From positions 1 to 63,053 of the forward strand of contig JAXHTV010000016.1 in the NCBI GenBank assembly GCA_034189865.1: a stretch of DNA of 63,053 bases, given 5' to 3'. The stretch comes from Pseudomonadota bacterium (GTDB taxonomy: Bacteria; Pseudomonadota; Gammaproteobacteria; UBA5335). The notes below the pieces were generated by a model. The model did no database searches and was not told the origin of the DNA. It saw nothing but the letters and a program-made list of their open reading frames with translations. The number at the start of each line of letters is the position of its first letter. Position 1 is the stretch's first letter. Below are positions 1-63,053 of the stretch, one piece after another. A program made the position numbers and the translations under genes.

Positions 1-1
1 T

Positions 2-229
2 GTCAGCTTGTTCGACGCCACGCCCACCATGCGCTTCTACAGTGCTGACAATGCCGATTTGGTTAAAGAGGACCGAATCTCGACGTTGGATCGCCCAGGC
101 ATACCCGCCTCGCCGGTTGTATATTTCCCGCCCGGAGGTGACGTCAAGATCCTCATTGGGCCGGAAATTCTTCCCAGCCCAATCAGCAACCCGACCACAC
201 GCACGTCGTGGGTCGCAGAGACGGAGTAG
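2..229 (+). CDS. pilY1: PilY1-type pilus tip adhesin, C-terminal fragment (first copy)
   Basis: Only the last 75 or so residues are inside the window; the reading frame is open to the left edge. The tail (RPGIPASPVVYFPPGG, then a KIL-GPEI-PSPI block and TRTSWVA) is nearly the same as the end of the complete PilY1 at 2321-5737, so this is the end of a second pilY1. PilY1 is a large secreted or tip-located type IV pilus protein with a beta-propeller C-terminal domain. It is followed 6 bases later by a pilE-like gene, the usual pilY1-pilE order of minor pilin operons. The call rests on the shared tail; the N-terminal domains cannot be seen. Confidence 0.85.
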   Translation, partial: VSLFDATPTMRFYSADNADLVKEDRISTLDRPGIPASPVVYFPPGGDVKILIGPEILPSPISNPTTRTSWVAETE

Positions 230-235
230 TCAGCC

Positions 236-718
236 GTGATGCGAAAAATGACCCACCATTCGATGCTATCTGCCGGCTCCGATGATTCGGAGCCGGTCTG
301 GGTAAAGCCTCAACGGGGTTTCACCCTGGTCGAACTGCTGATCGTGATCGTGATTGTAGGTATCCTCGCCTCTGTCGCCGTGCCGGCTTATCAAGGTCAG
401 ATGCAAAAGGCGCGCCGCTCGGATGCGATGACACTACTCATGGTCTCCGCTCAGCAGATGGAACGATGCGCGAGTCAGAATCCCGCCGCCACCGGCTATA
501 CAGGATGCGATACCGACTTAGCGGCCACATCGGACGAAGGTTACTATGACTTGGCGGCAAGCAGCGTAACCGCCACCACCTTCACACTCACGACGACCCC
601 GGCCAGCGGCGAGGCACAAGTCAACGACACCGACTGCGCCAGTATGACGATCAACCAAGCCGGTCAGCGGTCAGCAAGAAACGGAGACGATGAAGACACC
701 ACAGCTACGTGCTGGTAA
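236..718 (+). CDS. pilE: PilE-like type IV minor pilin
   Basis: Type IV prepilin with a class III signal: RG, then FTLVELLIVIVIVGILASVAVPAYQ. Cleavage falls after the Gly, and mature Glu5 is present. The hydrophobic N-terminal helix is followed by KARRSDA, typical of PilE, and Cys residues late in the protein suggest a disulfide-closed D-region. Mature length is about 133 residues. It probably joins the pilus priming complex with PilY1. The start is GTG 236 or ATG 239, giving a leader of 27-28 residues against the usual 6-10; even the downstream ATG at 263 leaves 19. Position right after pilY1 supports the PilE assignment over a major pilin. Confidence 0.88.
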   Translation: MMRKMTHHSMLSAGSDDSEPVWVKPQRGFTLVELLIVIVIVGILASVAVPAYQGQMQKARRSDAMTLLMVSAQQMERCASQNPAATGYTGCDTDLAATSDEGYYDLAASSVTATTFTLTTTPASGEAQVNDTDCASMTINQAGQRSARNGDDEDTTATCW

Positions 719-743
719 ACCGCACCGCGGGAAAATCCACCCA

Positions 744-769
744 GGCCCGTTCATCGCATTGAACGGGCC
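744..769 (+). terminator. Hairpin between pilE and fimT
   Basis: Perfect 10-bp inverted repeat (GGCCCGTTCA / TGAACGGGCC) with a 6-base loop, 26 bases after the pilE stop. No T-run follows, so it may be a 3-prime end stabiliser or an imperfect terminator. Confidence 0.55.
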
Positions 770-771
770 CA

Positions 772-800
772 CTTCCATCTAAAGCCCCTCGCTGTATAAT
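772..800 (+). promoter_or_regulatory. Putative sigma-70 promoter for fimT
   Basis: A perfect TATAAT lies at 795-800, with a weak -35-like CTTCCA/TTCCAT at 772-778 at 16-17 base spacing. It sits after the pilE hairpin and about 100 bases before fimT, so fimT may be a separate transcription unit. Inferred from consensus match only. Confidence 0.4.
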
Positions 801-899
801 TCGACTAACCGTTTCGACGGAATGCCGGACGGATAACAACTATCAGCCGCCCCAAATCCGCGGCCAAAAAAACTTATCAACACCAAGGATGGTGACCCC

Positions 900-1454
900 A
901 TGTCCAAGGGATTTACCCTGGTCGAGCTCATTGTGGTCTCGGCCCTCGTGAGCATACTTCTAGCCATTGCGTCCCCCAGTGTGGCAGCGCTGATCGGCGA
1001 TAATCGTCTTTCCAGAGCACACAACGAATTGCTGACCCATCTGCGAACCGCCCGCCAAACGGCCGTTTACCACCAAACCTCCACCGTCGTTTGCGCCACC
1101 GGCGGCACACCGGATTGCGATAAGACCGATCAGTGGGAACTCGGCTGGATGACCTTCACAGACCCCAACGGTGATGAGCAATGCCGCGACAGCGACCTCG
1201 ACGGCCGTTGCGACGATGACGGCGGCCGAATCATTCGAGTCGCCGAATCTCTACCACCCGGCATTCGGCTGCGAAAAACCCGAACCAGTATCGCCTATCT
1301 CCGTTTTGACGCCGCTGGAGCGGCCGGTGGGATCAACGCCCGATTTTTTGTTTGCGATGGCCGCGGTGAACCATACGCCAAGAGCTTGGTCATCAGCGCA
1401 ACCGGCCGTGTGCGGACCACTCGCGATGCCGACGACTACCTTCGATGCGCTTAA
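900..1454 (+). CDS. fimT: FimT/GspH-type pseudopilin
   Basis: Starts MSKG then FTLVELIVVSALVSILLAIASPS, a short 4-residue prepilin leader with Glu5 and the kinked hydrophobic helix of type IV pilins. The 184-residue length and a C-terminal half rich in beta-strand-like stretches and Cys pairs match the FimT/GspH family (minor pilin of type IV pili or type II secretion). An acidic DSDLDGRCDDDGG segment near residues 98-110 looks like a metal-binding loop. Downstream, pilV, pilW and pilX are not found before pilY1, unlike the standard operon. A pilus role is favoured over secretion because of the flanking pilY1 genes. Confidence 0.85.
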   Translation: MSKGFTLVELIVVSALVSILLAIASPSVAALIGDNRLSRAHNELLTHLRTARQTAVYHQTSTVVCATGGTPDCDKTDQWELGWMTFTDPNGDEQCRDSDLDGRCDDDGGRIIRVAESLPPGIRLRKTRTSIAYLRFDAAGAAGGINARFFVCDGRGEPYAKSLVISATGRVRTTRDADDYLRCA

Positions 1455-2320
1455 ACTCCGCCCCCGCCTCGTTCGCTGGACCAGTTGACAGCAAGTCCGA
1501 AGGTTCGCGTATCCACTCGTCACTGATCGGCTACCATTCGTCGGTCATGACAATGCCTGGCATTCAGAGTCGACCGTGACGGCCGATGAGCTATACAGGT
1601 TATTGGTAGTGACTCGCCAAGCAACCGATAAACAGCAACTAAAATTACAAACGTTATTCATCAATAGACAGCCGGTAAAACCGGCCAACAATAACAATCG
1701 ATCAGAGCCGAACCCCGCCCGTTAGGGTGGAACCGAGTCGTCATTAAACTTTGGTGGCTACGGAGAAGGTACATGACCGGTCATATTGGCTCGTTCGTCG
1801 CCATGCACTGCCATGGACGGTCGGCGATTGTTATTGATAAACGCTCAGCGATGATTTCGCCGAGCATTTTCCTCACGTTTCGCCCCGATCCCTCACAGCG
1901 CGATAAGCGCACGCCGGGACAACCTGGGATTACAGGCCATCGCCGATCTTCGGACCAACCCGCCGCCCCAGGTTCTGCGCGCACATCCATTGATCCGTTA
2001 GCCGCCTTCTACATAAAACGCCGACAAGCTCGGTGGCACAGAGCGCGTCCCCATGGAACAGATCAGAGGTCGGCTGACCGAACTGAGGTGTTCGGACTGT
2101 CCGGTGCACGTTTTTCGAGTGACATCGGAAACGATGATCGTAACGGACGGGACGATACTGCCGTGCCACTGCGCACCGGCTCACGACGGCCTTCCCGCAA
2201 CCGTTTGTTACGGCCCACGCCCCATGGTCGCGCGCTCTGTCTACGGGTAGCAGGCCATGTTGCCGCGGCTCAATCACCTAGATTCCACAACGGGCGAACG
2301 CTAGAGGCGAGGATGGAACC
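1455..2320. other. Long intergenic stretch without a convincing gene
   Basis: 866 bases between fimT and the second pilY1. A small hairpin (GCCGG TAAAA CCGGC) lies near 1672-1686 in an AT-richer patch. The longest open frame (1773-2324) translates to low-complexity, Arg/Pro-rich sequence typical of a shadow frame. A 65-codon frame at 2053-2250 has a Cys-rich pattern (CSDC, then CHC) but no clear ribosome site. In the standard operon pilV, pilW and pilX would sit here; I see no prepilin signal in this stretch. Confidence 0.5.
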
Positions 2321-5300
2321 ATGACAACGTTTGTTAGAACCCGACGCACCATCGTCTTTCTATGCGCCTGTGTCGTGAGCTTTATGGCGGGTTTTCCCGC
2401 CTATGCAGACGACACGGAAATTTACGTCACACCCCAGGCGGACACCTCAGCCCCGAATATCCTGTTTATTGTCGACACCTCCGGGAGCATGGGAACGGAA
2501 GAGCAAATGGATTCCGCACCCTTCGATTCCGCTACCATTTACGATGGTGCCTGCGATGTGAATCGAATCTATTGGAGCACATCGGGAAACCCGCCCAGTG
2601 CCTGTGACGGTTCCAACGCCACTGACAACTGGTTTCCCGTGGCGGCTAACACCTGCGATGCGGCCACCGGATCGCTATCGACCACCGGGCAGTACATCGC
2701 TCAAGCCACCCAATGGCGCAAAAAGAAAACCAGCAGTGGCAACAGTTCCTGGCGCTGGCGCTCCCCCAATGATGATTTTCACGGGAACGACAACTATTTC
2801 GAGTGCTTGGCGGACGCCGGCGTCCATGGTCAGGATAGCGCCTCGTCCCGACGGTATACCAATCGTGCCGCCAGCGGCAGCGGTGCAGATCCGTGGACCA
2901 CGGGTTCCACCGTTCAGGTCACGAAGTGGAAACCCATCACGCTCTATTCCGGAAACTATCTGAACTGGTATCTGTACCACAGCAGCGCCGCCACCATGAC
3001 GCGGCTAGAGATCGTTCAAGATATCGCCAAAAACCTGATCGCCAGCTTGAACGGTGTCAATATCGGGTTGATGCGTTTCGACGATGATTACTGGAGTGAC
3101 TACTCTGGGAACCGGGGCGGCTACGTCACCCTTCCAGTTGCCGACATTGCCGCCAACCGCAGCGCCTTCAACACCAGCATTGACTCCTTTACCGACCAGG
3201 GCTCGACCCCCCTGTCCGAAACGCTGTATGAAGCCGCCCGCTATTTCCGCGGAGAAGCGCCGCACTTCGGCCTGTACACCTCGCCGGGAACCAGCGTAGC
3301 CTCCAGCCTGGATGCCGATGGTAAGTACATATCCCCCATCATCGATGTATGCCAAAAGAACAATATCGTCTACCTGACCGACGGTGAACCCCGAAGGGAC
3401 AATGATGCCAACAACGTGATCGAGTCTCTTATCGGCAGCACCTGCGGCGTCAATTCCGGTACGGGCGGCTCCAATGGCGGTCAATGCCTGGATGATCTGG
3501 CCCAGTGGCTACACGAAAACGACCAGGCGCAGGTTAACGAAACCGAGGACACAATCAACAACATTGTCACCTACACCGTTGGTTTTCACACCGACCAAAG
3601 CCTGCTCGACGACACCGCCGCCAAGGGTGGTGGCAAATACTACACGGCCGACACCTATGATGAACTCAACCAAGCGCTCACGTCGGTCTTTCTCGAGATC
3701 CTCTCCCGCAACGGACTATTTACCGCGCCGGCGGTCTCCGTGAATGCGTTCAACCGTCTGGAACACCGTGATGAGTTGTATTTCGCGCTGTTCCGCCCGG
3801 AAGATACCGTCCACTGGTTCGGGAATTTGAAACGGTATCGCTTCGATTCGGACTACGACGAGGATGGAGAAATCGTCGATCAGCTGGGTTTTCCCGCGGT
3901 CGACCCTAACACCGGAACGTTTAAATCCGGGGCGCGCAGCTTCTGGAGTTCGGATATCGACGGAGATGATGTCATCGCCGGCGGCATGGCCAACGAGTTG
4001 AGCCTGCCACGCAATGTATACACCTATTTCGGACCGGACAGTCCGGACAATGTTTCGTTGGCGTCCTATCCGCTCCACGAGTCCAATCTCGCGACGCTGG
4101 AACCGCTATTGGCGCTGGAAAACCAGGTGACGAATGCGACAAGCCTCATTCAATGGGCGCGCGGCGTCGACATTCTGGACGACGATGACGACGACAGCTT
4201 TATCGATGCAAGGCCGCGCATGGGTGACCTGCTCCATAGCCGGCCGCTGGTCGTCATCTATGGTGGTACCGAAGATGCACCCGACGCGACCGTATTCGCC
4301 ACCACCAACGAAGGTTACCTCCATGCGGTGGATACCAGCGACGGCAGCGAACAGTTCTCGTTTATCCCCAAAGAGCTACTGGCCAATCTGGAAGATTTGT
4401 ACGCTGACGATGATGGCGGAAAAGTCTATGGCTTGGACGGCCCGCTGAGCCTGTGGTTGGAGAATAACGGCTCAACGACCATCAACCCTGCTTTGGAGGG
4501 CGATTTCGTCAAGCTCTACTTCGGCATGCGTCGGGGGGGCAACAACTACTATGCGGTGGACGTCTCCGACCGCAGCAATCCGGTCCTTAAATGGGTGATT
4601 AAAGGCGGCGGAGACAGCGGTGATTTTTCGGAGATGGGCCAATCCTGGTCACGGGCGAGCAAGTCGAAGGTCCGCATCGGAACTCAAGTGCGCGACGTCC
4701 TGATGTTTACTGGCGGCTACGATGACTCCAACGATTCCGACACCACACGCACCGTGGACGGCGTGGGACGCGCCGTCTATATCGTGGATGCGGAAACCGG
4801 CGCATTGATCTGGTCCGGTGGCACCAGCGCCGAAGACAGCTCGGAAACGGACGACTTCACCGCTAAGTTCAACGATATGATCTATTCCATCCCATCGGAT
4901 CTGCGAATCGTCGATGCCAACGGGGATGGCTTGGCCGATATCTTGTTTGTCGGTGATATGGGCGGGCAACTGTGGCGTTTCGACATTGACAACGGCGCCA
5001 CCTCCGTGAGCGACCTGGTTACCGGCGGGGTCATTGCCGACATCGGCGGCGATGACGCGAACAATCGGCGCATTTATTACCCACCATCAGTGGCCTTCGC
5101 CAGGGACCAGGGCGACATCTTTCTCGCCGTTGCTTTCGGCTCTGGCTGGCGCGCACACCCCCTGGACCAAACCGTGGACGATCGCTTCTATATGCTGCGA
5201 CAGCTCTCGATTTACGGGCCGCCGCTGAACGAATCGGGGGACGTGAGTTACACCAAATACTCACACGACGACTTATATAACGCCACAGCCAACGTCATCG

Positions 5301-5737
5301 GCCAAGGCTCGGCAGAGGACGCGGACACCGCCTTGGCAACGCTCCGTGGCAGCGCCCATGGTTGGTATCTCGACCTGGAAAAGTCCGGCGAAAAATCCAT
5401 CTCCGATCCTTTGATCGCCAACGGCCAGGTCATGTTTTCCACCTACACCCCTACCCCGCCGGAAGGCGGAACCACCTGCTCATCGGGTTTGGGTTCGGGA
5501 TACTTCTATATCGTCAATTTGCTGGACGCGACGCCCACCCGGCCGCTGAATGGCGACGACGACAATCCGCTGGTCAAAGAAGACCGAGACATGCTGCTCA
5601 AGCGACCCGGCATTCCCGCCTCGCCGGTGGTGTATTTCCCGCCTGGTGGCAAGGTCAAGATTCTGGTCGGACCGGAGATCGTGCCCAGTCCGATCGAAAA
5701 TCCGTCCACCCGGACATCCTGGGTCGCCAACAAGTAG
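2321..5737 (+). CDS. pilY1: PilY1 family type IV pilus tip adhesin
   Basis: 1138 residues. A Sec signal peptide ends near residue 29 (AYA-DD). A von Willebrand A-like domain follows, with the MIDAS core DTSGSMG at 52-58 and a later TDGEP. The C-terminal half carries the PilY1 beta-propeller (MGDLLHSRP near 640, then repeated DVSD/AVDTSDG blades) and a Ca-loop DANGDGLAD near 865, matching the calcium site that controls pilus retraction in Pseudomonas PilY1. PilY1 works at the pilus tip with minor pilins in surface sensing, adhesion and twitching. Full length for the family. Start ATG 2321 is the only one giving the signal peptide. It is the second pilY1 here; 14-bp-stem hairpin follows the stop. 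Confidence 0.95.
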   Translation: MTTFVRTRRTIVFLCACVVSFMAGFPAYADDTEIYVTPQADTSAPNILFIVDTSGSMGTEEQMDSAPFDSATIYDGACDVNRIYWSTSGNPPSACDGSNATDNWFPVAANTCDAATGSLSTTGQYIAQATQWRKKKTSSGNSSWRWRSPNDDFHGNDNYFECLADAGVHGQDSASSRRYTNRAASGSGADPWTTGSTVQVTKWKPITLYSGNYLNWYLYHSSAATMTRLEIVQDIAKNLIASLNGVNIGLMRFDDDYWSDYSGNRGGYVTLPVADIAANRSAFNTSIDSFTDQGSTPLSETLYEAARYFRGEAPHFGLYTSPGTSVASSLDADGKYISPIIDVCQKNNIVYLTDGEPRRDNDANNVIESLIGSTCGVNSGTGGSNGGQCLDDLAQWLHENDQAQVNETEDTINNIVTYTVGFHTDQSLLDDTAAKGGGKYYTADTYDELNQALTSVFLEILSRNGLFTAPAVSVNAFNRLEHRDELYFALFRPEDTVHWFGNLKRYRFDSDYDEDGEIVDQLGFPAVDPNTGTFKSGARSFWSSDIDGDDVIAGGMANELSLPRNVYTYFGPDSPDNVSLASYPLHESNLATLEPLLALENQVTNATSLIQWARGVDILDDDDDDSFIDARPRMGDLLHSRPLVVIYGGTEDAPDATVFATTNEGYLHAVDTSDGSEQFSFIPKELLANLEDLYADDDGGKVYGLDGPLSLWLENNGSTTINPALEGDFVKLYFGMRRGGNNYYAVDVSDRSNPVLKWVIKGGGDSGDFSEMGQSWSRASKSKVRIGTQVRDVLMFTGGYDDSNDSDTTRTVDGVGRAVYIVDAETGALIWSGGTSAEDSSETDDFTAKFNDMIYSIPSDLRIVDANGDGLADILFVGDMGGQLWRFDIDNGATSVSDLVTGGVIADIGGDDANNRRIYYPPSVAFARDQGDIFLAVAFGSGWRAHPLDQTVDDRFYMLRQLSIYGPPLNESGDVSYTKYSHDDLYNATANVIGQGSAEDADTALATLRGSAHGWYLDLEKSGEKSISDPLIANGQVMFSTYTPTPPEGGTTCSSGLGSGYFYIVNLLDATPTRPLNGDDDNPLVKEDRDMLLKRPGIPASPVVYFPPGGKVKILVGPEIVPSPIENPSTRTSWVANK

Positions 5738-5762
5738 TTCGACTGGGAAAACAAAGAGGATG

Positions 5763-5795
5763 CTCAGCCGGCCACATGATTTGTGGCCGGCTGAG
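5763..5795. terminator. Convergent hairpin between pilY1 and ispH
   Basis: Perfect 14-bp stem (CTCAGCCGGCCACA and its complement) with a TGATT loop between two convergent genes. It lacks a T-run on either side but is placed to end both transcripts. Confidence 0.65.
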
Positions 5796-5797
5796 GC

Positions 5798-6736
5798 TTA
5801 ATTCGTACGCAGCGCTTTGGGCAGCGCAAAATAGATGGTTTCTTCCGGCCCGTCGGTTTCGGCGACGAACCGACCACCCCAGGCGGTAAGCTGATCGACG
5901 ACCTTTTTCACCAACTGCTCGGGGGCCGAAGCGCCGGCAGTCACACCCACCTTATTCACACCAGCCAACCACTCCCGCTGAATATCCTCTGGTCCGTCGA
6001 TCAGATAAGCGGCACGCCCTTCGCTTTGCGCCAGCTCTCTTAGACGATTGGAATTGGAACTGTTCCGCGACCCGACAACGAGCACAAGATCGACCTGACG
6101 AGCCAGCGCCCGGACTGCATCCTGGCGATTTTGCGTGGCATAGCAAATATCGTCCTTGCGAGGACCCTGGATGTTCGGAAAGTGCTCCCGGAGGGCATCG
6201 ATCACCCGGCGGGTGTCGTCAACCGAAAGGGTGGTTTGGGTTACAAAAGCCAAACGATCGGGATCCTGAACCTTGAGCTTGGCCACATCATCCGGCGTTT
6301 CGACCAAGTGAATCTGGCCGCCGTGACAGGCCTCGAAGCGCCCCATGGTGCCCTCGACCTCTGGATGACCGGCGTGACCGATCAACACCACGTCAAATCC
6401 CTTACGGGCGTAGGCACCCACTTCCACATGCACCTTGGTGACCAGTGGACAAGTGGCGTCGAACACATGCAGTCCGCGGCGACTGGCATCGTCCTGAACA
6501 GAGCGCGGAACGCCATGGGCACTGAAAATCACGGTGGCACCGTCCGGCACCTCATCCAGTTCCTGAACGAAGATGGCACCCTTTTCGCTCAAACTGCGAA
6601 TCACGAAGCGATTGTGAACGACCTCGTGCCGCACATAGATCGGCTGGCCGTAAAGCTCTAAGGCCCGCTCGACGATATCGATGGCACGCTCGACGCCGGC
6701 ACAAAACCCCCGGGGATTAGCGAGCAAAATATCCAT
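5798..6736 (-). CDS. ispH: 4-hydroxy-3-methylbut-2-enyl diphosphate reductase (LytB)
   Basis: Last enzyme of the MEP isoprenoid pathway: reduces HMBPP to IPP and DMAPP with a [4Fe-4S] cluster. The three cluster cysteines are visible: C12 (GFCAGVERA), C96 (DATCPLV) and C198 (DICYATQ), plus the HPEVEGT motif near 124-130 carrying the catalytic Glu. 312 residues is the normal length. It lies 66 bases after lspA on the same strand, the usual lspA-(fkpB)-ispH order; fkpB is absent here. Likely the end of the murJ/ribF-ileS-lspA-ispH run. Confidence 0.97.
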
Positions 6737-6802
6737 AAGACTCCACGCGTGGTCGCCGATGAGGCGACAATGGTCATTGACCAGCCAAGTCCCAACGATG
6801 CG

Positions 6803-7285
6803 TCAGCGCTCTTGGCCGCGGATACTCAGCCAAAGAAAAACCGCCGCGCCCACCGTAATCGCGGAATCAGCCGCGTTGAAAGCCGGCCAATACCACTGTT
6901 GATAGTAAAGCTGAATAAAATCGATCACGTGTCCATGCAAGACACGATCAATGGCATTGCCGATCGCACCACCCAAAATCAGGCTCAAGGCCATCGGTAA
7001 GATCACCAGGCCCTTGCGTAGCCGGACGAGCCAAACGCTCAGCCAAACGCTGACACCCACTGCAAGGGCCAGAAAAAACCAGCGCTGCCATCCATCTGCC
7101 GTACTCAAAAAACTGAATGCTGCCCCAGGATTATAAACCAAGGTCAAATTGAACCCCGGCACTATGGGCCACGGCTCGTAGGGGGTCAGCCAACGCAAGG
7201 CCAACCATTTGCTGAACTGATCGCACGCCACAATCAAGCTGGCCAGCACAAACCAACCGAGCGGCGCTTGCCATGACCGTGACAT
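6803..7285 (-). CDS. lspA: Lipoprotein signal peptidase (signal peptidase II)
   Basis: Inner-membrane aspartyl protease that removes signal peptides from prolipoproteins. Four hydrophobic segments are seen; the catalytic aspartates are D122 (HVIDF) and D140 (FNAADS), with the GNAIDR motif at 109-114. I chose ATG 7285 (MSRSWQ), which shares one base with the ileS stop (TGATG) and gives 160 residues; a longer frame to 7333 would put 16 extra residues inside ileS. Translation is probably coupled to ileS. Confidence 0.95.
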   Translation of the reverse strand: MSRSWQAPLGWFVLASLIVACDQFSKWLALRWLTPYEPWPIVPGFNLTLVYNPGAAFSFLSTADGWQRWFFLALAVGVSVWLSVWLVRLRKGLVILPMALSLILGGAIGNAIDRVLHGHVIDFIQLYYQQWYWPAFNAADSAITVGAAVFLWLSIRGQER

Positions 7286-10137
7286 CACGCGAATCGGCGC
7301 TCCTCGCCTTTCCCCGCTACGTTCGTGACGCACCGTCCGCAGAGTGAGGGGTGCTCGCCGTCACGGCCAACGTCCGCCCGGCGATGCCAGCACCGTTCAC
7401 ATTTGCCGTTATCTGATGGCATCACGGCAATCCACAGTTCGTCGCCGCTGTGCAAAGTGTAGTGGACGGCATCATCGCTCCGCGCGGTGTCGCGATGGCA
7501 ACGGGCATCGGAAGTGATGAAAACAAACCGAAGCTCCTCGCCCAATGCTGCCAGTTTCGGATGGATCTCGGCGCCCAGATACAAATCCACTTCCGCTTCC
7601 AATCCACCGCCGATCCCGCCAGCGACCCGCAAGGCCTCCAGCTCTTTGGCCACACACTCCCGCACTTCCAGCAATTGATCCCAGAAGGCCGCATCTAAAC
7701 CGTGTTCCAGCTCGATCGCCGTGGGCGTCAATTCCGGCAACGGGTGCCACTCGGCTAAGAACACGCTCTCGGATCGGGCGCCGGGCATGTTCTGCCAGAT
7801 CTCCTCGGCGGTAAAGCTCAGTACGGGCGCAATCCACCGCACTAAGGCCTCGGCAATGTGGTAGAGCGCCGTCTGCGCCGAACGACGTGCCAGACTCTCG
7901 GCCGGGGCCGTGTATAAGCGGTCTTTGAGCACATCGAGATAAAATCCACCCATGTCCACGGCGCAGAAATTGTGGACGTCCTGATACACGCGGTGGAACT
8001 CAAACTTGTCGTAGGCCGCCACGACCCGTTGCTGTATCGACTGGGCCCGGCCAATCGCCCAGCGGTCCAGCGGCAGCATGCCATCGATATCCACCGCATC
8101 ACGAGCCGGGTCAAAGCCGTGCATATTCCCGAGCAGGTAGCGGGCCGTATTACGGATGCGTCGATAGGAATCGGAAATACGCGTGAGAATTTCGTCTGAA
8201 ACGCTCATCTCCGCCCGGTAATCGGTCGCAGCGACCCAGAGCCGCAGCACATCCGCGCCGAGCCGGCCGACGACGTCGTCGACGGCGATGACGTTGCCTT
8301 CGGACTTCGACATCTTGCGGCCCTGAGCATCCACAGCAAAGCCGTGAGTCAACACGCTCTTGTACGGCGCACTGCCCCGCCGACCCACTGCCACCAACAA
8401 TGATGACTGGAACCAGCCGCGATGCTGGTCGGAGCCCTCAAGATATAAGTCCGCCGGGTAGCCCAACTCATCACGCTGTTCCATCACGCACCAATTACTG
8501 GCACCTGAATCGAACCACACGTCGAGGATGTCGTTGGATTTTTCGTAATTCACCGCCTCCTCACCGAGCAACTCCGCCGCATCCAACACAAACCAAGCGT
8601 CGATGCCGCTCTGCTCGATCCGGGCGGCGACCTGTTCCATCAGTTCCGGCGTGTTGGGATGCGCTTCGCCCGTTTCGCGATGGATGAACAGAGCCAGCGG
8701 TACACCCCAATGACGCTGACGCGAAATGCACCAGTCCGGTCGCCCCTGAATCATGGACTCGATTCGACCGCGCCCCCACTCCGGTAACCAACGAACCTTG
8801 TCGATTTGGGTCAACGCGGCCGCCCGCAGCCCGGATTGTTCCATGCTCAAAAACCACTGTGGCGTGGCACGGAAAATGATGGGTGTCTTGTGGCGCCAAC
8901 AATGGGGATAACTGTGTTGCAATCGCTCGACCTTGAGCAACGCACCGCCTGCTTTCAGTAGCTCTACGATGACGTCGTTGGCGCTCAACACCGATTGGCC
9001 GGCGACATGTTCCACGCCGCTCAGAAACCGACCGTCCGGACCCACCGGATTGTCCATGGACAGGTGATAGCGAACCCCCACGTTGTAGTCGTCCAAGCCA
9101 TGCGCTGGCGCCGTGTGGACCAGGCCGGTACCCGCCTCTGTGGTCACGTGCTCACCCAGAACAATGGGCACTTCCCGTTCCAGGAAGGGGTGGCGAACCA
9201 ACACGCCCTCCAAAGCTTGGCCCGCGCCGTAGGCAATAACGCGATAGTCGCTCACACCCCATCGCCCCATGACGTCTTTCAGCAGCGCCTCGGCCACCAG
9301 CAGTCGCTCGCGCCCCCGCGGACCGTCGGCCACCTGCACCAGGGCATAATCCAACTTCGGATGTACCGCCACGGCTTGGTTCGCAGGAAGCGTCCACGGC
9401 GTCGTGGTCCAAATGACCACCGAAAGCGGACCGTCGCCCTCCACCCCCTCGACGTGGTCCAGGCGCGCCAAAAGCTGCTCGGGCTCTGCACACTCAAATC
9501 GCACATCGATGGCCGGTGACCGCCGATCACGATACTCGACCTCCGCTTCGGCCAGGGCCGAGCCACAGTCGATACACCAGTGAACCGGCTTGGCGCCCCG
9601 GTGCAAGTGACCGTTTCGGGTCAGCTGCGCCAAGGCACGGACAGTATCCGCCTCGTAGCGATAGTCCATGGTCAAATACGGATGCTGCCAGTCTCCCAGC
9701 ACACCCAAACGGATGAAACCTTCTCGTTGCCGATCCACTTGGCGGGCCGCATAGTCCCGACACGCCTGCCGAAACTCGCCCGCCGAGACCGCCACGCCGG
9801 CCTTCCCGACTTCCTTTTCGGTCGCCAGCTCAACCGGCAATCCGTGACAATCCCAACCTGGGACGTAGGGCGCATCCAGACCTTGCATCAAACGGCTTTT
9901 GACAATGACGTCCTTGAGGATTTTATTGATGGCGTGACCGATATGAATGTCGCCATTGGCGTAGGGCGGACCGTCATGCAAGACATAACGTGACCGACCG
10001 GCTCGCTGCGCGCGCAAGCCCGCATATAGATCCATCTCGTTCCAGAAGCGGAGCATCTCGGGCTCCCGCTTGGCCAGATTGGCCCGCATGGGAAATGCGG
10101 TCTGGGGTAGATTCAAAGTGTTCTTGTAATCGGTCAT
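7285..10137 (-). CDS. ileS: Isoleucyl-tRNA synthetase
   Basis: Class Ia aminoacyl-tRNA synthetase charging tRNA-Ile, with a CP1 editing domain. HIGH motif at 65-68 (GDIHIGHA) and KMSKS near 608 ([10 protein letters not shown]). The C-terminal zinc finger is present as two CxxC pairs (CERC, CGRC) in the last 45 residues. 950 residues is a normal bacterial length, and the zinc finger marks the eubacterial type rather than the mupirocin-resistant one. Between ribF and lspA, the standard gammaproteobacterial order. Confidence 0.98.
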
Positions 10138-10162
10138 CGAAGTTGCCTGATCGGTAGTGGAC

Positions 10163-11125
10163 TCAATTCGCGCCCGTTAATGCCCCAGTTGAAAAACCGA
10201 GCCGCCCGAGATGATCTCGTGCAGCGTGTGCATCTTGTTCGATTTGTCGCCGCATCGCTTCCACGGAGGAGAACCGCTCTTCATCGCGCAGGCGCTTGAG
10301 GAATGTCACTTCCAGAAACTGCCCGTACAAATCCCGATTTTGCCCCAACAGGTGGACCTCAAGCAGCTCCCGTGTTCCGTTGACGGTGGGACGGGTGCCG
10401 ATACTGGCCACACCGGGAGCAATGCCATCCTCAAGACCGTTGATCGTGACGACGTAGATTCCCCGCAAGGGGCTCGCCCGCCGCCGGAGGGAGATATTGG
10501 CGGTGGGAAAACCAATGGTGCGACCGACCTTATCACCATGAATCACCCGCCCGCACAAGCTATACGGGCGTCCCAACAAACGCTCGGCCATATCCAGATC
10601 GCCCTCGGCCAAGGCGGCGCGAATCCTCGAACTGCTGACCCGCTCACCCTCGACGGCGAAGGTCGGCATGTGTTCAACCGCAAAACCAGATTCGAGCCCG
10701 CACGTCTGCAGGAAATGAAAATCGCCGCGCCGCCCCTGGCCGAACCGGAAGTCGTCACCGACCACCAAATAACGAACGCCTAATCCTTCGACGAGCAAAT
10801 CATGCACGAAATCCGCCGGTGACATGGACGCCAAGCGCTTGTTAAATCGCAGGCACAAGACATAGTCCACCCCACAGGCACGCAACAAGGAGAGCTTCTC
10901 CCGAAGCCGGGTCAACCGTGGCGGCGAGTCGGCCGGCACGAAGAATTCCTGTGGGGAAGGCTCAAAGGTCACGACTACCGTCGGCAGTCCGAGTGCGTCG
11001 CCATGCTGACCCAAATGGGCCAACACGGTCTGGTGCCCACGATGGACACCATCGTAGTTTCCAATGGTGGCCACGCATCCCCCGCGTAACGGCTGCAGAT
11101 TGTTCAGTCCACGTATAAATTGCAT
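10163..11125 (-). CDS. ribF: Bifunctional riboflavin kinase / FAD synthetase
   Basis: Makes FMN from riboflavin and FAD from FMN. N-terminal nucleotidyltransferase motif [11 protein letters not shown] at about residues 22-32; C-terminal flavokinase with GFPTANI near 203 and a GTRPTVNG block. 320 residues is typical. It precedes ileS by 25 bases. Its substrate comes from the rib genes at 44372-47912. Confidence 0.97.
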
Positions 11126-11186
11126 GACCCCAATGCCGAGGGCTGCCTAACTAAGGGGGTCAATTATAAGGCTTGACGCCCGGTTG

Positions 11187-12752
11187 TCATCGCGTCGCGG
11201 GCGAGCGCAGGTCCCTGGGACGGAAGCCGAACGACACCAGAACAAGAAAATAAACCGCGGCACTGCCGAAGATCCAAAGGATGAGCTGGCCGGCACGATG
11301 CCAACCGGACCATCCGAACCACGCCGTCATCGGGGGCACCAGCAACAACAGTCCTGCGGCCATCACCAGCCCGGCGATGGATGTCTTCAGCGCAAAACGC
11401 CACCAACCCGGCTGCGGCGTATAGACGCTCTCCCGGCGTAAAGCGCGATACAGCAGTGCCGCATTCAGAAAGGCAGATGCGCTGGTCGCCAATGCCAGGC
11501 CGACATGGGGTGCCGCGTAGCCAACCCAAACCATCGGAACGACAAACAACACATTGAGAACCATGTTGGTCACCATGGCGATGATTCCGATACGCACCGG
11601 CGTGCGGGTATCCTGACGGGCATAAAACCCCGGCACCAGCACCTTGACCAAAATAAAACCCAAAAGACCCGCGCCGTAGGCCGACAAACTGGCGGCGGAC
11701 ATGGCCACGTCGTGTTGATCGAATACCTCGGAGTGAAACAACGTCGTAAGCATCGGCCCGGCCAGCAAACCCAAGCCCAAGGCCGCCGGCAACCCAATCA
11801 GGAACACCTGCCTCAGGGCCCAATCCAATGTGGCGCTGAAATTCTTCGGATCGGCGTTTGCGTGACGTTGCGACAAGCTGGGCAAAATCACCGTGGCCAG
11901 CGCGATACCGAACACCCCCAGCGGAAATTCCATCAGGCGATCGGCGTAATAAAGCCAACTCACGCTACCCGTGACCAGAAACGATGCGATCAAGGTGTCG
12001 AATAAGAGATTGATCTGGGCCACTGATGCGCCGAACAAGGTCGGCAACATCAAACCCAGAATGCGTTTGACGCCGGGATGTCGCCACCCCCAGCGAGGCC
12101 GCGGCAACATTTTCAAACGCCACAAAAAGGGCAGCTGAAACAGTAACTGCGCCATACCCGCACCGAACACGGCCAACGCCAAGGCGTAAACCGGTTCGGC
12201 CAAGTGCGGCGCGACAAACACCGCGGCCGCGATAAAACAGATATTCAATAGCACCGGCGTAAAGGCCGGCACCCCGAACCGGCCGTAGGTATTGAGAATC
12301 CCGCCTGCCAACGCGGTGAGCGAAATAAAAAACAAATACGGAAACGTCACCCGCAGCAGATTCGCCGCCAAATCATATTGCCCGGCGTTGCCGACGAATC
12401 CGGGGGCGAAAATTAAAATCAATACCGGCGCCCCGACAACACCAACGGCGGTCACCGCGAGCAATATCAGGCCCAAGGTCCCGCTGACCCGATCGGCCAA
12501 CTCGCGCACCTCCGCTGCCGAACGTTCGTTTTTGTATTCCGACAGCACCGGCACGAAGGCTTGGGAGAAAGCGCCCTCGGCGAACAAACGACGAAGAAAG
12601 TTGGGGATTTTGAAGGCCACAAAAAATGCGTCCATGGCCAACGACGCGCCGAAGTAGCGAGCAAAAATCACGTCGCGAACGAAACCGAGCACACGCGAGA
12701 TCATCGTCATGGCGCTGACAATCGCGGTCGATTTGAGGAGGTTTCGTGCCAT
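11187..12752 (-). CDS. murJ: Lipid II flippase MurJ (MviN)
   Basis: Polytopic inner-membrane protein of the MOP superfamily that flips lipid II for peptidoglycan synthesis. 521 residues with about 14 hydrophobic segments; the N-terminus (SAMTMISRVLGFVRD) and the ARYFGAS and RRLFAEGAFSQAFVPV motifs are characteristic. Divergent from rpsT, as in many gammaproteobacteria, and upstream of ribF. Confidence 0.96.
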   Translation of the reverse strand: MARNLLKSTAIVSAMTMISRVLGFVRDVIFARYFGASLAMDAFFVAFKIPNFLRRLFAEGAFSQAFVPVLSEYKNERSAAEVRELADRVSGTLGLILLAVTAVGVVGAPVLILIFAPGFVGNAGQYDLAANLLRVTFPYLFFISLTALAGGILNTYGRFGVPAFTPVLLNICFIAAAVFVAPHLAEPVYALALAVFGAGMAQLLFQLPFLWRLKMLPRPRWGWRHPGVKRILGLMLPTLFGASVAQINLLFDTLIASFLVTGSVSWLYYADRLMEFPLGVFGIALATVILPSLSQRHANADPKNFSATLDWALRQVFLIGLPAALGLGLLAGPMLTTLFHSEVFDQHDVAMSAASLSAYGAGLLGFILVKVLVPGFYARQDTRTPVRIGIIAMVTNMVLNVLFVVPMVWVGYAAPHVGLALATSASAFLNAALLYRALRRESVYTPQPGWWRFALKTSIAGLVMAAGLLLLVPPMTAWFGWSGWHRAGQLILWIFGSAAVYFLVLVSFGFRPRDLRSPATR

Positions 12753-12892
12753 GCCGTCACCCTAGCTGCGGGCGGACTGTGATGTGGCGTCAATTCGCCC
12801 AGGGGCACAGGTCCGGAAAGAAAAACGACTCATGGTAGCGACCCGACCTGCCGTGCGCTAGGGGCCCGACCAACAACCCGCGCAGGGAATGA

Positions 12893-12921
12893 TTGACAAT
12901 GAGGTCGGATCCACGCATCAT
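12893..12921 (+). promoter_or_regulatory. Putative sigma-70 promoter of rpsT
   Basis: Perfect -35 TTGACA at 12893-12898, exactly 17 bases, then CATCAT at 12916-12921 (4 of 6 to TATAAT), 42 bases before the rpsT ATG. Matches strong promoter spacing for a ribosomal protein gene. Confidence 0.6.
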
Positions 12922-12963
12922 TCAGCCCCTTTCCATTTCATTTTCAGCGGTTTTGGGAGTCCC

Positions 12964-13236
12964 ATGGCCAATAGTAACCAAGCGCGCAAGCGCGCCCGCC
13001 AAGCGGAAAGGGCCCGTCAACGCAACGCGAGCCTTCGCAGCCGCGAGCGTACTTACATTAAGAACGTGGCTAAAGCGATCGATGCAGGTGATCCGGAAGC
13101 GGCTCAGGCCAGCTACACCGCGGCTGTACCGGTCATCGACTCAATGACCAACAAAGGCATCTTGCATCGCAATACCGCCGCTCGACACAAGAGCCGACTC
13201 AATCGCCGCCTGAAAGCCCTCAAACAGCAAGCCTAA
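12964..13236 (+). CDS. rpsT: 30S ribosomal protein S20
   Basis: Small basic protein binding 16S rRNA. Starts [13 protein letters not shown] and ends in Lys/Arg-rich [11 protein letters not shown]; the internal [16 protein letters not shown] block is typical of S20. I chose ATG 12964, giving 90 residues, rather than the in-frame GTG/ATG codons further up, which would add a non-homologous extension. Divergent from murJ. Confidence 0.97.
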
Positions 13237-13291
13237 GGTTGGTAACTGACCGGGTCGTTCCGCGTGAATCGTCTCGGACAGGTAAATCACA

Positions 13292-13669
13292 ATGACAGTT
13301 GCGTACTGGTGCGTTCTTATCGCCGCGATTATGCCTTTGCTCGGCTCCACCGTGGCCAAGGCCGGTGCCGCCGGCTTCGATAATCGCTCGGTCCGGCCAT
13401 TTTTGGAATCGCAACAAGGCTGGCGATTGCGGGCCAATTGGGCCCAGCAAAACGCTTATGAAGCTTTTCCCCCGTTTGCGGCCGCGGTGATTATCGCCCA
13501 CCTGACCGGCGGCGCCGCACAGGCCACCATTGACGGTTGGGCCTTGGCATTTGTCGCGCTGCGCACCCTCTACATGGCGATGTATATTCTGAACGCCGCG
13601 ACCTTACGCAGTTTGGTTTGGACCGCGGCGTTCGCTTGCATCATCGGGCTTTTCGTCAGCGCGGCCTAA
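13292..13669 (+). CDS. MAPEG family membrane protein
   Basis: 125 residues with four hydrophobic segments, the size and layout of bacterial MAPEG proteins (related to microsomal glutathione S-transferases and eicosanoid enzymes). The Asn/Arg-containing loop ANWAQQNAYEAFPPF near residues 48-62 is the family signature. The bacterial substrate is not known. Its stop is 9 bases from the end of convergent proB. Confidence 0.8.
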   Translation: MTVAYWCVLIAAIMPLLGSTVAKAGAAGFDNRSVRPFLESQQGWRLRANWAQQNAYEAFPPFAAAVIIAHLTGGAAQATIDGWALAFVALRTLYMAMYILNAATLRSLVWTAAFACIIGLFVSAA

Positions 13670-13678
13670 CCTGCCCCT

Positions 13679-14815
13679 TTAAGCAACCACCATATTGTCT
13701 CGGTGAATCACTTCCGTCTCGTCTACATAACCCAAAATACTCTCGATACGCCCGCTGGGCTGACCGGCTATCTGCCGGCACTCGGATGCGCTGTAATTCG
13801 CCAAGCCACGCGAGACTTCTGAACCATCCGGCCCCCGGCAAACCACCAAATCACCACGCAAAAACTCACCGCGAACGTCGGTTATGCCCACAGGCAATAA
13901 ACTCTTCCCACCTTCTTGCAACACCCGCACCGCACCGGCGTCGATCAGTAGCTCGCCACGGGATTTCAAGTGTCCGTAAATCCATTGCTTCCTCGCCACC
14001 AGAGGCGCCCGACCAGGGACGAGCAACGTGCCCGTTTCCTGTCCGTCGGCGATAGCCGGCAGAACGTGCGCTACCCGCCCGGATGCGATGATGGTGGCCG
14101 CGCCGCCCCGCGCCGCCCGCTCGGCGGCACCCAGCTTGGTGATCATCCCCCCCCGCCCCAACGCCCCAGGGCGAGGTGTCGCCAAAGCAGACAGCGCCGG
14201 ATCGCCGGCTCGACCTTCGGCGATCAACTCGGCTTTGGGGTCGGATCTGGGATCGGCGCTGAAAAGCCCCGCCTGGTCCGTCAAAAGCACCAGTAAATCG
14301 GCCTCAATCAGATTGGCCACCAATGAGGCCAAGGTGTCGTTATCCCCGAATCGCAGCTCTTCGGTACTGACCGTGTCGTTTTCGTTCACGATGGGAACAA
14401 TCCCGAGGTCCAAGAGAGTACGCAAGGTACTGCGTGCGTTGAGGTAGCGCTGCCGGTCGGTCAAATCGGCATAACTCAACAACACTTGCGCGGTATGCAG
14501 ACCGTGGGTGGCAAAAACCCGTTCGTAGGCATGGATCAGGTTCATTTGGCCCACAGCGGCCGCGGCTTGGAGATCGTGCAGGGCGTGGGGCCTCGTCGAC
14601 CAGCCCAAGGTCACCATGCCCGCAGCCACCGCCCCGGACGAAACCAGCACCATTTTTTTTCCCAGCTGGCTGAGCGCAGCCATTTGATGAGCCCACGCGG
14701 AAATCGCCTGCTCGTCGAGGCCACGCCCGTCGTTGGTCACCAACGAGCTGCCCACTTTAACCACCCAGCGTCGGCTGGCTCCATAATGCACTCGGTTCGA
14801 CATGGACTCTGACAT
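13679..14815 (-). CDS. proB: Glutamate 5-kinase
   Basis: First step of proline synthesis, phosphorylating glutamate. The amino-acid-kinase fold shows VVKVGSSLV near residue 20 and the NENDTVS motif, with a glycine-rich GRGGMITK segment. A C-terminal PUA domain accounts for the last 100 or so residues. About 378 residues. ATG 14815 is preferred over the adjacent GTG 14818; ATG 14803 is also possible. It follows obgE by 15 bases, the usual rplU-rpmA-obgE-proB order. Confidence 0.96.
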
Positions 14816-14830
14816 CACACCGCTGCGTAT

Positions 14831-15916
<1,086 letters not shown>

Positions 15917-15956
15917 CTATCGCCAAGCAACCATGACGCTATTTTAAATGTCCCCA

Positions 15957-15989
15957 AACAAAAAAGCCCCGCGTTGGACGCAGGGCTTT
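15957..15989 (-). terminator. Rho-independent terminator after rpmA
   Basis: Read on the minus strand: AAAGCCCTGCG, loop, CGCGGGGCTTT followed by TTTTTGTTT. Stem of 10-11 bp with one mismatch; lies between rpmA and obgE, separating ribosomal protein expression from obgE-proB. Confidence 0.8.
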
Positions 15990-16011
15990 CCTTAGACTTC
16001 GAAGGCGGTAG

Positions 16012-16269
16012 CTAGTCGGCAATCACGCTGACAAACTTGCGGTTGTTCGGACCTTTGGTTTCAAACACCACGCGTCCGTCTGATTTCGCGAACAGCGTGT
16101 GATCTTTACCACAACCCACATTCACGCCCGCGTGGAAACGCGTACCGCGTTGACGGACGATGATGTTACCCGCCAATACTTCCTGGCCGCCGAAACGCTT
16201 GACGCCCAGGCGTTTTGAATGGGAATCGCGACCGTTGCGTGTACTACCGCCGGCTTTCTTGTGTGCCAT
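16012..16269 (-). CDS. rpmA: 50S ribosomal protein L27
   Basis: [16 protein letters not shown] start and [17 protein letters not shown] are diagnostic. 85 residues from ATG 16269; the frame also opens two codons earlier (16275), but MAHKK is the conserved N-terminus that reaches the peptidyl-transferase centre. Downstream of rplU. Confidence 0.98.
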
Positions 16270-16355
16270 TGTCAATCACCTCTGAATTTTGGGGCCTTGG
16301 CACAACGTATGTAAGAGGTGTGCCTGCGCCGCGTTCACCATCCAGCTATCTGGTT

Positions 16356-16670
16356 TTAAGCGCCTTCGATACCGGTGATCTCGACTTCTGTATAGTCTTG
16401 GCGATGACCGGCGCGTCGCATGTAATGTTTACGACGTCGAAACTTGATGATTTCCACTTTCTTTCCGCGCGCCTGAGCACGCACCTTGGCAGTCACCTTG
16501 CCGCCCTCGACATAAGGTTTACCGACCGTGATGCCATCGCCGGCACCGACTAGCAACACCTTGTCGAATTCGACCGTGCCGCCTTCTTCTGCCGGAAGCT
16601 TTTCTACTCGCAGTATGTCGCCCTGCTGAACCCGGTATTGTTTGCCACCGGTATGGATAACCGCGTACAT
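16356..16670 (-). CDS. rplU: 50S ribosomal protein L21
   Basis: 104 residues beginning [18 protein letters not shown] with the conserved C-terminal [16 protein letters not shown] block that binds 23S rRNA. First gene of the rplU-rpmA pair; divergent from ispB, as in E. coli. Confidence 0.98.
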
Positions 16671-16880
16671 TTTGGATTTTCCCTAAAGGCGCGTTCTGAA
16701 ACCGTACTTTATGGGTACGAACAAAGACCGGCAATTCTATCCGGGTGCTCGGGGCAGGTCAATGCATTTACACGCGATAAACGTCACCGAAAAGCACCTG
16801 AAAAAATAAAGCATCACAAATCGCGGTCCGGTCGATTACAATAGCGCGATTTTTTTTGCCGAGATTTCGAGACATTATTT

Positions 16881-17849
16881 ATGGATTTGCGCGAAGTCCT
16901 TGCCTCAGTGGCGGACGACCTTGAGCGTGTGGACTCGTTCATGCGGACCTCACTGGAATCACCGGTGACGCTGATTCAGCAACTCAGCCACCACATTATC
17001 GACAGCGGCGGCAAAAGGCTCCGGCCCACCGTCGTCCTACTGGCGGCGCGGGCGTGTGGCTACACAGGCGAGGATCATGTGAAGCTGGCGGCCTCGACCG
17101 AAATGGTCCACACGGCGACATTATTACACGATGATGTGATCGACGAGTCCCGGATGCGGCGCGGGAAAAAGACTGCCAATGAGATCTGGGGAAACGAGGC
17201 CAGTGTGTTGGTGGGCGATTACCTCTACTCGCGCGCAACTCAGCTCATCTCCGGAGTCTCCCGCCTGGACGTGGTCCAAGTGCTGTCCGACGCGGCGAAC
17301 GATATTGCGCAAGGCGAAATCATTCAGCTCTCGAACAAATACAATGCCGATTTGTCGGAAAAAGACTATTTCGCCACCATCCGCAGCAAGACCTCCCGAT
17401 TGTTTCAGGCCAGCGCAGAAATCGGCACCCTAATTGCCGAAGCGGCGCCGGAGGTGACCCATCAGGTCTCTCAATACGGCTTGCATCTCGGCAATGCGTT
17501 CCAGTTGATCGACGATGCTCTGGACTACAACGGCTCCACGGATGAAATCGGCAAAAATGTCGGTGACGATCTGTCAGACGGCAAAGCCACCATCCCGCTC
17601 ATTCATGCCATGCGTCACGGGTCGAAAGAGCAAGCCGAACTGATCCGTGGGGCCATCAAAAAGGGAGATGTGTCGCGCCTACAGGAAGTCATTGCGGCAA
17701 TTGAATCGACCGGGGCAATCGAATACACTTCGCGGCTCGCCCGGGACGAAGTCCATAAAGCGGTTTCACACCTGTCCGTGCTGGAACAATCCAAATACCG
17801 CGACGCGATGGAACAACTGGCTTTGTTCACCATCGAAAGGCGATACTGA
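16881..17849 (+). CDS. ispB: Octaprenyl/polyprenyl diphosphate synthase
   Basis: Trans-prenyltransferase making the ubiquinone side chain. First aspartate-rich motif LLHDDVID at 81-88, second LIDDALDY near 210-218, plus GGKRLRP at 43-49 and a KTSRLFQASAE chain-length region. 322 residues, normal. Chain length cannot be fixed from sequence. The stop is only 6 bases from tRNA-Pro, so they are likely co-transcribed. Confidence 0.95.
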   Translation: MDLREVLASVADDLERVDSFMRTSLESPVTLIQQLSHHIIDSGGKRLRPTVVLLAARACGYTGEDHVKLAASTEMVHTATLLHDDVIDESRMRRGKKTANEIWGNEASVLVGDYLYSRATQLISGVSRLDVVQVLSDAANDIAQGEIIQLSNKYNADLSEKDYFATIRSKTSRLFQASAEIGTLIAEAAPEVTHQVSQYGLHLGNAFQLIDDALDYNGSTDEIGKNVGDDLSDGKATIPLIHAMRHGSKEQAELIRGAIKKGDVSRLQEVIAAIESTGAIEYTSRLARDEVHKAVSHLSVLEQSKYRDAMEQLALFTIERRY

Positions 17850-17855
17850 ACAAAC

Positions 17856-17932
17856 CGGGGTGTAGCTCAGCTTGGTAGAGCGCTGCCTTCGGGAGGCAGA
17901 GGTCGTAGGTTCGAATCCTGTCACCCCGACCA
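17856..17932 (+). tRNA. tRNA-Pro (anticodon CGG)
   Basis: 77-nt cloverleaf: acceptor CGGGGTG pairs with CACCCCG; anticodon stem CTGCC/GGCAG around loop TTCGGGA gives CGG (reads CCG); T-loop GGTTCGAATCC; discriminator A and encoded CCA. Confidence 0.97.
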
Positions 17933-17939
17933 ATAACTA

Positions 17940-17973
17940 ACGGCGCGGAACGTACAACCCGCGCCGTTTTTAT
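17940..17973 (+). terminator. Rho-independent terminator after tRNA-Pro
   Basis: CGGCGCGG stem, 10-base loop, CCGCGCCG, then TTTTTATTT. Its T-run overlaps the yidD stop codon on the other strand. Confidence 0.85.
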
Positions 17974-18254
17974 TTATCCCGCCGAACCGTCTGCGATTCT
18001 TGCCGGCCCTGCTTCATCTGTTTTCGCTCCGGCGGGACCGGATCATATCCCCAGGTTCCCCAAGGGTGGCAACGCAGCAAACGCCGCAACGCCAACCAGC
18101 TCCCGATCAACGCCCCGTGCACCTGGATCGCCTCCATTGCATACGCTGAGCATGTGGGCGTATGCCGACAATGGGGACCCAACAGCGGCGAGATCACAAC
18201 CTGATACCCCCGGATCAGTCCACGCATGAGACGACCGACCGGATCAAGGCGCAT
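17970..18254 (-). CDS. yidD: Membrane protein insertion efficiency factor YidD
   Basis: Small membrane-associated protein of about 94 residues with the family core [28 protein letters not shown] and [12 protein letters not shown]. It assists YidC-dependent insertion. Usually found beside rnpA/yidC; here it stands alone between tRNA-Pro and znuA. Start ATG 18254 (MRLDPV); an upstream start at 18266 adds four residues. Confidence 0.92.
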
Positions 18255-18377
18255 GGGAAGCCCCAAGGTGCCGGCGGGTCAGTGCGTGGAGCAGGACACC
18301 CCACCGCGCTTTTTCATCCCAGATTTGACAGTCGTGCAAGCTGCGCCACCTTTCGCTAGAATGCGCTTCTTTCTAAA

Positions 18378-18393
18378 CGTTACAATGTATCAT
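18378..18393 (+). promoter_or_regulatory. Candidate Zur operator upstream of znuA
   Basis: CGTTACAATGTATCAT resembles the gammaproteobacterial Zur box core GTTATAATATAAC with three or four changes and imperfect dyad symmetry, 20 bases before znuA. Placement and the presence of zur in the operon make it plausible; the match is by eye. Confidence 0.4.
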
Positions 18394-18412
18394 CTTCCTT
18401 GCGAGGATACGC

Positions 18413-19348
18413 TTGAACCTCCCCCTCAGCAAATACGTAGCGACCACGCCCAGGAAGACTGTGCCAGGACAACTCTGTCGGATAATCCTCATCTCGACCG
18501 CGCTATTTTTGGTGGGTTGCCAGGGAGAGGAAAGCAGCGATCAAATCCAAATATTGGTCAGTGTGTTACCCGAGAAAACCTTCGTGGAGGCCGTTGGGGG
18601 CGATCGCGTTCGGGTGATGGTTTTGGTCCCACCGGGCGCCGGGCACGAGGCCATAGAACCCTCACCGAGAGAGGCCATCGAGCTGACCAGGGCCCAAGTC
18701 TACTTTCGAATCGGCGCCGAATTTGAGGAAGGCTGGCTGGAACGATTACGGGCAAGCAACCCGAACCTTCGAGTCGTGGATCTCCGTAAAGACATCGCGC
18801 TTCGGCGCCTAGTCGAATGGTCCGCATCAGACGCCCACGAACACCACGCGCACGGCATACTGGACCCCCATATCTGGACCGACCCATTGAATGTGGAAAT
18901 CATCGCCCGCGTCATTCGCGATGAGCTGACCCAACTCGACCCCGATTATGCTGCGGACTATGCGTCTCGCTTTGAGACTTTCGCCCAGTCGATTCGAACA
19001 TTGCACGAAGACATTCTGCAACAACTCAGCGATTGCGCAGGCTGCTCTTTCTTGGTTTTCCATCCCGCCTGGGGTTATTTCGCCGACCGCTATCATCTCC
19101 GGCAAATCCCGATCGAGATCGAAGGCAAAGAACCCAGTGCCCGGGAATTGGCCGCTATCATCGACTTGGCCCGCGCCGAGGGCTTGAAAACCCTGTGGGC
19201 CCAACCGCAGTACGCAATCCGTTCGGCGACGGTGGTCGCCGAGGCGATTGGCGCGCGGGTGATTCTCGCCGATCCCCTGTCGGAGAACTACTTCGCCGAA
19301 ATGCGGCATGTCGCAAACCTCGTCAGTGAGCAACGGACGCCCCCATGA
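18413..19348 (+). CDS. znuA: Zinc ABC transporter substrate-binding lipoprotein
   Basis: Cluster A-I metal-binding protein that delivers zinc to ZnuBC. The N-terminal signal ends in a lipobox (LVGC), so it is probably membrane-tethered. Metal-ligand regions are GAGHEAIEPSP, a short His-rich HEHHAHG followed by DPHIW, and FHPAWGYFADRY. The His-rich loop is much shorter than in E. coli ZnuA. The TTG start at 18413 is chosen because GAGG lies 6-7 bases upstream and no ATG precedes the lipobox; an internal GTG is the alternative. znuC begins 4 bases before its end. Confidence 0.92.
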   Translation: MNLPLSKYVATTPRKTVPGQLCRIILISTALFLVGCQGEESSDQIQILVSVLPEKTFVEAVGGDRVRVMVLVPPGAGHEAIEPSPREAIELTRAQVYFRIGAEFEEGWLERLRASNPNLRVVDLRKDIALRRLVEWSASDAHEHHAHGILDPHIWTDPLNVEIIARVIRDELTQLDPDYAADYASRFETFAQSIRTLHEDILQQLSDCAGCSFLVFHPAWGYFADRYHLRQIPIEIEGKEPSARELAAIIDLARAEGLKTLWAQPQYAIRSATVVAEAIGARVILADPLSENYFAEMRHVANLVSEQRTPP

Positions 19349-20082
19349 CGGTGGTTGTGGAAGCGCAAGGACTCAGCTATCGAATCGGCACGCACAGCGT
19401 GCTGGAGGAGATCTCATTCTCCCTGCGCCGCGGTGAACGCATGCTCATCGTCGGGCCCAACGGAGGCGGAAAATCCACGCTTCTGAAGCTGATGGCGGGA
19501 CAACTGTCGACTCAAACCGGTCGGATCGAAGCCTTGGGCGACAACCCCGCACGCGTGCGCAACCAAATTGGCTGGGTCTCACAATTCGCACCCCAACATT
19601 CGTGGTTCCCGCTGTCGGTTCGACAACTGGTCCTGACCGGTTGCCTGCAGGGTGCGATGCCACGCTTACGCTATACCCGGACCGAACGCCATACGGCCGA
19701 CCGCGCGCTCAACGATATGGGCCTACTCGCTCTTAAGGAGCGTGCGGTTTCAAAACTGTCCGGGGGAGAGATGCAGCGGGCTCTGATCGCCCGCGCATTG
19801 GCGACCGAACCCCGTTTGCTGCTGCTCGATGAGCCCACGGCCAATCTCGACCCCACCTCGGAGCAACGCCTGTTTGAGCGACTGGGACGGTTAAGCGAGC
19901 GGTTAACGGTCGTGATGGTCTCTCACAATCTTCAGTTAGCGAAAACCTGGGCAAACCGATGCCTCTACGTTAACCGAACCGGCCGTGAGCTCTCACCCGG
20001 CGCCGAGCATGAAGCCGCACTCCACTTAATGTTCCCTGAGCCACCGCTCACAGAAACCGGAGCAACCAGGGCCCATGTTTGA
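19345..20082 (+). CDS. znuC: Zinc ABC transporter ATP-binding protein
   Basis: 245-residue ABC ATPase: Walker A GPNGGGKST near 38, signature LSGGEMQR near 137, Walker B LLLLDEPTANLD near 160 and the H-loop VSHN. Overlaps znuA by 4 bases and znuB by 8, so translation is coupled. Zinc specificity is inferred from the adjacent zur. Confidence 0.95.
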   Translation: MTVVVEAQGLSYRIGTHSVLEEISFSLRRGERMLIVGPNGGGKSTLLKLMAGQLSTQTGRIEALGDNPARVRNQIGWVSQFAPQHSWFPLSVRQLVLTGCLQGAMPRLRYTRTERHTADRALNDMGLLALKERAVSKLSGGEMQRALIARALATEPRLLLLDEPTANLDPTSEQRLFERLGRLSERLTVVMVSHNLQLAKTWANRCLYVNRTGRELSPGAEHEAALHLMFPEPPLTETGATRAHV

Positions 20083-20944
20083 ATTGGCGCAACAAGCCCT
20101 GAGCAACCTGGTAAACCACGCGTTCCTTCAGAACGCCATGATCGGTGGCGTCCTGGCCGGAGTTGCCTGCGGCCTGATTGGCCCGTTCGTGGTGATGCGC
20201 CGTATCGGGTATATGGCAGGCGGCATCAGTCACGGCGTTTTGGGCGGCATGGGGGCCGCGTTTTTGCTCGGCGTGGCGCCGCTTTATGGTGCGATCCTAA
20301 GCGCGGTGGCGATGGCGCTGCTGATCGGCTGGGTCAACCTACGATGGCGAGCGCATGAAGATACGTTGATCAGCGCGGTGTGGGCAACGGGCATGGCGTT
20401 GGGGATTATTTTCATGCATCAATCTCCCGGCTACCGAGTCGATTTGATGAGCTATTTGTTCGGCAACATTCTTTTTGTCGGGCGCTCGGATCTGCTGATG
20501 ATGGCCGGGGTCGATCTGGTGCTGCTCACAGTGTTGTTGGGCTATCAGAAATACTTGGTCGCGATCAGCTTTGACGAAGCATTCGCACGCCAGCGGAGTA
20601 TTCCGGTAACGTTTCTTTCTCTCCTACTGTTGGTCTTGGTGGCACTCACCGTGGTCATACTGATTCAGATCGTGGGCCTGATTCTGGTCATCGCGTTGCT
20701 TACATTGCCCGCCGCGGCCGCTGGCCGCTACAGCCGCTCAGTGGGTTCGATGATGGTCATCGCCACCGTCTTGACGATCCTATGCGTCCAGGGCGGATTG
20801 GTTGTTTCCTATGCCACAGACTGGCCGAGCGGACCGACCATCGTTCTGGCCACGGCCGGCGTGTTCGTGCTGTCGTTGTTGGCCCCCCGTGGGACGGCGA
20901 TCATCCGGCAGAAACCACATGCCGAAGAAGGGGGAAGCACATGA
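20075..20944 (+). CDS. znuB: Zinc ABC transporter permease
   Basis: 289-residue ABC-3 family permease with 7-8 hydrophobic segments; GPFVVMRRIGYMAGGISHGVLGG near residues 30-50 is the family motif. Forms the membrane channel with ZnuC. Ends in an ATGA overlap with zur. Confidence 0.95.
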   Translation: MFELAQQALSNLVNHAFLQNAMIGGVLAGVACGLIGPFVVMRRIGYMAGGISHGVLGGMGAAFLLGVAPLYGAILSAVAMALLIGWVNLRWRAHEDTLISAVWATGMALGIIFMHQSPGYRVDLMSYLFGNILFVGRSDLLMMAGVDLVLLTVLLGYQKYLVAISFDEAFARQRSIPVTFLSLLLLVLVALTVVILIQIVGLILVIALLTLPAAAAGRYSRSVGSMMVIATVLTILCVQGGLVVSYATDWPSGPTIVLATAGVFVLSLLAPRGTAIIRQKPHAEEGGST

Positions 20945-21432
20945 CGGAAGAAACGGTGCTGAGCCAATTCCCCTCGCCCCGGCACAATCACCGCCGCTGC
21001 ATCGCCGACGCCATGGCGGACGCGGAAAAACACTGCCGAACCCATGGGCTTAGGCTGACACCGATCAGGCGACGGGTGTTGGAGCTCATCTGGCAAGACC
21101 ATGTCCCCATCAAAGCCTATGATTTGCTCTCCCTGCTGCAGCAAGAAGGGCACAAAGCAGCCCCCCCCACCGTGTACCGCGCCTTGGACTTTCTTATCGA
21201 CGCCGGCGTCGTACACCGACTGGACACGCTGAACGCATTTGTCGGTTGCGTCGACCCCGCCACCGATCATAGCGGCCAGTTTTTTATCTGCACACAATGC
21301 CAGATGGTGGCTGAGATACGCTCGACAAGTATTGGTCAGGCCATTGAGAAAGAAGCCGTCAAGGTGGGCTTTCGAGTACGTAGCCGTCCTATGGAGATCC
21401 CTGGGCTCTGCCCCCGCTGCGCAAATCACTAG
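20941..21432 (+). CDS. zur: Zinc uptake regulator, Fur family
   Basis: 163 residues. Winged-helix DNA-binding half with LRLTPIRRRVLELI and APPTVYRALDFLIDAGVVHRL, then a dimerisation/metal half with two CxxC pairs (CTQC near 119, CPRC at the end) for structural zinc. Fur-family repressor; being last in znuACB-zur and carrying C-terminal CPRC identifies it as Zur rather than Fur or PerR. Start ATG 20941 overlaps the znuB stop. Autoregulation through the znuA promoter is likely. Confidence 0.93.
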   Translation: MTEETVLSQFPSPRHNHRRCIADAMADAEKHCRTHGLRLTPIRRRVLELIWQDHVPIKAYDLLSLLQQEGHKAAPPTVYRALDFLIDAGVVHRLDTLNAFVGCVDPATDHSGQFFICTQCQMVAEIRSTSIGQAIEKEAVKVGFRVRSRPMEIPGLCPRCANH

Positions 21433-21494
21433 GCGGGTTTTTCATTAAAGTCCCCTCTCCAGATTCCGACAACTCAACAGGGAGGAAAGGCTGA

Positions 21495-22730
21495 ATGAAA
21501 CACAAGATCAACGTGGCGCATCTGACGGTCGGAATGTATGTGACCGAGCTGGATCGCCCCTGGACCGAAACGCCTTTTCTGTTCCAGGGTTTCACCATCG
21601 AAAGCGACGATGATCTGACCCAGCTTCGGGAGCTGTGTGACCATGTCTACATTCTGGGAGATGCGCCGCAGCTAGCAAAAGAAAAGCCGGCCCAGACAGA
21701 CCTCGCCAAAGCGAATAGCCCAGAACCCGCCAAGGCCGCTACGGACCCGTCGGCGCAGTTCCTCGACCGTATCCGCGAGACCACCAAATTGCGTGATCGC
21801 AGTTGCGCCCTAGTCACCAGCGTACTCAAGTCCGTCGCCTCCGAGAAAAAGCCGGACCTCGCTCAGATCCAGGACATCGTCAGCGAACTGATTCGGGCCA
21901 ACAATTCGGCGCAAGATGCCTCGCTATGGTTAACGATGATGCGAAACGACCAGCACGATGCAACGGCCGTTCACGGATTCAACACTGCCGTGATCGCCAT
22001 CGCACTGGCCCGCTTGGCCAAACTGCCGTTGAAAGCCATGAAATCGGTTGGTACGGCGGCACTGCTGCACGACGTGGGCAAGGCCAAGACACCCGCGTCC
22101 ATCCTCTATAAAGCCGGCCCGCTGAGTCCTCAGGAATTCGAAATTGTCCGCCGTCATGCAGCGGATGGTTATGAAGCTTTGAAATCATCGGAAGAACTAC
22201 CCGAATCGACCGCAGAGATCATCTTCAGTCACCACGAGCGCCTTGATGGGCGCGGCTACCCACGGGGTCTGTCGGGAACGGCGATCAATCAAGAAGCACG
22301 CATCGTGATGACCGCAGAGGTTTACGACGAGTTGACGAATGAGCGGGTCTATCATGAAGCGATGGCACCGCAACAAGCATTGGCACTGATGCGCAAACAA
22401 GCCAAGGGACATTTCGGGGAGGACATGCTCCAATACTTTCTCGACTGTCTGGGAAATCATCCCGTGGGCAGCTTGATCCAGTTAGACAATGGCGCCATGG
22501 GAGTGGTCATTTCCCACAACAAAAGACGCCCCACCCAGCCCTTGGTGATGCTACTGCGGGACCAGAAGGGCCAGCCACTGAGCGATCGTCCCATTGTCAA
22601 TTTGGCCCTCACCAACCCCACCGACAAAAACTCGCCTTCCCGGATACTCCGGGCACTGGACGCCAAAAAGGCCGGAATCGACATCGCGGGTGAAGCCAAA
22701 GAGATGATCGAAAAATCCCACCACGAATAG
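21495..22730 (+). CDS. HD-GYP domain cyclic-di-GMP phosphodiesterase with DUF3391
   Basis: 411 residues. The N-terminal 60 residues (KINVAHLTVGMYVTELDRPW, YILGD) match DUF3391. A poorly conserved linker with Lys/Pro/Ala follows, then an HD-GYP domain: HDVGKAKTP near 191 and HHERLDGRGYPRGL near 244, with the GYP core intact. Such proteins hydrolyse c-di-GMP to GMP, often affecting motility and biofilm. No receiver domain, so its input signal is unknown. Own ribosome site GGGAGGAAAGG. A link to the type IV pilus genes is only a guess. Confidence 0.9.
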   Translation: MKHKINVAHLTVGMYVTELDRPWTETPFLFQGFTIESDDDLTQLRELCDHVYILGDAPQLAKEKPAQTDLAKANSPEPAKAATDPSAQFLDRIRETTKLRDRSCALVTSVLKSVASEKKPDLAQIQDIVSELIRANNSAQDASLWLTMMRNDQHDATAVHGFNTAVIAIALARLAKLPLKAMKSVGTAALLHDVGKAKTPASILYKAGPLSPQEFEIVRRHAADGYEALKSSEELPESTAEIIFSHHERLDGRGYPRGLSGTAINQEARIVMTAEVYDELTNERVYHEAMAPQQALALMRKQAKGHFGEDMLQYFLDCLGNHPVGSLIQLDNGAMGVVISHNKRRPTQPLVMLLRDQKGQPLSDRPIVNLALTNPTDKNSPSRILRALDAKKAGIDIAGEAKEMIEKSHHE

Positions 22731-22791
22731 CAATTCTCGACCCAAGTCGGCACCCAAAGACCCCCTGGCCAATCACGATTGGGTTCTCGCC

Positions 22792-23934
22792 TCACAACCA
22801 GTAACGCAGCAACCAAGCCGCGGACTCCGCCACACGACTCAACCGACCGCGTTTTTGCCACTGGCCGAGGTCGACTTCCGCGGCTTCGGATTCACACGCC
22901 AGCAAGTGCGCCTCCAAGGTATGACAGAAATCCAGGGAACGGGTAAAGAGATTCAACTCCTCGTTCAAGAAAAAGCTGCGAACGTCGAGGTTTGCCGTGC
23001 CCACCGAGGCATACGCACCATCGGCAACCACCGCCTTGGTATGGAGCAGGCGAGGACCATACTCAAACACGCGAACCCCGGCCTCCAACAGGCGACCATA
23101 CTCCGCTCTCGCGGCCCAACGGGCGAGCGGAACGTCGCTGACGGCAGGCAGTAACACGTGCACATCGACACCACGTTCGGCGCAGGTCATCAAACTCCGA
23201 CGCGTGACTGGATCCGGGACGAAATAGGGCGTCGCAAGATACAAACGCTTCCGCGCGCGACGAAATAGATCCAGATACGCCCATCGCAGCTGCTGACGGC
23301 AACCGGGAGAGGACGTAGGCACCAGCGCGCTGGGCCGTAAACCGTCGTTGGAAGGCGGCGGAGAAGCGGTGTGCCGTGGCCACCAAACCGCTTCGATGAT
23401 GCTCCGAGCCCACCGTGCCAGGTACCCCTCGAACCGAACGTGCGCGTCCAACCAGCGCTCATCATCGTAATATGTCCGGGAGCTCTCTTGATGGATATTG
23501 AATCCGCCGAGATAAGCCACGTCCGAGTCCACGACCAGCAACTTTCGGTGATCGCGTCGATTGAAACGAAACGGGTCCCGCCATTGCCAACGGTGAAAAT
23601 ATCTCAACTCGATGCTGTGCTGACTCAGATACGCACGCAACTTCCGGGACCATACCGGCGGCGTGCCCACCGCATCGAGCTGAACGCGCACGGTGACCCC
23701 GGCTTTGACCCGCTCCGCCAAAGCTTCGGCGAAGCGCCAACCCACGGGATCGTCGCCGAAGATATAACAGACCAAAGAGATATCAGAACGCGCCTTGCCG
23801 ATATCGATCAACATGGCGTTATAGAGTCGGTCGCCCTCAGTAAACAGCTGCAGCGGATCGGCCCCGATGCCGAGATCGGGCAGACATGCTCGATCGTGGT
23901 CACTTGCGTATCTCGCCACACCACCCCCATCCAC
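22792..23934 (-). CDS. Cardiolipin synthase / phospholipase D-like protein
   Basis: 380 residues with two HKD motifs: H129-K131-D136 (DHRKLLVVD) and a second near 306 (HTKAVVAD, followed by SVGTANLD). Two HKD motifs and no N-terminal membrane helices fit the ClsB-type cardiolipin synthase group, joining phosphatidyl groups to make cardiolipin; a different phospholipid substrate is possible. Start 23934 is tentative because several start codons lie in the first 25 residues. Confidence 0.85.
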   Translation of the reverse strand: MDGGGVARYASDHDRACLPDLGIGADPLQLFTEGDRLYNAMLIDIGKARSDISLVCYIFGDDPVGWRFAEALAERVKAGVTVRVQLDAVGTPPVWSRKLRAYLSQHSIELRYFHRWQWRDPFRFNRRDHRKLLVVDSDVAYLGGFNIHQESSRTYYDDERWLDAHVRFEGYLARWARSIIEAVWWPRHTASPPPSNDGLRPSALVPTSSPGCRQQLRWAYLDLFRRARKRLYLATPYFVPDPVTRRSLMTCAERGVDVHVLLPAVSDVPLARWAARAEYGRLLEAGVRVFEYGPRLLHTKAVVADGAYASVGTANLDVRSFFLNEELNLFTRSLDFCHTLEAHLLACESEAAEVDLGQWQKRGRLSRVAESAAWLLRYWL

Positions 23935-24162
23935 CTGTCGACGCCACCGAACCGTTCATCAAACCGGCCAGCTTCCAACACCGAACTCTACCCGATTAAC
24001 GCGACGAGGCGCCCCTTTTGCGGTGACAGCTCGAACGTCGCGCACGGGGAGGATTAATCGGGGCGAAGGCGACGACGTTCCGCACGCCCTCCGCCTGCGT
24101 GTCGAACGACTGACTTGACGTGGGGGAAGGGGGCGAATCGTTTCTCGAACCATAGCAAAAAC

Positions 24163-24190
24163 AAAAGGGCCACCTGACGGTGGCCCTTTT
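24163..24190. terminator. Bidirectional terminator after tRNA-Arg
   Basis: AAAAGGGCCACC, TGAC loop, GGTGGCCCTTTT: perfect 12-bp inverted repeat ending in T-runs in both directions; next to the 3-prime end of tRNA-Arg on the minus strand. Confidence 0.9.
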
Positions 24191-24196
24191 GACAAT

Positions 24197-24273
24197 TGGC
24201 GCGCCCGGAAGGATTCGAACCTCCGACCGCCTGGTTCGTAGCCAGGTACTCTATCCAGCTGAGCTACGGGCGC
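24197..24273 (-). tRNA. tRNA-Arg (anticodon ACG)
   Basis: 77 nt on the minus strand: acceptor GCGCCCG/CGGGCGC, anticodon loop CTACGAA giving ACG (A34 normally becomes inosine), T-arm GGTTCGAATCC, discriminator G and encoded CCA. The csrA-Ser-Arg order is conserved in gammaproteobacteria. Confidence 0.97.
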
Positions 24274-24416
24274 GTGAAAGCCGGCAGATTATCGAGAGAA
24301 CACCCTTAGGTGTCAAGTTAGCGAAAAATCGCGTCCGAAAGACCCGATGGAGAACACTGCAACAGTTCCCATCGGCAAACGGCCAGATTGAACAACCCAA
24401 CGATGGCCGGATAATT

Positions 24417-24507
24417 TGGCGGAGAGAGAGGGATTCGAACCCTCGATGGGCTTTTAACCCATACTCCCTTAGCAGGGGAGCGCCTTCAGCCGCTCGGCCA
24501 TCTCTCC
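24417..24507 (-). tRNA. tRNA-Ser (anticodon GCT)
   Basis: 91 nt with a long variable arm (TATGGGTTAAAAGCCCATC), typical of serine tRNAs. Anticodon stem CTCCC/GGGAG with loop CTGCTAA gives GCT (reads AGC/AGT). Acceptor GGAGAGA/TCTCTCC, encoded CCA. Confidence 0.97.
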
Positions 24508-24732
24508 GTATGCTGTCTAACCGACCAAACGCCCATCGCGTGGCCAGTTGAGAAGTCACGTCACCATGAAGAACCGAACATGCCCATCTACGCGCAGCCT
24601 GTTGGCATCGTCTCGACAGCCATTCGCGTCAGAGACGCCATTGTTCGGGTCCATTTGTGGGCGACACCGTACCGGACAGTCCAACACCGCCCCTAAAGGG
24701 ACGCCTAGGATACTGGCGTGACGACGCCACGT

Positions 24733-24936
24733 CTAGAACCCGTGACTATTGGCTTGGCCTTCCTGCTCTTCTTGCTCTCGTTTGATGCGCTCGTATATCT
24801 CTTCGCGATGAACCGCGACATGTTTCGGTGCGTTAATACCAATTCGAACTTGGTTACCCTTGACACCGAGGACCGTTACAGTCACGTCGTCGCCCACCAT
24901 GACGGTCTCACCTACTCGCCTTGTTAGTATCAGCAT
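24733..24936 (-). CDS. csrA: Carbon storage regulator CsrA/RsmA
   Basis: 67-residue RNA-binding translational regulator that binds GGA motifs in mRNA leaders. [17 protein letters not shown] start and [19 protein letters not shown] are diagnostic, including Arg44-region VHREE. Slightly longer Gln/Glu-rich tail than E. coli CsrA. Between lysC and tRNA-Ser. Confidence 0.97.
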
Positions 24937-25131
24937 CGTGCAACTCCTTGCGACCTGTGCCGTGCCCCCGCGACAATCGCAGCTAACGCGTAAAAAAAAC
25001 GATTGAATCCACCATTATCTTTCTATGCCAAATTTAGGTAATTTATTGGCAATCAAATAACTCTCCAAACTCTGGGAAACGCCACAACCGGTTAAGTTCC
25101 CCCTAACCCATCAACCTCCCCATATATTACC

Positions 25132-26376
25132 TTACGGCTCCGAGGCAAGGTTGCCCTGTGGTCCGTTTTCTAGCCCGAATGCTTCATGCAGCGTCCGGAC
25201 AGCCAGCTCTAAGTATTTTTCGTGCAATACCACCGAAATCTTTATCTCGGACGTCGAAATCATTCGAATATTGATACCCTCGGCGGCCAAGGCATTGAAC
25301 ATCCGCGAAGCGACGCCGGCATGAGAACGCATCCCCACACCCACCACTGAAACCTTGACGATGCGGTCATCGCCCGAGACTTCTTTAGCGCCCAAATCGG
25401 CACGGTGCGCGTTAAGTATTTCCTGGGCTTTGGCATAGTCGTTGCGATTAACGGTAAAGGTCATGTCTGTCGTGCCATCGGTGGCAACGTTCTGCACGAT
25501 CATGTCCACTTCGATGTTCGCATCGGCAATGGGCCCAAGAACCCGGTAAGCCACGCCCGGTTGATCGGAGATCCCCTTGACGGTAACTTGCGCCTCATCA
25601 CGATTGTAGGCGATGCCTGAAATAATCGCTTCTTCCACGTCATTTGCCTCATAAGTAACCAGGGTGCCCGGTCCTTCTTCAAAACTGGACAACACGCGCA
25701 AAGGCACGTTGTACTTGCCCGCAAACTCCACCGACCGAATCTGCAGTACTTTGGTGCCCAGGCTGGCCAACTCCAGCATTTCTTCAAAGGTAATGCGATC
25801 GAGCCGATGGGCATTTGGAACAATACGCGGATCGGCCGTATACACGCCGTCGACGTCGGTGTAGATCTGGCATTCATCTGCCTTGAGCCCTGCAGCCAAC
25901 GCCACGGCCGTCGTATCCGACCCGCCTCGACCGAGTGTGGTGATGTTGCCGTGTTGGTCTACCCCTTGAAAGCCCGCAACCACCACCACGCCACCGCGCT
26001 TAAGATCAGCATGAATGTGCTTATCATCGATGGCACGAATGCGAGCCTTGCCGTGTGCGTCGTCTGTCAGAATCCGGACTTGACCACCGGTATACGAACG
26101 GGCCGCTTGCCCGAGTTTTTGGAGCACCATACTCAGTAAGGCGATGGTGACCTGTTCACCCGTCGAGAGCAGCACATCGAGTTCTCGCGCTGAAGGCCGA
26201 GGATGGATTTCATGAGCGAGGGCCAAAAGTCGATTTGTCTCACCGCTCATGGCCGAGACCACCACCACGACCTCGTGCCCCGCATTTCGCGTGGCGATGA
26301 CCTTCCGCGCAACGCTTTCGATGCGTTCCACGCTACCCACCGAAGTACCACCAAACTTTTGAACGATAAGCGCCAT
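25132..26376 (-). CDS. lysC: Aspartate kinase
   Basis: Phosphorylates aspartate, first step to Lys, Thr, Met and diaminopimelate. Starts MALIVQKFGGTSVGS at ATG 26376; the frame runs 8 codons further but this is the conserved N-terminus. The kinase domain has GRGGSDTTAVALAAGL, and two C-terminal ACT domains (the second near VVGVGMRSHAGVASRMF) imply allosteric feedback. About 414 residues, single-chain type like Pseudomonas LysC. csrA follows. I see no lysine riboswitch in the 387 bases upstream. Confidence 0.96.
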   Translation of the reverse strand: MALIVQKFGGTSVGSVERIESVARKVIATRNAGHEVVVVVSAMSGETNRLLALAHEIHPRPSARELDVLLSTGEQVTIALLSMVLQKLGQAARSYTGGQVRILTDDAHGKARIRAIDDKHIHADLKRGGVVVVAGFQGVDQHGNITTLGRGGSDTTAVALAAGLKADECQIYTDVDGVYTADPRIVPNAHRLDRITFEEMLELASLGTKVLQIRSVEFAGKYNVPLRVLSSFEEGPGTLVTYEANDVEEAIISGIAYNRDEAQVTVKGISDQPGVAYRVLGPIADANIEVDMIVQNVATDGTTDMTFTVNRNDYAKAQEILNAHRADLGAKEVSGDDRIVKVSVVGVGMRSHAGVASRMFNALAAEGINIRMISTSEIKISVVLHEKYLELAVRTLHEAFGLENGPQGNLASEP

Positions 26377-26763
26377 AGAGCCAACCGAAACTTTAAACAC
26401 AAAAACACGACGTGGGTTCTGAACCCAGCCCGACGACGTACCAAGACCTTGGAGTGACCCGCGAGCGGCGCCATCACCTGACCGCGATGGTATCGCAACG
26501 ACTCAGCCCAACCCGTCCATCGACAAAACCGATGAAACAGAAAGGCTTACCTGGACCCATGATCGCCACGGATGAAAGAGAGATGCGTTCCTTTGCAGCA
26601 GTGGGGACAGGTTCAGCCTGGTGAGAAACTGCGGCCGCGTTATTCTAGCCTGTTGGAGCCGCGCCGGTCATCCATGGGCGACCGCGCCACTGCCGTATAT
26701 CGATCCGCCATAAAATAACTCACTGCCCGGACTCAAGTCTTATTCACGTCGGGCCGTCTCATC
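26377..26763. other. Intergenic region between lysC and the Rieske ferredoxin gene
   Basis: 387 bases at the left edge of the hydrocarbon cluster. No open frame here looks coding. A 7-bp near-perfect palindrome TGGGTTC T GAACCCA lies at 26413-26427, just upstream of lysC. No transposase remnant, tRNA or att-like direct repeat was recognised. Confidence 0.5.
26413..26427. repeat. Short palindrome upstream of lysC
   Basis: TGGGTTC, one base, GAACCCA: perfect 7-bp arms 37 bases before the lysC start. Too short a loop for an RNA hairpin, so a protein-binding site is more likely than a terminator; no known operator recognised. Confidence 0.4.
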
Positions 26764-27105
26764 TCACGCGTCCACCCAGATTTGGTCGTCTTCGATCTTG
26801 GCCTGGTAGGTCTTCAAGCGCCGCTCCCCACGAAGCGGATTGAGAAGTCGAATCGCATTAGGCCAGTTCGCCCACTCTTTCACTTCGCCCGTGCGCACAT
26901 CAAACCGTGCCCGGTGTAAAGGGCAAATCACACAGCCATCTTCCAGTCGACCGCGATCCAATGGCGCCCAGGTGTGGGGACACAACCGTTGAGTTGCGTA
27001 AACGCCGTCTTCAAAACGATAAATCACCACGGATGCGCTGCCGATGTCCACTTTCTTCATCCCGCCCATCGGGACATCATCCAACTGACAAACGGGTACA
27101 AACAT
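26764..27105 (-). CDS. Rieske-type [2Fe-2S] ferredoxin
   Basis: 113 residues, a single Rieske domain. Cluster ligands C42 and H44 (LCPHTWAP) and C61 and H64 (CPLHRARF) with 16 residues between H44 and C61, matching soluble ring-dioxygenase-type ferredoxins; the TGEV motif that follows is typical. It probably passes electrons to an oxygenase. The nearest oxygenases are the two AlkB-type hydroxylases transcribed divergently from 27454. AlkB enzymes normally use rubredoxin, none of which is visible here. No ferredoxin reductase gene is in the window. Confidence 0.9.
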   Translation of the reverse strand: MFVPVCQLDDVPMGGMKKVDIGSASVVIYRFEDGVYATQRLCPHTWAPLDRGRLEDGCVICPLHRARFDVRTGEVKEWANWPNAIRLLNPLRGERRLKTYQAKIEDDQIWVDA

Positions 27106-27453
27106 TGTTTGGATTCTCCTCAGATCCCCGAAAGTACCGGCCGGGGCGCCCGTTTTATTCTGCGCCGACGCTGTTTCGACACTCAGCCAACGCGAGAATG
27201 ATGAGATGCAGCGTCATGCCACGGCGTATCGAGGCACATCATGCGCGCGCCTTAAACCGCTGCAGGTCGTCGAATACCGGCAAATCAGGGCACAGCCAAA
27301 CTTGACAACGCCCCGATGCTCAACGAGATTTACAATCATAAGTCACTGCACCAAATGCCGGTGCAGCAATCCTCGCATGAGCATTGCCAAACAACGATAT
27401 AACAAGAATTCATAACAAAAACACCCGTGTCGCCGGAGGAGGCCACTCCCGCC
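27106..27453. other. Divergent regulatory region, Rieske ferredoxin / first alkB
   Basis: 348 bases with no plausible gene. Contains TTGACA at 27302-27307, a 21-bp inverted repeat at 27346-27366 and an AT-rich stretch (about 27375-27425) before the alkB ribosome site GGAGGAGG at 27434-27441. Confidence 0.55.
27346..27366. repeat. Inverted repeat, possible operator for the first alkB
   Basis: CTGCACC, 7 bases, GGTGCAG: perfect 7-bp arms about 40 bases after a TTGACA and about 88 bases before the alkB start. Spacing between half-site centres is about 14 bases, suited to a dimeric regulator, but it could also form an RNA hairpin. Confidence 0.45.
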
Positions 27454-28701
27454 ATGATCATCATTGGCTCGATCTGGAAGTATCTTCGATTCGTTATTGT
27501 TCCCTACGCTTTGCTCTTGTCGGTCCCACTTTTCATCTGGGGTGGCTCCGCTCTGGGCTGGTTTACCGTCAGCGTCTTCCTGGTCATGGTGCTGGCCGAC
27601 CTGTTTTTGGGAGAAGACACCAAAGAGTACGCGGGGCAGTACCGCTATCTGGGTCTTTTCGTGTGGCTGGAAAGCTCGGCCATTGTATGTTTCGCATCCG
27701 TTATTTTGGCGTTTGCCTGGAGCCTGGGCATTCGTCAAGGAGTGGACTTGTTCGGCGTGGCGGCGCTCACCCATGCCTTCACCGGTTTTGATGCCGCAAC
27801 CACTCACCAGAACAATCCATGGAGTTACTATGCCGCAGGCTTTTTTCTGGCTGGATTCTCCGGGGGTCTTGTCGGCTCTGTGGTCGGTCACAACATGACC
27901 CATCGCACGTTCAATCCCGTTTCGGTCTGGATCGGGCGAATCGGCCAGGCCTTCAGCATGTTTACCTACTTCTCCATTCGCCATCCTTTCGGGCATCACA
28001 ATCTCGTGGGCACGCCCAAAGATCCTTCATGGGCGCGGCGCGGGGAAAACTACTTCACTTTCCGCATGCGTTCCGTTTGGGGTCAGTACAAAATGACCTG
28101 GCAGCTTGAAAAAACGCGGCTCCATCGAATGGGATACTCCGTTTGGAGCTGGCGCAACCAAGCCATTCATGGCTGGCTGATGGAAGCGACGGTTGCCAGT
28201 GTCTTTATCTACGCGGCCGGGTGGCTGGGTTTGTTCGCGTATCTCGCCATCGGCTTTGTCTCCCATTCTGTTTTGGAACTGGTGAATTACGTGGAGCACT
28301 ATGGACTGGTCCGCGTTCCCACCGAGCCGTTTCAATATCGCCACGCCTGGAATGACAACCACCGCATGACCCTTTGGGTCGGCATGGCGATCACGCGGCA
28401 CTCCCATCATCACTTCGACGCCCAAGTAGAAGAATATGAGCTCAAGCCCCTGGTAAATGAAGCGCCCACCACCCCGTGGGGTTATTTCCCGAGCTTCTTC
28501 GCCGCTTTGGTGCCCCCCATATGGCATCGCGTCATTGTGCCGAAACTGCTCGACTGGGATCAGCGTTTCGCAACGAGTGAAGAACGTGCATTAGCCGCTC
28601 GGGAAAACATTCGAAGCGGTATACCCGCGTTGGTCCAGGCCGGCCAGGATTACCTCAACCAACGGACCGGGTCTGATCACACGGCAGGACAACCGGCCTA
28701 A
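27454..28701 (+). CDS. AlkB-type integral membrane hydroxylase (first copy)
   Basis: 415 residues. A membrane di-iron oxygenase of the alkane 1-monooxygenase / xylene monooxygenase family. His-box residues: H146 and H150 (GHNMTH), H177, H181 and H182 (HPFGHH), H282 (NYVEHYGL), H297 and H303 (HAWNDNH), and H316-H320 (RHSHHH). Several hydrophobic segments precede and separate the boxes. I chose ATG 27454, 12 bases after GGAGGAGG; it gives the same length and N-terminus (IWKY) as the second copy, while the frame opens at GTG 27427. Probable role is terminal hydroxylation of an alkane or alkyl-aromatic; the exact substrate cannot be read. The HNMTH box differs from the HELxHK of classical AlkB. 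Confidence 0.9.
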   Translation: MIIIGSIWKYLRFVIVPYALLLSVPLFIWGGSALGWFTVSVFLVMVLADLFLGEDTKEYAGQYRYLGLFVWLESSAIVCFASVILAFAWSLGIRQGVDLFGVAALTHAFTGFDAATTHQNNPWSYYAAGFFLAGFSGGLVGSVVGHNMTHRTFNPVSVWIGRIGQAFSMFTYFSIRHPFGHHNLVGTPKDPSWARRGENYFTFRMRSVWGQYKMTWQLEKTRLHRMGYSVWSWRNQAIHGWLMEATVASVFIYAAGWLGLFAYLAIGFVSHSVLELVNYVEHYGLVRVPTEPFQYRHAWNDNHRMTLWVGMAITRHSHHHFDAQVEEYELKPLVNEAPTTPWGYFPSFFAALVPPIWHRVIVPKLLDWDQRFATSEERALAARENIRSGIPALVQAGQDYLNQRTGSDHTAGQPA

Positions 28702-28796
28702 CCTCCCCGCCTGAACCGATGACGTCAAGATCGGAGGCGCGACTCGGTTACACAAACCCTAACCGCGTCCAACTCTATCTGATTGATTAACAAACT

Positions 28797-28825
28797 TTGA
28801 CAGCCAGATAAACCACTGCTAGTCG
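28797..28825 (+). promoter_or_regulatory. Possible promoter for the second alkB
   Basis: Perfect TTGACA at 28797-28802, then TAGTCG after 17 bases (weak -10). Lies in the AT-richer 253-base gap between the two alkB genes, suggesting the second copy can be transcribed on its own. Confidence 0.3.
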
Positions 28826-28844
28826 TTAATGAAGTCTATATACT

Positions 28845-28885
28845 TCGGTTCAAACAGACTGTTCCCAAAACGAAGATTGAACCGA
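28845..28885. repeat. Widely spaced inverted repeat upstream of the second alkB
   Basis: TCGGTTCAA (28845-28853) and TTGAACCGA (28877-28885): perfect 9-bp arms separated by 23 bases, 70 bases before the second alkB start. A smaller GAAGT/ACTTC repeat (28831-28846) abuts it. Could be an operator pair or a leader-RNA stem. Confidence 0.5.
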
Positions 28886-28954
28886 CTTGCCGAAAAAAGA
28901 CAACACGGCGTAAGAGCCAATCAGGTTACGACCCCTGTGCGAGGAGATCCCCTA

Positions 28955-30202
28955 ATGCAAGCCATCAGTTCAATGTGGAAATACGGAAAATACTTTGTCG
29001 CGGCCTGGGCCATGCTTCTGGCATTGCCGTTGTTTATCCTCGGCGGTAGCGCGTTGACGGTTTATGCCGTGGCCCTCATTGCGCTGGTGCTGGTCGGGGA
29101 TTTGTTTTTTGGCGAAGACTATAAGGAATACGAGGGCACCTATCGATTTCCCGGGCTGTTTTTCTGGCTGGAAACGGCCAGCCAAGCCATTATGATCGCC
29201 ACCACCGTTTTGTATGCATGGCTGCTTGGGCTGCCGGAACTGGATCTACTTGGAATTGCGGCCGCTACGCAGCAGCTGACCGGCTGGGATGTCATGGCGG
29301 CCCAGGCACACAACCCCTGGCATTTCTACGTCGCCGCCTTCTTTATCACGGCTGCCGGAGGTGCCTTGGTCAATGTCGCCATTGCCCATAACCTGATTCA
29401 CCGCACTTACGACCTGAAATCTGTCTGGGTGGGACGGGCAGGCGAGGCGTTCGGCCTGTTCACCTATTTTTCCATCCGCCACCCCTACGGCCATCACAAC
29501 CTGGTCGGCACCCGCGAAGACCCCGCATGGGCCCGCCGGGGCGAAAACTTCTACCATTTCGTGGTCCGTTCCATCGTCGGCCAGTACAAAATGACCTGGG
29601 ACCTGGAGGCCGAACGGCTGCGAAAAATCGGCAAACCGGTATGGAGTTGGCACAATGCCGCGCTGCAAGGATGGGCGCTGGAGGTGCTGGTCGTCGCTCT
29701 GTTCGTGTGGGTCGCCGGTTGGGTCGGCCTGTTGAACATTCTCGGCATCGGTCTAGTCACCCATGTCATGCTGGAGTTTGCGAATTACATGGAACACTAC
29801 GGCTTGGTGCGGGTCCCCTCGGAGCCATTTCAAATACGCCACGCCTGGAACGACAACCACCGCATGTCCCTTTGGGTGGTCGCCGGCGTACCACGTCATG
29901 CGCACCATCACGCTGACGCCCAGGTAGAACACTACGAACTCAAACCCTACCCGGAGGCTCCGCGGACCATCGCCGGGTACGTCGGTACGGCACTGATATC
30001 CCTGGTACCGCCGCTGTGGCACAAGTTGATGACGCCGCGCTTGCTGGAATGGGACGAGAAGTATGCGACGCCGGAAGAAAGACTGATCGCCGCCGAAGAA
30101 AACCGCCTCAGCGGTATTCCAGAACTGGTCGCGGCCGCAGCCGCTTATCAACCAAGTCCCGCGCGCGAATCGCATCGGCCTACAATTTCGCAACCAGCCT
30201 AA
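28955..30202 (+). CDS. AlkB-type integral membrane hydroxylase (second copy)
   Basis: 415 residues, collinear and gap-free with the first copy over nearly the whole length, so the pair is a tandem duplication that has diverged. All His boxes are kept: AHNLIH, HPYGHH, NYMEHYGL, HAWNDNH, RHAHHH. GAGGAG at 28941-28946 precedes ATG 28955; the frame continues upstream to 28829, but those residues have no counterpart in the first copy. Differences cluster in the transmembrane N-terminal third (residues 1-145) and the C-terminal tail, which may reflect different substrate ranges. Electron donor is presumably the Rieske ferredoxin at 26764. Confidence 0.9.
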   Translation: MQAISSMWKYGKYFVAAWAMLLALPLFILGGSALTVYAVALIALVLVGDLFFGEDYKEYEGTYRFPGLFFWLETASQAIMIATTVLYAWLLGLPELDLLGIAAATQQLTGWDVMAAQAHNPWHFYVAAFFITAAGGALVNVAIAHNLIHRTYDLKSVWVGRAGEAFGLFTYFSIRHPYGHHNLVGTREDPAWARRGENFYHFVVRSIVGQYKMTWDLEAERLRKIGKPVWSWHNAALQGWALEVLVVALFVWVAGWVGLLNILGIGLVTHVMLEFANYMEHYGLVRVPSEPFQIRHAWNDNHRMSLWVVAGVPRHAHHHADAQVEHYELKPYPEAPRTIAGYVGTALISLVPPLWHKLMTPRLLEWDEKYATPEERLIAAEENRLSGIPELVAAAAAYQPSPARESHRPTISQPA

Positions 30203-30652
30203 CAAAACATCCTCGCGCGGCCGGTACCCGCTACCCCGGCCGCGCCCTTGAGGGTTTTCCGCCGACCAACTTGACCAACCGTTCAATTCGACCAATAGTG
30301 TAGTTGTCCCGCGGACGTGGAGACGCTATGGTTTGCATCGAACCCAAACGGCCAGACATACGATAAAGGTGAATTCTCGGGCCATGCCCATCGGTTTCGG
30401 CAAAAGGTTCTTGAATACAATTCGTTAAAAATTGCTGAGCCAAAGGCCGAAGTTCCGCTATGATCTGGCAGTCTCTCGGCAGAAAGCGCACAATGCCGCT
30501 TCTGGTGTCGTAGGAAAATCTCGAGGGAACAACAAACGGCAAATCGTGTCGGGACAGTAAATACCGAGAGAGGCTTGCCCTGCAAAGCAGCCGTTTAACC
30601 GCTTTTCAATACACCGCAATCAAAGCAAAAGGCCTTACAAGGAGGTTATAGC
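30203..30652. other. 450-base gap between second alkB and the PQQ dehydrogenase
   Basis: Begins with a GC-rich hairpin at 30215-30245, then AT-richer sequence with no convincing gene. Two overlapping minus-strand frames (30231-30542 and 30283-30585) have non-ATG starts and no ribosome site. The right end has a very strong ribosome site, AAGGAGGTTATA, for the dehydrogenase. The length suggests independent promoter control; I could not identify -35/-10 or a sigma-54 element with confidence. Confidence 0.5.
30215..30245 (+). terminator. Hairpin after second alkB
   Basis: GCGCGGCCGG / CCGGCCGCGC, 10-bp perfect stem with 11-base loop, 12 bases after the alkB stop; a short TTTT follows at 30254. 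Probable terminator. Confidence 0.6.
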
Positions 30653-32899
30653 GTGAAATTGAGCAGCCGATTATTGCTCGTGGGAGCCTTGTTCACAGGC
30701 TGCCTTCCCGCCTTCGCCACGTTAACAACAGTCGACACGTCACCGACTGCATCCATTCGAGAATCACTCCAGAGCATGGATGGCGAACGTTTGGCAAATG
30801 CGAACAGCGAACCGGGCAACTGGCTCGCTCATGGCCGCACCTACTCCGAACAACGTTACAGTCCACTCGAGTCCATCGACACCAACAACGTGGGTGAGTT
30901 AGGACTGGCTTGGTACTGGGATACCAACGTCACCCGCGCACACGAAGCGACCCCCATTGTGGTCGACGGCATCATGTACGCGACCGGCCCATGGAGTGAA
31001 GTCTATGCCCTGGATGCGCGCACGGGTGAATTGCTTTGGCGAAACGACCTCAACGTCGACAAGTCCCGAGGCCAGTATGCGTGTTGCGATGTGGGCAACC
31101 GCGGACCGGCCGTGTGGAAGGGCAAAGTCTTTGTCGGCACCATCGACGGCCGCATGGTGGCGCTCGATGCGGTCAGCGGCGAAATCCTTTGGGACACCCT
31201 GACCATCGACCTCTCTCGCCCCTACACGATTACTGGCGCCCCGCGTGTATTCAACGACAAAGTCATCATCGGCAATGGCGGCGCCGAATACGGTGTGCGC
31301 GGCTATGTGACCGCCTATGACACCGAAACCGGCGAACAGGTTTGGCGTTTCTACACGGTTCCCGGAAATCCCGCTGACGGCTTCGAGAACAAAGCCATGG
31401 AAATGGCGGCGGAAACGTGGGGAGGTGGACCCTGGTGGGAAGTCGGTGGTGGCGGCACCGCATGGAACTCTTTCGCCTATGACCCCGAACTCAACCTGAT
31501 CTATATCGGTGTCGGGAACGGCTCTCCTTGGAACAAATACATCCGCAGCCCCGCCGGCGGCGACAATCTGTTCCTGTCGTCCATCGTCGCAGTCGATGCC
31601 GATACCGGCGATTACGTCTGGCACTACCAGACAACACCAGGCGAAGGCTGGGACTACACCGCCACGGAACACATGATCCTGGCCGACTTGGAGATCGACG
31701 GTCGCGTCCGAAAGGTCATCATGCAGGCGCCGAAGAACGGTTTCTTCTACGTACTCGACCGCGAAACGGGCGAGTTCATCTCGGCGAAAAACTTCGTGCC
31801 GGTCACTTGGGCCACCCATATCGACCCAGACACCGGCCGACCGGTCGAAACGGACAACGACTACAAAGACCATATGGTCATCCAGCAGCCCTCGCCCCTC
31901 GGCGGACATAACTGGATGCCGATGTGCTATAGCCCCGATACCGGCCTGGTCTATTTCCCCGCACAGGAAATGACCATGGTCTACGACCACGACGAAGAGT
32001 TCGTCTACACGCCCGGCTACTGGAACGTGGGCATGAATGTCATGAAAGACATCATGGTGCCCACTTGGGTCGACCCGGCCTTGATCAAGGCCGTCGCGAA
32101 AAAATCCGCACGCGGTTATCTGTTGGCCTGGGATCCGGTCAAGCAGCAGTCCGCCTGGCGAGTCGACCACGGCGGCATGTGGAACGGTGGCATGCTCTGC
32201 ACTGCCGGCGGCTTGGTGTTCGAAGGTAACGGCGACGGCATCTTCGGTGCGTACGACGCTGAAACCGGTCGGCGGCTTTGGGAGTTCGAAGCTCAATCCG
32301 GCATCATCGCCCCACCCATCACCTACGAGATCGATGGCGAACAGTACGTCACCGTCTTGGTCGGTTATGGTGGTGCGGTCGGCTTGTCGTTCAGCATGGT
32401 AGCGGCGAGCCCGGAGCCGAACCGCCCGGAAGGGCGAATCATGACCTTCAAACTCGGCGCGAGCGAGCAGCTACCCGCGATCGAAAAGAAAGCGAAGCTG
32501 CCCGAACCGCCACCCCTTGAGGCGGATCGTGAAACCATCGCGAAGGGCAACAAGCTATATCATCATCACTGTGTCTATTGTCACGGGCCGGGCGCAATCA
32601 GCTCGAAATCCCTTGACGATCTGCGCTACATGGATGCGGAAACTCACGCCAACTTCAACGCCATCGTCCTCGGCGGCAGTGAAGAGCACCTGGGCATGCC
32701 GGGACACGGCGCGAAAATGAGCGTAGACGAAGTCGAGGCGATTCACGCCTACCTGACCAAACTCGGTCACAAGACACTGAAGGCCGAACAAGCACCCGAA
32801 TGGTGGAAGTCCATCAAGTCGGTCGTATACGGCGTGCTTGCCGCCATAGTCGGGTTCTTCACTGGCATCTTCAGTTGGCTCATGAACGCCGGCGCTTAA
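30653..32899 (+). CDS. PQQ- and heme-dependent alcohol dehydrogenase (quinohemoprotein type)
   Basis: 748 residues, periplasmic. Signal peptide (SRLLLVGALFTG, cleavage near AFA-TL). Eight-bladed PQQ propeller with the vicinal disulfide C144-C145 (YACCDVGNRG), the TPGEGWDYTATE segment holding the catalytic Asp, and repeated W-docking blades ending DARTGELLW. The block APKNGFFYVLDRETGEFISAKNFVPV is split here only for length; its pieces match quinohemoprotein ethanol dehydrogenases. A C-terminal cytochrome c domain has CVYCH at 640-644. It should oxidise alcohols, probably products of the adjacent AlkB hydroxylases. Unusual: a hydrophobic C-terminal helix (about 722-745) after the heme domain. 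GTG start with perfect AAGGAGGT. Confidence 0.93.
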   Translation: MKLSSRLLLVGALFTGCLPAFATLTTVDTSPTASIRESLQSMDGERLANANSEPGNWLAHGRTYSEQRYSPLESIDTNNVGELGLAWYWDTNVTRAHEATPIVVDGIMYATGPWSEVYALDARTGELLWRNDLNVDKSRGQYACCDVGNRGPAVWKGKVFVGTIDGRMVALDAVSGEILWDTLTIDLSRPYTITGAPRVFNDKVIIGNGGAEYGVRGYVTAYDTETGEQVWRFYTVPGNPADGFENKAMEMAAETWGGGPWWEVGGGGTAWNSFAYDPELNLIYIGVGNGSPWNKYIRSPAGGDNLFLSSIVAVDADTGDYVWHYQTTPGEGWDYTATEHMILADLEIDGRVRKVIMQAPKNGFFYVLDRETGEFISAKNFVPVTWATHIDPDTGRPVETDNDYKDHMVIQQPSPLGGHNWMPMCYSPDTGLVYFPAQEMTMVYDHDEEFVYTPGYWNVGMNVMKDIMVPTWVDPALIKAVAKKSARGYLLAWDPVKQQSAWRVDHGGMWNGGMLCTAGGLVFEGNGDGIFGAYDAETGRRLWEFEAQSGIIAPPITYEIDGEQYVTVLVGYGGAVGLSFSMVAASPEPNRPEGRIMTFKLGASEQLPAIEKKAKLPEPPPLEADRETIAKGNKLYHHHCVYCHGPGAISSKSLDDLRYMDAETHANFNAIVLGGSEEHLGMPGHGAKMSVDEVEAIHAYLTKLGHKTLKAEQAPEWWKSIKSVVYGVLAAIVGFFTGIFSWLMNAGA

Positions 32900-32913
32900 A
32901 CGACTATCGCGCT

Positions 32914-32952
32914 AAAAAAGCGCGGCAGGTTGAATACTTGCCGCGCTTTTTT
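32914..32952. terminator. Bidirectional terminator between PQQ dehydrogenase and alaS
   Basis: AAAAAAGCGCGGCA, 11-base loop, TGCCGCGCTTTTTT: A-run and T-run on opposite sides, so it can end transcripts from both strands. Marks the right edge of the hydrocarbon cluster. Confidence 0.9.
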
Positions 32953-33031
32953 ATTCCCATCAGCCGCCCGGTGGTTTTTGGACAAAAAAATATCGGTACT
33001 CAAGGCACCGAGCGTCAGTACATCACACCGC

Positions 33032-35647
33032 TCACAAGCGCGCTTCGACCCAAGCGGCCACGTCCGCCAGGGCAGCATCCAAGTTGGACGGATCACTGCC
33101 TCCAGCCTGGGCCATATCCGCTCGTCCACCCCCGCGGCCGCCCACCTGGGACGCCACATGATTGGCAAGTTCGCCGGCCGGAACGGTTTGACACAAATCC
33201 TTGGTCACGCCCACCACCAAGACGACCTTCCCCTCATCGGCGCTCGCCAGCACGATCGCGGCAGTACCCAAGCGGTTTTTTAAATCGTCAACCGCTGTTC
33301 GCAAAGCTTTGGCATCAGCACCGTCCAAACGTGCCGCCAAAACTTGGGCATGGCCGACCGTCACGGCCTGGGACGCCAGATCGCCACCACCGCCGGCCGC
33401 GAGCTGTCCCCTGAGCTTTTCGAGTTCTTTTTCCAACCGGCGGTTTTGCTCCACCAGCTGCTGCACGCGATGAACCAAACCGTCCCGAGATGTTTTGGTT
33501 AGATCAGCCAGATGGGTCAATGTGCTTTCGTTGGCTGCCACCCAACTCAACGCTGCCTCGCCGGTCACGGCCTCGATCCGGCGAACGCCGGCGGCGACTC
33601 CAGCCTCGGAAATAATTTTGAACAAGCCGATATCGCCGGTTCTGGCCACATGCGTGCCGCCGCACAGTTCGGTGGAAAACTCACCCAGACGAACCACGCG
33701 AACCACGTCGCTGTATTTCTCACCGGCCAACGACAACGCACCGGCGGCAATCGCCTCTTGCAACGGCAGGGAGCGGGTTTCCGCTTCCCGGTTATTCAGA
33801 ATCTCGGCATTGACCCGCTGCTCGATCTGCGCCAACTCGTCCGGCGTGACAGGTTCAAAGTGTGCAAAGTCGAATCGCAACCGCTCCGCATCGACCAACG
33901 ACCCTTTCTGCGCGACATGACTGCCAAGCACCCCACGCAAGGCGGCATTGAGCAGATGAGTCGCCGAGTGGTTACGCCGAATCGCATCGCGTCGGATCAC
34001 GTCCACCTCTGGACGCACGGCGTCACCCACGGCGAGCCGCCCCTCGCGAACGATGCCGATATGAATGTGGACACCACCTTCCTTTTGGGTGTCGATCACC
34101 TCGAAACGGCCGCGATCGGTCGCAATCCAACCGCTATCACCCACCTGACCGCCAGACTCGGCATAGAACGGGGTCCGCTCCAGCACGATTCGGCCTTCGC
34201 TGCCGGTAGCCAATTCGCCAACGGCCCGACCGTCCGCGAACAAGGCAACCACCTTGGCTTCGTCTTCAGTCCGCTCATAGCCGCTGAAGCGGAACTGACG
34301 AACAACATCCGCGTCCACGACGTCGGCAAGGCGGATGGTTTCACCCATCTCGAAATGACTGGCGGCGCGAGCCATCCGACGTTGCTCGGCCATGGCTTGC
34401 TCGAAACCCGCCGTGTCCACGTCTAAGCCACGCTCCCGAGCCACATCCGCGGTAAGATCGGCGGGGAATCCGTACGTATCGTACAAGCGAAAAACCGTCT
34501 GCCCGGGAATCACAGACCCCGACAAGCCAGCAATGGCTTCCTCCAAATGCCCCATACCCTGGTCCAGCGTCTGCAGGAAACGTTCTTCCTCTTGTCGCAG
34601 CACCCGCTCAACCAGCGCCTGTTGGGCCACCAACTCGGGGTACGCTTGGCCCATCTGGCCGACCAAAGGCACCACCATACGGTAGAAAAACGGCTCATCG
34701 ACACCCAGTTTATGGCCGTGACGGGCGGCCCGTCGAATGATGCGGCGCAATACGTAGCCGCGCCCTTCATTGGATGGCAACACGCCGTCCACCACCAAAA
34801 AAGCGCTGGCGCGGATGTGATCGGCAATCACTTTCAGTGAGTTGTTCTGACCGTCTTCGGTTCCGGTGATTTCGGCCGCGGCGTCGATGAGGTGGCGAAA
34901 CAGATCGATGTCATAATTGCTGTGAACGCCCTGCACCACTGCCGCAAGCCGCTCCAGCCCCATACCGGTGTCCACCGAGGGCTTCGGTAGCGGGTTGAGC
35001 GTCCCGTCGGCTTCCCGCGAATATTGCATAAACACGAGATTCCAGATCTCGACGTAGCGATCGCCGTCTTCATCGGGTGTGCCGGGAGGGCCGCCCGGAA
35101 TTTCGGGACCGTGGTCGTAAAAGATCTCTGAACACGGCCCGCAAGGCCCCGTATCCCCCATGGCCCAGAAGTTGTCCTTCTCGCCGATGCGGGAAAACCG
35201 CGAGGGATCGACCCCGATATCGCGCAACCAGATCTCCGCCGCCTCGTCGTCCTGATCGAAAACCGTCACCCAGAGCCGTTCGGCCGGCAACTTAAGCACC
35301 CCGGTCAAATATTCCCAGGCAAAGTGAATCGCGTCGCGTTTGAAGTAGTCGCCAAAACTGAAGTTGCCGAGCATTTCGAAAAAGGTATGGTGACGCGCGG
35401 TATATCCGACGTTTTCCAGATCGTTGTGTTTGCCGCCCGCCCGCACACAACGCTGGGAACTGGCCGCCCGCGTATAGGGCCGCTGCTCCCGGCCCAGGAA
35501 CACGTCTTTGAACTGAACCATACCGGCATTGGTGAACAGCAACGTGGGATCATCCGCCGGCACCAGGGCACTGCTGGGCACGACGGTGTGCCCGCGTTCA
35601 CGGAAGAATTCCAAAAAGCTCTCTCGGAGATCGGCGCTACTGGTCAT
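33032..35647 (-). CDS. alaS: Alanyl-tRNA synthetase
   Basis: Class II synthetase of 871 residues: catalytic domain ([23 protein letters not shown]), editing domain with [12 protein letters not shown] near 560 and [13 protein letters not shown] near 664 (zinc ligands), and a C-terminal C-Ala domain with the [12 protein letters not shown] motif. Normal length. Downstream of recX; in relatives the next gene is lysC or csrA, but here the hydrocarbon cluster intervenes. Confidence 0.98.
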
Positions 35648-35756
35648 TTAGATCGAATCCAAATCTGCAATGCTGTTGAGTATAGGGAAAGCGGCCGCAG
35701 CGACAAGGCCTTCACCCGAACAGTCGCACCAGCCGCTCCCAGTGTGCCGACACCGG

Positions 35757-36251
35757 CTAGTCCGCGACATCCACATGCCAGATCGGTGCGCCCAGAACTT
35801 GCCGGATCTGACTCGCGCCAAACCCACGCTGCTCCAGAAACCGGGCTTGCTTCAGCCAGGCGCGGCGATCGGCCGGTGGCTTTTCGCCAAAACGTTTCTG
35901 CCGTACCTTTTCCAACTGTCGACGCCAGAGCGTTTCGTCATCCGGAAGCCAACGGGAAATGGTGTTCTCGGATACACCGCGCTCGGCCAGTTGATGACGA
36001 ATCTTAAACGGCCCGTCGCCGCGCTCAATGTGGGAACGCACGAATACCTCGGCAAAGCGCTCATCGCTGAGATAACCGTCGTCGACCAGACGCCCCATCG
36101 TGGCCTCGAGGACGCCATTTGATTGCGCATAGGGCGCCAGCCGGCGCCTGATTTCACCGACCGCATACTCACGCTTTGCCAGCAGACGAATAGCCTTTTG
36201 ATACAGGCCCGATTCATCCAGCGGCGTCTTGTTCGGGGATCTCAGATTCAC
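35757..36251 (-). CDS. recX: RecX, regulatory protein of RecA
   Basis: Small RecA inhibitor made of three-helix repeats: [23 protein letters not shown] near the start, then [23 protein letters not shown]. About 164 residues from GTG 36251 (174 from GTG 36281). Both starts lie inside recA (overlap of 38 or 68 bases), so translation is probably coupled to recA; no later start codon fits. Confidence 0.92.
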
Positions 36252-37251
36252 TGCGGCGACGTGACGGAAGCAAACGCTCACGCAAGGTACGATCCAGTTC
36301 CTCGGCGATTTCCGGGTGATCCTTCAAAAACTGGCGGGCGTTTTCTTTTCCCTGACCCACCCGATTGCCCTGGTAGCTGTACCAAGCTCCCGATTTTTCC
36401 ACAAGGTTGTTTTGCACGCCCAAGTCGATCAGCTCGCCTTCGTGCGAGATGCCTTCGCCATAGAGTATTTCGAACTCGGCCTCTTTGAACGGCGGGGCGA
36501 CTTTGTTTTTGACGACTTTAACGCGGGTTTGGTTGCCCACAACCTCATCGCCTTTTTTGATCGCGCCGATGCGGCGAATGTCCAGACGCACCGACGAGTA
36601 GAACTTGAGGGCATTGCCGCCGGTCGTGGTCTCGGGGTTCCCAAACATTACGCCGATTTTCATCCGGATCTGGTTAATGAAAATTACCAGGCAATTGCTG
36701 CGTTTGATATTGGCGGTCAATTTTCGCAGGGCCTGTGACATCAGACGCGCTTGAAGCCCTACGTGGGAATCACCCATTTCGCCTTCGATCTCGGCCTTGG
36801 GCGTCAATGCCGCGACCGAGTCGACCACCACCACATCGACCGCACCGGAGCGCACCAACATGTCGGTGATTTCCAGCGCCTGCTCACCGGTATCGGGCTG
36901 TGATATCAACAACTCGTCCAAATTCACGCCCAGTTTTTCGGCATACTGCGGATCCAGGGCGTGCTCCGCATCGACAAACGCCGCCGTGCCGCCGGCTTTC
37001 TGCGCCTCGGCAACGGTCTGCAGCGTGAGCGTGGTTTTCCCGGATGACTCCGGACCATAGATTTCCACCACACGGCCCCGCGGCAAACCGCCGATACCCA
37101 ATGCCAAATCCAACGTCAGGGAGCCGGTGGAAACCGCCGTGATATCGTTGACCACCTGCGTATCGCCCAGACGCATGATCGAACCTTTGCCGAATTGCCG
37201 TTCGATCTGTCCCAAGGCAGCCGAGAGGGCCTTTTTCCGATTGTCATCCAT
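36214..37251 (-). CDS. recA: Recombinase A
   Basis: 345 residues. Walker [10 protein letters not shown] near 66-74, Walker [11 protein letters not shown], the MAW-like L1/L2 region and [20 protein letters not shown]; no intein. Central to homologous recombination and SOS induction. A canonical CTGT-N8-ACAG LexA box was not recognised in the 220 bases upstream. Order pncC-recA-recX-alaS is the gammaproteobacterial one. Confidence 0.98.
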
Positions 37252-37472
37252 CTGATTTCCTCACGCGTATTGTCTCTTTCGTCTTCGCTTTGTTTGGCCA
37301 CCATCGGGACAAACGCCATCTGAGCGTCGGTGCTTGTCGGAACACCGGGTCGGTTCATACTCTCTGGCATCGTCAGGGTGTCTCAGCGCGCTGCGACGAC
37401 GTCGCATTATTTCACAATTTCCCTCAAGCCCGCAGGGCAATATCCTCACCGACCCGCGCGGGCGCAACCAAG

Positions 37473-37961
37473 TCAGCCCGCGGCCCTACCAGCCACCATT
37501 TTTGTCATACCCTTTACCGCTTGCAGAACGGCGGCTCGACGAATTGCCTCACGATGACCGGTCATTGTCGCGCAGTGCGTCAACACCTCGCCTTGGCGTA
37601 CCGCCCATCCGAGCCAGACTGTTCCCACAGGTTTTTGTGCGCTGCCGCCTCCAGGGCCGGCAATCCCGGTAACGGCCAGCGCATAATCCGCACCCGATCG
37701 CTCGAGCGCCCCTTGCGCCATGGCCATGACCACCGGCTGGCTGACGGCACCGTTTTGCTCGATCAGCGAACCCGGCACGCCGAGTTGGCCCTGCTTCGCC
37801 GCATTGCTGTAGGTCACCCACCCGCATTCAAACCATTGCGAGCTACCGGGCAGATCCGTCAGACACTTGGCCACCCACCCGCCAGTACACGACTCGGCGG
37901 TGGCCACACGCGCCGACGAGGCCAGCAGAACATGCGCCAAAGATTGAGCGGCCGCGCTCAT
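37473..37961 (-). CDS. pncC: Nicotinamide-nucleotide amidase (CinA C-terminal type)
   Basis: Deamidates NMN to nicotinate mononucleotide in NAD recycling. TAESCTGGWVAKCLTDLPGSS and VTGIAGPGGGS with KPVGTVWLG are the family signature. 162 residues from ATG 37961 (ribosome-like GGTGA upstream); the frame opens at GTG 38018 but the extra 19 residues are not family-like. Upstream of recA, as in E. coli. Confidence 0.93.
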   Translation of the reverse strand: MSAAAQSLAHVLLASSARVATAESCTGGWVAKCLTDLPGSSQWFECGWVTYSNAAKQGQLGVPGSLIEQNGAVSQPVVMAMAQGALERSGADYALAVTGIAGPGGGSAQKPVGTVWLGWAVRQGEVLTHCATMTGHREAIRRAAVLQAVKGMTKMVAGRAAG

Positions 37962-38110
37962 AGCCACGTCACCCGTATCCTGTTTCACACCCGTACCCCA
38001 GTTGTGCGTTTGTTCCACTCAGACTACTTTATTGGGCCCTCGATCAGTACCCGCATCTACCGGAGAAGCGGACCGGACGAGGCCTTCATCGCGGTATTCG
38101 CGGAGAGTTC

Positions 38111-40723
38111 ATGGATAAAAAAATACGCGCGAAGGCGACGACTGACGAGCCACGCCAGGCAGCCCACCCCCAGCCGGATCTGTCGGCCCATACGCCGATG
38201 ATGCGCCAGTACTGGGGGATCAAGTCGCAACATCCCGACACGCTGGTATTTTACCGGATGGGGGATTTCTACGAGCTGTTCTACGACGATGCCCAACGGG
38301 CAGCCGATCTGTTGCAGATCACCCTGACGCACCGCGGCGAATCAGCGGGCCAACCCATTCCCATGGCGGGCGTTCCGCACCACGCCGCCGAATCCTATAT
38401 CGCCCGGCTGCTCAAAGCCGGCGAATCGGTCGTCCTGTGCGAGCAAGTCGGTAATCCGGCCACCAGCAAGGGACCGGTGGCACGCGAAGTGACCCGGATC
38501 ATCACACCCGGAACCGCCACCGACGATGCCCTGCTGGATGCCCGTCGTGATGCACTGCTGTTGGCCATTCTCAGTCGTGGCAACCACCATGGCGTGGCAT
38601 TTGTCGATTTAGCGGGCGGCCGCTTCACCCTGGCGGAAGTCGACAACCACCACGACTTGCTGGCAGAGATTGAGCGTTTGCAACCGGCCGAACTGTTGAT
38701 CCCCGATGACGACACGCCATTACCAAACGCTTTGTCACACCATCGCGCTGTGCGCCGTTATCCCGCCTGGCACTTCGATCGGGTTAGCGCCGAAAGACGG
38801 CTGTGCGATCAATTCGGTACGCGGGATCTGACTGGATTCGGTGCAGAACAACTGGACCGCGCCGTGGCTGCAGCGGGGGCATTGCTCCACTATGTCCAGG
38901 AGACACAGAAAAGCGCTCTACCCCATCTGCGCATGCTGCGAGTGGAGCAGTCCAGCGACAGTTTGATTCTCGACGCCCCGACACGGCGAAATTTAGAACT
39001 GGAAACCAATCTGCGCGGCGGCAGTGACCATACCCTGGCGGCCGTTATCGACAAAACGGCAACCCCCATGGGCAGCCGCATGCTCCGGCGCTGGATGCAG
39101 CGTCCCCTGCGCAACCACCCAGAACTCCGGGAACGCTACCACGCCATCGCCACACTGAAAGAAAACCGCCATTTCGAAGACATTCGGGAACACATTCGTG
39201 GAATGGGCGACATCGAGCGCATCCTGACCCGCGTTGGCTTGCGAACCGCCCGCCCCAGAGATCTGGCTGCCCTGGGCGGCGCCCTTGAGGCGATACCCCG
39301 ATTGAACGTGCTGCTCAGCGACTTGGACAGCCCGTTACTGGACCGTCTCCGCCCGGGCCTGGAGGGACATCCGAGCGTCAGCGCGCTCCTTACACGCGCA
39401 CTGGTAAAACAACCGCCCCAACATATCCGCGACGGCGGAGTCGTAGCCGATGGCTTCGATGCCGAACTGGACCGATTAAGGGCACTGTCAACCAACGCGG
39501 ACGGATTTCTACAGTCCCTGGAGGAACGGGAGAAAGCGCGAACCGGCATCGCGAGTCTGAAGCTCGGCTACAACCGCGTCCATGGTTATTACATCGAGAT
39601 TGGCAAGTCCCACAGCGATCACGTGCCGCCCGACTACACGCGCCGCCAAACGCTGAAGTCGGCCGAGCGCTACATCACCGAGGAGTTGAAAGCCTTCGAG
39701 GATCAAGTGCTCAGCGCCCGGGAACGCGCACTTAACCGGGAAAAAGCGCTCTATGAAGAGCTATTGACCACGCTCGGCGCTGAACTCGAACGACTGCAAC
39801 AAACAGCAGAAGACCTGGCGACGCTGGATGCTCTAAACAACCTGGCTGAACGCGCCTATACCCTGGGTTGGAGCGAACCGGAACTGCTCGACGAAGCACG
39901 GGTAGACATTATCGAAGGGCGCCACCCGGTGGTGGAACAGGCCCTGGATGGGCCCTTCATCCCCAACGACGTCAAGCTAGACGCCAATCGGCGCATGCTG
40001 GTCATCACCGGCCCCAACATGGGCGGGAAATCCACCTACATGCGCCAGACCGCCTTGATCACGCTATTGGCCCACATGGGCAGTTTCGTGCCCGCAACGA
40101 CGGTCCGTTTGGGCCCCATCGACCGCATTTTCACCCGTATCGGAGCAGCCGATGAATTGGCTTCCGGGCGCTCGACCTTCATGGTGGAGATGACCGAAAC
40201 CGCCAATATTCTGCATCATGCCACCGATCGCAGCCTGGTCTTGATGGATGAGATCGGGCGGGGCACCAGCACTTACGATGGCGTGTCCCTCGCCTGGGCC
40301 TGCGCTGACGATCTGGCCCGCCGAATCGGCGCCTTCACCCTCTTTGCCACCCACTACTTCGAGTTGACGCGCCTGGCGGACGAACAGACGGGCATCGGCA
40401 ACGTCCATTTGGACGTTGCCGAACACGGCGAGCAACTGATTTTTCTCCACGCCGTCAAAGATGGTCCGGCCGATCAAAGTTACGGACTGCACGTGGCCGC
40501 GCTGGCTGGCGTCCCCCGGGGCGTGGTCGAAGCCGCAAGGCAATATCTGGAAAACCTGGAATCCAGTGCCGCACCAGGGCGAACCCACACCATGCCGCAA
40601 CTTAGCCTGTTCCAGGCGGAGGAACACCCGGCATTGCGAATCCTTCGCACGATCGATCCCGATCAACTGACACCACGCAGTGCCTTGGAACTCCTCTATC
40701 AACTCCACGATCAGATTAAATAA
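38111..40723 (+). CDS. mutS: DNA mismatch repair protein MutS
   Basis: 870 residues. The N-terminal mismatch-binding domain contains [15 protein letters not shown] (Phe-x-Glu motif), a connector and lever/clamp follow, and the ATPase has Walker [10 protein letters not shown] near 636, then [12 protein letters not shown] and [11 protein letters not shown]. Full length. Divergent from pncC; both reading frames begin within 150 bases of each other. Confidence 0.98.
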
Positions 40724-40846
40724 GGCCGGGTGCGCCAAGCCGCCCTATCGTTTCGCGGCCTACCCCCAGGCGCAGCATCACGCAGTGGCTTGTCGGTATT
40801 CCATTGGCGTTTTACAATCGCACGTTTGCTCAATTCGCGCGAAACC

Positions 40847-41230
40847 ATGACCGCAACCTATACACTCAAAGTGCTCAGCGAATTCGCATCGGCCCATACC
40901 TTAAGAGGTTACCCTGGGGCGTGCAGTCGCATGCATGGCCATAACTGGAAGGTGGAAGTCGAGATCGAAGCCACAGAGCTCGACGATACAGGCATGGCCA
41001 TCGACTTCAAACAAATCAAAGAAGCAACCCGAGCCGTCACCGACCGGTTGGACCACCGCTATCTGAACGACATCCCACCTTTCGACCAACGCAACCCCAC
41101 CGCCGAAAACATCGCCGCTCATTTGTACGAACAGCTCACGGACATGCTGGATACGCCGGCCTGCCGGGTGTCCGCCGTCACCCTTTGGGAAACGGACCGG
41201 GCATGTGTGCGTTACAGCACCACCAAGTAA
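40847..41230 (+). CDS. queD: 6-carboxy-5,6,7,8-tetrahydropterin synthase (QueD family)
   Basis: 127 residues from ATG 40847; a longer frame back to 40730 has no family match. Zinc ligands H17 (FASAHTL), H30 and H32 (MHGHNW) and catalytic C26 (CSRMHGH). The CxxxHGH spacing marks QueD of queuosine synthesis rather than PTPS. It converts dihydroneopterin triphosphate to CPH4; the next gene, folE2, makes that substrate from GTP. Starts 123 bases after mutS. Confidence 0.9.
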   Translation: MTATYTLKVLSEFASAHTLRGYPGACSRMHGHNWKVEVEIEATELDDTGMAIDFKQIKEATRAVTDRLDHRYLNDIPPFDQRNPTAENIAAHLYEQLTDMLDTPACRVSAVTLWETDRACVRYSTTK

Positions 41231-41536
41231 CGGGGTCTTCCACAACCGCGCCAGCTGGGAGCTGATCTCGCGATACCGCTTTAAATGAGTCCTATTATCA
41301 TTAAGAGATGGACTTTGTTCGCCTTAGCGTCCAAAATAACTCAGTGGCGCCAGCATTGCTGGCTGGCGCGCATAGAACGGCGGTCACAATCCGTCGAGCA
41401 ACAACAACGATTTTCACGTCGGATCACCCGCCGGCGTTACGCATCATCAACGCAAGGTATCCCTGATGACTCACCGGCCATGGGCGGCTGCGGCACGGAC
41501 GGGAGCCGACGGAACATCAAACGAGGAACTGGAAAC
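41231..41536. other. 306-base region between queD and folE2
   Basis: No plausible separate gene; the folE2 frame is open back to 41285 but that translation is not family-like. CCTATTATCATTAAG at about 41291-41305 looks like part of a Fur-box or A/T-rich metalloregulator site, but the match is too partial to call. Length and position leave room for a separate folE2 promoter. Confidence 0.35.
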
Positions 41537-42355
41537 ATGAGCCAATCCGGATCACGCCCCGCGGTCGTCAGCGAGATCGCGGACGTACAAGGCAGTGCGG
41601 ATTCTCGGCAAATTCCTATTGATCGTGTCGGAATTCGTCAAATTCGTCACCCGTTGCGGGTTCGGGATCGAAGCGGCGAAGTGCAGCAAACCATTGCCAC
41701 ACTCAACATGTACGTCAATCTCCCCCACCACCAAAAGGGCACGCACATGTCCCGTTTCGTGGCCATTTTGGGAGAAAACCAAGACGTGCTGACAGTCCAA
41801 TCGGTCGCGCAGCTTCTCGATCACATGACCGATCGGCTGGAAGCGGAATCGGGCTACCTGGAAATCAGCTTTCCGTACTTCGTCAACAAATCGGCGCCGG
41901 TATCCGGTGTCACCAGTCTGATGGACTACGAAGTCACCCTCACCGGCACCAAACGCGACAGGGACAATCAAACCCTGATCAAAGTGCTCGTACCCGTCAC
42001 CAGCCTCTGCCCTTGCTCCAAGGAAATTTCCGCCTACGGGGCCCACAATCAACGCTCCCACGTGACCGTTGAGGTTCGTTGCCATGGCGAGTTGTGGATT
42101 GAAGAAATCATCGATGTGGTCGAGTCGGAAGCATCGGCCGAGCTCTATGGGCTCCTCAAACGACCGGACGAAAAGTACGTCACTGAACGAGCTTACGACA
42201 ACCCGAAATTCGTCGAAGACATGGTCCGGGATGTAGCCGGTCGGCTGAATGAAGACGATCGAATTCTGGGTTATGTGGTTGAGTCTGAAAACTTCGAATC
42301 CATCCACAACCACTCGGCATACGCTTATCTTTCGCGGGACAAAGACGCCGAGTAA
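41537..42355 (+). CDS. folE2: GTP cyclohydrolase, FolE2 (type IB)
   Basis: 272 residues from ATG 41537. Makes dihydroneopterin triphosphate from GTP without the strict Zn requirement of FolE. Family motifs [32 protein letters not shown], the [10 protein letters not shown] active-site block (C158/C160) and a C-terminal NHSAYAY. In other bacteria folE2 is often Zur-regulated under zinc limitation, and a zur operon lies 20 kb away. Whether folE is also present is not visible. Follows queD, its pathway partner. Confidence 0.93.
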
Positions 42356-42359
42356 ACGC

Positions 42360-42869
42360 TTAAGCGAAAAGCCACGATCCGGCGACACCCAATACCAACG
42401 CGGCATAGATTCCCGCTGCAATATCGTCAGCCATGGTACCGAGCCCGCCGAGCACCCGCTGGTCCAACATCTTAACCGGCCATGGCTTGGCAATATCAAA
42501 GATCCGGAACAAGACAAATCCGGCGGCGGCCAGCGCGAAAAACGAACCGGAAACCCACCCGAACACCACCGGAAGCATGGTGACCAGATAGCCGATGATC
42601 TCATCCCAGACCAAGCAGGAGGGATCATGGGCATTTAAGGTCTGTTCGGCGCGCGCGCAAATCACAACGCCGGCCAAAAAACCAAAAATCACCAGCCCCA
42701 GATAGGCCGGCCAGGGAAGGGAAAACACCATGGCATAAATCGGCAAAGCGACTAACGTGCCGAAGGTTCCCGGTGCCCTTGGCGCCAACCCCGAGCCGAA
42801 CCCCGTCGCCAGCAGCAACCAGGGGTCACGAAACACCTCCGAGACAGACGGTCGCAAGCTATCGCCCAC
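42360..42869 (-). CDS. pgpA: Phosphatidylglycerophosphatase A
   Basis: Membrane enzyme removing phosphate from PGP to make phosphatidylglycerol. GFGSGLAPRAPGTFGTL and WDEIIGYLVTMLP near the middle, plus RIFDIAKPWPV, are the PgpA motifs; four hydrophobic segments. The start is uncertain: GTG 42869 overlaps the thiL stop by 11 bases and is used here; TTG 42857 and GTG 42836 are alternatives. Last gene of the glyA-to-pgpA run. Confidence 0.93.
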   Translation of the reverse strand: MGDSLRPSVSEVFRDPWLLLATGFGSGLAPRAPGTFGTLVALPIYAMVFSLPWPAYLGLVIFGFLAGVVICARAEQTLNAHDPSCLVWDEIIGYLVTMLPVVFGWVSGSFFALAAAGFVLFRIFDIAKPWPVKMLDQRVLGGLGTMADDIAAGIYAALVLGVAGSWLFA

Positions 42870-43878
42870 GCCGATCGAGCCCGAAATGCCGATAGCCACC
42901 TCGCGTACGCGGCTGATACTCCCGGCCATCGTTGTACAAACAGCGGACCACTGGATCGCGCTCGATCACACCGATCTGCGTGATATCGCAGCCCAACTCC
43001 GCGCCCAGGTTTTCGACAGTCCGATAGTGTTCGGGCGGAACGGTCAGACACAATTCGTAGTCATCGCCCCCACCCAGAGCAAGTTCGTAGGCCTCGTTTC
43101 CGTCAGCAAGCGCTTCGAAAGCTTCCGAGCGCGGCAACAACTCCACCCAAATGGCCGCCCCGACACCACTTTCGCGACACACATGGCCTAAATCGCCCAG
43201 CAGCCCGTCGGAGATATCGATGGCGGCACTGGCATATTGACGCAGAGTCAATGCCTGTCGCACCCGCGGCATGGGTGAATACAGTCGGGAGAGTAGTTGG
43301 GTACGATGATTCGGCGCACCGCGCGTGCGATCATCCAACAATTGCAAAGCCAAGGCCGCGTCTCCGAGCGTTCCGGTCACGAAAATGCAGTCTCCGGGGC
43401 GCGCGCCCGAGCGGCGGATGGCACCACCGGAAGGCACAAAGCCCCCTGCCGTCACACTCAAACTCATGCCCCCCCGGCTCATATCTCCGCCGATTAACTC
43501 AACGCCGAAGGTATCAGCCAGGGAAAGAAAACCGTCGGTAAAGCCATCCAACCATTGGGGATCGAGTTCGGGCAGCGTCAATGACAGCAAAACCCAAGCC
43601 GGATCGGCCGCCATCGCAGCCAAGTCACTCAGATTGACGGCCAAGGCCTTGTGCCCGATCTCGCGGGCCGCCATGCCCTGGGTAAAATGGACCCCTTCCA
43701 CCAGGGTATCCATGGTCAGCACCAACTGATAACCGCTCGGAACTTTTACAACGGCGGCGTCATCACCGATGCCCACAATGACATCTTCGCGATGGGGGCG
43801 CCGGTCGCGAAAAAACTGATTGATGACGTCAAACTCAGTCGATACCGCTGAAATCTTTTTGGGCCGATCCGTGCTCAC
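42859..43878 (-). CDS. thiL: Thiamine-monophosphate kinase
   Basis: Makes thiamine diphosphate from the monophosphate. EFDVINQFF, GIGDDAAVV and LVLTMDTLVEGVHF at the N-terminus, then NLSDLAAMAADPAWVLLSL, GGDMSRG and GGGDDYEL. 339 residues; GTG start at 43878. Between nusB and pgpA as in E. coli. Confidence 0.95.
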   Translation of the reverse strand: MSTDRPKKISAVSTEFDVINQFFRDRRPHREDVIVGIGDDAAVVKVPSGYQLVLTMDTLVEGVHFTQGMAAREIGHKALAVNLSDLAAMAADPAWVLLSLTLPELDPQWLDGFTDGFLSLADTFGVELIGGDMSRGGMSLSVTAGGFVPSGGAIRRSGARPGDCIFVTGTLGDAALALQLLDDRTRGAPNHRTQLLSRLYSPMPRVRQALTLRQYASAAIDISDGLLGDLGHVCRESGVGAAIWVELLPRSEAFEALADGNEAYELALGGGDDYELCLTVPPEHYRTVENLGAELGCDITQIGVIERDPVVRCLYNDGREYQPRTRGGYRHFGLDRRGR

Positions 43879-43889
43879 CTCAACTCCCG

Positions 43890-44366
43890 TTAGGGCTCTT
43901 TCGGGCGTTCTTCGGCAGGCGGCGCAGCCCGCTTTAGCTCAACCGGCCTTAGAATCCGTGCCACCCGGTCCAGAACACTGTTGACGAACGCATGACTGTT
44001 ATCTCCGCCAAACAGCTTAGCCAGCTCCACCGCCTCGTTAATCACTACTCGATACGGCGTATCCGGGCACTGGGCGAGTTCGACCACCCCGATCAGCAGC
44101 AAAGCTTGCTCGACCGGGTCCACTTGGTTGAGAGGACGGTCCAACAAGGGTTGCAGCAACGCCTGCCATCGCGCATGGTCTTCGATGGCGCTCACCACCA
44201 GAACCGATAAGCGTTCGCGATCCACGGCATCCCGAGTCTGCTCGCTCTCCGGCAGTTGCGCCAAGATGACCCGCGGCTCGGCGTGATTCATTTGCCATTG
44301 GTAGAGCGCCTGCGCGGCGCACCGACGGGCGAGACTCCGTCCTCGACTGCGTCCAACTCGGGCCAT
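43890..44366 (-). CDS. nusB: Transcription antitermination factor NusB
   Basis: 158 residues, all-helical RNA-binding protein of rRNA antitermination complexes. RRCAAQALYQWQMN near the start and VINEAVELAKLFGGDNSHAFVNSVLDR near the end are characteristic. 5 bases after ribH. Confidence 0.95.
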   Translation of the reverse strand: MARVGRSRGRSLARRCAAQALYQWQMNHAEPRVILAQLPESEQTRDAVDRERLSVLVVSAIEDHARWQALLQPLLDRPLNQVDPVEQALLLIGVVELAQCPDTPYRVVINEAVELAKLFGGDNSHAFVNSVLDRVARILRPVELKRAAPPAEERPKEP

Positions 44367-44371
44367 ATAGC

Positions 44372-44857
44372 TCAGGACTTCTTCAATGCGCGCAGCAGAC
44401 TGACCATTTCCAGGGCCGTCTGAGCCGCTTCCGCGCCCTTGTTACCGGCTTTGGTTCCGGCCCGTTCGATGGCCTGCTCGATGGTATCTACCGTCAGGAC
44501 ACCAAAAGTCACGGGCACACCGCTACTGAGCGCAACCTGCCCGATACCTTTGACGCACTCCCCCGCTACGTACTCGAAATGCGGTGTACCACCGCGGATA
44601 ACCGCACCCAATGCAATCACCGCATCGTACTGTCCACCCTCGACCACATGCTTGACCACCACGGGTAATTCAAAAGCACCGGGGGCTCGGATCAAATCGA
44701 TATCGGATGCAGGGATACCGTGACGACACAGGAAATCAGTGGCGCCTCCGATGAGTTGCTGCACAATGAAGTCGTTAAATCGAGCAGCAACCACCGCGAA
44801 TCGTCCGTCCACGGCCTGCAGTTGCCCCTCAATGGTTTTCATTTCCGCCATTCCCAT
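44372..44857 (-). CDS. ribH: 6,7-dimethyl-8-ribityllumazine synthase
   Basis: Penultimate step of riboflavin synthesis. Motifs [36 protein letters not shown] and [11 protein letters not shown]. 161 residues from ATG 44857; ATG 44842 (MKTIEG) is an equally good start. Between ribBA and nusB. Confidence 0.96.
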
Positions 44858-44929
44858 TCTCTCTTGCTGTTTGCTTGCCCGACAAACCGGAGCCCGAGCG
44901 CTTAAGACGACACCGCCCCGCTGGCCGCC

Positions 44930-46036
44930 TTACTCCGAATCCACATACTCCACCACTTCCAGTCCGAACCCGGAAATGGCTTGCATCCGTTTGGGCGAAC
45001 TGAGCACCCGCATTCGCCGAACCCCCAGATCTTTCAGGATCTGGGCGCCGATACCATGGGTCCGCAGCACACTACTGCCTTCACTGACGATCTCGCTCAC
45101 GCCCCCCAAGCTCAACTTTTCAACCCGTTGGATCAGGCTGTGGGGCGTTTCCGGTTTGCGCAGCACGATGACCACACCGCTCTGTTCCTCGGCGATTCGA
45201 CGCAAGGCCGCCGCCAACGGCCAACTCGATTCGGATTGGCGAATGCCGAGCAAATCCGTCAACGGATTTTCAACATGAACCCGAACCAACACCGGTTCGT
45301 CGGCATCGATAGGGCCTTTGACCAGCGCGAAATGCACTGCGCGATCCAGGACATCTTCGTAAGCGACCAAACGAAATTCGCCGTAGCTTGTCGACACTGG
45401 CACGTCGACCGCGCGCTCGACCGTTTTTTCGGTCTCCATCCGGTAGCGGATCAGATCCGCGACGGTGCCGATCTTCAGGCCATGTTTTTCCGCGAACTTT
45501 TCCAATCGCGGGCGACGGGCCATGGTGCCGTCTTCGTCGAGAATCTCGACGATCACGGCGGCCGGCTCAAGACCCGCGAGCCGGGCGAAATCGCAACCCG
45601 CCTCAGTATGCCCGGCCCGTGTCAACACGCCGCCGCGCTGCGCCATGAGGGGAAATACATGTCCCGGTGTCACCAAGTCTTCCGGCACGGCGTTGGGCCG
45701 CACCGCTGCTTGCACTGTCCGCGCACGATCGCCTGCGGAAATGCCGGTGGTCACGCCCTTGGCGGCCTCGATGGACACGGTGAAATTGGTCGCGTGCTTC
45801 TCGTCGGTATCGCTGACCATGAGCGGCAAGCGCAACTGACGACAGCGTTCCTGGGTCAAGGTCAAGCAAATCAACCCTCGACCATATCGGGCCATGAAAT
45901 TGATATCTTCCGGTTGGCAATGGACGGCGGCCATGAGCAGATCGCCCTCGTTTTCACGATCTTCGTCATCCATGATGACCACCATGTGGCCACGACGAAT
46001 CTCGTCGATGATTTCTTCGGTACGATTCAGTCCCAT
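44930..46036 (-). CDS. ribBA: 3,4-dihydroxy-2-butanone-4-phosphate synthase with GTP cyclohydrolase II-like domain
   Basis: N-terminal DHBP synthase domain (residues 1-200): DDEDRENEGDLLMAA, RYGRGLICL, GHVFPLMAQ and GHTEAGCDFARLAG, all catalytic elements present. The C-terminal domain has the GCH II fold and RTHGIGAQILKDLGVRRMRVLS, but the zinc ligands (C, then CxC) are missing, and the catalytic core is altered. So it is probably a DHBP synthase carrying an inactive or regulatory GCH II-like domain, as in several gammaproteobacteria; a separate ribA is expected elsewhere. 368 residues. Confidence 0.93.
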   Translation of the reverse strand: MGLNRTEEIIDEIRRGHMVVIMDDEDRENEGDLLMAAVHCQPEDINFMARYGRGLICLTLTQERCRQLRLPLMVSDTDEKHATNFTVSIEAAKGVTTGISAGDRARTVQAAVRPNAVPEDLVTPGHVFPLMAQRGGVLTRAGHTEAGCDFARLAGLEPAAVIVEILDEDGTMARRPRLEKFAEKHGLKIGTVADLIRYRMETEKTVERAVDVPVSTSYGEFRLVAYEDVLDRAVHFALVKGPIDADEPVLVRVHVENPLTDLLGIRQSESSWPLAAALRRIAEEQSGVVIVLRKPETPHSLIQRVEKLSLGGVSEIVSEGSSVLRTHGIGAQILKDLGVRRMRVLSSPKRMQAISGFGLEVVEYVDSE

Positions 46037-46047
46037 TGCCTTTCCTG

Positions 46048-46722
46048 TCAGGATCCGCCGTCATCGGTGCGGCCGACAAAACCAGAGCGCACCAAAGTTT
46101 CCAAACTCACGCCGGCGCGGTTAGCGCCCGCGTCACCAGCCAACAAACTTTCCAGGTAACGCGCCACCACGTCGGCCTCCAAATTGACGAGCCGACCCGG
46201 CGCATAATCCCCAATAATCGTGTGCTCCAGGGTATGGGGCACAATGTTGACATCGAATACCCGCCCTTCCACGCCGTTGACGGTCAAGCTGACACCGTCC
46301 ACGCAGATCGATCCCTTGGGCGCGATGTAGCGCGTAAGCGCAGCAGGCGTTTCGATGACGAGCCGCCAGGAACGGCCGTCCTCATAGAATCGTTTGACCT
46401 CACCGATACCGTCGACATGGCCGCTGACCCAATGGCCGCCCAACCGATCCCCCACGCGAAGTGCGGGTTCCAGATTGACGCGACCACCCACCGCCAAACC
46501 ACCAGTGGCAGTGCAATCGAGGGTCTCTTTGGACACGTCCGCCCAAAAACCGTCGGCAGTCAACTCGGTCGCGGTCAGGCAAACCCCATTGACGCTGATG
46601 CTCGCCCCGAGGGTGAGATCATCGCGCAATGGGCCAATTTGGTTTATTTGCAATCGCAGATCAACGCCTCGGGGTTCGGATGCGCCAATCACGCCAATGG
46701 CCTGAATCAATCCGGTAAACAT
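46048..46722 (-). CDS. ribE: Riboflavin synthase (alpha chain)
   Basis: Dismutates lumazine to riboflavin. MFTGLIQAIGVI start, internal duplication of two similar lumazine-binding barrels (GASISVNGVCLT, then GSICVDGVSLTVNGVEG), and GHWVSGHVDG. 224 residues, slightly longer than the E. coli protein. 11 bases from ribBA. Confidence 0.96.
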   Translation of the reverse strand: MFTGLIQAIGVIGASEPRGVDLRLQINQIGPLRDDLTLGASISVNGVCLTATELTADGFWADVSKETLDCTATGGLAVGGRVNLEPALRVGDRLGGHWVSGHVDGIGEVKRFYEDGRSWRLVIETPAALTRYIAPKGSICVDGVSLTVNGVEGRVFDVNIVPHTLEHTIIGDYAPGRLVNLEADVVARYLESLLAGDAGANRAGVSLETLVRSGFVGRTDDGGS

Positions 46723-46730
46723 TTAGAACC

Positions 46731-47912
46731 TCACCCCGTCTGCTGCGGCACGGCCGCCTCGCCGTAGTCCGGCCGCGCGCGCACCCGCCAGTCACGCCCC
46801 ACGGCCCGGATATCCTCGATCACCAGTGGCACACGATCCGACATTTTCCCAACCGATGGCAGGTGAAAGGCGCCTAATCCGTTATCACCCATCAGATGGG
46901 GCGCAAAGTACATCACAATCTCATCTACCAAATGGGCCTCGATGAGGCTGCCCGCGAGGTGGGGGCCGGATTCAACCAGCACATCGTTGACTTCCCGAGC
47001 AGCCAAATCGGCCAAGACTGAATGGACATTCACCATCGAGCCAGGCTCTGTGACGCGCACGCTCGCCCCCGCCTCCTCGAGCGCACCTGCTCGCCCAGGT
47101 TCCGCCGAGGCGGTATAAATCAACGTCGACCCCGGCAGCGTCAGCATGCGCGCACGCGGAGAGATTCTCAGACGGCTGTCCAATACCACCCGAAGCGGTT
47201 GATGCCATGGCACCGGCTCTCCCAACGGCCCCACCAGCGGCTCACCCAGGCGCACATTCAACGAGGGGTCATCGCTGATCACGGTGCCGACCCCGGTCAT
47301 GACTGCACCACTGGCCGCACGGAGCCGTTGCACGTCAGCTCGCGCCGACTCCCCGGTAATCCATCGGCTCTCGCCATCGGCCATAGCGGTTCGGCCATCC
47401 AAGCTGGAGGCAATTTTCACCGTAACCTTTGGCCGACCGCTTTCCATGCGGCGAATATAGCCGGCATTGAGCGCCATTGCCGCCGGTGCGGCAATGCCAA
47501 TGGAAACGTCCACCTTGGCTTCGCGCAGCTGCGCGAAGCCTTGACCCGAAACCAGTGGGTTCGGGTCACGCATGGCCGCCACCACACGCTGCACACCCGC
47601 CTTGATCAGGGAGTCGGTACACGGCGCCGTGCGTCCGTGATGGCTGCACGGTTCAAGCGTAATATAGGCCGTAGCCCCCTTGGCCCGAGCACCCGCCTCC
47701 CGTAAGGCGTAAACTTCGGCGTGCGGTTGACCGGCCGCCATATGCCAACCGCGCCCCACGATTTCCTCACCGGCGACGATGATGCAACCGACACGGGGAT
47801 TCGGTTGCGTGGTATAGCGTCCCCGTTCGGCGAGCTGAATCGCCTGAGCCATGTACGCGACGTCTCGCTGCTCGATCATGACGCCCTCGGCGTTGCGGTC
47901 ACGGGCATTCAT
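46731..47912 (-). CDS. ribD: Bifunctional pyrimidine deaminase/reductase RibD
   Basis: N-terminal deaminase with zinc site HAEVYAL and [12 protein letters not shown], and PNPRVGC; C-terminal reductase with [12 protein letters not shown] and [12 protein letters not shown]. 393 residues. ATG 47912 overlaps the nrdR stop by 4 bases. Confidence 0.96.
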
Positions 47913-48430
47913 TTCCGCCCGCGCGAATCAGCGCTGTCGTCCGGCAACAAGGACAATTGCCCTTTGCCGTCATTTTCGGTCAAGCGTTGCAGACGATCGA
48001 TCTCTTCGCGGAAAGCATTCACGTCCTGGAAACTGCGATAAACCGAGGCAAAACGTACGTACGCCACCTCATCCAAGCCTTGCAGTTCATTCATGACCCA
48101 CTCACCGATTCGACGACCGTCGATTTCACGCTCGCCGCTGTCCCGGACCTTCCGCAGAATCCGGTGAATCGCCGCTTCTACCAATTCCATCGTAACCGGC
48201 CGTTTCTCTAAGGCACGCAACATCCCGTTGCACAGTTTGGACTCGTCGAACGGCTCACGACGTCCATCGCGCTTGATCACGCGAGGCATCACCAGTTGAG
48301 CCTGCTCGAAGGTGGTAAAACGCTCCTCACAGGCAGTACATTCCCGCCGACGCCGCACTTGGGCACCGTCACCGGCCAACCGGGAATCAATCACCCGGGT
48401 GTCGTCGGCTCCACAGAAGGGGCAACGCAT
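47909..48430 (-). CDS. nrdR: Transcriptional repressor NrdR
   Basis: 173 residues. N-terminal zinc ribbon [11 protein letters not shown] then CTACEERF, followed by an ATP-cone ([16 protein letters not shown]). Represses ribonucleotide reductase genes in response to dATP/ATP. Upstream of ribD and 8 bases after glyA, as in E. coli and Pseudomonas. Confidence 0.97.
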
Positions 48431-48438
48431 CGATCATC

Positions 48439-49713
48439 TCAGACGGACGAACCGGATGCGTTGGCATAGACCGGAAATTGCCGGCATAGGGCAAGGACTT
48501 CCTGTTGCACCCGCTCGATGGTGGCGCGATCTTGCAAATTGTCCAGTATGTCACAGATCCATCCGCCCAGTTTGCGCGTCTCGGCCTCGGCAAACCCGCG
48601 AGTGGTAATGGCCGGCGTACCGATCCGGATGCCGCTGGTCACGAAGGGTGATTGGGGATCGTTGGGGACGGCGTTCTTGTTAACCGTGATATTGGCCTGA
48701 CCCAGGGTGATCTCGGCATCCTTACCGGTTAGCCCTTTGTCGATGAGATCCACCAACATCAGGTGATTGTCCGTTCCCCCGGAGACAATGTTGTAACCCC
48801 GCTGAATCAGCACGTCGGCCAAACTCTTGGCGTTGGCGACCACCTGCTGCTGATAGGTCTTGAATTCAGGCTCCAAGGCTTCCTTGAAGGCCACCGCCTT
48901 GCCCGCGATCACGTGCATTAACGGCCCACCTTGATTACCCGGAAAAACGCTGGAATTGAGCTTTTTCTCGATACCGGGATTGGACCGCGCGACGATCAAT
49001 CCACCTCGCGGCCCGCGTAAGGTTTTATGGGTCGTGGTGGTGACCACGTCGCAGTAAGGCACGGGATTGGGATACAAGCCCGCCACGACCAAACCGGCCA
49101 CGTGGGCGATGTCTGCCACCAGATAGGCACCGACTTGATCCGCTATGGCGCGAAACCGCTCCCAGTCCAATACCCGTGAATACGCCGAGAAGCCGGCCAT
49201 AATCAGCTTCGGGCGATGCTGCCGCGCCAGCGCCTCGATCTGCTCGTAATCCACTCGGGCATCAGATTCACGGATGCCGTACTGCACGGCATTGAACAAC
49301 TTGCCGGAAAAATTCACCTTGGCGCCATGGGTCAAGTGCCCGCCTTCAGCCAAGCTCATACCCATGACGGTATCGCCCGGCTGCAACAGCGCCTGGTACA
49401 CCGCGGCGTTGGCTTGCGACCCGGAGTGCGGCTGCACGTTGGCGTAATCGGCGCCGAACAGTTGCTTTGCCCGGTCGATGGCCAACTGTTCGACAATATC
49501 CACGTGCTCACAGCCGCCGTAGTAGCGTTTGCCCGGATAGCCTTCGGCGTACTTGTTGGTGAGCACCGAGCCTTGAGCCTGCAAGACCCGCGGACTGGCA
49601 TAGTTTTCCGAGGCAATGAGTTCGATATGTTCTTCCTGACGCCGTTGTTCGGCGCCCATCGCAGCCCATAAATCACTATCGAAACCGGCAATCTGCATAT
49701 CGTCGGTGAACAT
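48439..49713 (-). CDS. glyA: Serine hydroxymethyltransferase
   Basis: PLP enzyme making glycine and methylene-THF from serine. [15 protein letters not shown], the [12 protein letters not shown] loop, [12 protein letters not shown] and the PLP lysine motif [14 protein letters not shown]. 424 residues from ATG 49713 (MFTDDM); ATG 49698 gives 419. The frame runs further to 49845 but that part is not family-like. Likely first gene of the long rib operon. Confidence 0.96.
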
Positions 49714-49954
49714 CGAGACTAGATACTCCGTCAACACAGGATGGCATCGCGCCCTAAAAGCCCTGGCCGAAACGAGCCCGGCATCGGCCTTCGCGGACGC
49801 GGAATTGGTCGGCGCATTGTACATGACAGAACGACGCAACCCCACCCACCGACAGGGATTTCTTCCTCCGTCTCAGACGCATACTGACAATCGGGCCGAC
49901 CTCTCGGATAATGGCGACTTTTCGATTCACCATTCCGCGAGCTGAAGCATCACT

Positions 49955-51628
49955 ATGGCCCAATACATCTACACGATGAACCGGGTAGGTAAAGTCGTAC
50001 CCCCCAAGCGCGAAATTCTTCGAGATATCTCCCTGTCGTTTTTTCCGGGCGCCAAAATCGGCGTGCTGGGCTTAAACGGTTCTGGCAAATCCACCCTGCT
50101 GCGCATCATGGCGGGGGTCGATAAAGAGTTCGACGGCGAAGCGCGACCGCAACCCGGCATCAAAATCGGCTACCTGGCTCAGGAACCCGAATTGAATCCC
50201 GACAAAGATGTTCGCGGAAACGTTGAGGAAGGCGTGGGCGAGCTCAAAGCGCTGGTAGACCGTTTCAACGAAATCAGCATGAAGTTCGCCGAGCCCATGG
50301 GCGACGATGAAATGAACGCCCTGCTGGAAGAGCAGGCCAAGTTACAAGACGCCATCGACTCCGCCGGCGCCTGGGAACTGGACCGGATGCTGGAGGTCGC
50401 CGCCGACGCCTTGCGTCTTCCACCCTGGGATGCCGATGTCACCAAGCTCTCGGGCGGCGAGAAGCGCCGGGTGGCGCTGTGCCGGTTGCTGCTCTCGCAC
50501 CCCGACATGCTGCTTTTGGACGAACCCACCAACCATTTGGACGCCGAATCGGTGGCTTGGCTGGAACGTTTTCTCCATGAGTACAAAGGTACGGTCATCG
50601 CGGTCACCCACGATCGCTACTTCCTGGACAATGTCGCAGGCTGGATACTGGAGCTAGACCGGGGTCACGGCATCCCCTGGGAAGGTAACTATTCCTCCTG
50701 GCTGGACCAAAAAGAGCGCCGACTGGCTCAGGAGGAACGTCAGGAAAGTGCGCGTCGGAAAGCGCTGCAAGAGGAACTGGAATGGGTCCGCAGCAACCCG
50801 AAGGGCCGGACGGCCAAAAGCAAAGCCCGACTCGCCCGTTTCGAAGAGTTGTCCTCGCAAGATTTCCAGAAGCGAAACGAAACCCAGGAACTCTACATTC
50901 CCCCGGGACCTCGCCTGGGTGACTTGGTCATCGAGGCCGACTCTGTAAAAAAAGGTTTCGGCGATCGCTTACTTTTCGAAAATCTGTGTTTCCGGCTGCC
51001 TCCCGGCGGCATTGTCGGCATCATCGGCCCCAACGGTGCCGGCAAGACCACCTTGTTTCGCTTGATGGCTGGCCAGGAGCAGCCGGATGCGGGCACTGTG
51101 CGAGTCGGCGAGACGGTCGAGCTGGCCTATGTCGATCAAAGCCGGCAAAGCCTGGACGACAGCAAAAACGTCTGGGAGGAAATCTCCGACGGACAGGACA
51201 TCATCCGGGTCGGCAACTATGAGGTACCGTCCCGCGCCTATGTCGGCCGGTTTAATTTCAAAGGCTCTGACCAGCAAAAGCGGATCGGTCAGCTCTCCGG
51301 CGGAGAACGCAACCGGGTCCACTTGGCCAAGGTGCTGCGCAGCGGCGGCAACGTGCTACTGCTGGACGAACCCACCAACGATCTGGACGTAGAAACCTTG
51401 CGGGCACTGGAAGAAGCCTTGCTGGCATTTCCCGGCTGTGCGGTGGTCATCTCACACGATCGCTGGTTTCTCGACCGGATTGCCACCCATATTCTAGCTT
51501 TCGAGGGCGACAGCGAGGTGGTGTGGTTCGAAGGCAACTACGCCGACTACGAGGCGGACCGAAAACGGCGTTTGGGTGAAGACGCCGCACAGCCACACCG
51601 CATCAAGTACAAACGGCTTAACGCGTGA
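49955..51628 (+). CDS. ettA: Energy-dependent translational throttle protein EttA
   Basis: ABC-F ATPase of 557 residues that gates the first elongation cycle on the ribosome according to ATP/ADP. Two ATPase cassettes: Walker [10 protein letters not shown] near 37 and GPNGAGKTT near 360, signatures KLSGGEKRR and QLSGGERNR, Walker [12 protein letters not shown] and [11 protein letters not shown]; no membrane segments. [22 protein letters not shown] is the EttA N-terminus, and the arm insert around residues 95-140 is present. The DUF815 gene overlaps its end by 4 bases. Confidence 0.96.
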
Positions 51629-52530
51629 CCGACAACCGACCGGAAACGAACGGCGACCTGAACGCCTTGGTCAATCGTCTCCACGCACTGTTGGACCGTG
51701 CCGAGGCGCTGCTACCACCGGCGTCGGCGCCGGTCGATTTTCGCACGGACCTCGCCTGCCGGTGGCGACGCGGGCCGCGGAGCAAAGGGTATCTTCAGCC
51801 CATCGCTCATCCGCACCGCGTTCAACTGGATGAGCTACATGGAATCGACCGTCAAAAGCGCCGGCTTTGCCGAAACACGCTACAGTTTCTGGAACGGCGA
51901 CCGGCCAATAACGCCCTACTTTGGGGTTCGCGAGGAACCGGCAAATCCTCCTTGGTCAAAGCGCTGTTGACCGCCTACGGTGATCGGGGACTGCGTTTGG
52001 TTGAAGTCGCCAAAACTGATCTACCAGACCTCCCGGACATCGTCGGCGAGTTGGACGGTCGAGCGGAACGTTTCATTCTATTCTGCGACGATTTGTCATT
52101 CGCAGCCGAGGAGTCGGGCTATCAGACACTCAAAGGCTTACTGGAGGGCTCGGTGGATGCGCCGCCGGAGAACGTGCTCATTTATGCCACATCCAATCGC
52201 CGACACCTGATGCCCGAGTACCTGAGTGAAAACCAGCAAACCCGCCTGATAGAGGGAGAAATCCATCACGGCGATAGCGTGGAAGAGAAAATCTCGCTTT
52301 CCGAACGATTCGGCTTGTGGCTATCGTTTCATCCCTTTGATCAGGACCAGTATCTCACCATTGTCCGGCACGCACTCACTGGGCTCGACGCGGGAGTGGA
52401 CTTCAACTCCGCTGCCCGCCAAGCCGCACTGGCCTGGGCGCTGGAGCGCGGCTCCCGAAGTGGGCGGGTCGCATGGCAATTCGCACGCGACTGGACCGGT
52501 CAGACGAACAACACCCACGCGCAGGACTAA
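51625..52530 (+). CDS. DUF815 family ATP-binding protein
   Basis: 301 residues, AAA-like P-loop ATPase. Walker [10 protein letters not shown] near 101-109 and Walker [11 protein letters not shown] near 150, then [12 protein letters not shown] and [18 protein letters not shown], as in DUF815 proteins (E. coli homolog absent). Function unknown. The GTG start overlaps ettA by 4 bases, a tight coupling that may be meaningful. No membrane segment. Confidence 0.88.
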
Positions 52531-52715
52531 CCGCGCCATCCTGCGTTGGCCCACCCTTGCCTTCGCTCCCCAACCGCCAGCGCCCCCTCAACGGGATTCG
52601 GCCCGACATGGATCAAGAACCCACATCGTTGACCCTGATACCGTTGAAACATGGTCTTAGGTCGCGCTGATTAGCGACACCTCGCTTGGCTCTCTCACAA
52701 CGTGGAGATTCCGAA

Positions 52716-53075
52716 ATGACATACGCCTACAAATCTATTGCTCTGGCTCTCGGCCTGGCGCTTGCTCCCATGGCAGCCCACGCAGAATTGCAGCCGATGA
52801 AAGACAGCGCCCTGCGCGCCGTCAGCGGCCAAGCCATCAGTCAATACTTCTCGCTCACCGGCATCGACAACGCGACAGACGCGTGGTCGGCTCGGTTGCT
52901 GGAAAAAGCGGACAGTGCCAGATCGCTTGGGCTGATCCGTGTGGCCCATTTATTGACGAGAAAGGCCAATTATCTGAACTCGGTGGGCCAATGCAATCTA
53001 ACCCGAGTATGTGACCCACAATCCCGCCAAAGCGCTGGAGCGGGTGCCGGGCTGCGCCGAGGTGCACCCAACTAA
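52716..53075 (+). CDS. Small secreted protein with LxPMxDxxLxAVSGQ motif (copy A)
   Basis: 119 residues. Signal peptide ends near residue 23 (AAHA-EL). The mature protein starts with LQPMKDSALRAVSGQA, then TGIDNATD, and has a C-terminal GQCNLTRVC Cys pair (C-x5-C). After the second Cys it continues 19 residues (DPQ..., Ser/Ala/Gly/Arg-rich) that copy C lacks, so the end may be a stop-codon loss or frameshift. I do not recognise a characterised homolog. Gene order A-B-C on one strand; a 10-bp terminator hairpin follows. GTGGAGATTCCGAA is a weak ribosome site. Confidence 0.75.
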   Translation: MTYAYKSIALALGLALAPMAAHAELQPMKDSALRAVSGQAISQYFSLTGIDNATDAWSARLLEKADSARSLGLIRVAHLLTRKANYLNSVGQCNLTRVCDPQSRQSAGAGAGLRRGAPN

Positions 53076-53104
53076 ACACGCGCACATCACATCGCGGAAG
53101 CGCC

Positions 53105-53128
53105 GGGGGAGTCAACGCTGACTCCCCC
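53105..53128 (+). terminator. Hairpin after small secreted protein A
   Basis: GGGGGAGTCA, ACGC loop, TGACTCCCCC: perfect 10-bp stem followed by GTCTCGTTT. Separates copy A from copy B. Confidence 0.8.
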
Positions 53129-53157
53129 GTCTCGTTTATAGACCGATGGGTTCCCAG

Positions 53158-53178
53158 AATTGTGAAAAATTCACAATT
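53158..53178. promoter_or_regulatory. Perfect palindrome upstream of copy B
   Basis: AATTGTGAA, AAA, TTCACAATT: 9-bp perfect arms in an AT-rich patch, 94 bases before copy B. The TGTGA-N5-TCACA core resembles a CRP-family site but has 5 instead of 6 spacer bases. Likely operator for B (and perhaps C). Confidence 0.55.
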
Positions 53179-53271
53179 GCCACCTCCACGGCGACTCGGC
53201 ACACTTGAGGCGTCAAGCATCCCCGCGCCAAGAATTGATCCTCGAAAGTAATATTCTCCGGAGCCCGTCAA

Positions 53272-53619
53272 ATGAAAACATCATCGAAGACCTTGATGAT
53301 CATCGCCGCCACGATGATGGTACCGATGACTGCGGCTGGAAAATTGCAGCCGATGAACGACGCCGAGTTGCGGGCCGTAGCCGGGCAGGGTACATATATG
53401 GATGCGCTGCTGAGGCCAATCGACACGATGACGGACTCGATAGCCGTCGTAGTGGCCGAGCCAAGCCAACGCACCAATGATACCGGCACCTCAAGACTCG
53501 CGAATACGCTGGACCAGATGGGGGAAAGCCCGGATACGCCATCGACGGATCTGCCCCCTCTCCCTTCGTCCATCAAGGGACTACAAGGCCCGGTCATCTA
53601 TATCGACGTTCTCGGTTAG
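53272..53619 (+). CDS. Small secreted protein with LxPMxDxxLxAVxGQ motif (copy B)
   Basis: 115 residues. Signal peptide (MKTSSKTLMIIAATMMVP, cleavage near AAG-KL). Mature start LQPMNDAELRAVAGQG, then RPIDTMTDS in place of the TGxDxATD of A and C. The C-terminal half is Pro/Asp/Ser-rich, has no Cys and does not align with A or C, so this copy has either diverged or been joined to a different tail. A palindrome lies 94 bases upstream. Confidence 0.7.
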   Translation: MKTSSKTLMIIAATMMVPMTAAGKLQPMNDAELRAVAGQGTYMDALLRPIDTMTDSIAVVVAEPSQRTNDTGTSRLANTLDQMGESPDTPSTDLPPLPSSIKGLQGPVIYIDVLG

Positions 53620-53827
53620 TTTCAGCCGGTAAAGCCCATCATCATCGAACCCTATCGCCCGACCTGAGGCGAAAGGTGCTCTTTGTCCGCCACCCTTCGT
53701 TTTCGTAATCCAACCTGGGTTCACCAAAGCGAGATTGCGAACCTTCCACATGATTGCCAGACTTAATAGTGCTTGTCACGCTGTGGCGAGCGGTTGCTTA
53801 TTAGCAAAACCCTTAGGAGAAAATGAC

Positions 53828-54127
53828 ATGAAAAAACTGACTAGAGTCGTAACGTTAATGGCCGGCATGGGACTGGCGCCCTTGGCCGCCCATGCCGAAC
53901 TGGCACCCATGACCGACGCCGAACTACAGGCGGTATCCGGTCAAGGCGTCTATTTTCAAATGCTGCTGACGGGAGTCGATGACGCCACCGACAATCTGGC
54001 CGGAATCTTGGAAAACTGGGCCGACCAGGCGCAATATGAGCGCGTAGGAAACGCGTTCGGTGGCGCAGCGGCAATCTTGGATACCATCGGCGAGTGCAAC
54101 ATCCCTCGCCTGTGTGCCCCGAAATAG
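53828..54127 (+). CDS. Small secreted protein with LxPMxDxxLxAVSGQ motif (copy C)
   Basis: 99 residues. Signal peptide MKKLTRVVTLMAGMGLAPLAAHA, cleavage before EL. Mature start LAPMTDAELQAVSGQG, then TGVDDATDNLAG, ending GECNIPRLCAPK with a C-x5-C pair. CTTAGGAGAAAATGAC gives a good ribosome site for ATG 53828; the frame opens earlier at 53735 but the signal peptide fixes the start. The motif recalls the N-terminus of a DUF6160/FilA-like secreted group, from memory only. Confidence 0.78.
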   Translation: MKKLTRVVTLMAGMGLAPLAAHAELAPMTDAELQAVSGQGVYFQMLLTGVDDATDNLAGILENWADQAQYERVGNAFGGAAAILDTIGECNIPRLCAPK

Positions 54128-54222
54128 GAAATCTGCGAGACCAACTTTGCGCGTTCTTAACGTAAGGTTTCCGATAGAGAAACATACCCAGGAACGCGAT
54201 TGATCTCTTAAGGGGGGAATCA

Positions 54223-54250
54223 GGGGAGCCTTTTGGCTCCCCTTCTTTTT
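54223..54250 (+). terminator. Rho-independent terminator after copy C
   Basis: GGGGAGCC, TTTT, GGCTCCCC, then TTCTTTTT. Ends the A-B-C group. Confidence 0.9.
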
Positions 54251-54279
54251 GGGCAACCGGGCGGTCAGAAGACCAAAAC

Positions 54280-54822
54280 TCAGGGTCCACTATGGCTCAA
54301 AGCGGCCTTGGACAACATCCGGATACGGGCCAGACAGGCCGTATGAGCGCTCTCATCGGGCGATGAGTCGCGGGCCATCTCGGAGAGCGCCTTCTCTGCG
54401 GCGTCAAGCCATTTCCGATCCCCCCCATTCTGGCTCGAGCCTTCACCCACCGGCGTACACAACTGGCGGACGGAGAAGCCCTGCCGGCTTAGGGCCAGAA
54501 CAGACGCCGGCGCGCGCGGCAAAGCGCGCGCCACCGCCCGCTCTAAGGCTTGCCCATGAACAACGGAAAGCATCGGGCGCAGCTGCGCAGCGGCGCCAAG
54601 CCACGCCAACTCACCGCTTTCCACCCCCTGAAGGAACTGATGCCAGTAATGGCCATCGTCGGCCAGGAGTTCGTCTATCACCCGGGAAGCCCTCACTTCC
54701 TCGATGGCCGCCAGAAGCACCTCCGGCGACAAGCTCTCAGGCGGTGTGGGACGAAGCACGGAAGCCAGCAGCGAAAGCATCAGCAGCGGAACGAACAAGG
54801 TAAACCAACGGCGAAGATCCAT
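54280..54822 (-). CDS. Hypothetical protein with N-terminal membrane anchor
   Basis: About 180 residues from ATG 54822 (the frame opens at 54840). One hydrophobic segment near the N-terminus (WFTLFVPLLMLSLLASVL) and an Ala/Leu/Arg-rich helical soluble part, with two Cys. No family recognised. I prefer this frame over overlapping plus-strand frames because it has a coherent membrane segment and amphipathic composition. Ends 153 bases after copy C; convergent. Confidence 0.55.
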   Translation of the reverse strand: MDLRRWFTLFVPLLMLSLLASVLRPTPPESLSPEVLLAAIEEVRASRVIDELLADDGHYWHQFLQGVESGELAWLGAAAQLRPMLSVVHGQALERAVARALPRAPASVLALSRQGFSVRQLCTPVGEGSSQNGGDRKWLDAAEKALSEMARDSSPDESAHTACLARIRMLSKAALSHSGP

Positions 54823-54961
54823 ATCGACCAAATCGGCCAACCTGCGGCGAATCTGAATTCGATCAAACGACCTCGGCTGGCGCTCCCCGGTAACCTGAGA
54901 CTCGCTGCTTCAACACTGTCCCGCGGGCGAGTCGAACCATCTGGATATCGACGACCCGATA

Positions 54962-55714
54962 TCAGGCGGTCTCCGGATCAGCGGGTTGCATCTCGCCGCT
55001 TGCGGGATAAATCGCATTAAACGCCCGATAAGTGGCGCAGGAGATCAACGGCAGTAAAATCAATAGCCCCAGACCTAACGGGATAATGGCCACCACAGTC
55101 AACCCGACACCCACCAAGGTGAAAACCAACAGCGCCGGTATGTTCTTAAGACAACCGCTGAAACTGGATCGAAGCGCCGCGATGGGCTCAACACCGCGCA
55201 AAGTCACCAACGGAATGCCGAACATCATGCCCATGGATAACGCGATCTGTAATGTCAGGATGATCCCGATGGCGAGAAAAGCCGTCACCCCCAGACCGGC
55301 CCCCAGGCCCATATGCGGCGGTTGTCCGGAAGCCAAGCCCAACGCCGCAACCGAACTGCCGATAAAAACCGCCGCCACAAGCATGACGACCAATGCCACG
55401 CCGAAAGTGACCGCCCCCAAGGTCAGCAACGGGTTTAATTTCTCGCGGTCTTGAAAACATGAAAACAGCTTTGACAGCTCCAGCTCGCCACCCCGCTCAG
55501 CCGTATCGATCGCCAAGTACAAACCGCCGACGAGAACCGGACTGATCAGAGCTAATGCCAACCCGCCGATATAGGGAATCGCACTGGCGACAACCCAGAT
55601 CACGATGAGCACCAGAATCAACACGATCCACATCCCCGGGTTTTTGACGAACATTCCCCACCCTTGTTTGATCCACGTCCACCCGTCGCTCGCCGGTACG
55701 CTGATTGGTTCCAT
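54962..55714 (-). CDS. BPSS1780-like integral membrane protein
   Basis: 250 residues; MEPISVPASDGWTWIKQGWGMF start with five or so hydrophobic segments, the layout of a family of uncharacterised gammaproteobacterial membrane proteins with GWTWIKQGW near the N-terminus. Function unknown. ATG 55714 has GGAGGTCATAACT upstream; the frame opens at 55792 but earlier residues are not family-like. Starts 78 bases after egtD on the same strand. Confidence 0.75.
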   Translation of the reverse strand: MEPISVPASDGWTWIKQGWGMFVKNPGMWIVLILVLIVIWVVASAIPYIGGLALALISPVLVGGLYLAIDTAERGGELELSKLFSCFQDREKLNPLLTLGAVTFGVALVVMLVAAVFIGSSVAALGLASGQPPHMGLGAGLGVTAFLAIGIILTLQIALSMGMMFGIPLVTLRGVEPIAALRSSFSGCLKNIPALLVFTLVGVGLTVVAIIPLGLGLLILLPLISCATYRAFNAIYPASGEMQPADPETA

Positions 55715-55792
55715 AGTTATGACCTCCGAACAATGTATATGAGTCTGACAATTCGGTCCGACTGTCACGCCAACAGGCGCCCGGTCGAACAC

Positions 55793-56791
55793 TCAAACCG
55801 GCTGAGCCACCACGAGGGAGAAGTATCGATTGGTCGGCTCGGCATGATGCACAACAGACAACCCCGCACTTGTGAGCAAACTGGTCAGGGTTTGGGGGGT
55901 GAATTTCCGGCTGATTTCGGTTCGGAGCCGCTCCCCGGCATTAAACTGAATTTCCAGATCCAAGGCGCCAAAACGGACCGTCTGCGGCACATCACAAACC
56001 AGATACATTTCCACTTGGCCCCGCTCTGCAACGAATTGCGCGCGGTGACGGAAAGCATCCACGTCGAAATTCGCATCCAACTCCCGATTCAATACCCGCA
56101 GCACGTTGGTATTAAACTCGGCCGTCACCCCGGCTGCATCGTTGTAAGCGGCGTTGAGTACATCATGGTCCTTCACCCGATCGACGCCCAACAACAGCGT
56201 ATCACCGTCACGCATCAAGCCCCGCAGTTCCGTCAAAAATTCAACGGACTCGGACTCGGTGAAATTACCCAGCGTACCACCCAAAAAAACGAACAGCCGT
56301 CGACCCTCGATGGGCGGCAATCCGTCCAGGCCGGCGTGGTAATCCCCAACCAAAGGATTAACCGCCATCGCGGGATATTCCTGCCGCAGCGACTCGGCGA
56401 CGGAGACCAACAACGGCTCACAGACATCGAAGGGCCAATAGCTGACCCGGTGGCCTATCGCGGAGGCGGCATTGAACAAGTGCCGGGTTTTGCGGGCGGT
56501 TCCACTGCCCAACTCAACGATGTGATCCGGCTGAGCCAGACGAATGATGTCTTCCGCATCGGCCGCCAGCAAGGCGTCTTCGGTGCGAGTGGGGTAGTAC
56601 TCCGGCGTGTCGCAGATCCGGTCGAAAAGCTGAGATCCGCGTTCGTCGTAAAAATACTTGGGTGGAAGGGTGCGAGGCGGGTCACACAAGCCGGATTTCA
56701 CATCTTCTTCCAGCGTGGGGACCGCCCGGGAGGCCGGTACCACGTAGCACTGGATCGGGAGGGATTTTCTGATGGCCACACCCTTGTTCAC
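55793..56791 (-). CDS. egtD: L-histidine N-alpha-methyltransferase EgtD
   Basis: Trimethylates histidine to hercynine with SAM, first step of ergothioneine synthesis. 332 residues: PPRTLPPKYFYDERGSQLFD, TPEYYPTRTE, SAM motif VELGSGTARKTRHLF and GGTLGNFTESE. Divergent from egtC-egtB with 87 bases between, so the set shares a control region. Confidence 0.93.
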   Translation of the reverse strand: MNKGVAIRKSLPIQCYVVPASRAVPTLEEDVKSGLCDPPRTLPPKYFYDERGSQLFDRICDTPEYYPTRTEDALLAADAEDIIRLAQPDHIVELGSGTARKTRHLFNAASAIGHRVSYWPFDVCEPLLVSVAESLRQEYPAMAVNPLVGDYHAGLDGLPPIEGRRLFVFLGGTLGNFTESESVEFLTELRGLMRDGDTLLLGVDRVKDHDVLNAAYNDAAGVTAEFNTNVLRVLNRELDANFDVDAFRHRAQFVAERGQVEMYLVCDVPQTVRFGALDLEIQFNAGERLRTEISRKFTPQTLTSLLTSAGLSVVHHAEPTNRYFSLVVAQPV

Positions 56792-56878
56792 AGTCTCACT
56801 CCGCGTTGCGACAATGCCATGCTAGGCTAGCATCAAACCTTGACATGAACCATCGCACATACTGAAGGCAGCGGCATC

Positions 56879-57658
56879 GTGTGTCGAATCGCGGCTTACC
56901 TCGGCGAGGATGTGGATCTTGCCACCTTCCTGCTCCGTCCGCCTCATAGTCTGTATCGCCAATCGTGGGATGCGCGGGAGTTGACGGAGGCCCGCGTCAA
57001 TGCCGACGGTTTCGGCATCGGTTGGTACGCACCGGACCGCCAAGCGGCAACATACATCAACACCAGCCCCATCTGGAGCGATCCCAACCTCGACAGCCTC
57101 GGCCGAACCTTGTCCAGCGGATGCTGGTTAGGCAACGTCCGCAGTGCCACCCCGGGCTTGGGCGTCAGTTTAGCCAACACTCAGCCTTTTCATGGCGCTA
57201 ACTGGCTCTTCACCCACAACGGCTTCGTCGAAGACTTTGCCCAAGCGCTGCGACCACGGCTCAGCCGGGAGCTCGCCGACGACATCCACGCCGAAATCAA
57301 GGGCACGACCGACTCCGAATATCTGTTCGCACTGATCCGCCAGCGGATGCGGGAAAACCCCCATGCCGATCCGGCCGACGTAATGTTTCTCGCGGTCGAG
57401 GCGTTGGACCGTTGGATGGGGCAAAACCGCTGCCTATTGAATTGGATACTGACCGACGGCCAACGCGTGTTTGCGCTGCGCGATGCCGTCGGTGCCGAAG
57501 CGCCCAGCCTGTATTTTTGCACCGATAGCGAAACCACCCCCAACGGCCAATGGATCGCCTCGGAGCCGCTGGATGACAGTGAATTCTGGCGCCCCATTCC
57601 GCAAGGTGCCTTGCTGATACTCGACCATGACCAACCACCGGAGCTGCGAGCGCGATGA
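56879..57658 (+). CDS. egtC: Class II glutamine amidotransferase EgtC
   Basis: 259 residues. GTG start gives M-C-R-I with Cys2 as N-terminal nucleophile, then NADGFGIGWYAP and FTHNGFVEDFA. Removes the gamma-glutamyl group from the sulfoxide intermediate in the actinobacterial-type pathway. ATGA overlap with egtB. An EgtA or EgtE is not visible in the window. Confidence 0.9.
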   Translation: MCRIAAYLGEDVDLATFLLRPPHSLYRQSWDARELTEARVNADGFGIGWYAPDRQAATYINTSPIWSDPNLDSLGRTLSSGCWLGNVRSATPGLGVSLANTQPFHGANWLFTHNGFVEDFAQALRPRLSRELADDIHAEIKGTTDSEYLFALIRQRMRENPHADPADVMFLAVEALDRWMGQNRCLLNWILTDGQRVFALRDAVGAEAPSLYFCTDSETTPNGQWIASEPLDDSEFWRPIPQGALLILDHDQPPELRAR

Positions 57659-58833
57659 TCGGTCGGGCTGCAACCGCCCTCCAAGCCGGGGATCTGGACC
57701 GCTTTGCCGCGCTGCAGCGCCTCACCCTGACTCTGGCAGGACGATTGGACGACAAAAACGCGCGTATTCAACACCACAGCGAGCTCAGCCCCTTGGCCTG
57801 GCACCTCGGGCACACCGTCTGTGTGGAAGTTCACTGGCTGGCCGAGCAGGTTTGCGGTGAAAAGATCCTCTCGGAAACCGAGAATACGGTGTACTTCCCG
57901 GAGAATCTCACCAAGCCGCTACGCGCCGAGCGCCTCCCGCCCTTGGAGGCGCTACAGTTTTGGGCCGAACGACACCAAGCGGCCAACTTGGCGCGCTGGC
58001 AAACCGCCCCTGCCGATCATCCCCTGATGAAGGACGGCTACTTGCTGCATTTCCTCATCCAGCATTACGCCCAACATTTGGAGATCATGCACATGATCTT
58101 GCAGTGCGCGGCGCTGGCGGGGGCGAGCGGGAACGCAGTCGAAGCGCGCCCCCCCCTGATGGCCACCCGGCCGAGCAACCGCTGGGCCGCACACCCGGGC
58201 GGGCCTGTGCGCTGCGGCGACAGCGACAACCCGGCACCCTACGACAACGAACAACCGGCCACGGATACGGATCTAGCGCCGTTTTTGATTTCGCCGCATC
58301 CGGTCACCAATGGTGAATTTTTGGCGTTCATGGAGTCGGGCGGCTATGCAGATGATCGCTGGTGGGATGAGGCCGGGCTGCATTGGCGGGCGCAAAACCA
58401 GCCGGAACATCCGTTTCACTGGCGCCTTGGCCCGAACGGCTGGATCGCCGTCAGCGCCACGGGCCCGGAACCACTGCCGGCCCATGCGGCGGTCTACGGC
58501 GTCAACCGCTTCGAAGCGGCGGCCTACGCCCGTTGGGTTGGCGCCCGCCTGCCCCACGAGCACGAATGGGAAAGCGCCTTCCGAGCCGGGCTGATTCAGC
58601 GCACCGGCGAGGCCTGGGAGTGGTGCGACAATGCATTCTTTCCCTACCCCGGCTACCGTGCCTACCCCTACGAGGGCTACTCCAAACCGTGGTTCGACGG
58701 CGCGCATTTCACGCTCAAAGGCGGCAGTCCGTTTACCCAACCGGAAATCCACCGCCCCGGCTTTCGCAATTTCTACGGCGCCGACAAACGGCATATTTTC
58801 GCCGGGCTTCGGCTGGCCCGATCGGCAGTATAA
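57655..58833 (+). CDS. egtB: EgtB, nonheme iron sulfoxide synthase
   Basis: 392 residues. DinB-type N-terminal domain with iron ligands in AWHLGHTVCVE near 49-57 and HYAQHLE near 138; then an FGE-sulfatase domain (VYGVNRFEAAAYARW, RLPHEHEWE, GEAWEWCDNAF, FAGLRLAR). Oxygen-dependent C-S bond formation between hercynine and a thiol (gamma-Glu-Cys, judging from egtC next to it). Overlaps egtC by 4 bases. Confidence 0.9.
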   Translation: MIGRAATALQAGDLDRFAALQRLTLTLAGRLDDKNARIQHHSELSPLAWHLGHTVCVEVHWLAEQVCGEKILSETENTVYFPENLTKPLRAERLPPLEALQFWAERHQAANLARWQTAPADHPLMKDGYLLHFLIQHYAQHLEIMHMILQCAALAGASGNAVEARPPLMATRPSNRWAAHPGGPVRCGDSDNPAPYDNEQPATDTDLAPFLISPHPVTNGEFLAFMESGGYADDRWWDEAGLHWRAQNQPEHPFHWRLGPNGWIAVSATGPEPLPAHAAVYGVNRFEAAAYARWVGARLPHEHEWESAFRAGLIQRTGEAWEWCDNAFFPYPGYRAYPYEGYSKPWFDGAHFTLKGGSPFTQPEIHRPGFRNFYGADKRHIFAGLRLARSAV

Positions 58834-58840
58834 TCATCTG

Positions 58841-59371
58841 ATGCCCAATCATTCCGAACCCAACACGCAACGCCTTGGTACCGGCATGCTCATCGTCGCC
58901 GCCGTGCTGATTTTGGGCCTGTTCACGCTGGTCTTCGACCGGCTCATCGACCAGCAGGCCAATCCCAATCAAACCTTGACCGCCACGATCTCCGGCGATG
59001 GTTACCGGGAGGTCACTTTGGGGCGCAACCGGGGCGGCCATTACGTCGCCAGCGGCACCATCAACGGCAGCCCGGTCACCTTTCTGCTCGATACCGGCGC
59101 GACCACGGTGACCGTTTCCGCCGACTTGGCGGGTCGGCTCGGGCTGCCGCGCGGTGGCGAAATCCTGACACAAACAGCGAATGGTCAGATCGTCACTTAC
59201 GCCACACGGCTCGACTCGGTCAATTTGGGCGGCCTACAACGCCGCGACGTCGCCGCCACCATCAACCCGCAAATGCGCGGCAACGATGTTCTGCTGGGCA
59301 TGAGCTTTCTCGGTCAGCTGGAGTTCAACCAACGTGGCGACACGCTGACCTTACGCCAATGGATGAACTGA
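58841..59371 (+). CDS. Retropepsin-like clan AA aspartic protease
   Basis: 176 residues. One hydrophobic segment near residues 15-35 then a periplasmic domain with the active site LLDTGATTVTV and a later GMSFLGQLEF, matching the TIGR02281-type family. Substrate unknown. ATG 58841 chosen; 7 bases after egtB. It precedes nadC with only 4 bases between. Confidence 0.85.
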   Translation: MPNHSEPNTQRLGTGMLIVAAVLILGLFTLVFDRLIDQQANPNQTLTATISGDGYREVTLGRNRGGHYVASGTINGSPVTFLLDTGATTVTVSADLAGRLGLPRGGEILTQTANGQIVTYATRLDSVNLGGLQRRDVAATINPQMRGNDVLLGMSFLGQLEFNQRGDTLTLRQWMN

Positions 59372-59375
59372 ATTG

Positions 59376-60224
59376 ATGAAACCCCAACCACCCACACCAG
59401 AACTCATTGCACAGCAAGTGGCCACGGCGCTATCGGAAGATATCGGCGCGGGAGACGCCACGGCGGCGCTGATACCGGCCGATACACATGCCCAGGCAGG
59501 CATCCTCTGCCGTGAACCGGCCGTACTCTGTGGGCAACCGTGGTTGGACGAGGTTTTTCGTCAGCTCTCCCCGGATATCCAAATACGCTGGCTGGCGGAA
59601 GACGGCGATCGGTTGAATGTCGACCAGCCGGTTTGCGTACTCGACGGGCCCGCCCGCGCCCTGCTGACGGGAGAGCGCACGGCGTTGAACTTTCTGCAAA
59701 CCCTCTCGGGCACGGCCACGATCGCCCGCCGGTATGTGCTGGCCGTGTCGGGCACGCGCGCCAAGATCATGGACACGCGGAAAACCCTACCGGGGCTGCG
59801 GATTGCGCAAAAATACGCGGTCCGGTGTGGAGGCGCCTACAACCAGCGAACCGGGCTCTACGACGGCATCCTCATCAAGGAGAACCACATTACCGCGGCG
59901 GGTTCCATCCGGGCCGCGGTGGACAGTGCCCGCACAACCGCCCCCGATCTTCCCCTGCAAGTAGAGGTGGAAAACCTCGGCGAACTGGAACAAGCGCTGG
60001 CCGTTGGCGTGCGGCTGATTCTATTGGACAACTTCACCCCGGCGATGATGCGCGAAGCGGTGGCGCTCAACGCCGCCAAGGCGCAACCGGCGGAGCTGGA
60101 AGCATCCGGCAACATGACCTTGGAGTCGATTCGACCGGTTGCAGAGACGGGGGTGGACCGAATCTCCATCGGCGGGCTGACCAAGCACGTTCAGGCCATC
60201 GATTTCTCGCTGCGCTTCCGATGA
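59376..60224 (+). CDS. nadC: Nicotinate-nucleotide pyrophosphorylase (carboxylating)
   Basis: Quinolinate phosphoribosyltransferase of NAD synthesis. EDIGAGDATAALIP, ERTALNFLQTLSGTAT, KIMDTRKTLPGLR, QRTGLYDGILIKENH and LLDNFTPAMMREAV. 282 residues from ATG 59376 (TTG 59373 adjoins it). Follows the aspartic protease. Confidence 0.97.
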   Translation: MKPQPPTPELIAQQVATALSEDIGAGDATAALIPADTHAQAGILCREPAVLCGQPWLDEVFRQLSPDIQIRWLAEDGDRLNVDQPVCVLDGPARALLTGERTALNFLQTLSGTATIARRYVLAVSGTRAKIMDTRKTLPGLRIAQKYAVRCGGAYNQRTGLYDGILIKENHITAAGSIRAAVDSARTTAPDLPLQVEVENLGELEQALAVGVRLILLDNFTPAMMREAVALNAAKAQPAELEASGNMTLESIRPVAETGVDRISIGGLTKHVQAIDFSLRFR

Positions 60225-60379
60225 ACAAACGCCGCGGCGACACCCATGCCCGAAAGCGCATCGAACAAACCCGCTGGTGAATATTCGCCATCCGGTTGAC
60301 TCGACGGGTGGCAAGCTTAGTCCGGCTGATCCATCATAGGCTCGCGATTCGCGTAGAAATAACACCAAGGAGCTTGGTC

Positions 60380-61027
60380 ATGGAACGAACCACCGTCACC
60401 TTCACCGCACTACTGGTCGTCGCCTTGTGCGTGGGGTGTGGGAGCGTACACGCCGGAAAAACCACCCGGCTGCACCCGCTGAAACAATACCGGATTGAAT
60501 ACCAGCAAAGCGGAACCATGTCCGGAACCGTGATCCAGGCCTGCCGCAATTGGTGTAACGAACAGGTGGAGATCACCGACGCCACCATGTCCATGATGGG
60601 CATCACGCAAAAAACCAAAACCCGCACCGTGACCGTGAGAGATAAGGTCTACTCGGTGGATCTGACCACCGGGCGGGCCACCGTCACCAAAAACCCCATG
60701 TACGAAAGGATCGCCCAGCAGATGCGAGAGGCCGGCGACGATCCCGAGAAAGTCACCCAGTCCTGGCTTGACGCGATGGGCTTCAAAAGCACCGGCAAAA
60801 CGCGAAATATCGCCGGTGAGACCTGCACCGACTACACCGGAATGAATGGTATGGCCACCAGTTGCCTGACCAAAGATGGCCTAATGCTTCGAATGGAAAC
60901 CATGGGGCTGGTACAGGTGGCCACCGCCGTAAACCGCAAAAGCGGCGGTGAGGATGCCGATTACGCCCTTCCCGAAAATCCCCAAGAGCTCCAGGTGCCC
61001 CAGTTCGGCCTACCCGGCGCGCAATAA
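60380..61027 (+). CDS. Secreted protein of unknown function
   Basis: 215 residues. Signal region TFTALLVVALCVGCGSVHA; either a signal peptidase cleavage after VHA or a weak lipobox (CVGC). The mature part is beta-rich (QYRIEYQQSGTMSG, TVTVRDKVYSV, DGLMLRMETM), as in DUF4412-like outer-membrane-type proteins, with several Cys (CRNWC, and CTDY...SCL). Function unknown. 75 bases before the vWA gene on the same strand, possibly co-expressed. Confidence 0.65.
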   Translation: MERTTVTFTALLVVALCVGCGSVHAGKTTRLHPLKQYRIEYQQSGTMSGTVIQACRNWCNEQVEITDATMSMMGITQKTKTRTVTVRDKVYSVDLTTGRATVTKNPMYERIAQQMREAGDDPEKVTQSWLDAMGFKSTGKTRNIAGETCTDYTGMNGMATSCLTKDGLMLRMETMGLVQVATAVNRKSGGEDADYALPENPQELQVPQFGLPGAQ

Positions 61028-61102
61028 AAACGCCAGCGACGAATCCGAAGCCACCCGGCGCCCCGTCATGGCGCGGGACGAGGCCCTTATGGGGGAAGGA
61101 CC

Positions 61103-62818
61103 ATGAAACGACTGCGCGCGCTCGCCAACCCGGATTCCATTCGGATCATCGTGGGCTGCTTTTTGCTTGCACTGACAACCACCGCCAGTTCTGCTCAGAC
61201 CAAAGACCTGATTTTGATTCTGGACGGATCGGGCTCCATGTGGGGTCAGATCAACGGTGTGAACAAAATCGTGATCGCCCGCGAGGTGTTGGGCCAGTTG
61301 ATTGCCGATCTGCCGGAGGACGGCCAAACCGGCCTGATCGCTTACGGTCATCGGCGGGAGGGTGATTGCAGCGATATCGAAACGCTCATTCCCGTCTCAC
61401 CCACCGACAAATCACGGCTCACGGCATCGATCAACGCCGTCAATCCCAAAGGCAAAACCCCCATCACCCAATCGATCCGGCAAGCGGTCGATCTCACCCG
61501 GCAACGGGACACCCCCACCAGCATCATTCTGATCAGCGACGGCTTGGAGACCTGTCACGCCGACCCCTGCCAGGCGGTGGCGGATGCCAAAGCAAGTGGG
61601 GCACCGTTTGTCCTCCACGTGGTCGGATTCGACCTCGGGAAAGAGAATGCTGCGTCGTTGGAATGCGTCGCACAACAAGGCGACGGCCGCTACTTCGATG
61701 CACAAAACGCCGATGAGCTCGCCGCTGCCCTGCAACAGGCGGTCGAACTGCCGACTGAGGTAACCGGCGGCGTATTCTCGCTCAAGGCCATCGCGAACGG
61801 CGAACTGGCCGATGCCATGGTGCGAGTCATCGACCCCGCCACCCAAGCGATTGTCGCCGAAGGCCGCACCTATGTGAGCCCGCAAACCAACCCACGCCAG
61901 TTGCGCCTGCCGGCGGGCACGTATCGCGTCGACGTCAAAGCCTTGAGAATGCAGGGTGATATCTGGCGCCAGTTCGAAAATGTCGCCATCCTCGATCACG
62001 AAATCACCGAAAAAGCCGTCGATTTCAGCACCGGCACATTGAGCGTGAAAGTACTCATCAACGGTCAGCTCGGCGATGCCGCCGTGAAGGTCACCAACGC
62101 CGGTGGCCGGCAAACCGTGGCCCAAGGGCGCACCTACATCGGTGATGGCAGCAATCCTCAGCGCTTTGAATTGACGCCGGGACGGTACGATTTAGTCGTG
62201 AAACCCATCAGCTTCGCCGGCGGGCAAGAAAAGCGCTTTGACGGACTGGAAATCAAGGCGGGCGAAAACATCGAACGGCTCGCGGAGTACGGAACCGGCA
62301 AACTGTCAGTGAAGGTGACCGCCAACGGCGAACTCGCCGACGCCACCGTCACCGCCTATGACCGCGCAAGCGGCAAAGCCGTGGATCAAAGTCGCTCATA
62401 CACATCGAGCAAGCATAATCCTGTCATTTTCGAGCTCCCGGCGGGTTCTTACGATTTGGCAATCAAAGCCGTCAAGGTCAATGGCGATACCGGACACCGC
62501 ATCGACAACGTCAGTGTTGCTGTGGGCGAAAAGGCCGAGCACGGCCACGACTATCAAACCGGCACGCTGCAAGTGGAGGTAACCCACGCCGGCGAACCCA
62601 CCGATGCCATCCTGACGATTATCGAGCGCACGCGTGGCGAATCGGTGGCGGCAGGACGCAGTTACGGCAGACCCAAATCGTTCGCTTTACTGGTGGGCGA
62701 ATACATCATCAAAGCCAGGGCGGTCAAAAAACCCGGGGCTCAGGCAGTGGAAGTGCCGGTCACCGTGGAACAGGCGCAAACCACCCAAAACCGAATCGCG
62801 CTCCCGGCTGCGCCTTAA
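61103..62818 (+). CDS. Secreted von Willebrand A protein with four C-terminal repeats
   Basis: 571 residues. Signal peptide (IIVGCFLLALTTTASSA) ends near 31. A vWA domain follows (35-200) with intact MIDAS D41-x-S43-x-S45 (DGSGSMWG) and ISDGLETC. Then four tandem repeats of 86-89 residues starting at 221, 310, 398 and 486, each opening TG-x-L-x-V, with NGELADA, RxY, NP--FELPAG-YD and a KA block. They look like Ig-like or carboxypeptidase-regulatory-like beta-sandwiches. Periplasmic or surface localisation; binding partner unknown. Repeats 2-3 are closest; repeat 4 is most diverged. Confidence 0.88.
   Translation: MKRLRALANPDSIRIIVGCFLLALTTTASSAQTKDLILILDGSGSMWGQINGVNKIVIAREVLGQLIADLPEDGQTGLIAYGHRREGDCSDIETLIPVSPTDKSRLTASINAVNPKGKTPITQSIRQAVDLTRQRDTPTSIILISDGLETCHADPCQAVADAKASGAPFVLHVVGFDLGKENAASLECVAQQGDGRYFDAQNADELAAALQQAVELPTEVTGGVFSLKAIANGELADAMVRVIDPATQAIVAEGRTYVSPQTNPRQLRLPAGTYRVDVKALRMQGDIWRQFENVAILDHEITEKAVDFSTGTLSVKVLINGQLGDAAVKVTNAGGRQTVAQGRTYIGDGSNPQRFELTPGRYDLVVKPISFAGGQEKRFDGLEIKAGENIERLAEYGTGKLSVKVTANGELADATVTAYDRASGKAVDQSRSYTSSKHNPVIFELPAGSYDLAIKAVKVNGDTGHRIDNVSVAVGEKAEHGHDYQTGTLQVEVTHAGEPTDAILTIIERTRGESVAAGRSYGRPKSFALLVGEYIIKARAVKKPGAQAVEVPVTVEQAQTTQNRIALPAAP
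61763..62818 (+). repeat. Four tandem coding repeats in the vWA protein
   Basis: Protein repeats beginning at nucleotides 61763, 62030, 62294 and 62558, period 264-267 bases. They diverge at the DNA level, so the array is old rather than recently expanded. Confidence 0.8.
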
Positions 62819-62836
62819 AACCTGGAGCAAAACGGA

Positions 62837-63053
62837 TTAACGCGGGCTCCAGAGGAGCTCCAGGGTTTGGCTGTCCGGGTGGTATTGGTAGACGTTGATG
62901 CCCGATCCGTATTCCTGGCCGGTCACCAGGAGGCCCGCCGCCGGGGCGGTGTCGAAGGCGGCGTTGCGGGCGTAACGGTCCACGCTGGGACGGGGCCTTT
63001 CCCCCAGCGGGATGTATTTGATCAACTGCGGCCGATCGACGTGGTAGAGCAGG
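62837..63053 (-). CDS. Unidentified protein, C-terminal fragment
   Basis: Open to the right edge on the minus strand; about 71 residues visible, ending ELLWSPR. Contains IPLGERPRPSVDRYARN and TGQEYGSGINVYQYHP; no domain recognised from this much. The stop is 18 bases from the end of the vWA gene, with a GGAGCTCCAG/CTGGAGC-type hairpin spanning both ends. Confidence 0.5.
   Translation of the reverse strand, partial: LLYHVDRPQLIKYIPLGERPRPSVDRYARNAAFDTAPAAGLLVTGQEYGSGINVYQYHPDSQTLELLWSPR

Follow-up and report, generated by a model that had tools for sequence, protein, structure and literature searches.

What might an almost invariant stretch of residues be doing directly behind the signal peptides of three small proteins that otherwise have little in common? 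The question is raised by a window of 63,053 nucleotides that represents contig 16 in a draft genome of 2.9 Mb. The three tandem ORFs that an earlier note had described there, here called A, B, and C, were confirmed, with starts at 52716, 53272, and 53828 (Table 1). Each has its own signal peptide, followed by a near-identical block (ELQPMKDSALRAVSGQ in A, KLQPMNDAELRAVAGQ in B, and ELAPMTDAELQAVSGQ in C) of 16 residues with the pattern L-x-P-M-x-D-x-x-L-x-A-V-x-G-Q, and then by divergent cargo of approx. 60-80 aa. The second element proposed in the note is also present (TGIDNATD, RPIDTMTD, and TGVDDATD in A, B, and C, respectively), and a cysteine-containing end motif is indeed common to A and C only (GQCNLTRVC and GECNIPRLC); with its length of 60-80 aa and its two cysteines, the cargo of these two proteins resembles small secreted peptides. 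Judged by eye, the signal peptides comprise 23 residues, end in AHA, AAG, and AHA, respectively, and are of the Sec type rather than the prepilin type in appearance. The limits of signal peptides and leaders were likewise set by eye, and the blocks of A and C were also parsed automatically. A GGAG- or AGGAG-like ribosome site precedes each gene.

Table 1. Features of the A-B-C locus and C39-related genes of the same genome.
Feature	Position	Strand	Remarks
Protein A	52716..53075	+	ORF; DUF6160 37.3 bits
A, signal peptide	52716-52784
A, block (candidate C39 leader)	52785-52832
A, cargo	52833-53072		two Cys
Terminator-like hairpin after A	53104..53129	+	consensus scan, 11 pairs
Palindrome upstream of B	53158..53178	.	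perfect, 21 bp, AATTGTGAAAAATTCACAATT = AATTGTGAA-AAA-TTCACAATT, 9-bp arms
Protein B	53272..53619	+	ORF; DUF6160 22.8 bits (sub-cut-off); tblastn from C 3.4e-10
B, signal peptide	53272-53340
B, block	53341-53388
B, cargo	53389-53616		no Cys
Protein C	53828..54127	+	ORF, ATG 53828 within a longer TTG frame; DUF6160 30.3 bits
C, signal peptide	53828-53896
C, block	53897-53944
C, cargo	53945-54124		two Cys
Terminator-like hairpin after C	54222..54243	+	consensus scan, 9 pairs; T-rich tail
filB	G000:C19:5705-6439		FilB-type C39 peptidase
filC	G000:C19:6488-7645		next gene after filB
Second C39 match	C37:8181-8552		under Pfam's cut-off

Being short and overlapped by long antisense frames, A-C could be taken for chance or non-coding frames. 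This explanation can be regarded as practically negligible in view of the Pfam matches, the occurrence of the same layout in approx. 17 paralogs, and the E-values between copies: when C was used as a tblastn query against its own genome, the match to A reached 2.6e-18 and that to B 3.4e-10. By these E-values and the Pfam DUF6160 scores, the resemblance among the three sequences exceeds chance. The suggestion that each copy is separately terminated held in part, i.e., terminator-like hairpins follow A and C, and the consensus scan, which found four sites compared with 2.2 in shuffles, gave none directly after B. The palindrome upstream of B is a possible regulator site. It has no second match genome-wide with up to three mismatches allowed; thus, being unique in the genome, it was rejected as a regulon-wide site.

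A and C match Pfam family DUF6160 (PF19657) above its cut-off of 27 bits, of which B falls short, and in all three proteins the match spans the signal peptide and block only. The likeness to DUF6160 and FilA, which the earlier note had mentioned as vague, was correct; FilA-like proteins also carry the DUF6160 block. None of the three proteins matched the NCBIfam FilA model (NF050077), even with E values of up to 10 allowed, and the NCBIfam scan as a whole yielded nothing useful. A profile of the 17 paralogs found no convincing solved relative, and none of the phage records encodes a relative of C. Homologs, whose absence the note had held would speak against the motif, are plentiful within the genome, where approx. 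17 proteins carry the block. DUF6160 matches occur at 17 places, in proteins of roughly 90-150 aa; a block of exactly 16 residues after the signal peptide was parsed automatically in 16 of them, and B fits by eye. Mean pairwise identity among these paralogs is 42% in the block (slightly low, because the leader of B was parsed too early), 13% in the cargo, and 10% in shuffled cargo. At the level of sequence, a conserved block joined to near-random cargo corresponds to a leader-cargo arrangement. Genomes of the same family have from 4 to 21 DUF6160 matches each, some in tandem.

The spacing within the block points to a particular class of leaders. Among 83 non-redundant relatives, position -12 is M, L, I, or V, -10 is mostly D or E, -8 is often E or A, -7 is L or M, -4 is mostly V, I, or T, and -2 is G in 98%; position -1 is Q in 90%, with R, E, G (2%), and T also found. 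The positions through which C39 peptidases recognize their leaders are Val-4, Leu-7, and Leu-12, with L(-12)xxxE(-8)L(-7) for ComA (PMC6363468). Thus, the block agrees position for position (-12, -7, -4, and -2) with the double-glycine leaders read by C39 domains, and A, B, and C all have hydrophobic residues at -12, -7, and -4 and Gly at -2. However, classical leaders end in Gly-Gly, Gly-Ala, or Gly-Ser, whereas the block of A-C ends in Gly-Gln.

One C39 peptidase, FapD, is known to bear a Sec signal, and the genome was therefore searched for an enzyme of this kind. A single strong C39 gene was found, which is of the FilB type (NCBIfam FilB 1.4e-62, FapD 1.1e-31, both under the curated cut-offs). 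The next gene encodes FilC (FilC 1.7e-83, FapF 4.3e-13, again both under the cut-offs). These two are the only fil genes noted at the locus, which lies on a different contig from A-B-C and is flanked by apparent pilMNOPQ and pilU/pilT genes, as judged by eye. The Cys, His, Asp, and Gln residues of FilB are retained in 88 of 88 relatives. Its AlphaFold model, built with eight sequences, is of moderate confidence (pLDDT 70, with segment 215-234 in the C-terminal tail under 50), and the modelled fold matches PCAT1, ComA, and leader-bound LahT150. FilC matches the FapF crystal structures by sequence at 7.8e-9, and the first 18 structure matches of its model (pLDDT 83) are all FapF chains. As in Fap systems, a stand-alone C39 peptidase thus adjoins a FapF-like channel, and FilB is the candidate cognate C39 peptidase for A-C.

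A FilC-sized ORF directly follows filB in 77 of 80 named FilB loci, and motif ORFs lie within the examined flanks in 46 of the 80. Sixty of the 71 motif ORFs, a number that includes a few weak or overlapping frames, are upstream of filB on the same strand, and at 35 named loci motif genes end 1.5 kb or less upstream of it. Many beta- and gammaproteobacteria show this arrangement, with motif genes just upstream of filB. Runs of three or four motif ORFs are found in Massilia, Rugamonas, and Janthinobacterium, and some of these ORFs have a true double glycine (ALSAVRGGDG, ELSQVSGGDG); ORFs with a true Gly-Gly end occur at loci L166 and L177. In one genome, G015, a fil cluster is present in full, together with three DUF6160 proteins (L038). 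In Marinobacter and its allies, no DUF6160 gene adjoins filB, and DUF6160 is found elsewhere in the genome. This gap was rejected as counter-evidence, given that a whole-genome search found DUF6160 above the cut-off, away from filB, in all 19 further FilB genomes tested. Seventeen of these have no motif match near filB; the loci in the other two have one match (L132) and one weak, unrelated match (L168).

FilB and DUF6160 are also present or absent together across several families. Among 229 genomes of the class, with DUF6160 accepted at E up to 1e-3, five have both and 224 have neither, with no discordant case; the five are also the genomes in which FilB scores over 200 bits and FilC over 190 bits, the next FilB score being 130, a gap noticed after the fact. 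For the order that includes G015 (294 genomes), the FilB limit of 1e-45 was fixed before the search. Both were found in 36 genomes and neither in 255 (Fisher 1e-42, a value that overstates independence because the genomes are related). The three discordant genomes (G312, G256, and G311) comprise one with FilB only (161 bits) and two with DUF6160 only, of which one is 75% complete and the other has a single weak match. The tests overlap a little, since genomes are shared between sets: among the 19 further genomes, G236 and G237 have their matches at the places seen in G003 and G001, and several of the 19 are also part of the order set. In the genomes searched, the block thus appears to be found almost only where a periplasmic C39 protease is encoded beside an amyloid-type outer-membrane channel.

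Because of its double-glycine spacing and this near-exclusive co-occurrence with the protease and channel, the block probably marks cargo for a FilB/FilC exporter. The best explanation, which we consider likely, is that A-C would be exported by Sec, that periplasmic FilB would recognize and remove the block, and that the proteins would leave through FilC. The Sec signal peptide would direct the protein to the periplasm, with cleavage by signal peptidase I, and the new N-terminal 16 residues would then form a double-glycine-type recognition helix ending in Gly-Gln. FilB would bind this helix via positions -12, -7, and -4 and cut after Gly-Gln, and the variable cargo would, by analogy with Fap, exit through the FapF-like outer-membrane channel. 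The block would thus serve as an address label, and the dissimilar C-terminal parts as cargo. This pathway is based on the block and its spacing, the conservation of the block against the divergence of the cargo, the FilB active site, the predicted fold of FilC, gene linkage, and co-occurrence. Counting against it are the Gln at -1, the separation of the genes on different contigs, the kinship of the genomes, the three discordant cases, and the moderate FilB model. The earlier note took the motif for a recognition or assembly signal rather than a catalytic site; recognition and the non-catalytic nature stand, and a processing and secretion leader is a better reading than an assembly signal, because the conserved partners are the C39 peptidase FilB and the FapF-like FilC.

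The same observations can be read in two other ways. The block might be a docking tag only, which FilB or the periplasmic coiled coil of FilC binds uncut, as a chaperone or channel opener. Some C39-like domains do bind without cutting (PMC5557850, PMC6173800), and the Gln found at -1 in 90% of relatives is not the usual small residue. However, the catalytic Cys, His, and Asp, together with the Gln, are kept in all 88 FilBs, unlike in degenerate C39-like domains, and the catalytic Cys of FapD is required for secretion (PMC5557850), which makes docking without cleavage rather unlikely. It is more improbable still that the block serves for retention in the periplasm, for self-assembly, or for a pilus or other route, and that FilB and FilC co-occur with it by shared ancestry. 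The motif genes are dispersed in the genome at a distance from filBC, and the position of filBC between apparent pilMNOPQ and pilU/pilT makes a type IV pilus tie conceivable; however, joint presence and absence in several families, the 35 loci at which motif genes closely precede filB, and the exact agreement with the spacing recognized by C39 peptidases speak against such a role.

This pathway would have relatives among known systems. Bacteriocin and RiPP leaders of the double-glycine type (PCAT/AMS transporters) have the same hydrophobic-anchor spacing, Gly at -2, leader/cargo layout, and a homologous C39 fold, but the C39 domain that cuts them is part of an ABC transporter, whereas in the present case the peptidase is a separate protein and the block lies behind a Sec-type signal. 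The Fap system of Pseudomonas, which secretes functional amyloid, has homologous peptidase and channel genes (FapD and FapF), adjacent in most loci, and FapE-type proteins beside FapD bear a block of the same spacing; here, in contrast, the FilB/FilC branch is concerned, and the clients are genome-scattered DUF6160 proteins with GQ-type blocks. The Fil operon of Acinetobacter and relatives (FilA-FilF) belongs to the same FilB/FilC branch and includes FilA-like proteins with a DUF6160 block, whereas A, B, and C lack an NCBIfam FilA match and are outside any operon with filBC. In the literature, this operon is a putative "type III pilus", and the word "pilus" in the names of the Fil proteins is a putative annotation, too. 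Among published systems, the closest precedent found is the Nap island of Neisseria, with the C39 peptidase NapP, the FapF homolog NapF, and GG peptides (PMC11798529). As compared by description, both systems combine a C39 peptidase and a relative of FapF with several small peptides that bear leaders; however, its motif is the classical GG and its clients lie within one island, unlike the scattered GQ clients here. Among the papers searched, mostly ones available without subscription, none was found that connects DUF6160 with recognition by C39 peptidases.

For Fap, Rouse et al. identified FapD as a C39 protease of the periplasm and noted that its target was unclear, that the Fap proteins were without canonical C39 sequences, and that FapE was the sole Fap protein with complete N-terminal processing (PMC5557850); according to a 2018 review, the FapD substrate had still to be identified (PMC6173800). 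Next to several FapD genes there are ORFs with a block of the same spacing that ends in RG[GKR][FY], and thus one recognition code may serve both the Fap and Fil branches. By proposing which sequence periplasmic C39 peptidases recognize, the present analysis makes the question of the FapD target testable. It also offers a likely function for DUF6160, which is found in many proteobacteria, including pseudomonads and Acinetobacter relatives, and recasts the "putative pilus" operon as a secretion pathway; the exported clients of a genome would be predictable from one short label. More tentatively, and with slightly less than even confidence, it can be proposed that FilB/FilC is a general proteobacterial two-leader pathway (Sec signal, double-glycine-like label, and FapF-like channel) with many dispersed, hypervariable clients per genome, in which FilB would be self-checked by an uncleavable C-terminal label ([LM]-x-[DE]-x-x-[LM]-x-x-[VI]-D-like) and the same code, in its RG[GKR] version, would single out FapE for FapD.

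Several minor observations were made along the way. In the 88-sequence alignment, a conserved stretch near the C-terminus of FilB, in its tail, is spaced like the client block (L-x-L-x-[DE]-x-[DE]-[LM]-like), with Asp or another residue at the position of the cut-site Gly and without Gly-Gln; it was seen in FilB of this genome and in the FilB ORFs of L100-L179. This tail could be a built-in pseudo-substrate, and the likeness may also be a chance match by a short amphipathic helix. One class genome (G054) has seven weak C39 matches in frames of 218-236 aa, some close together on one contig. In another genome (G018; L045, 2932-4256), tandem motif proteins share their cargo, with CxxxCPT-like cysteines and GGVTGALFG-x-x-G-D/N, and form a paralogous small-protein set of another kind. 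Within the window, a 1138-aa ORF at 2321-5737 has a weak PilY1 beta-propeller match, and filBC of the same genome also seemingly adjoins type IV pilus genes. Finally, the region at 55793-58833 of the window contains likely ergothioneine genes, namely a minus-strand Methyltransf_33 ORF (EgtD-like), a class II glutamine amidotransferase ORF (EgtC-like), and an FGE-sulfatase/DinB_2 ORF (EgtB-like).
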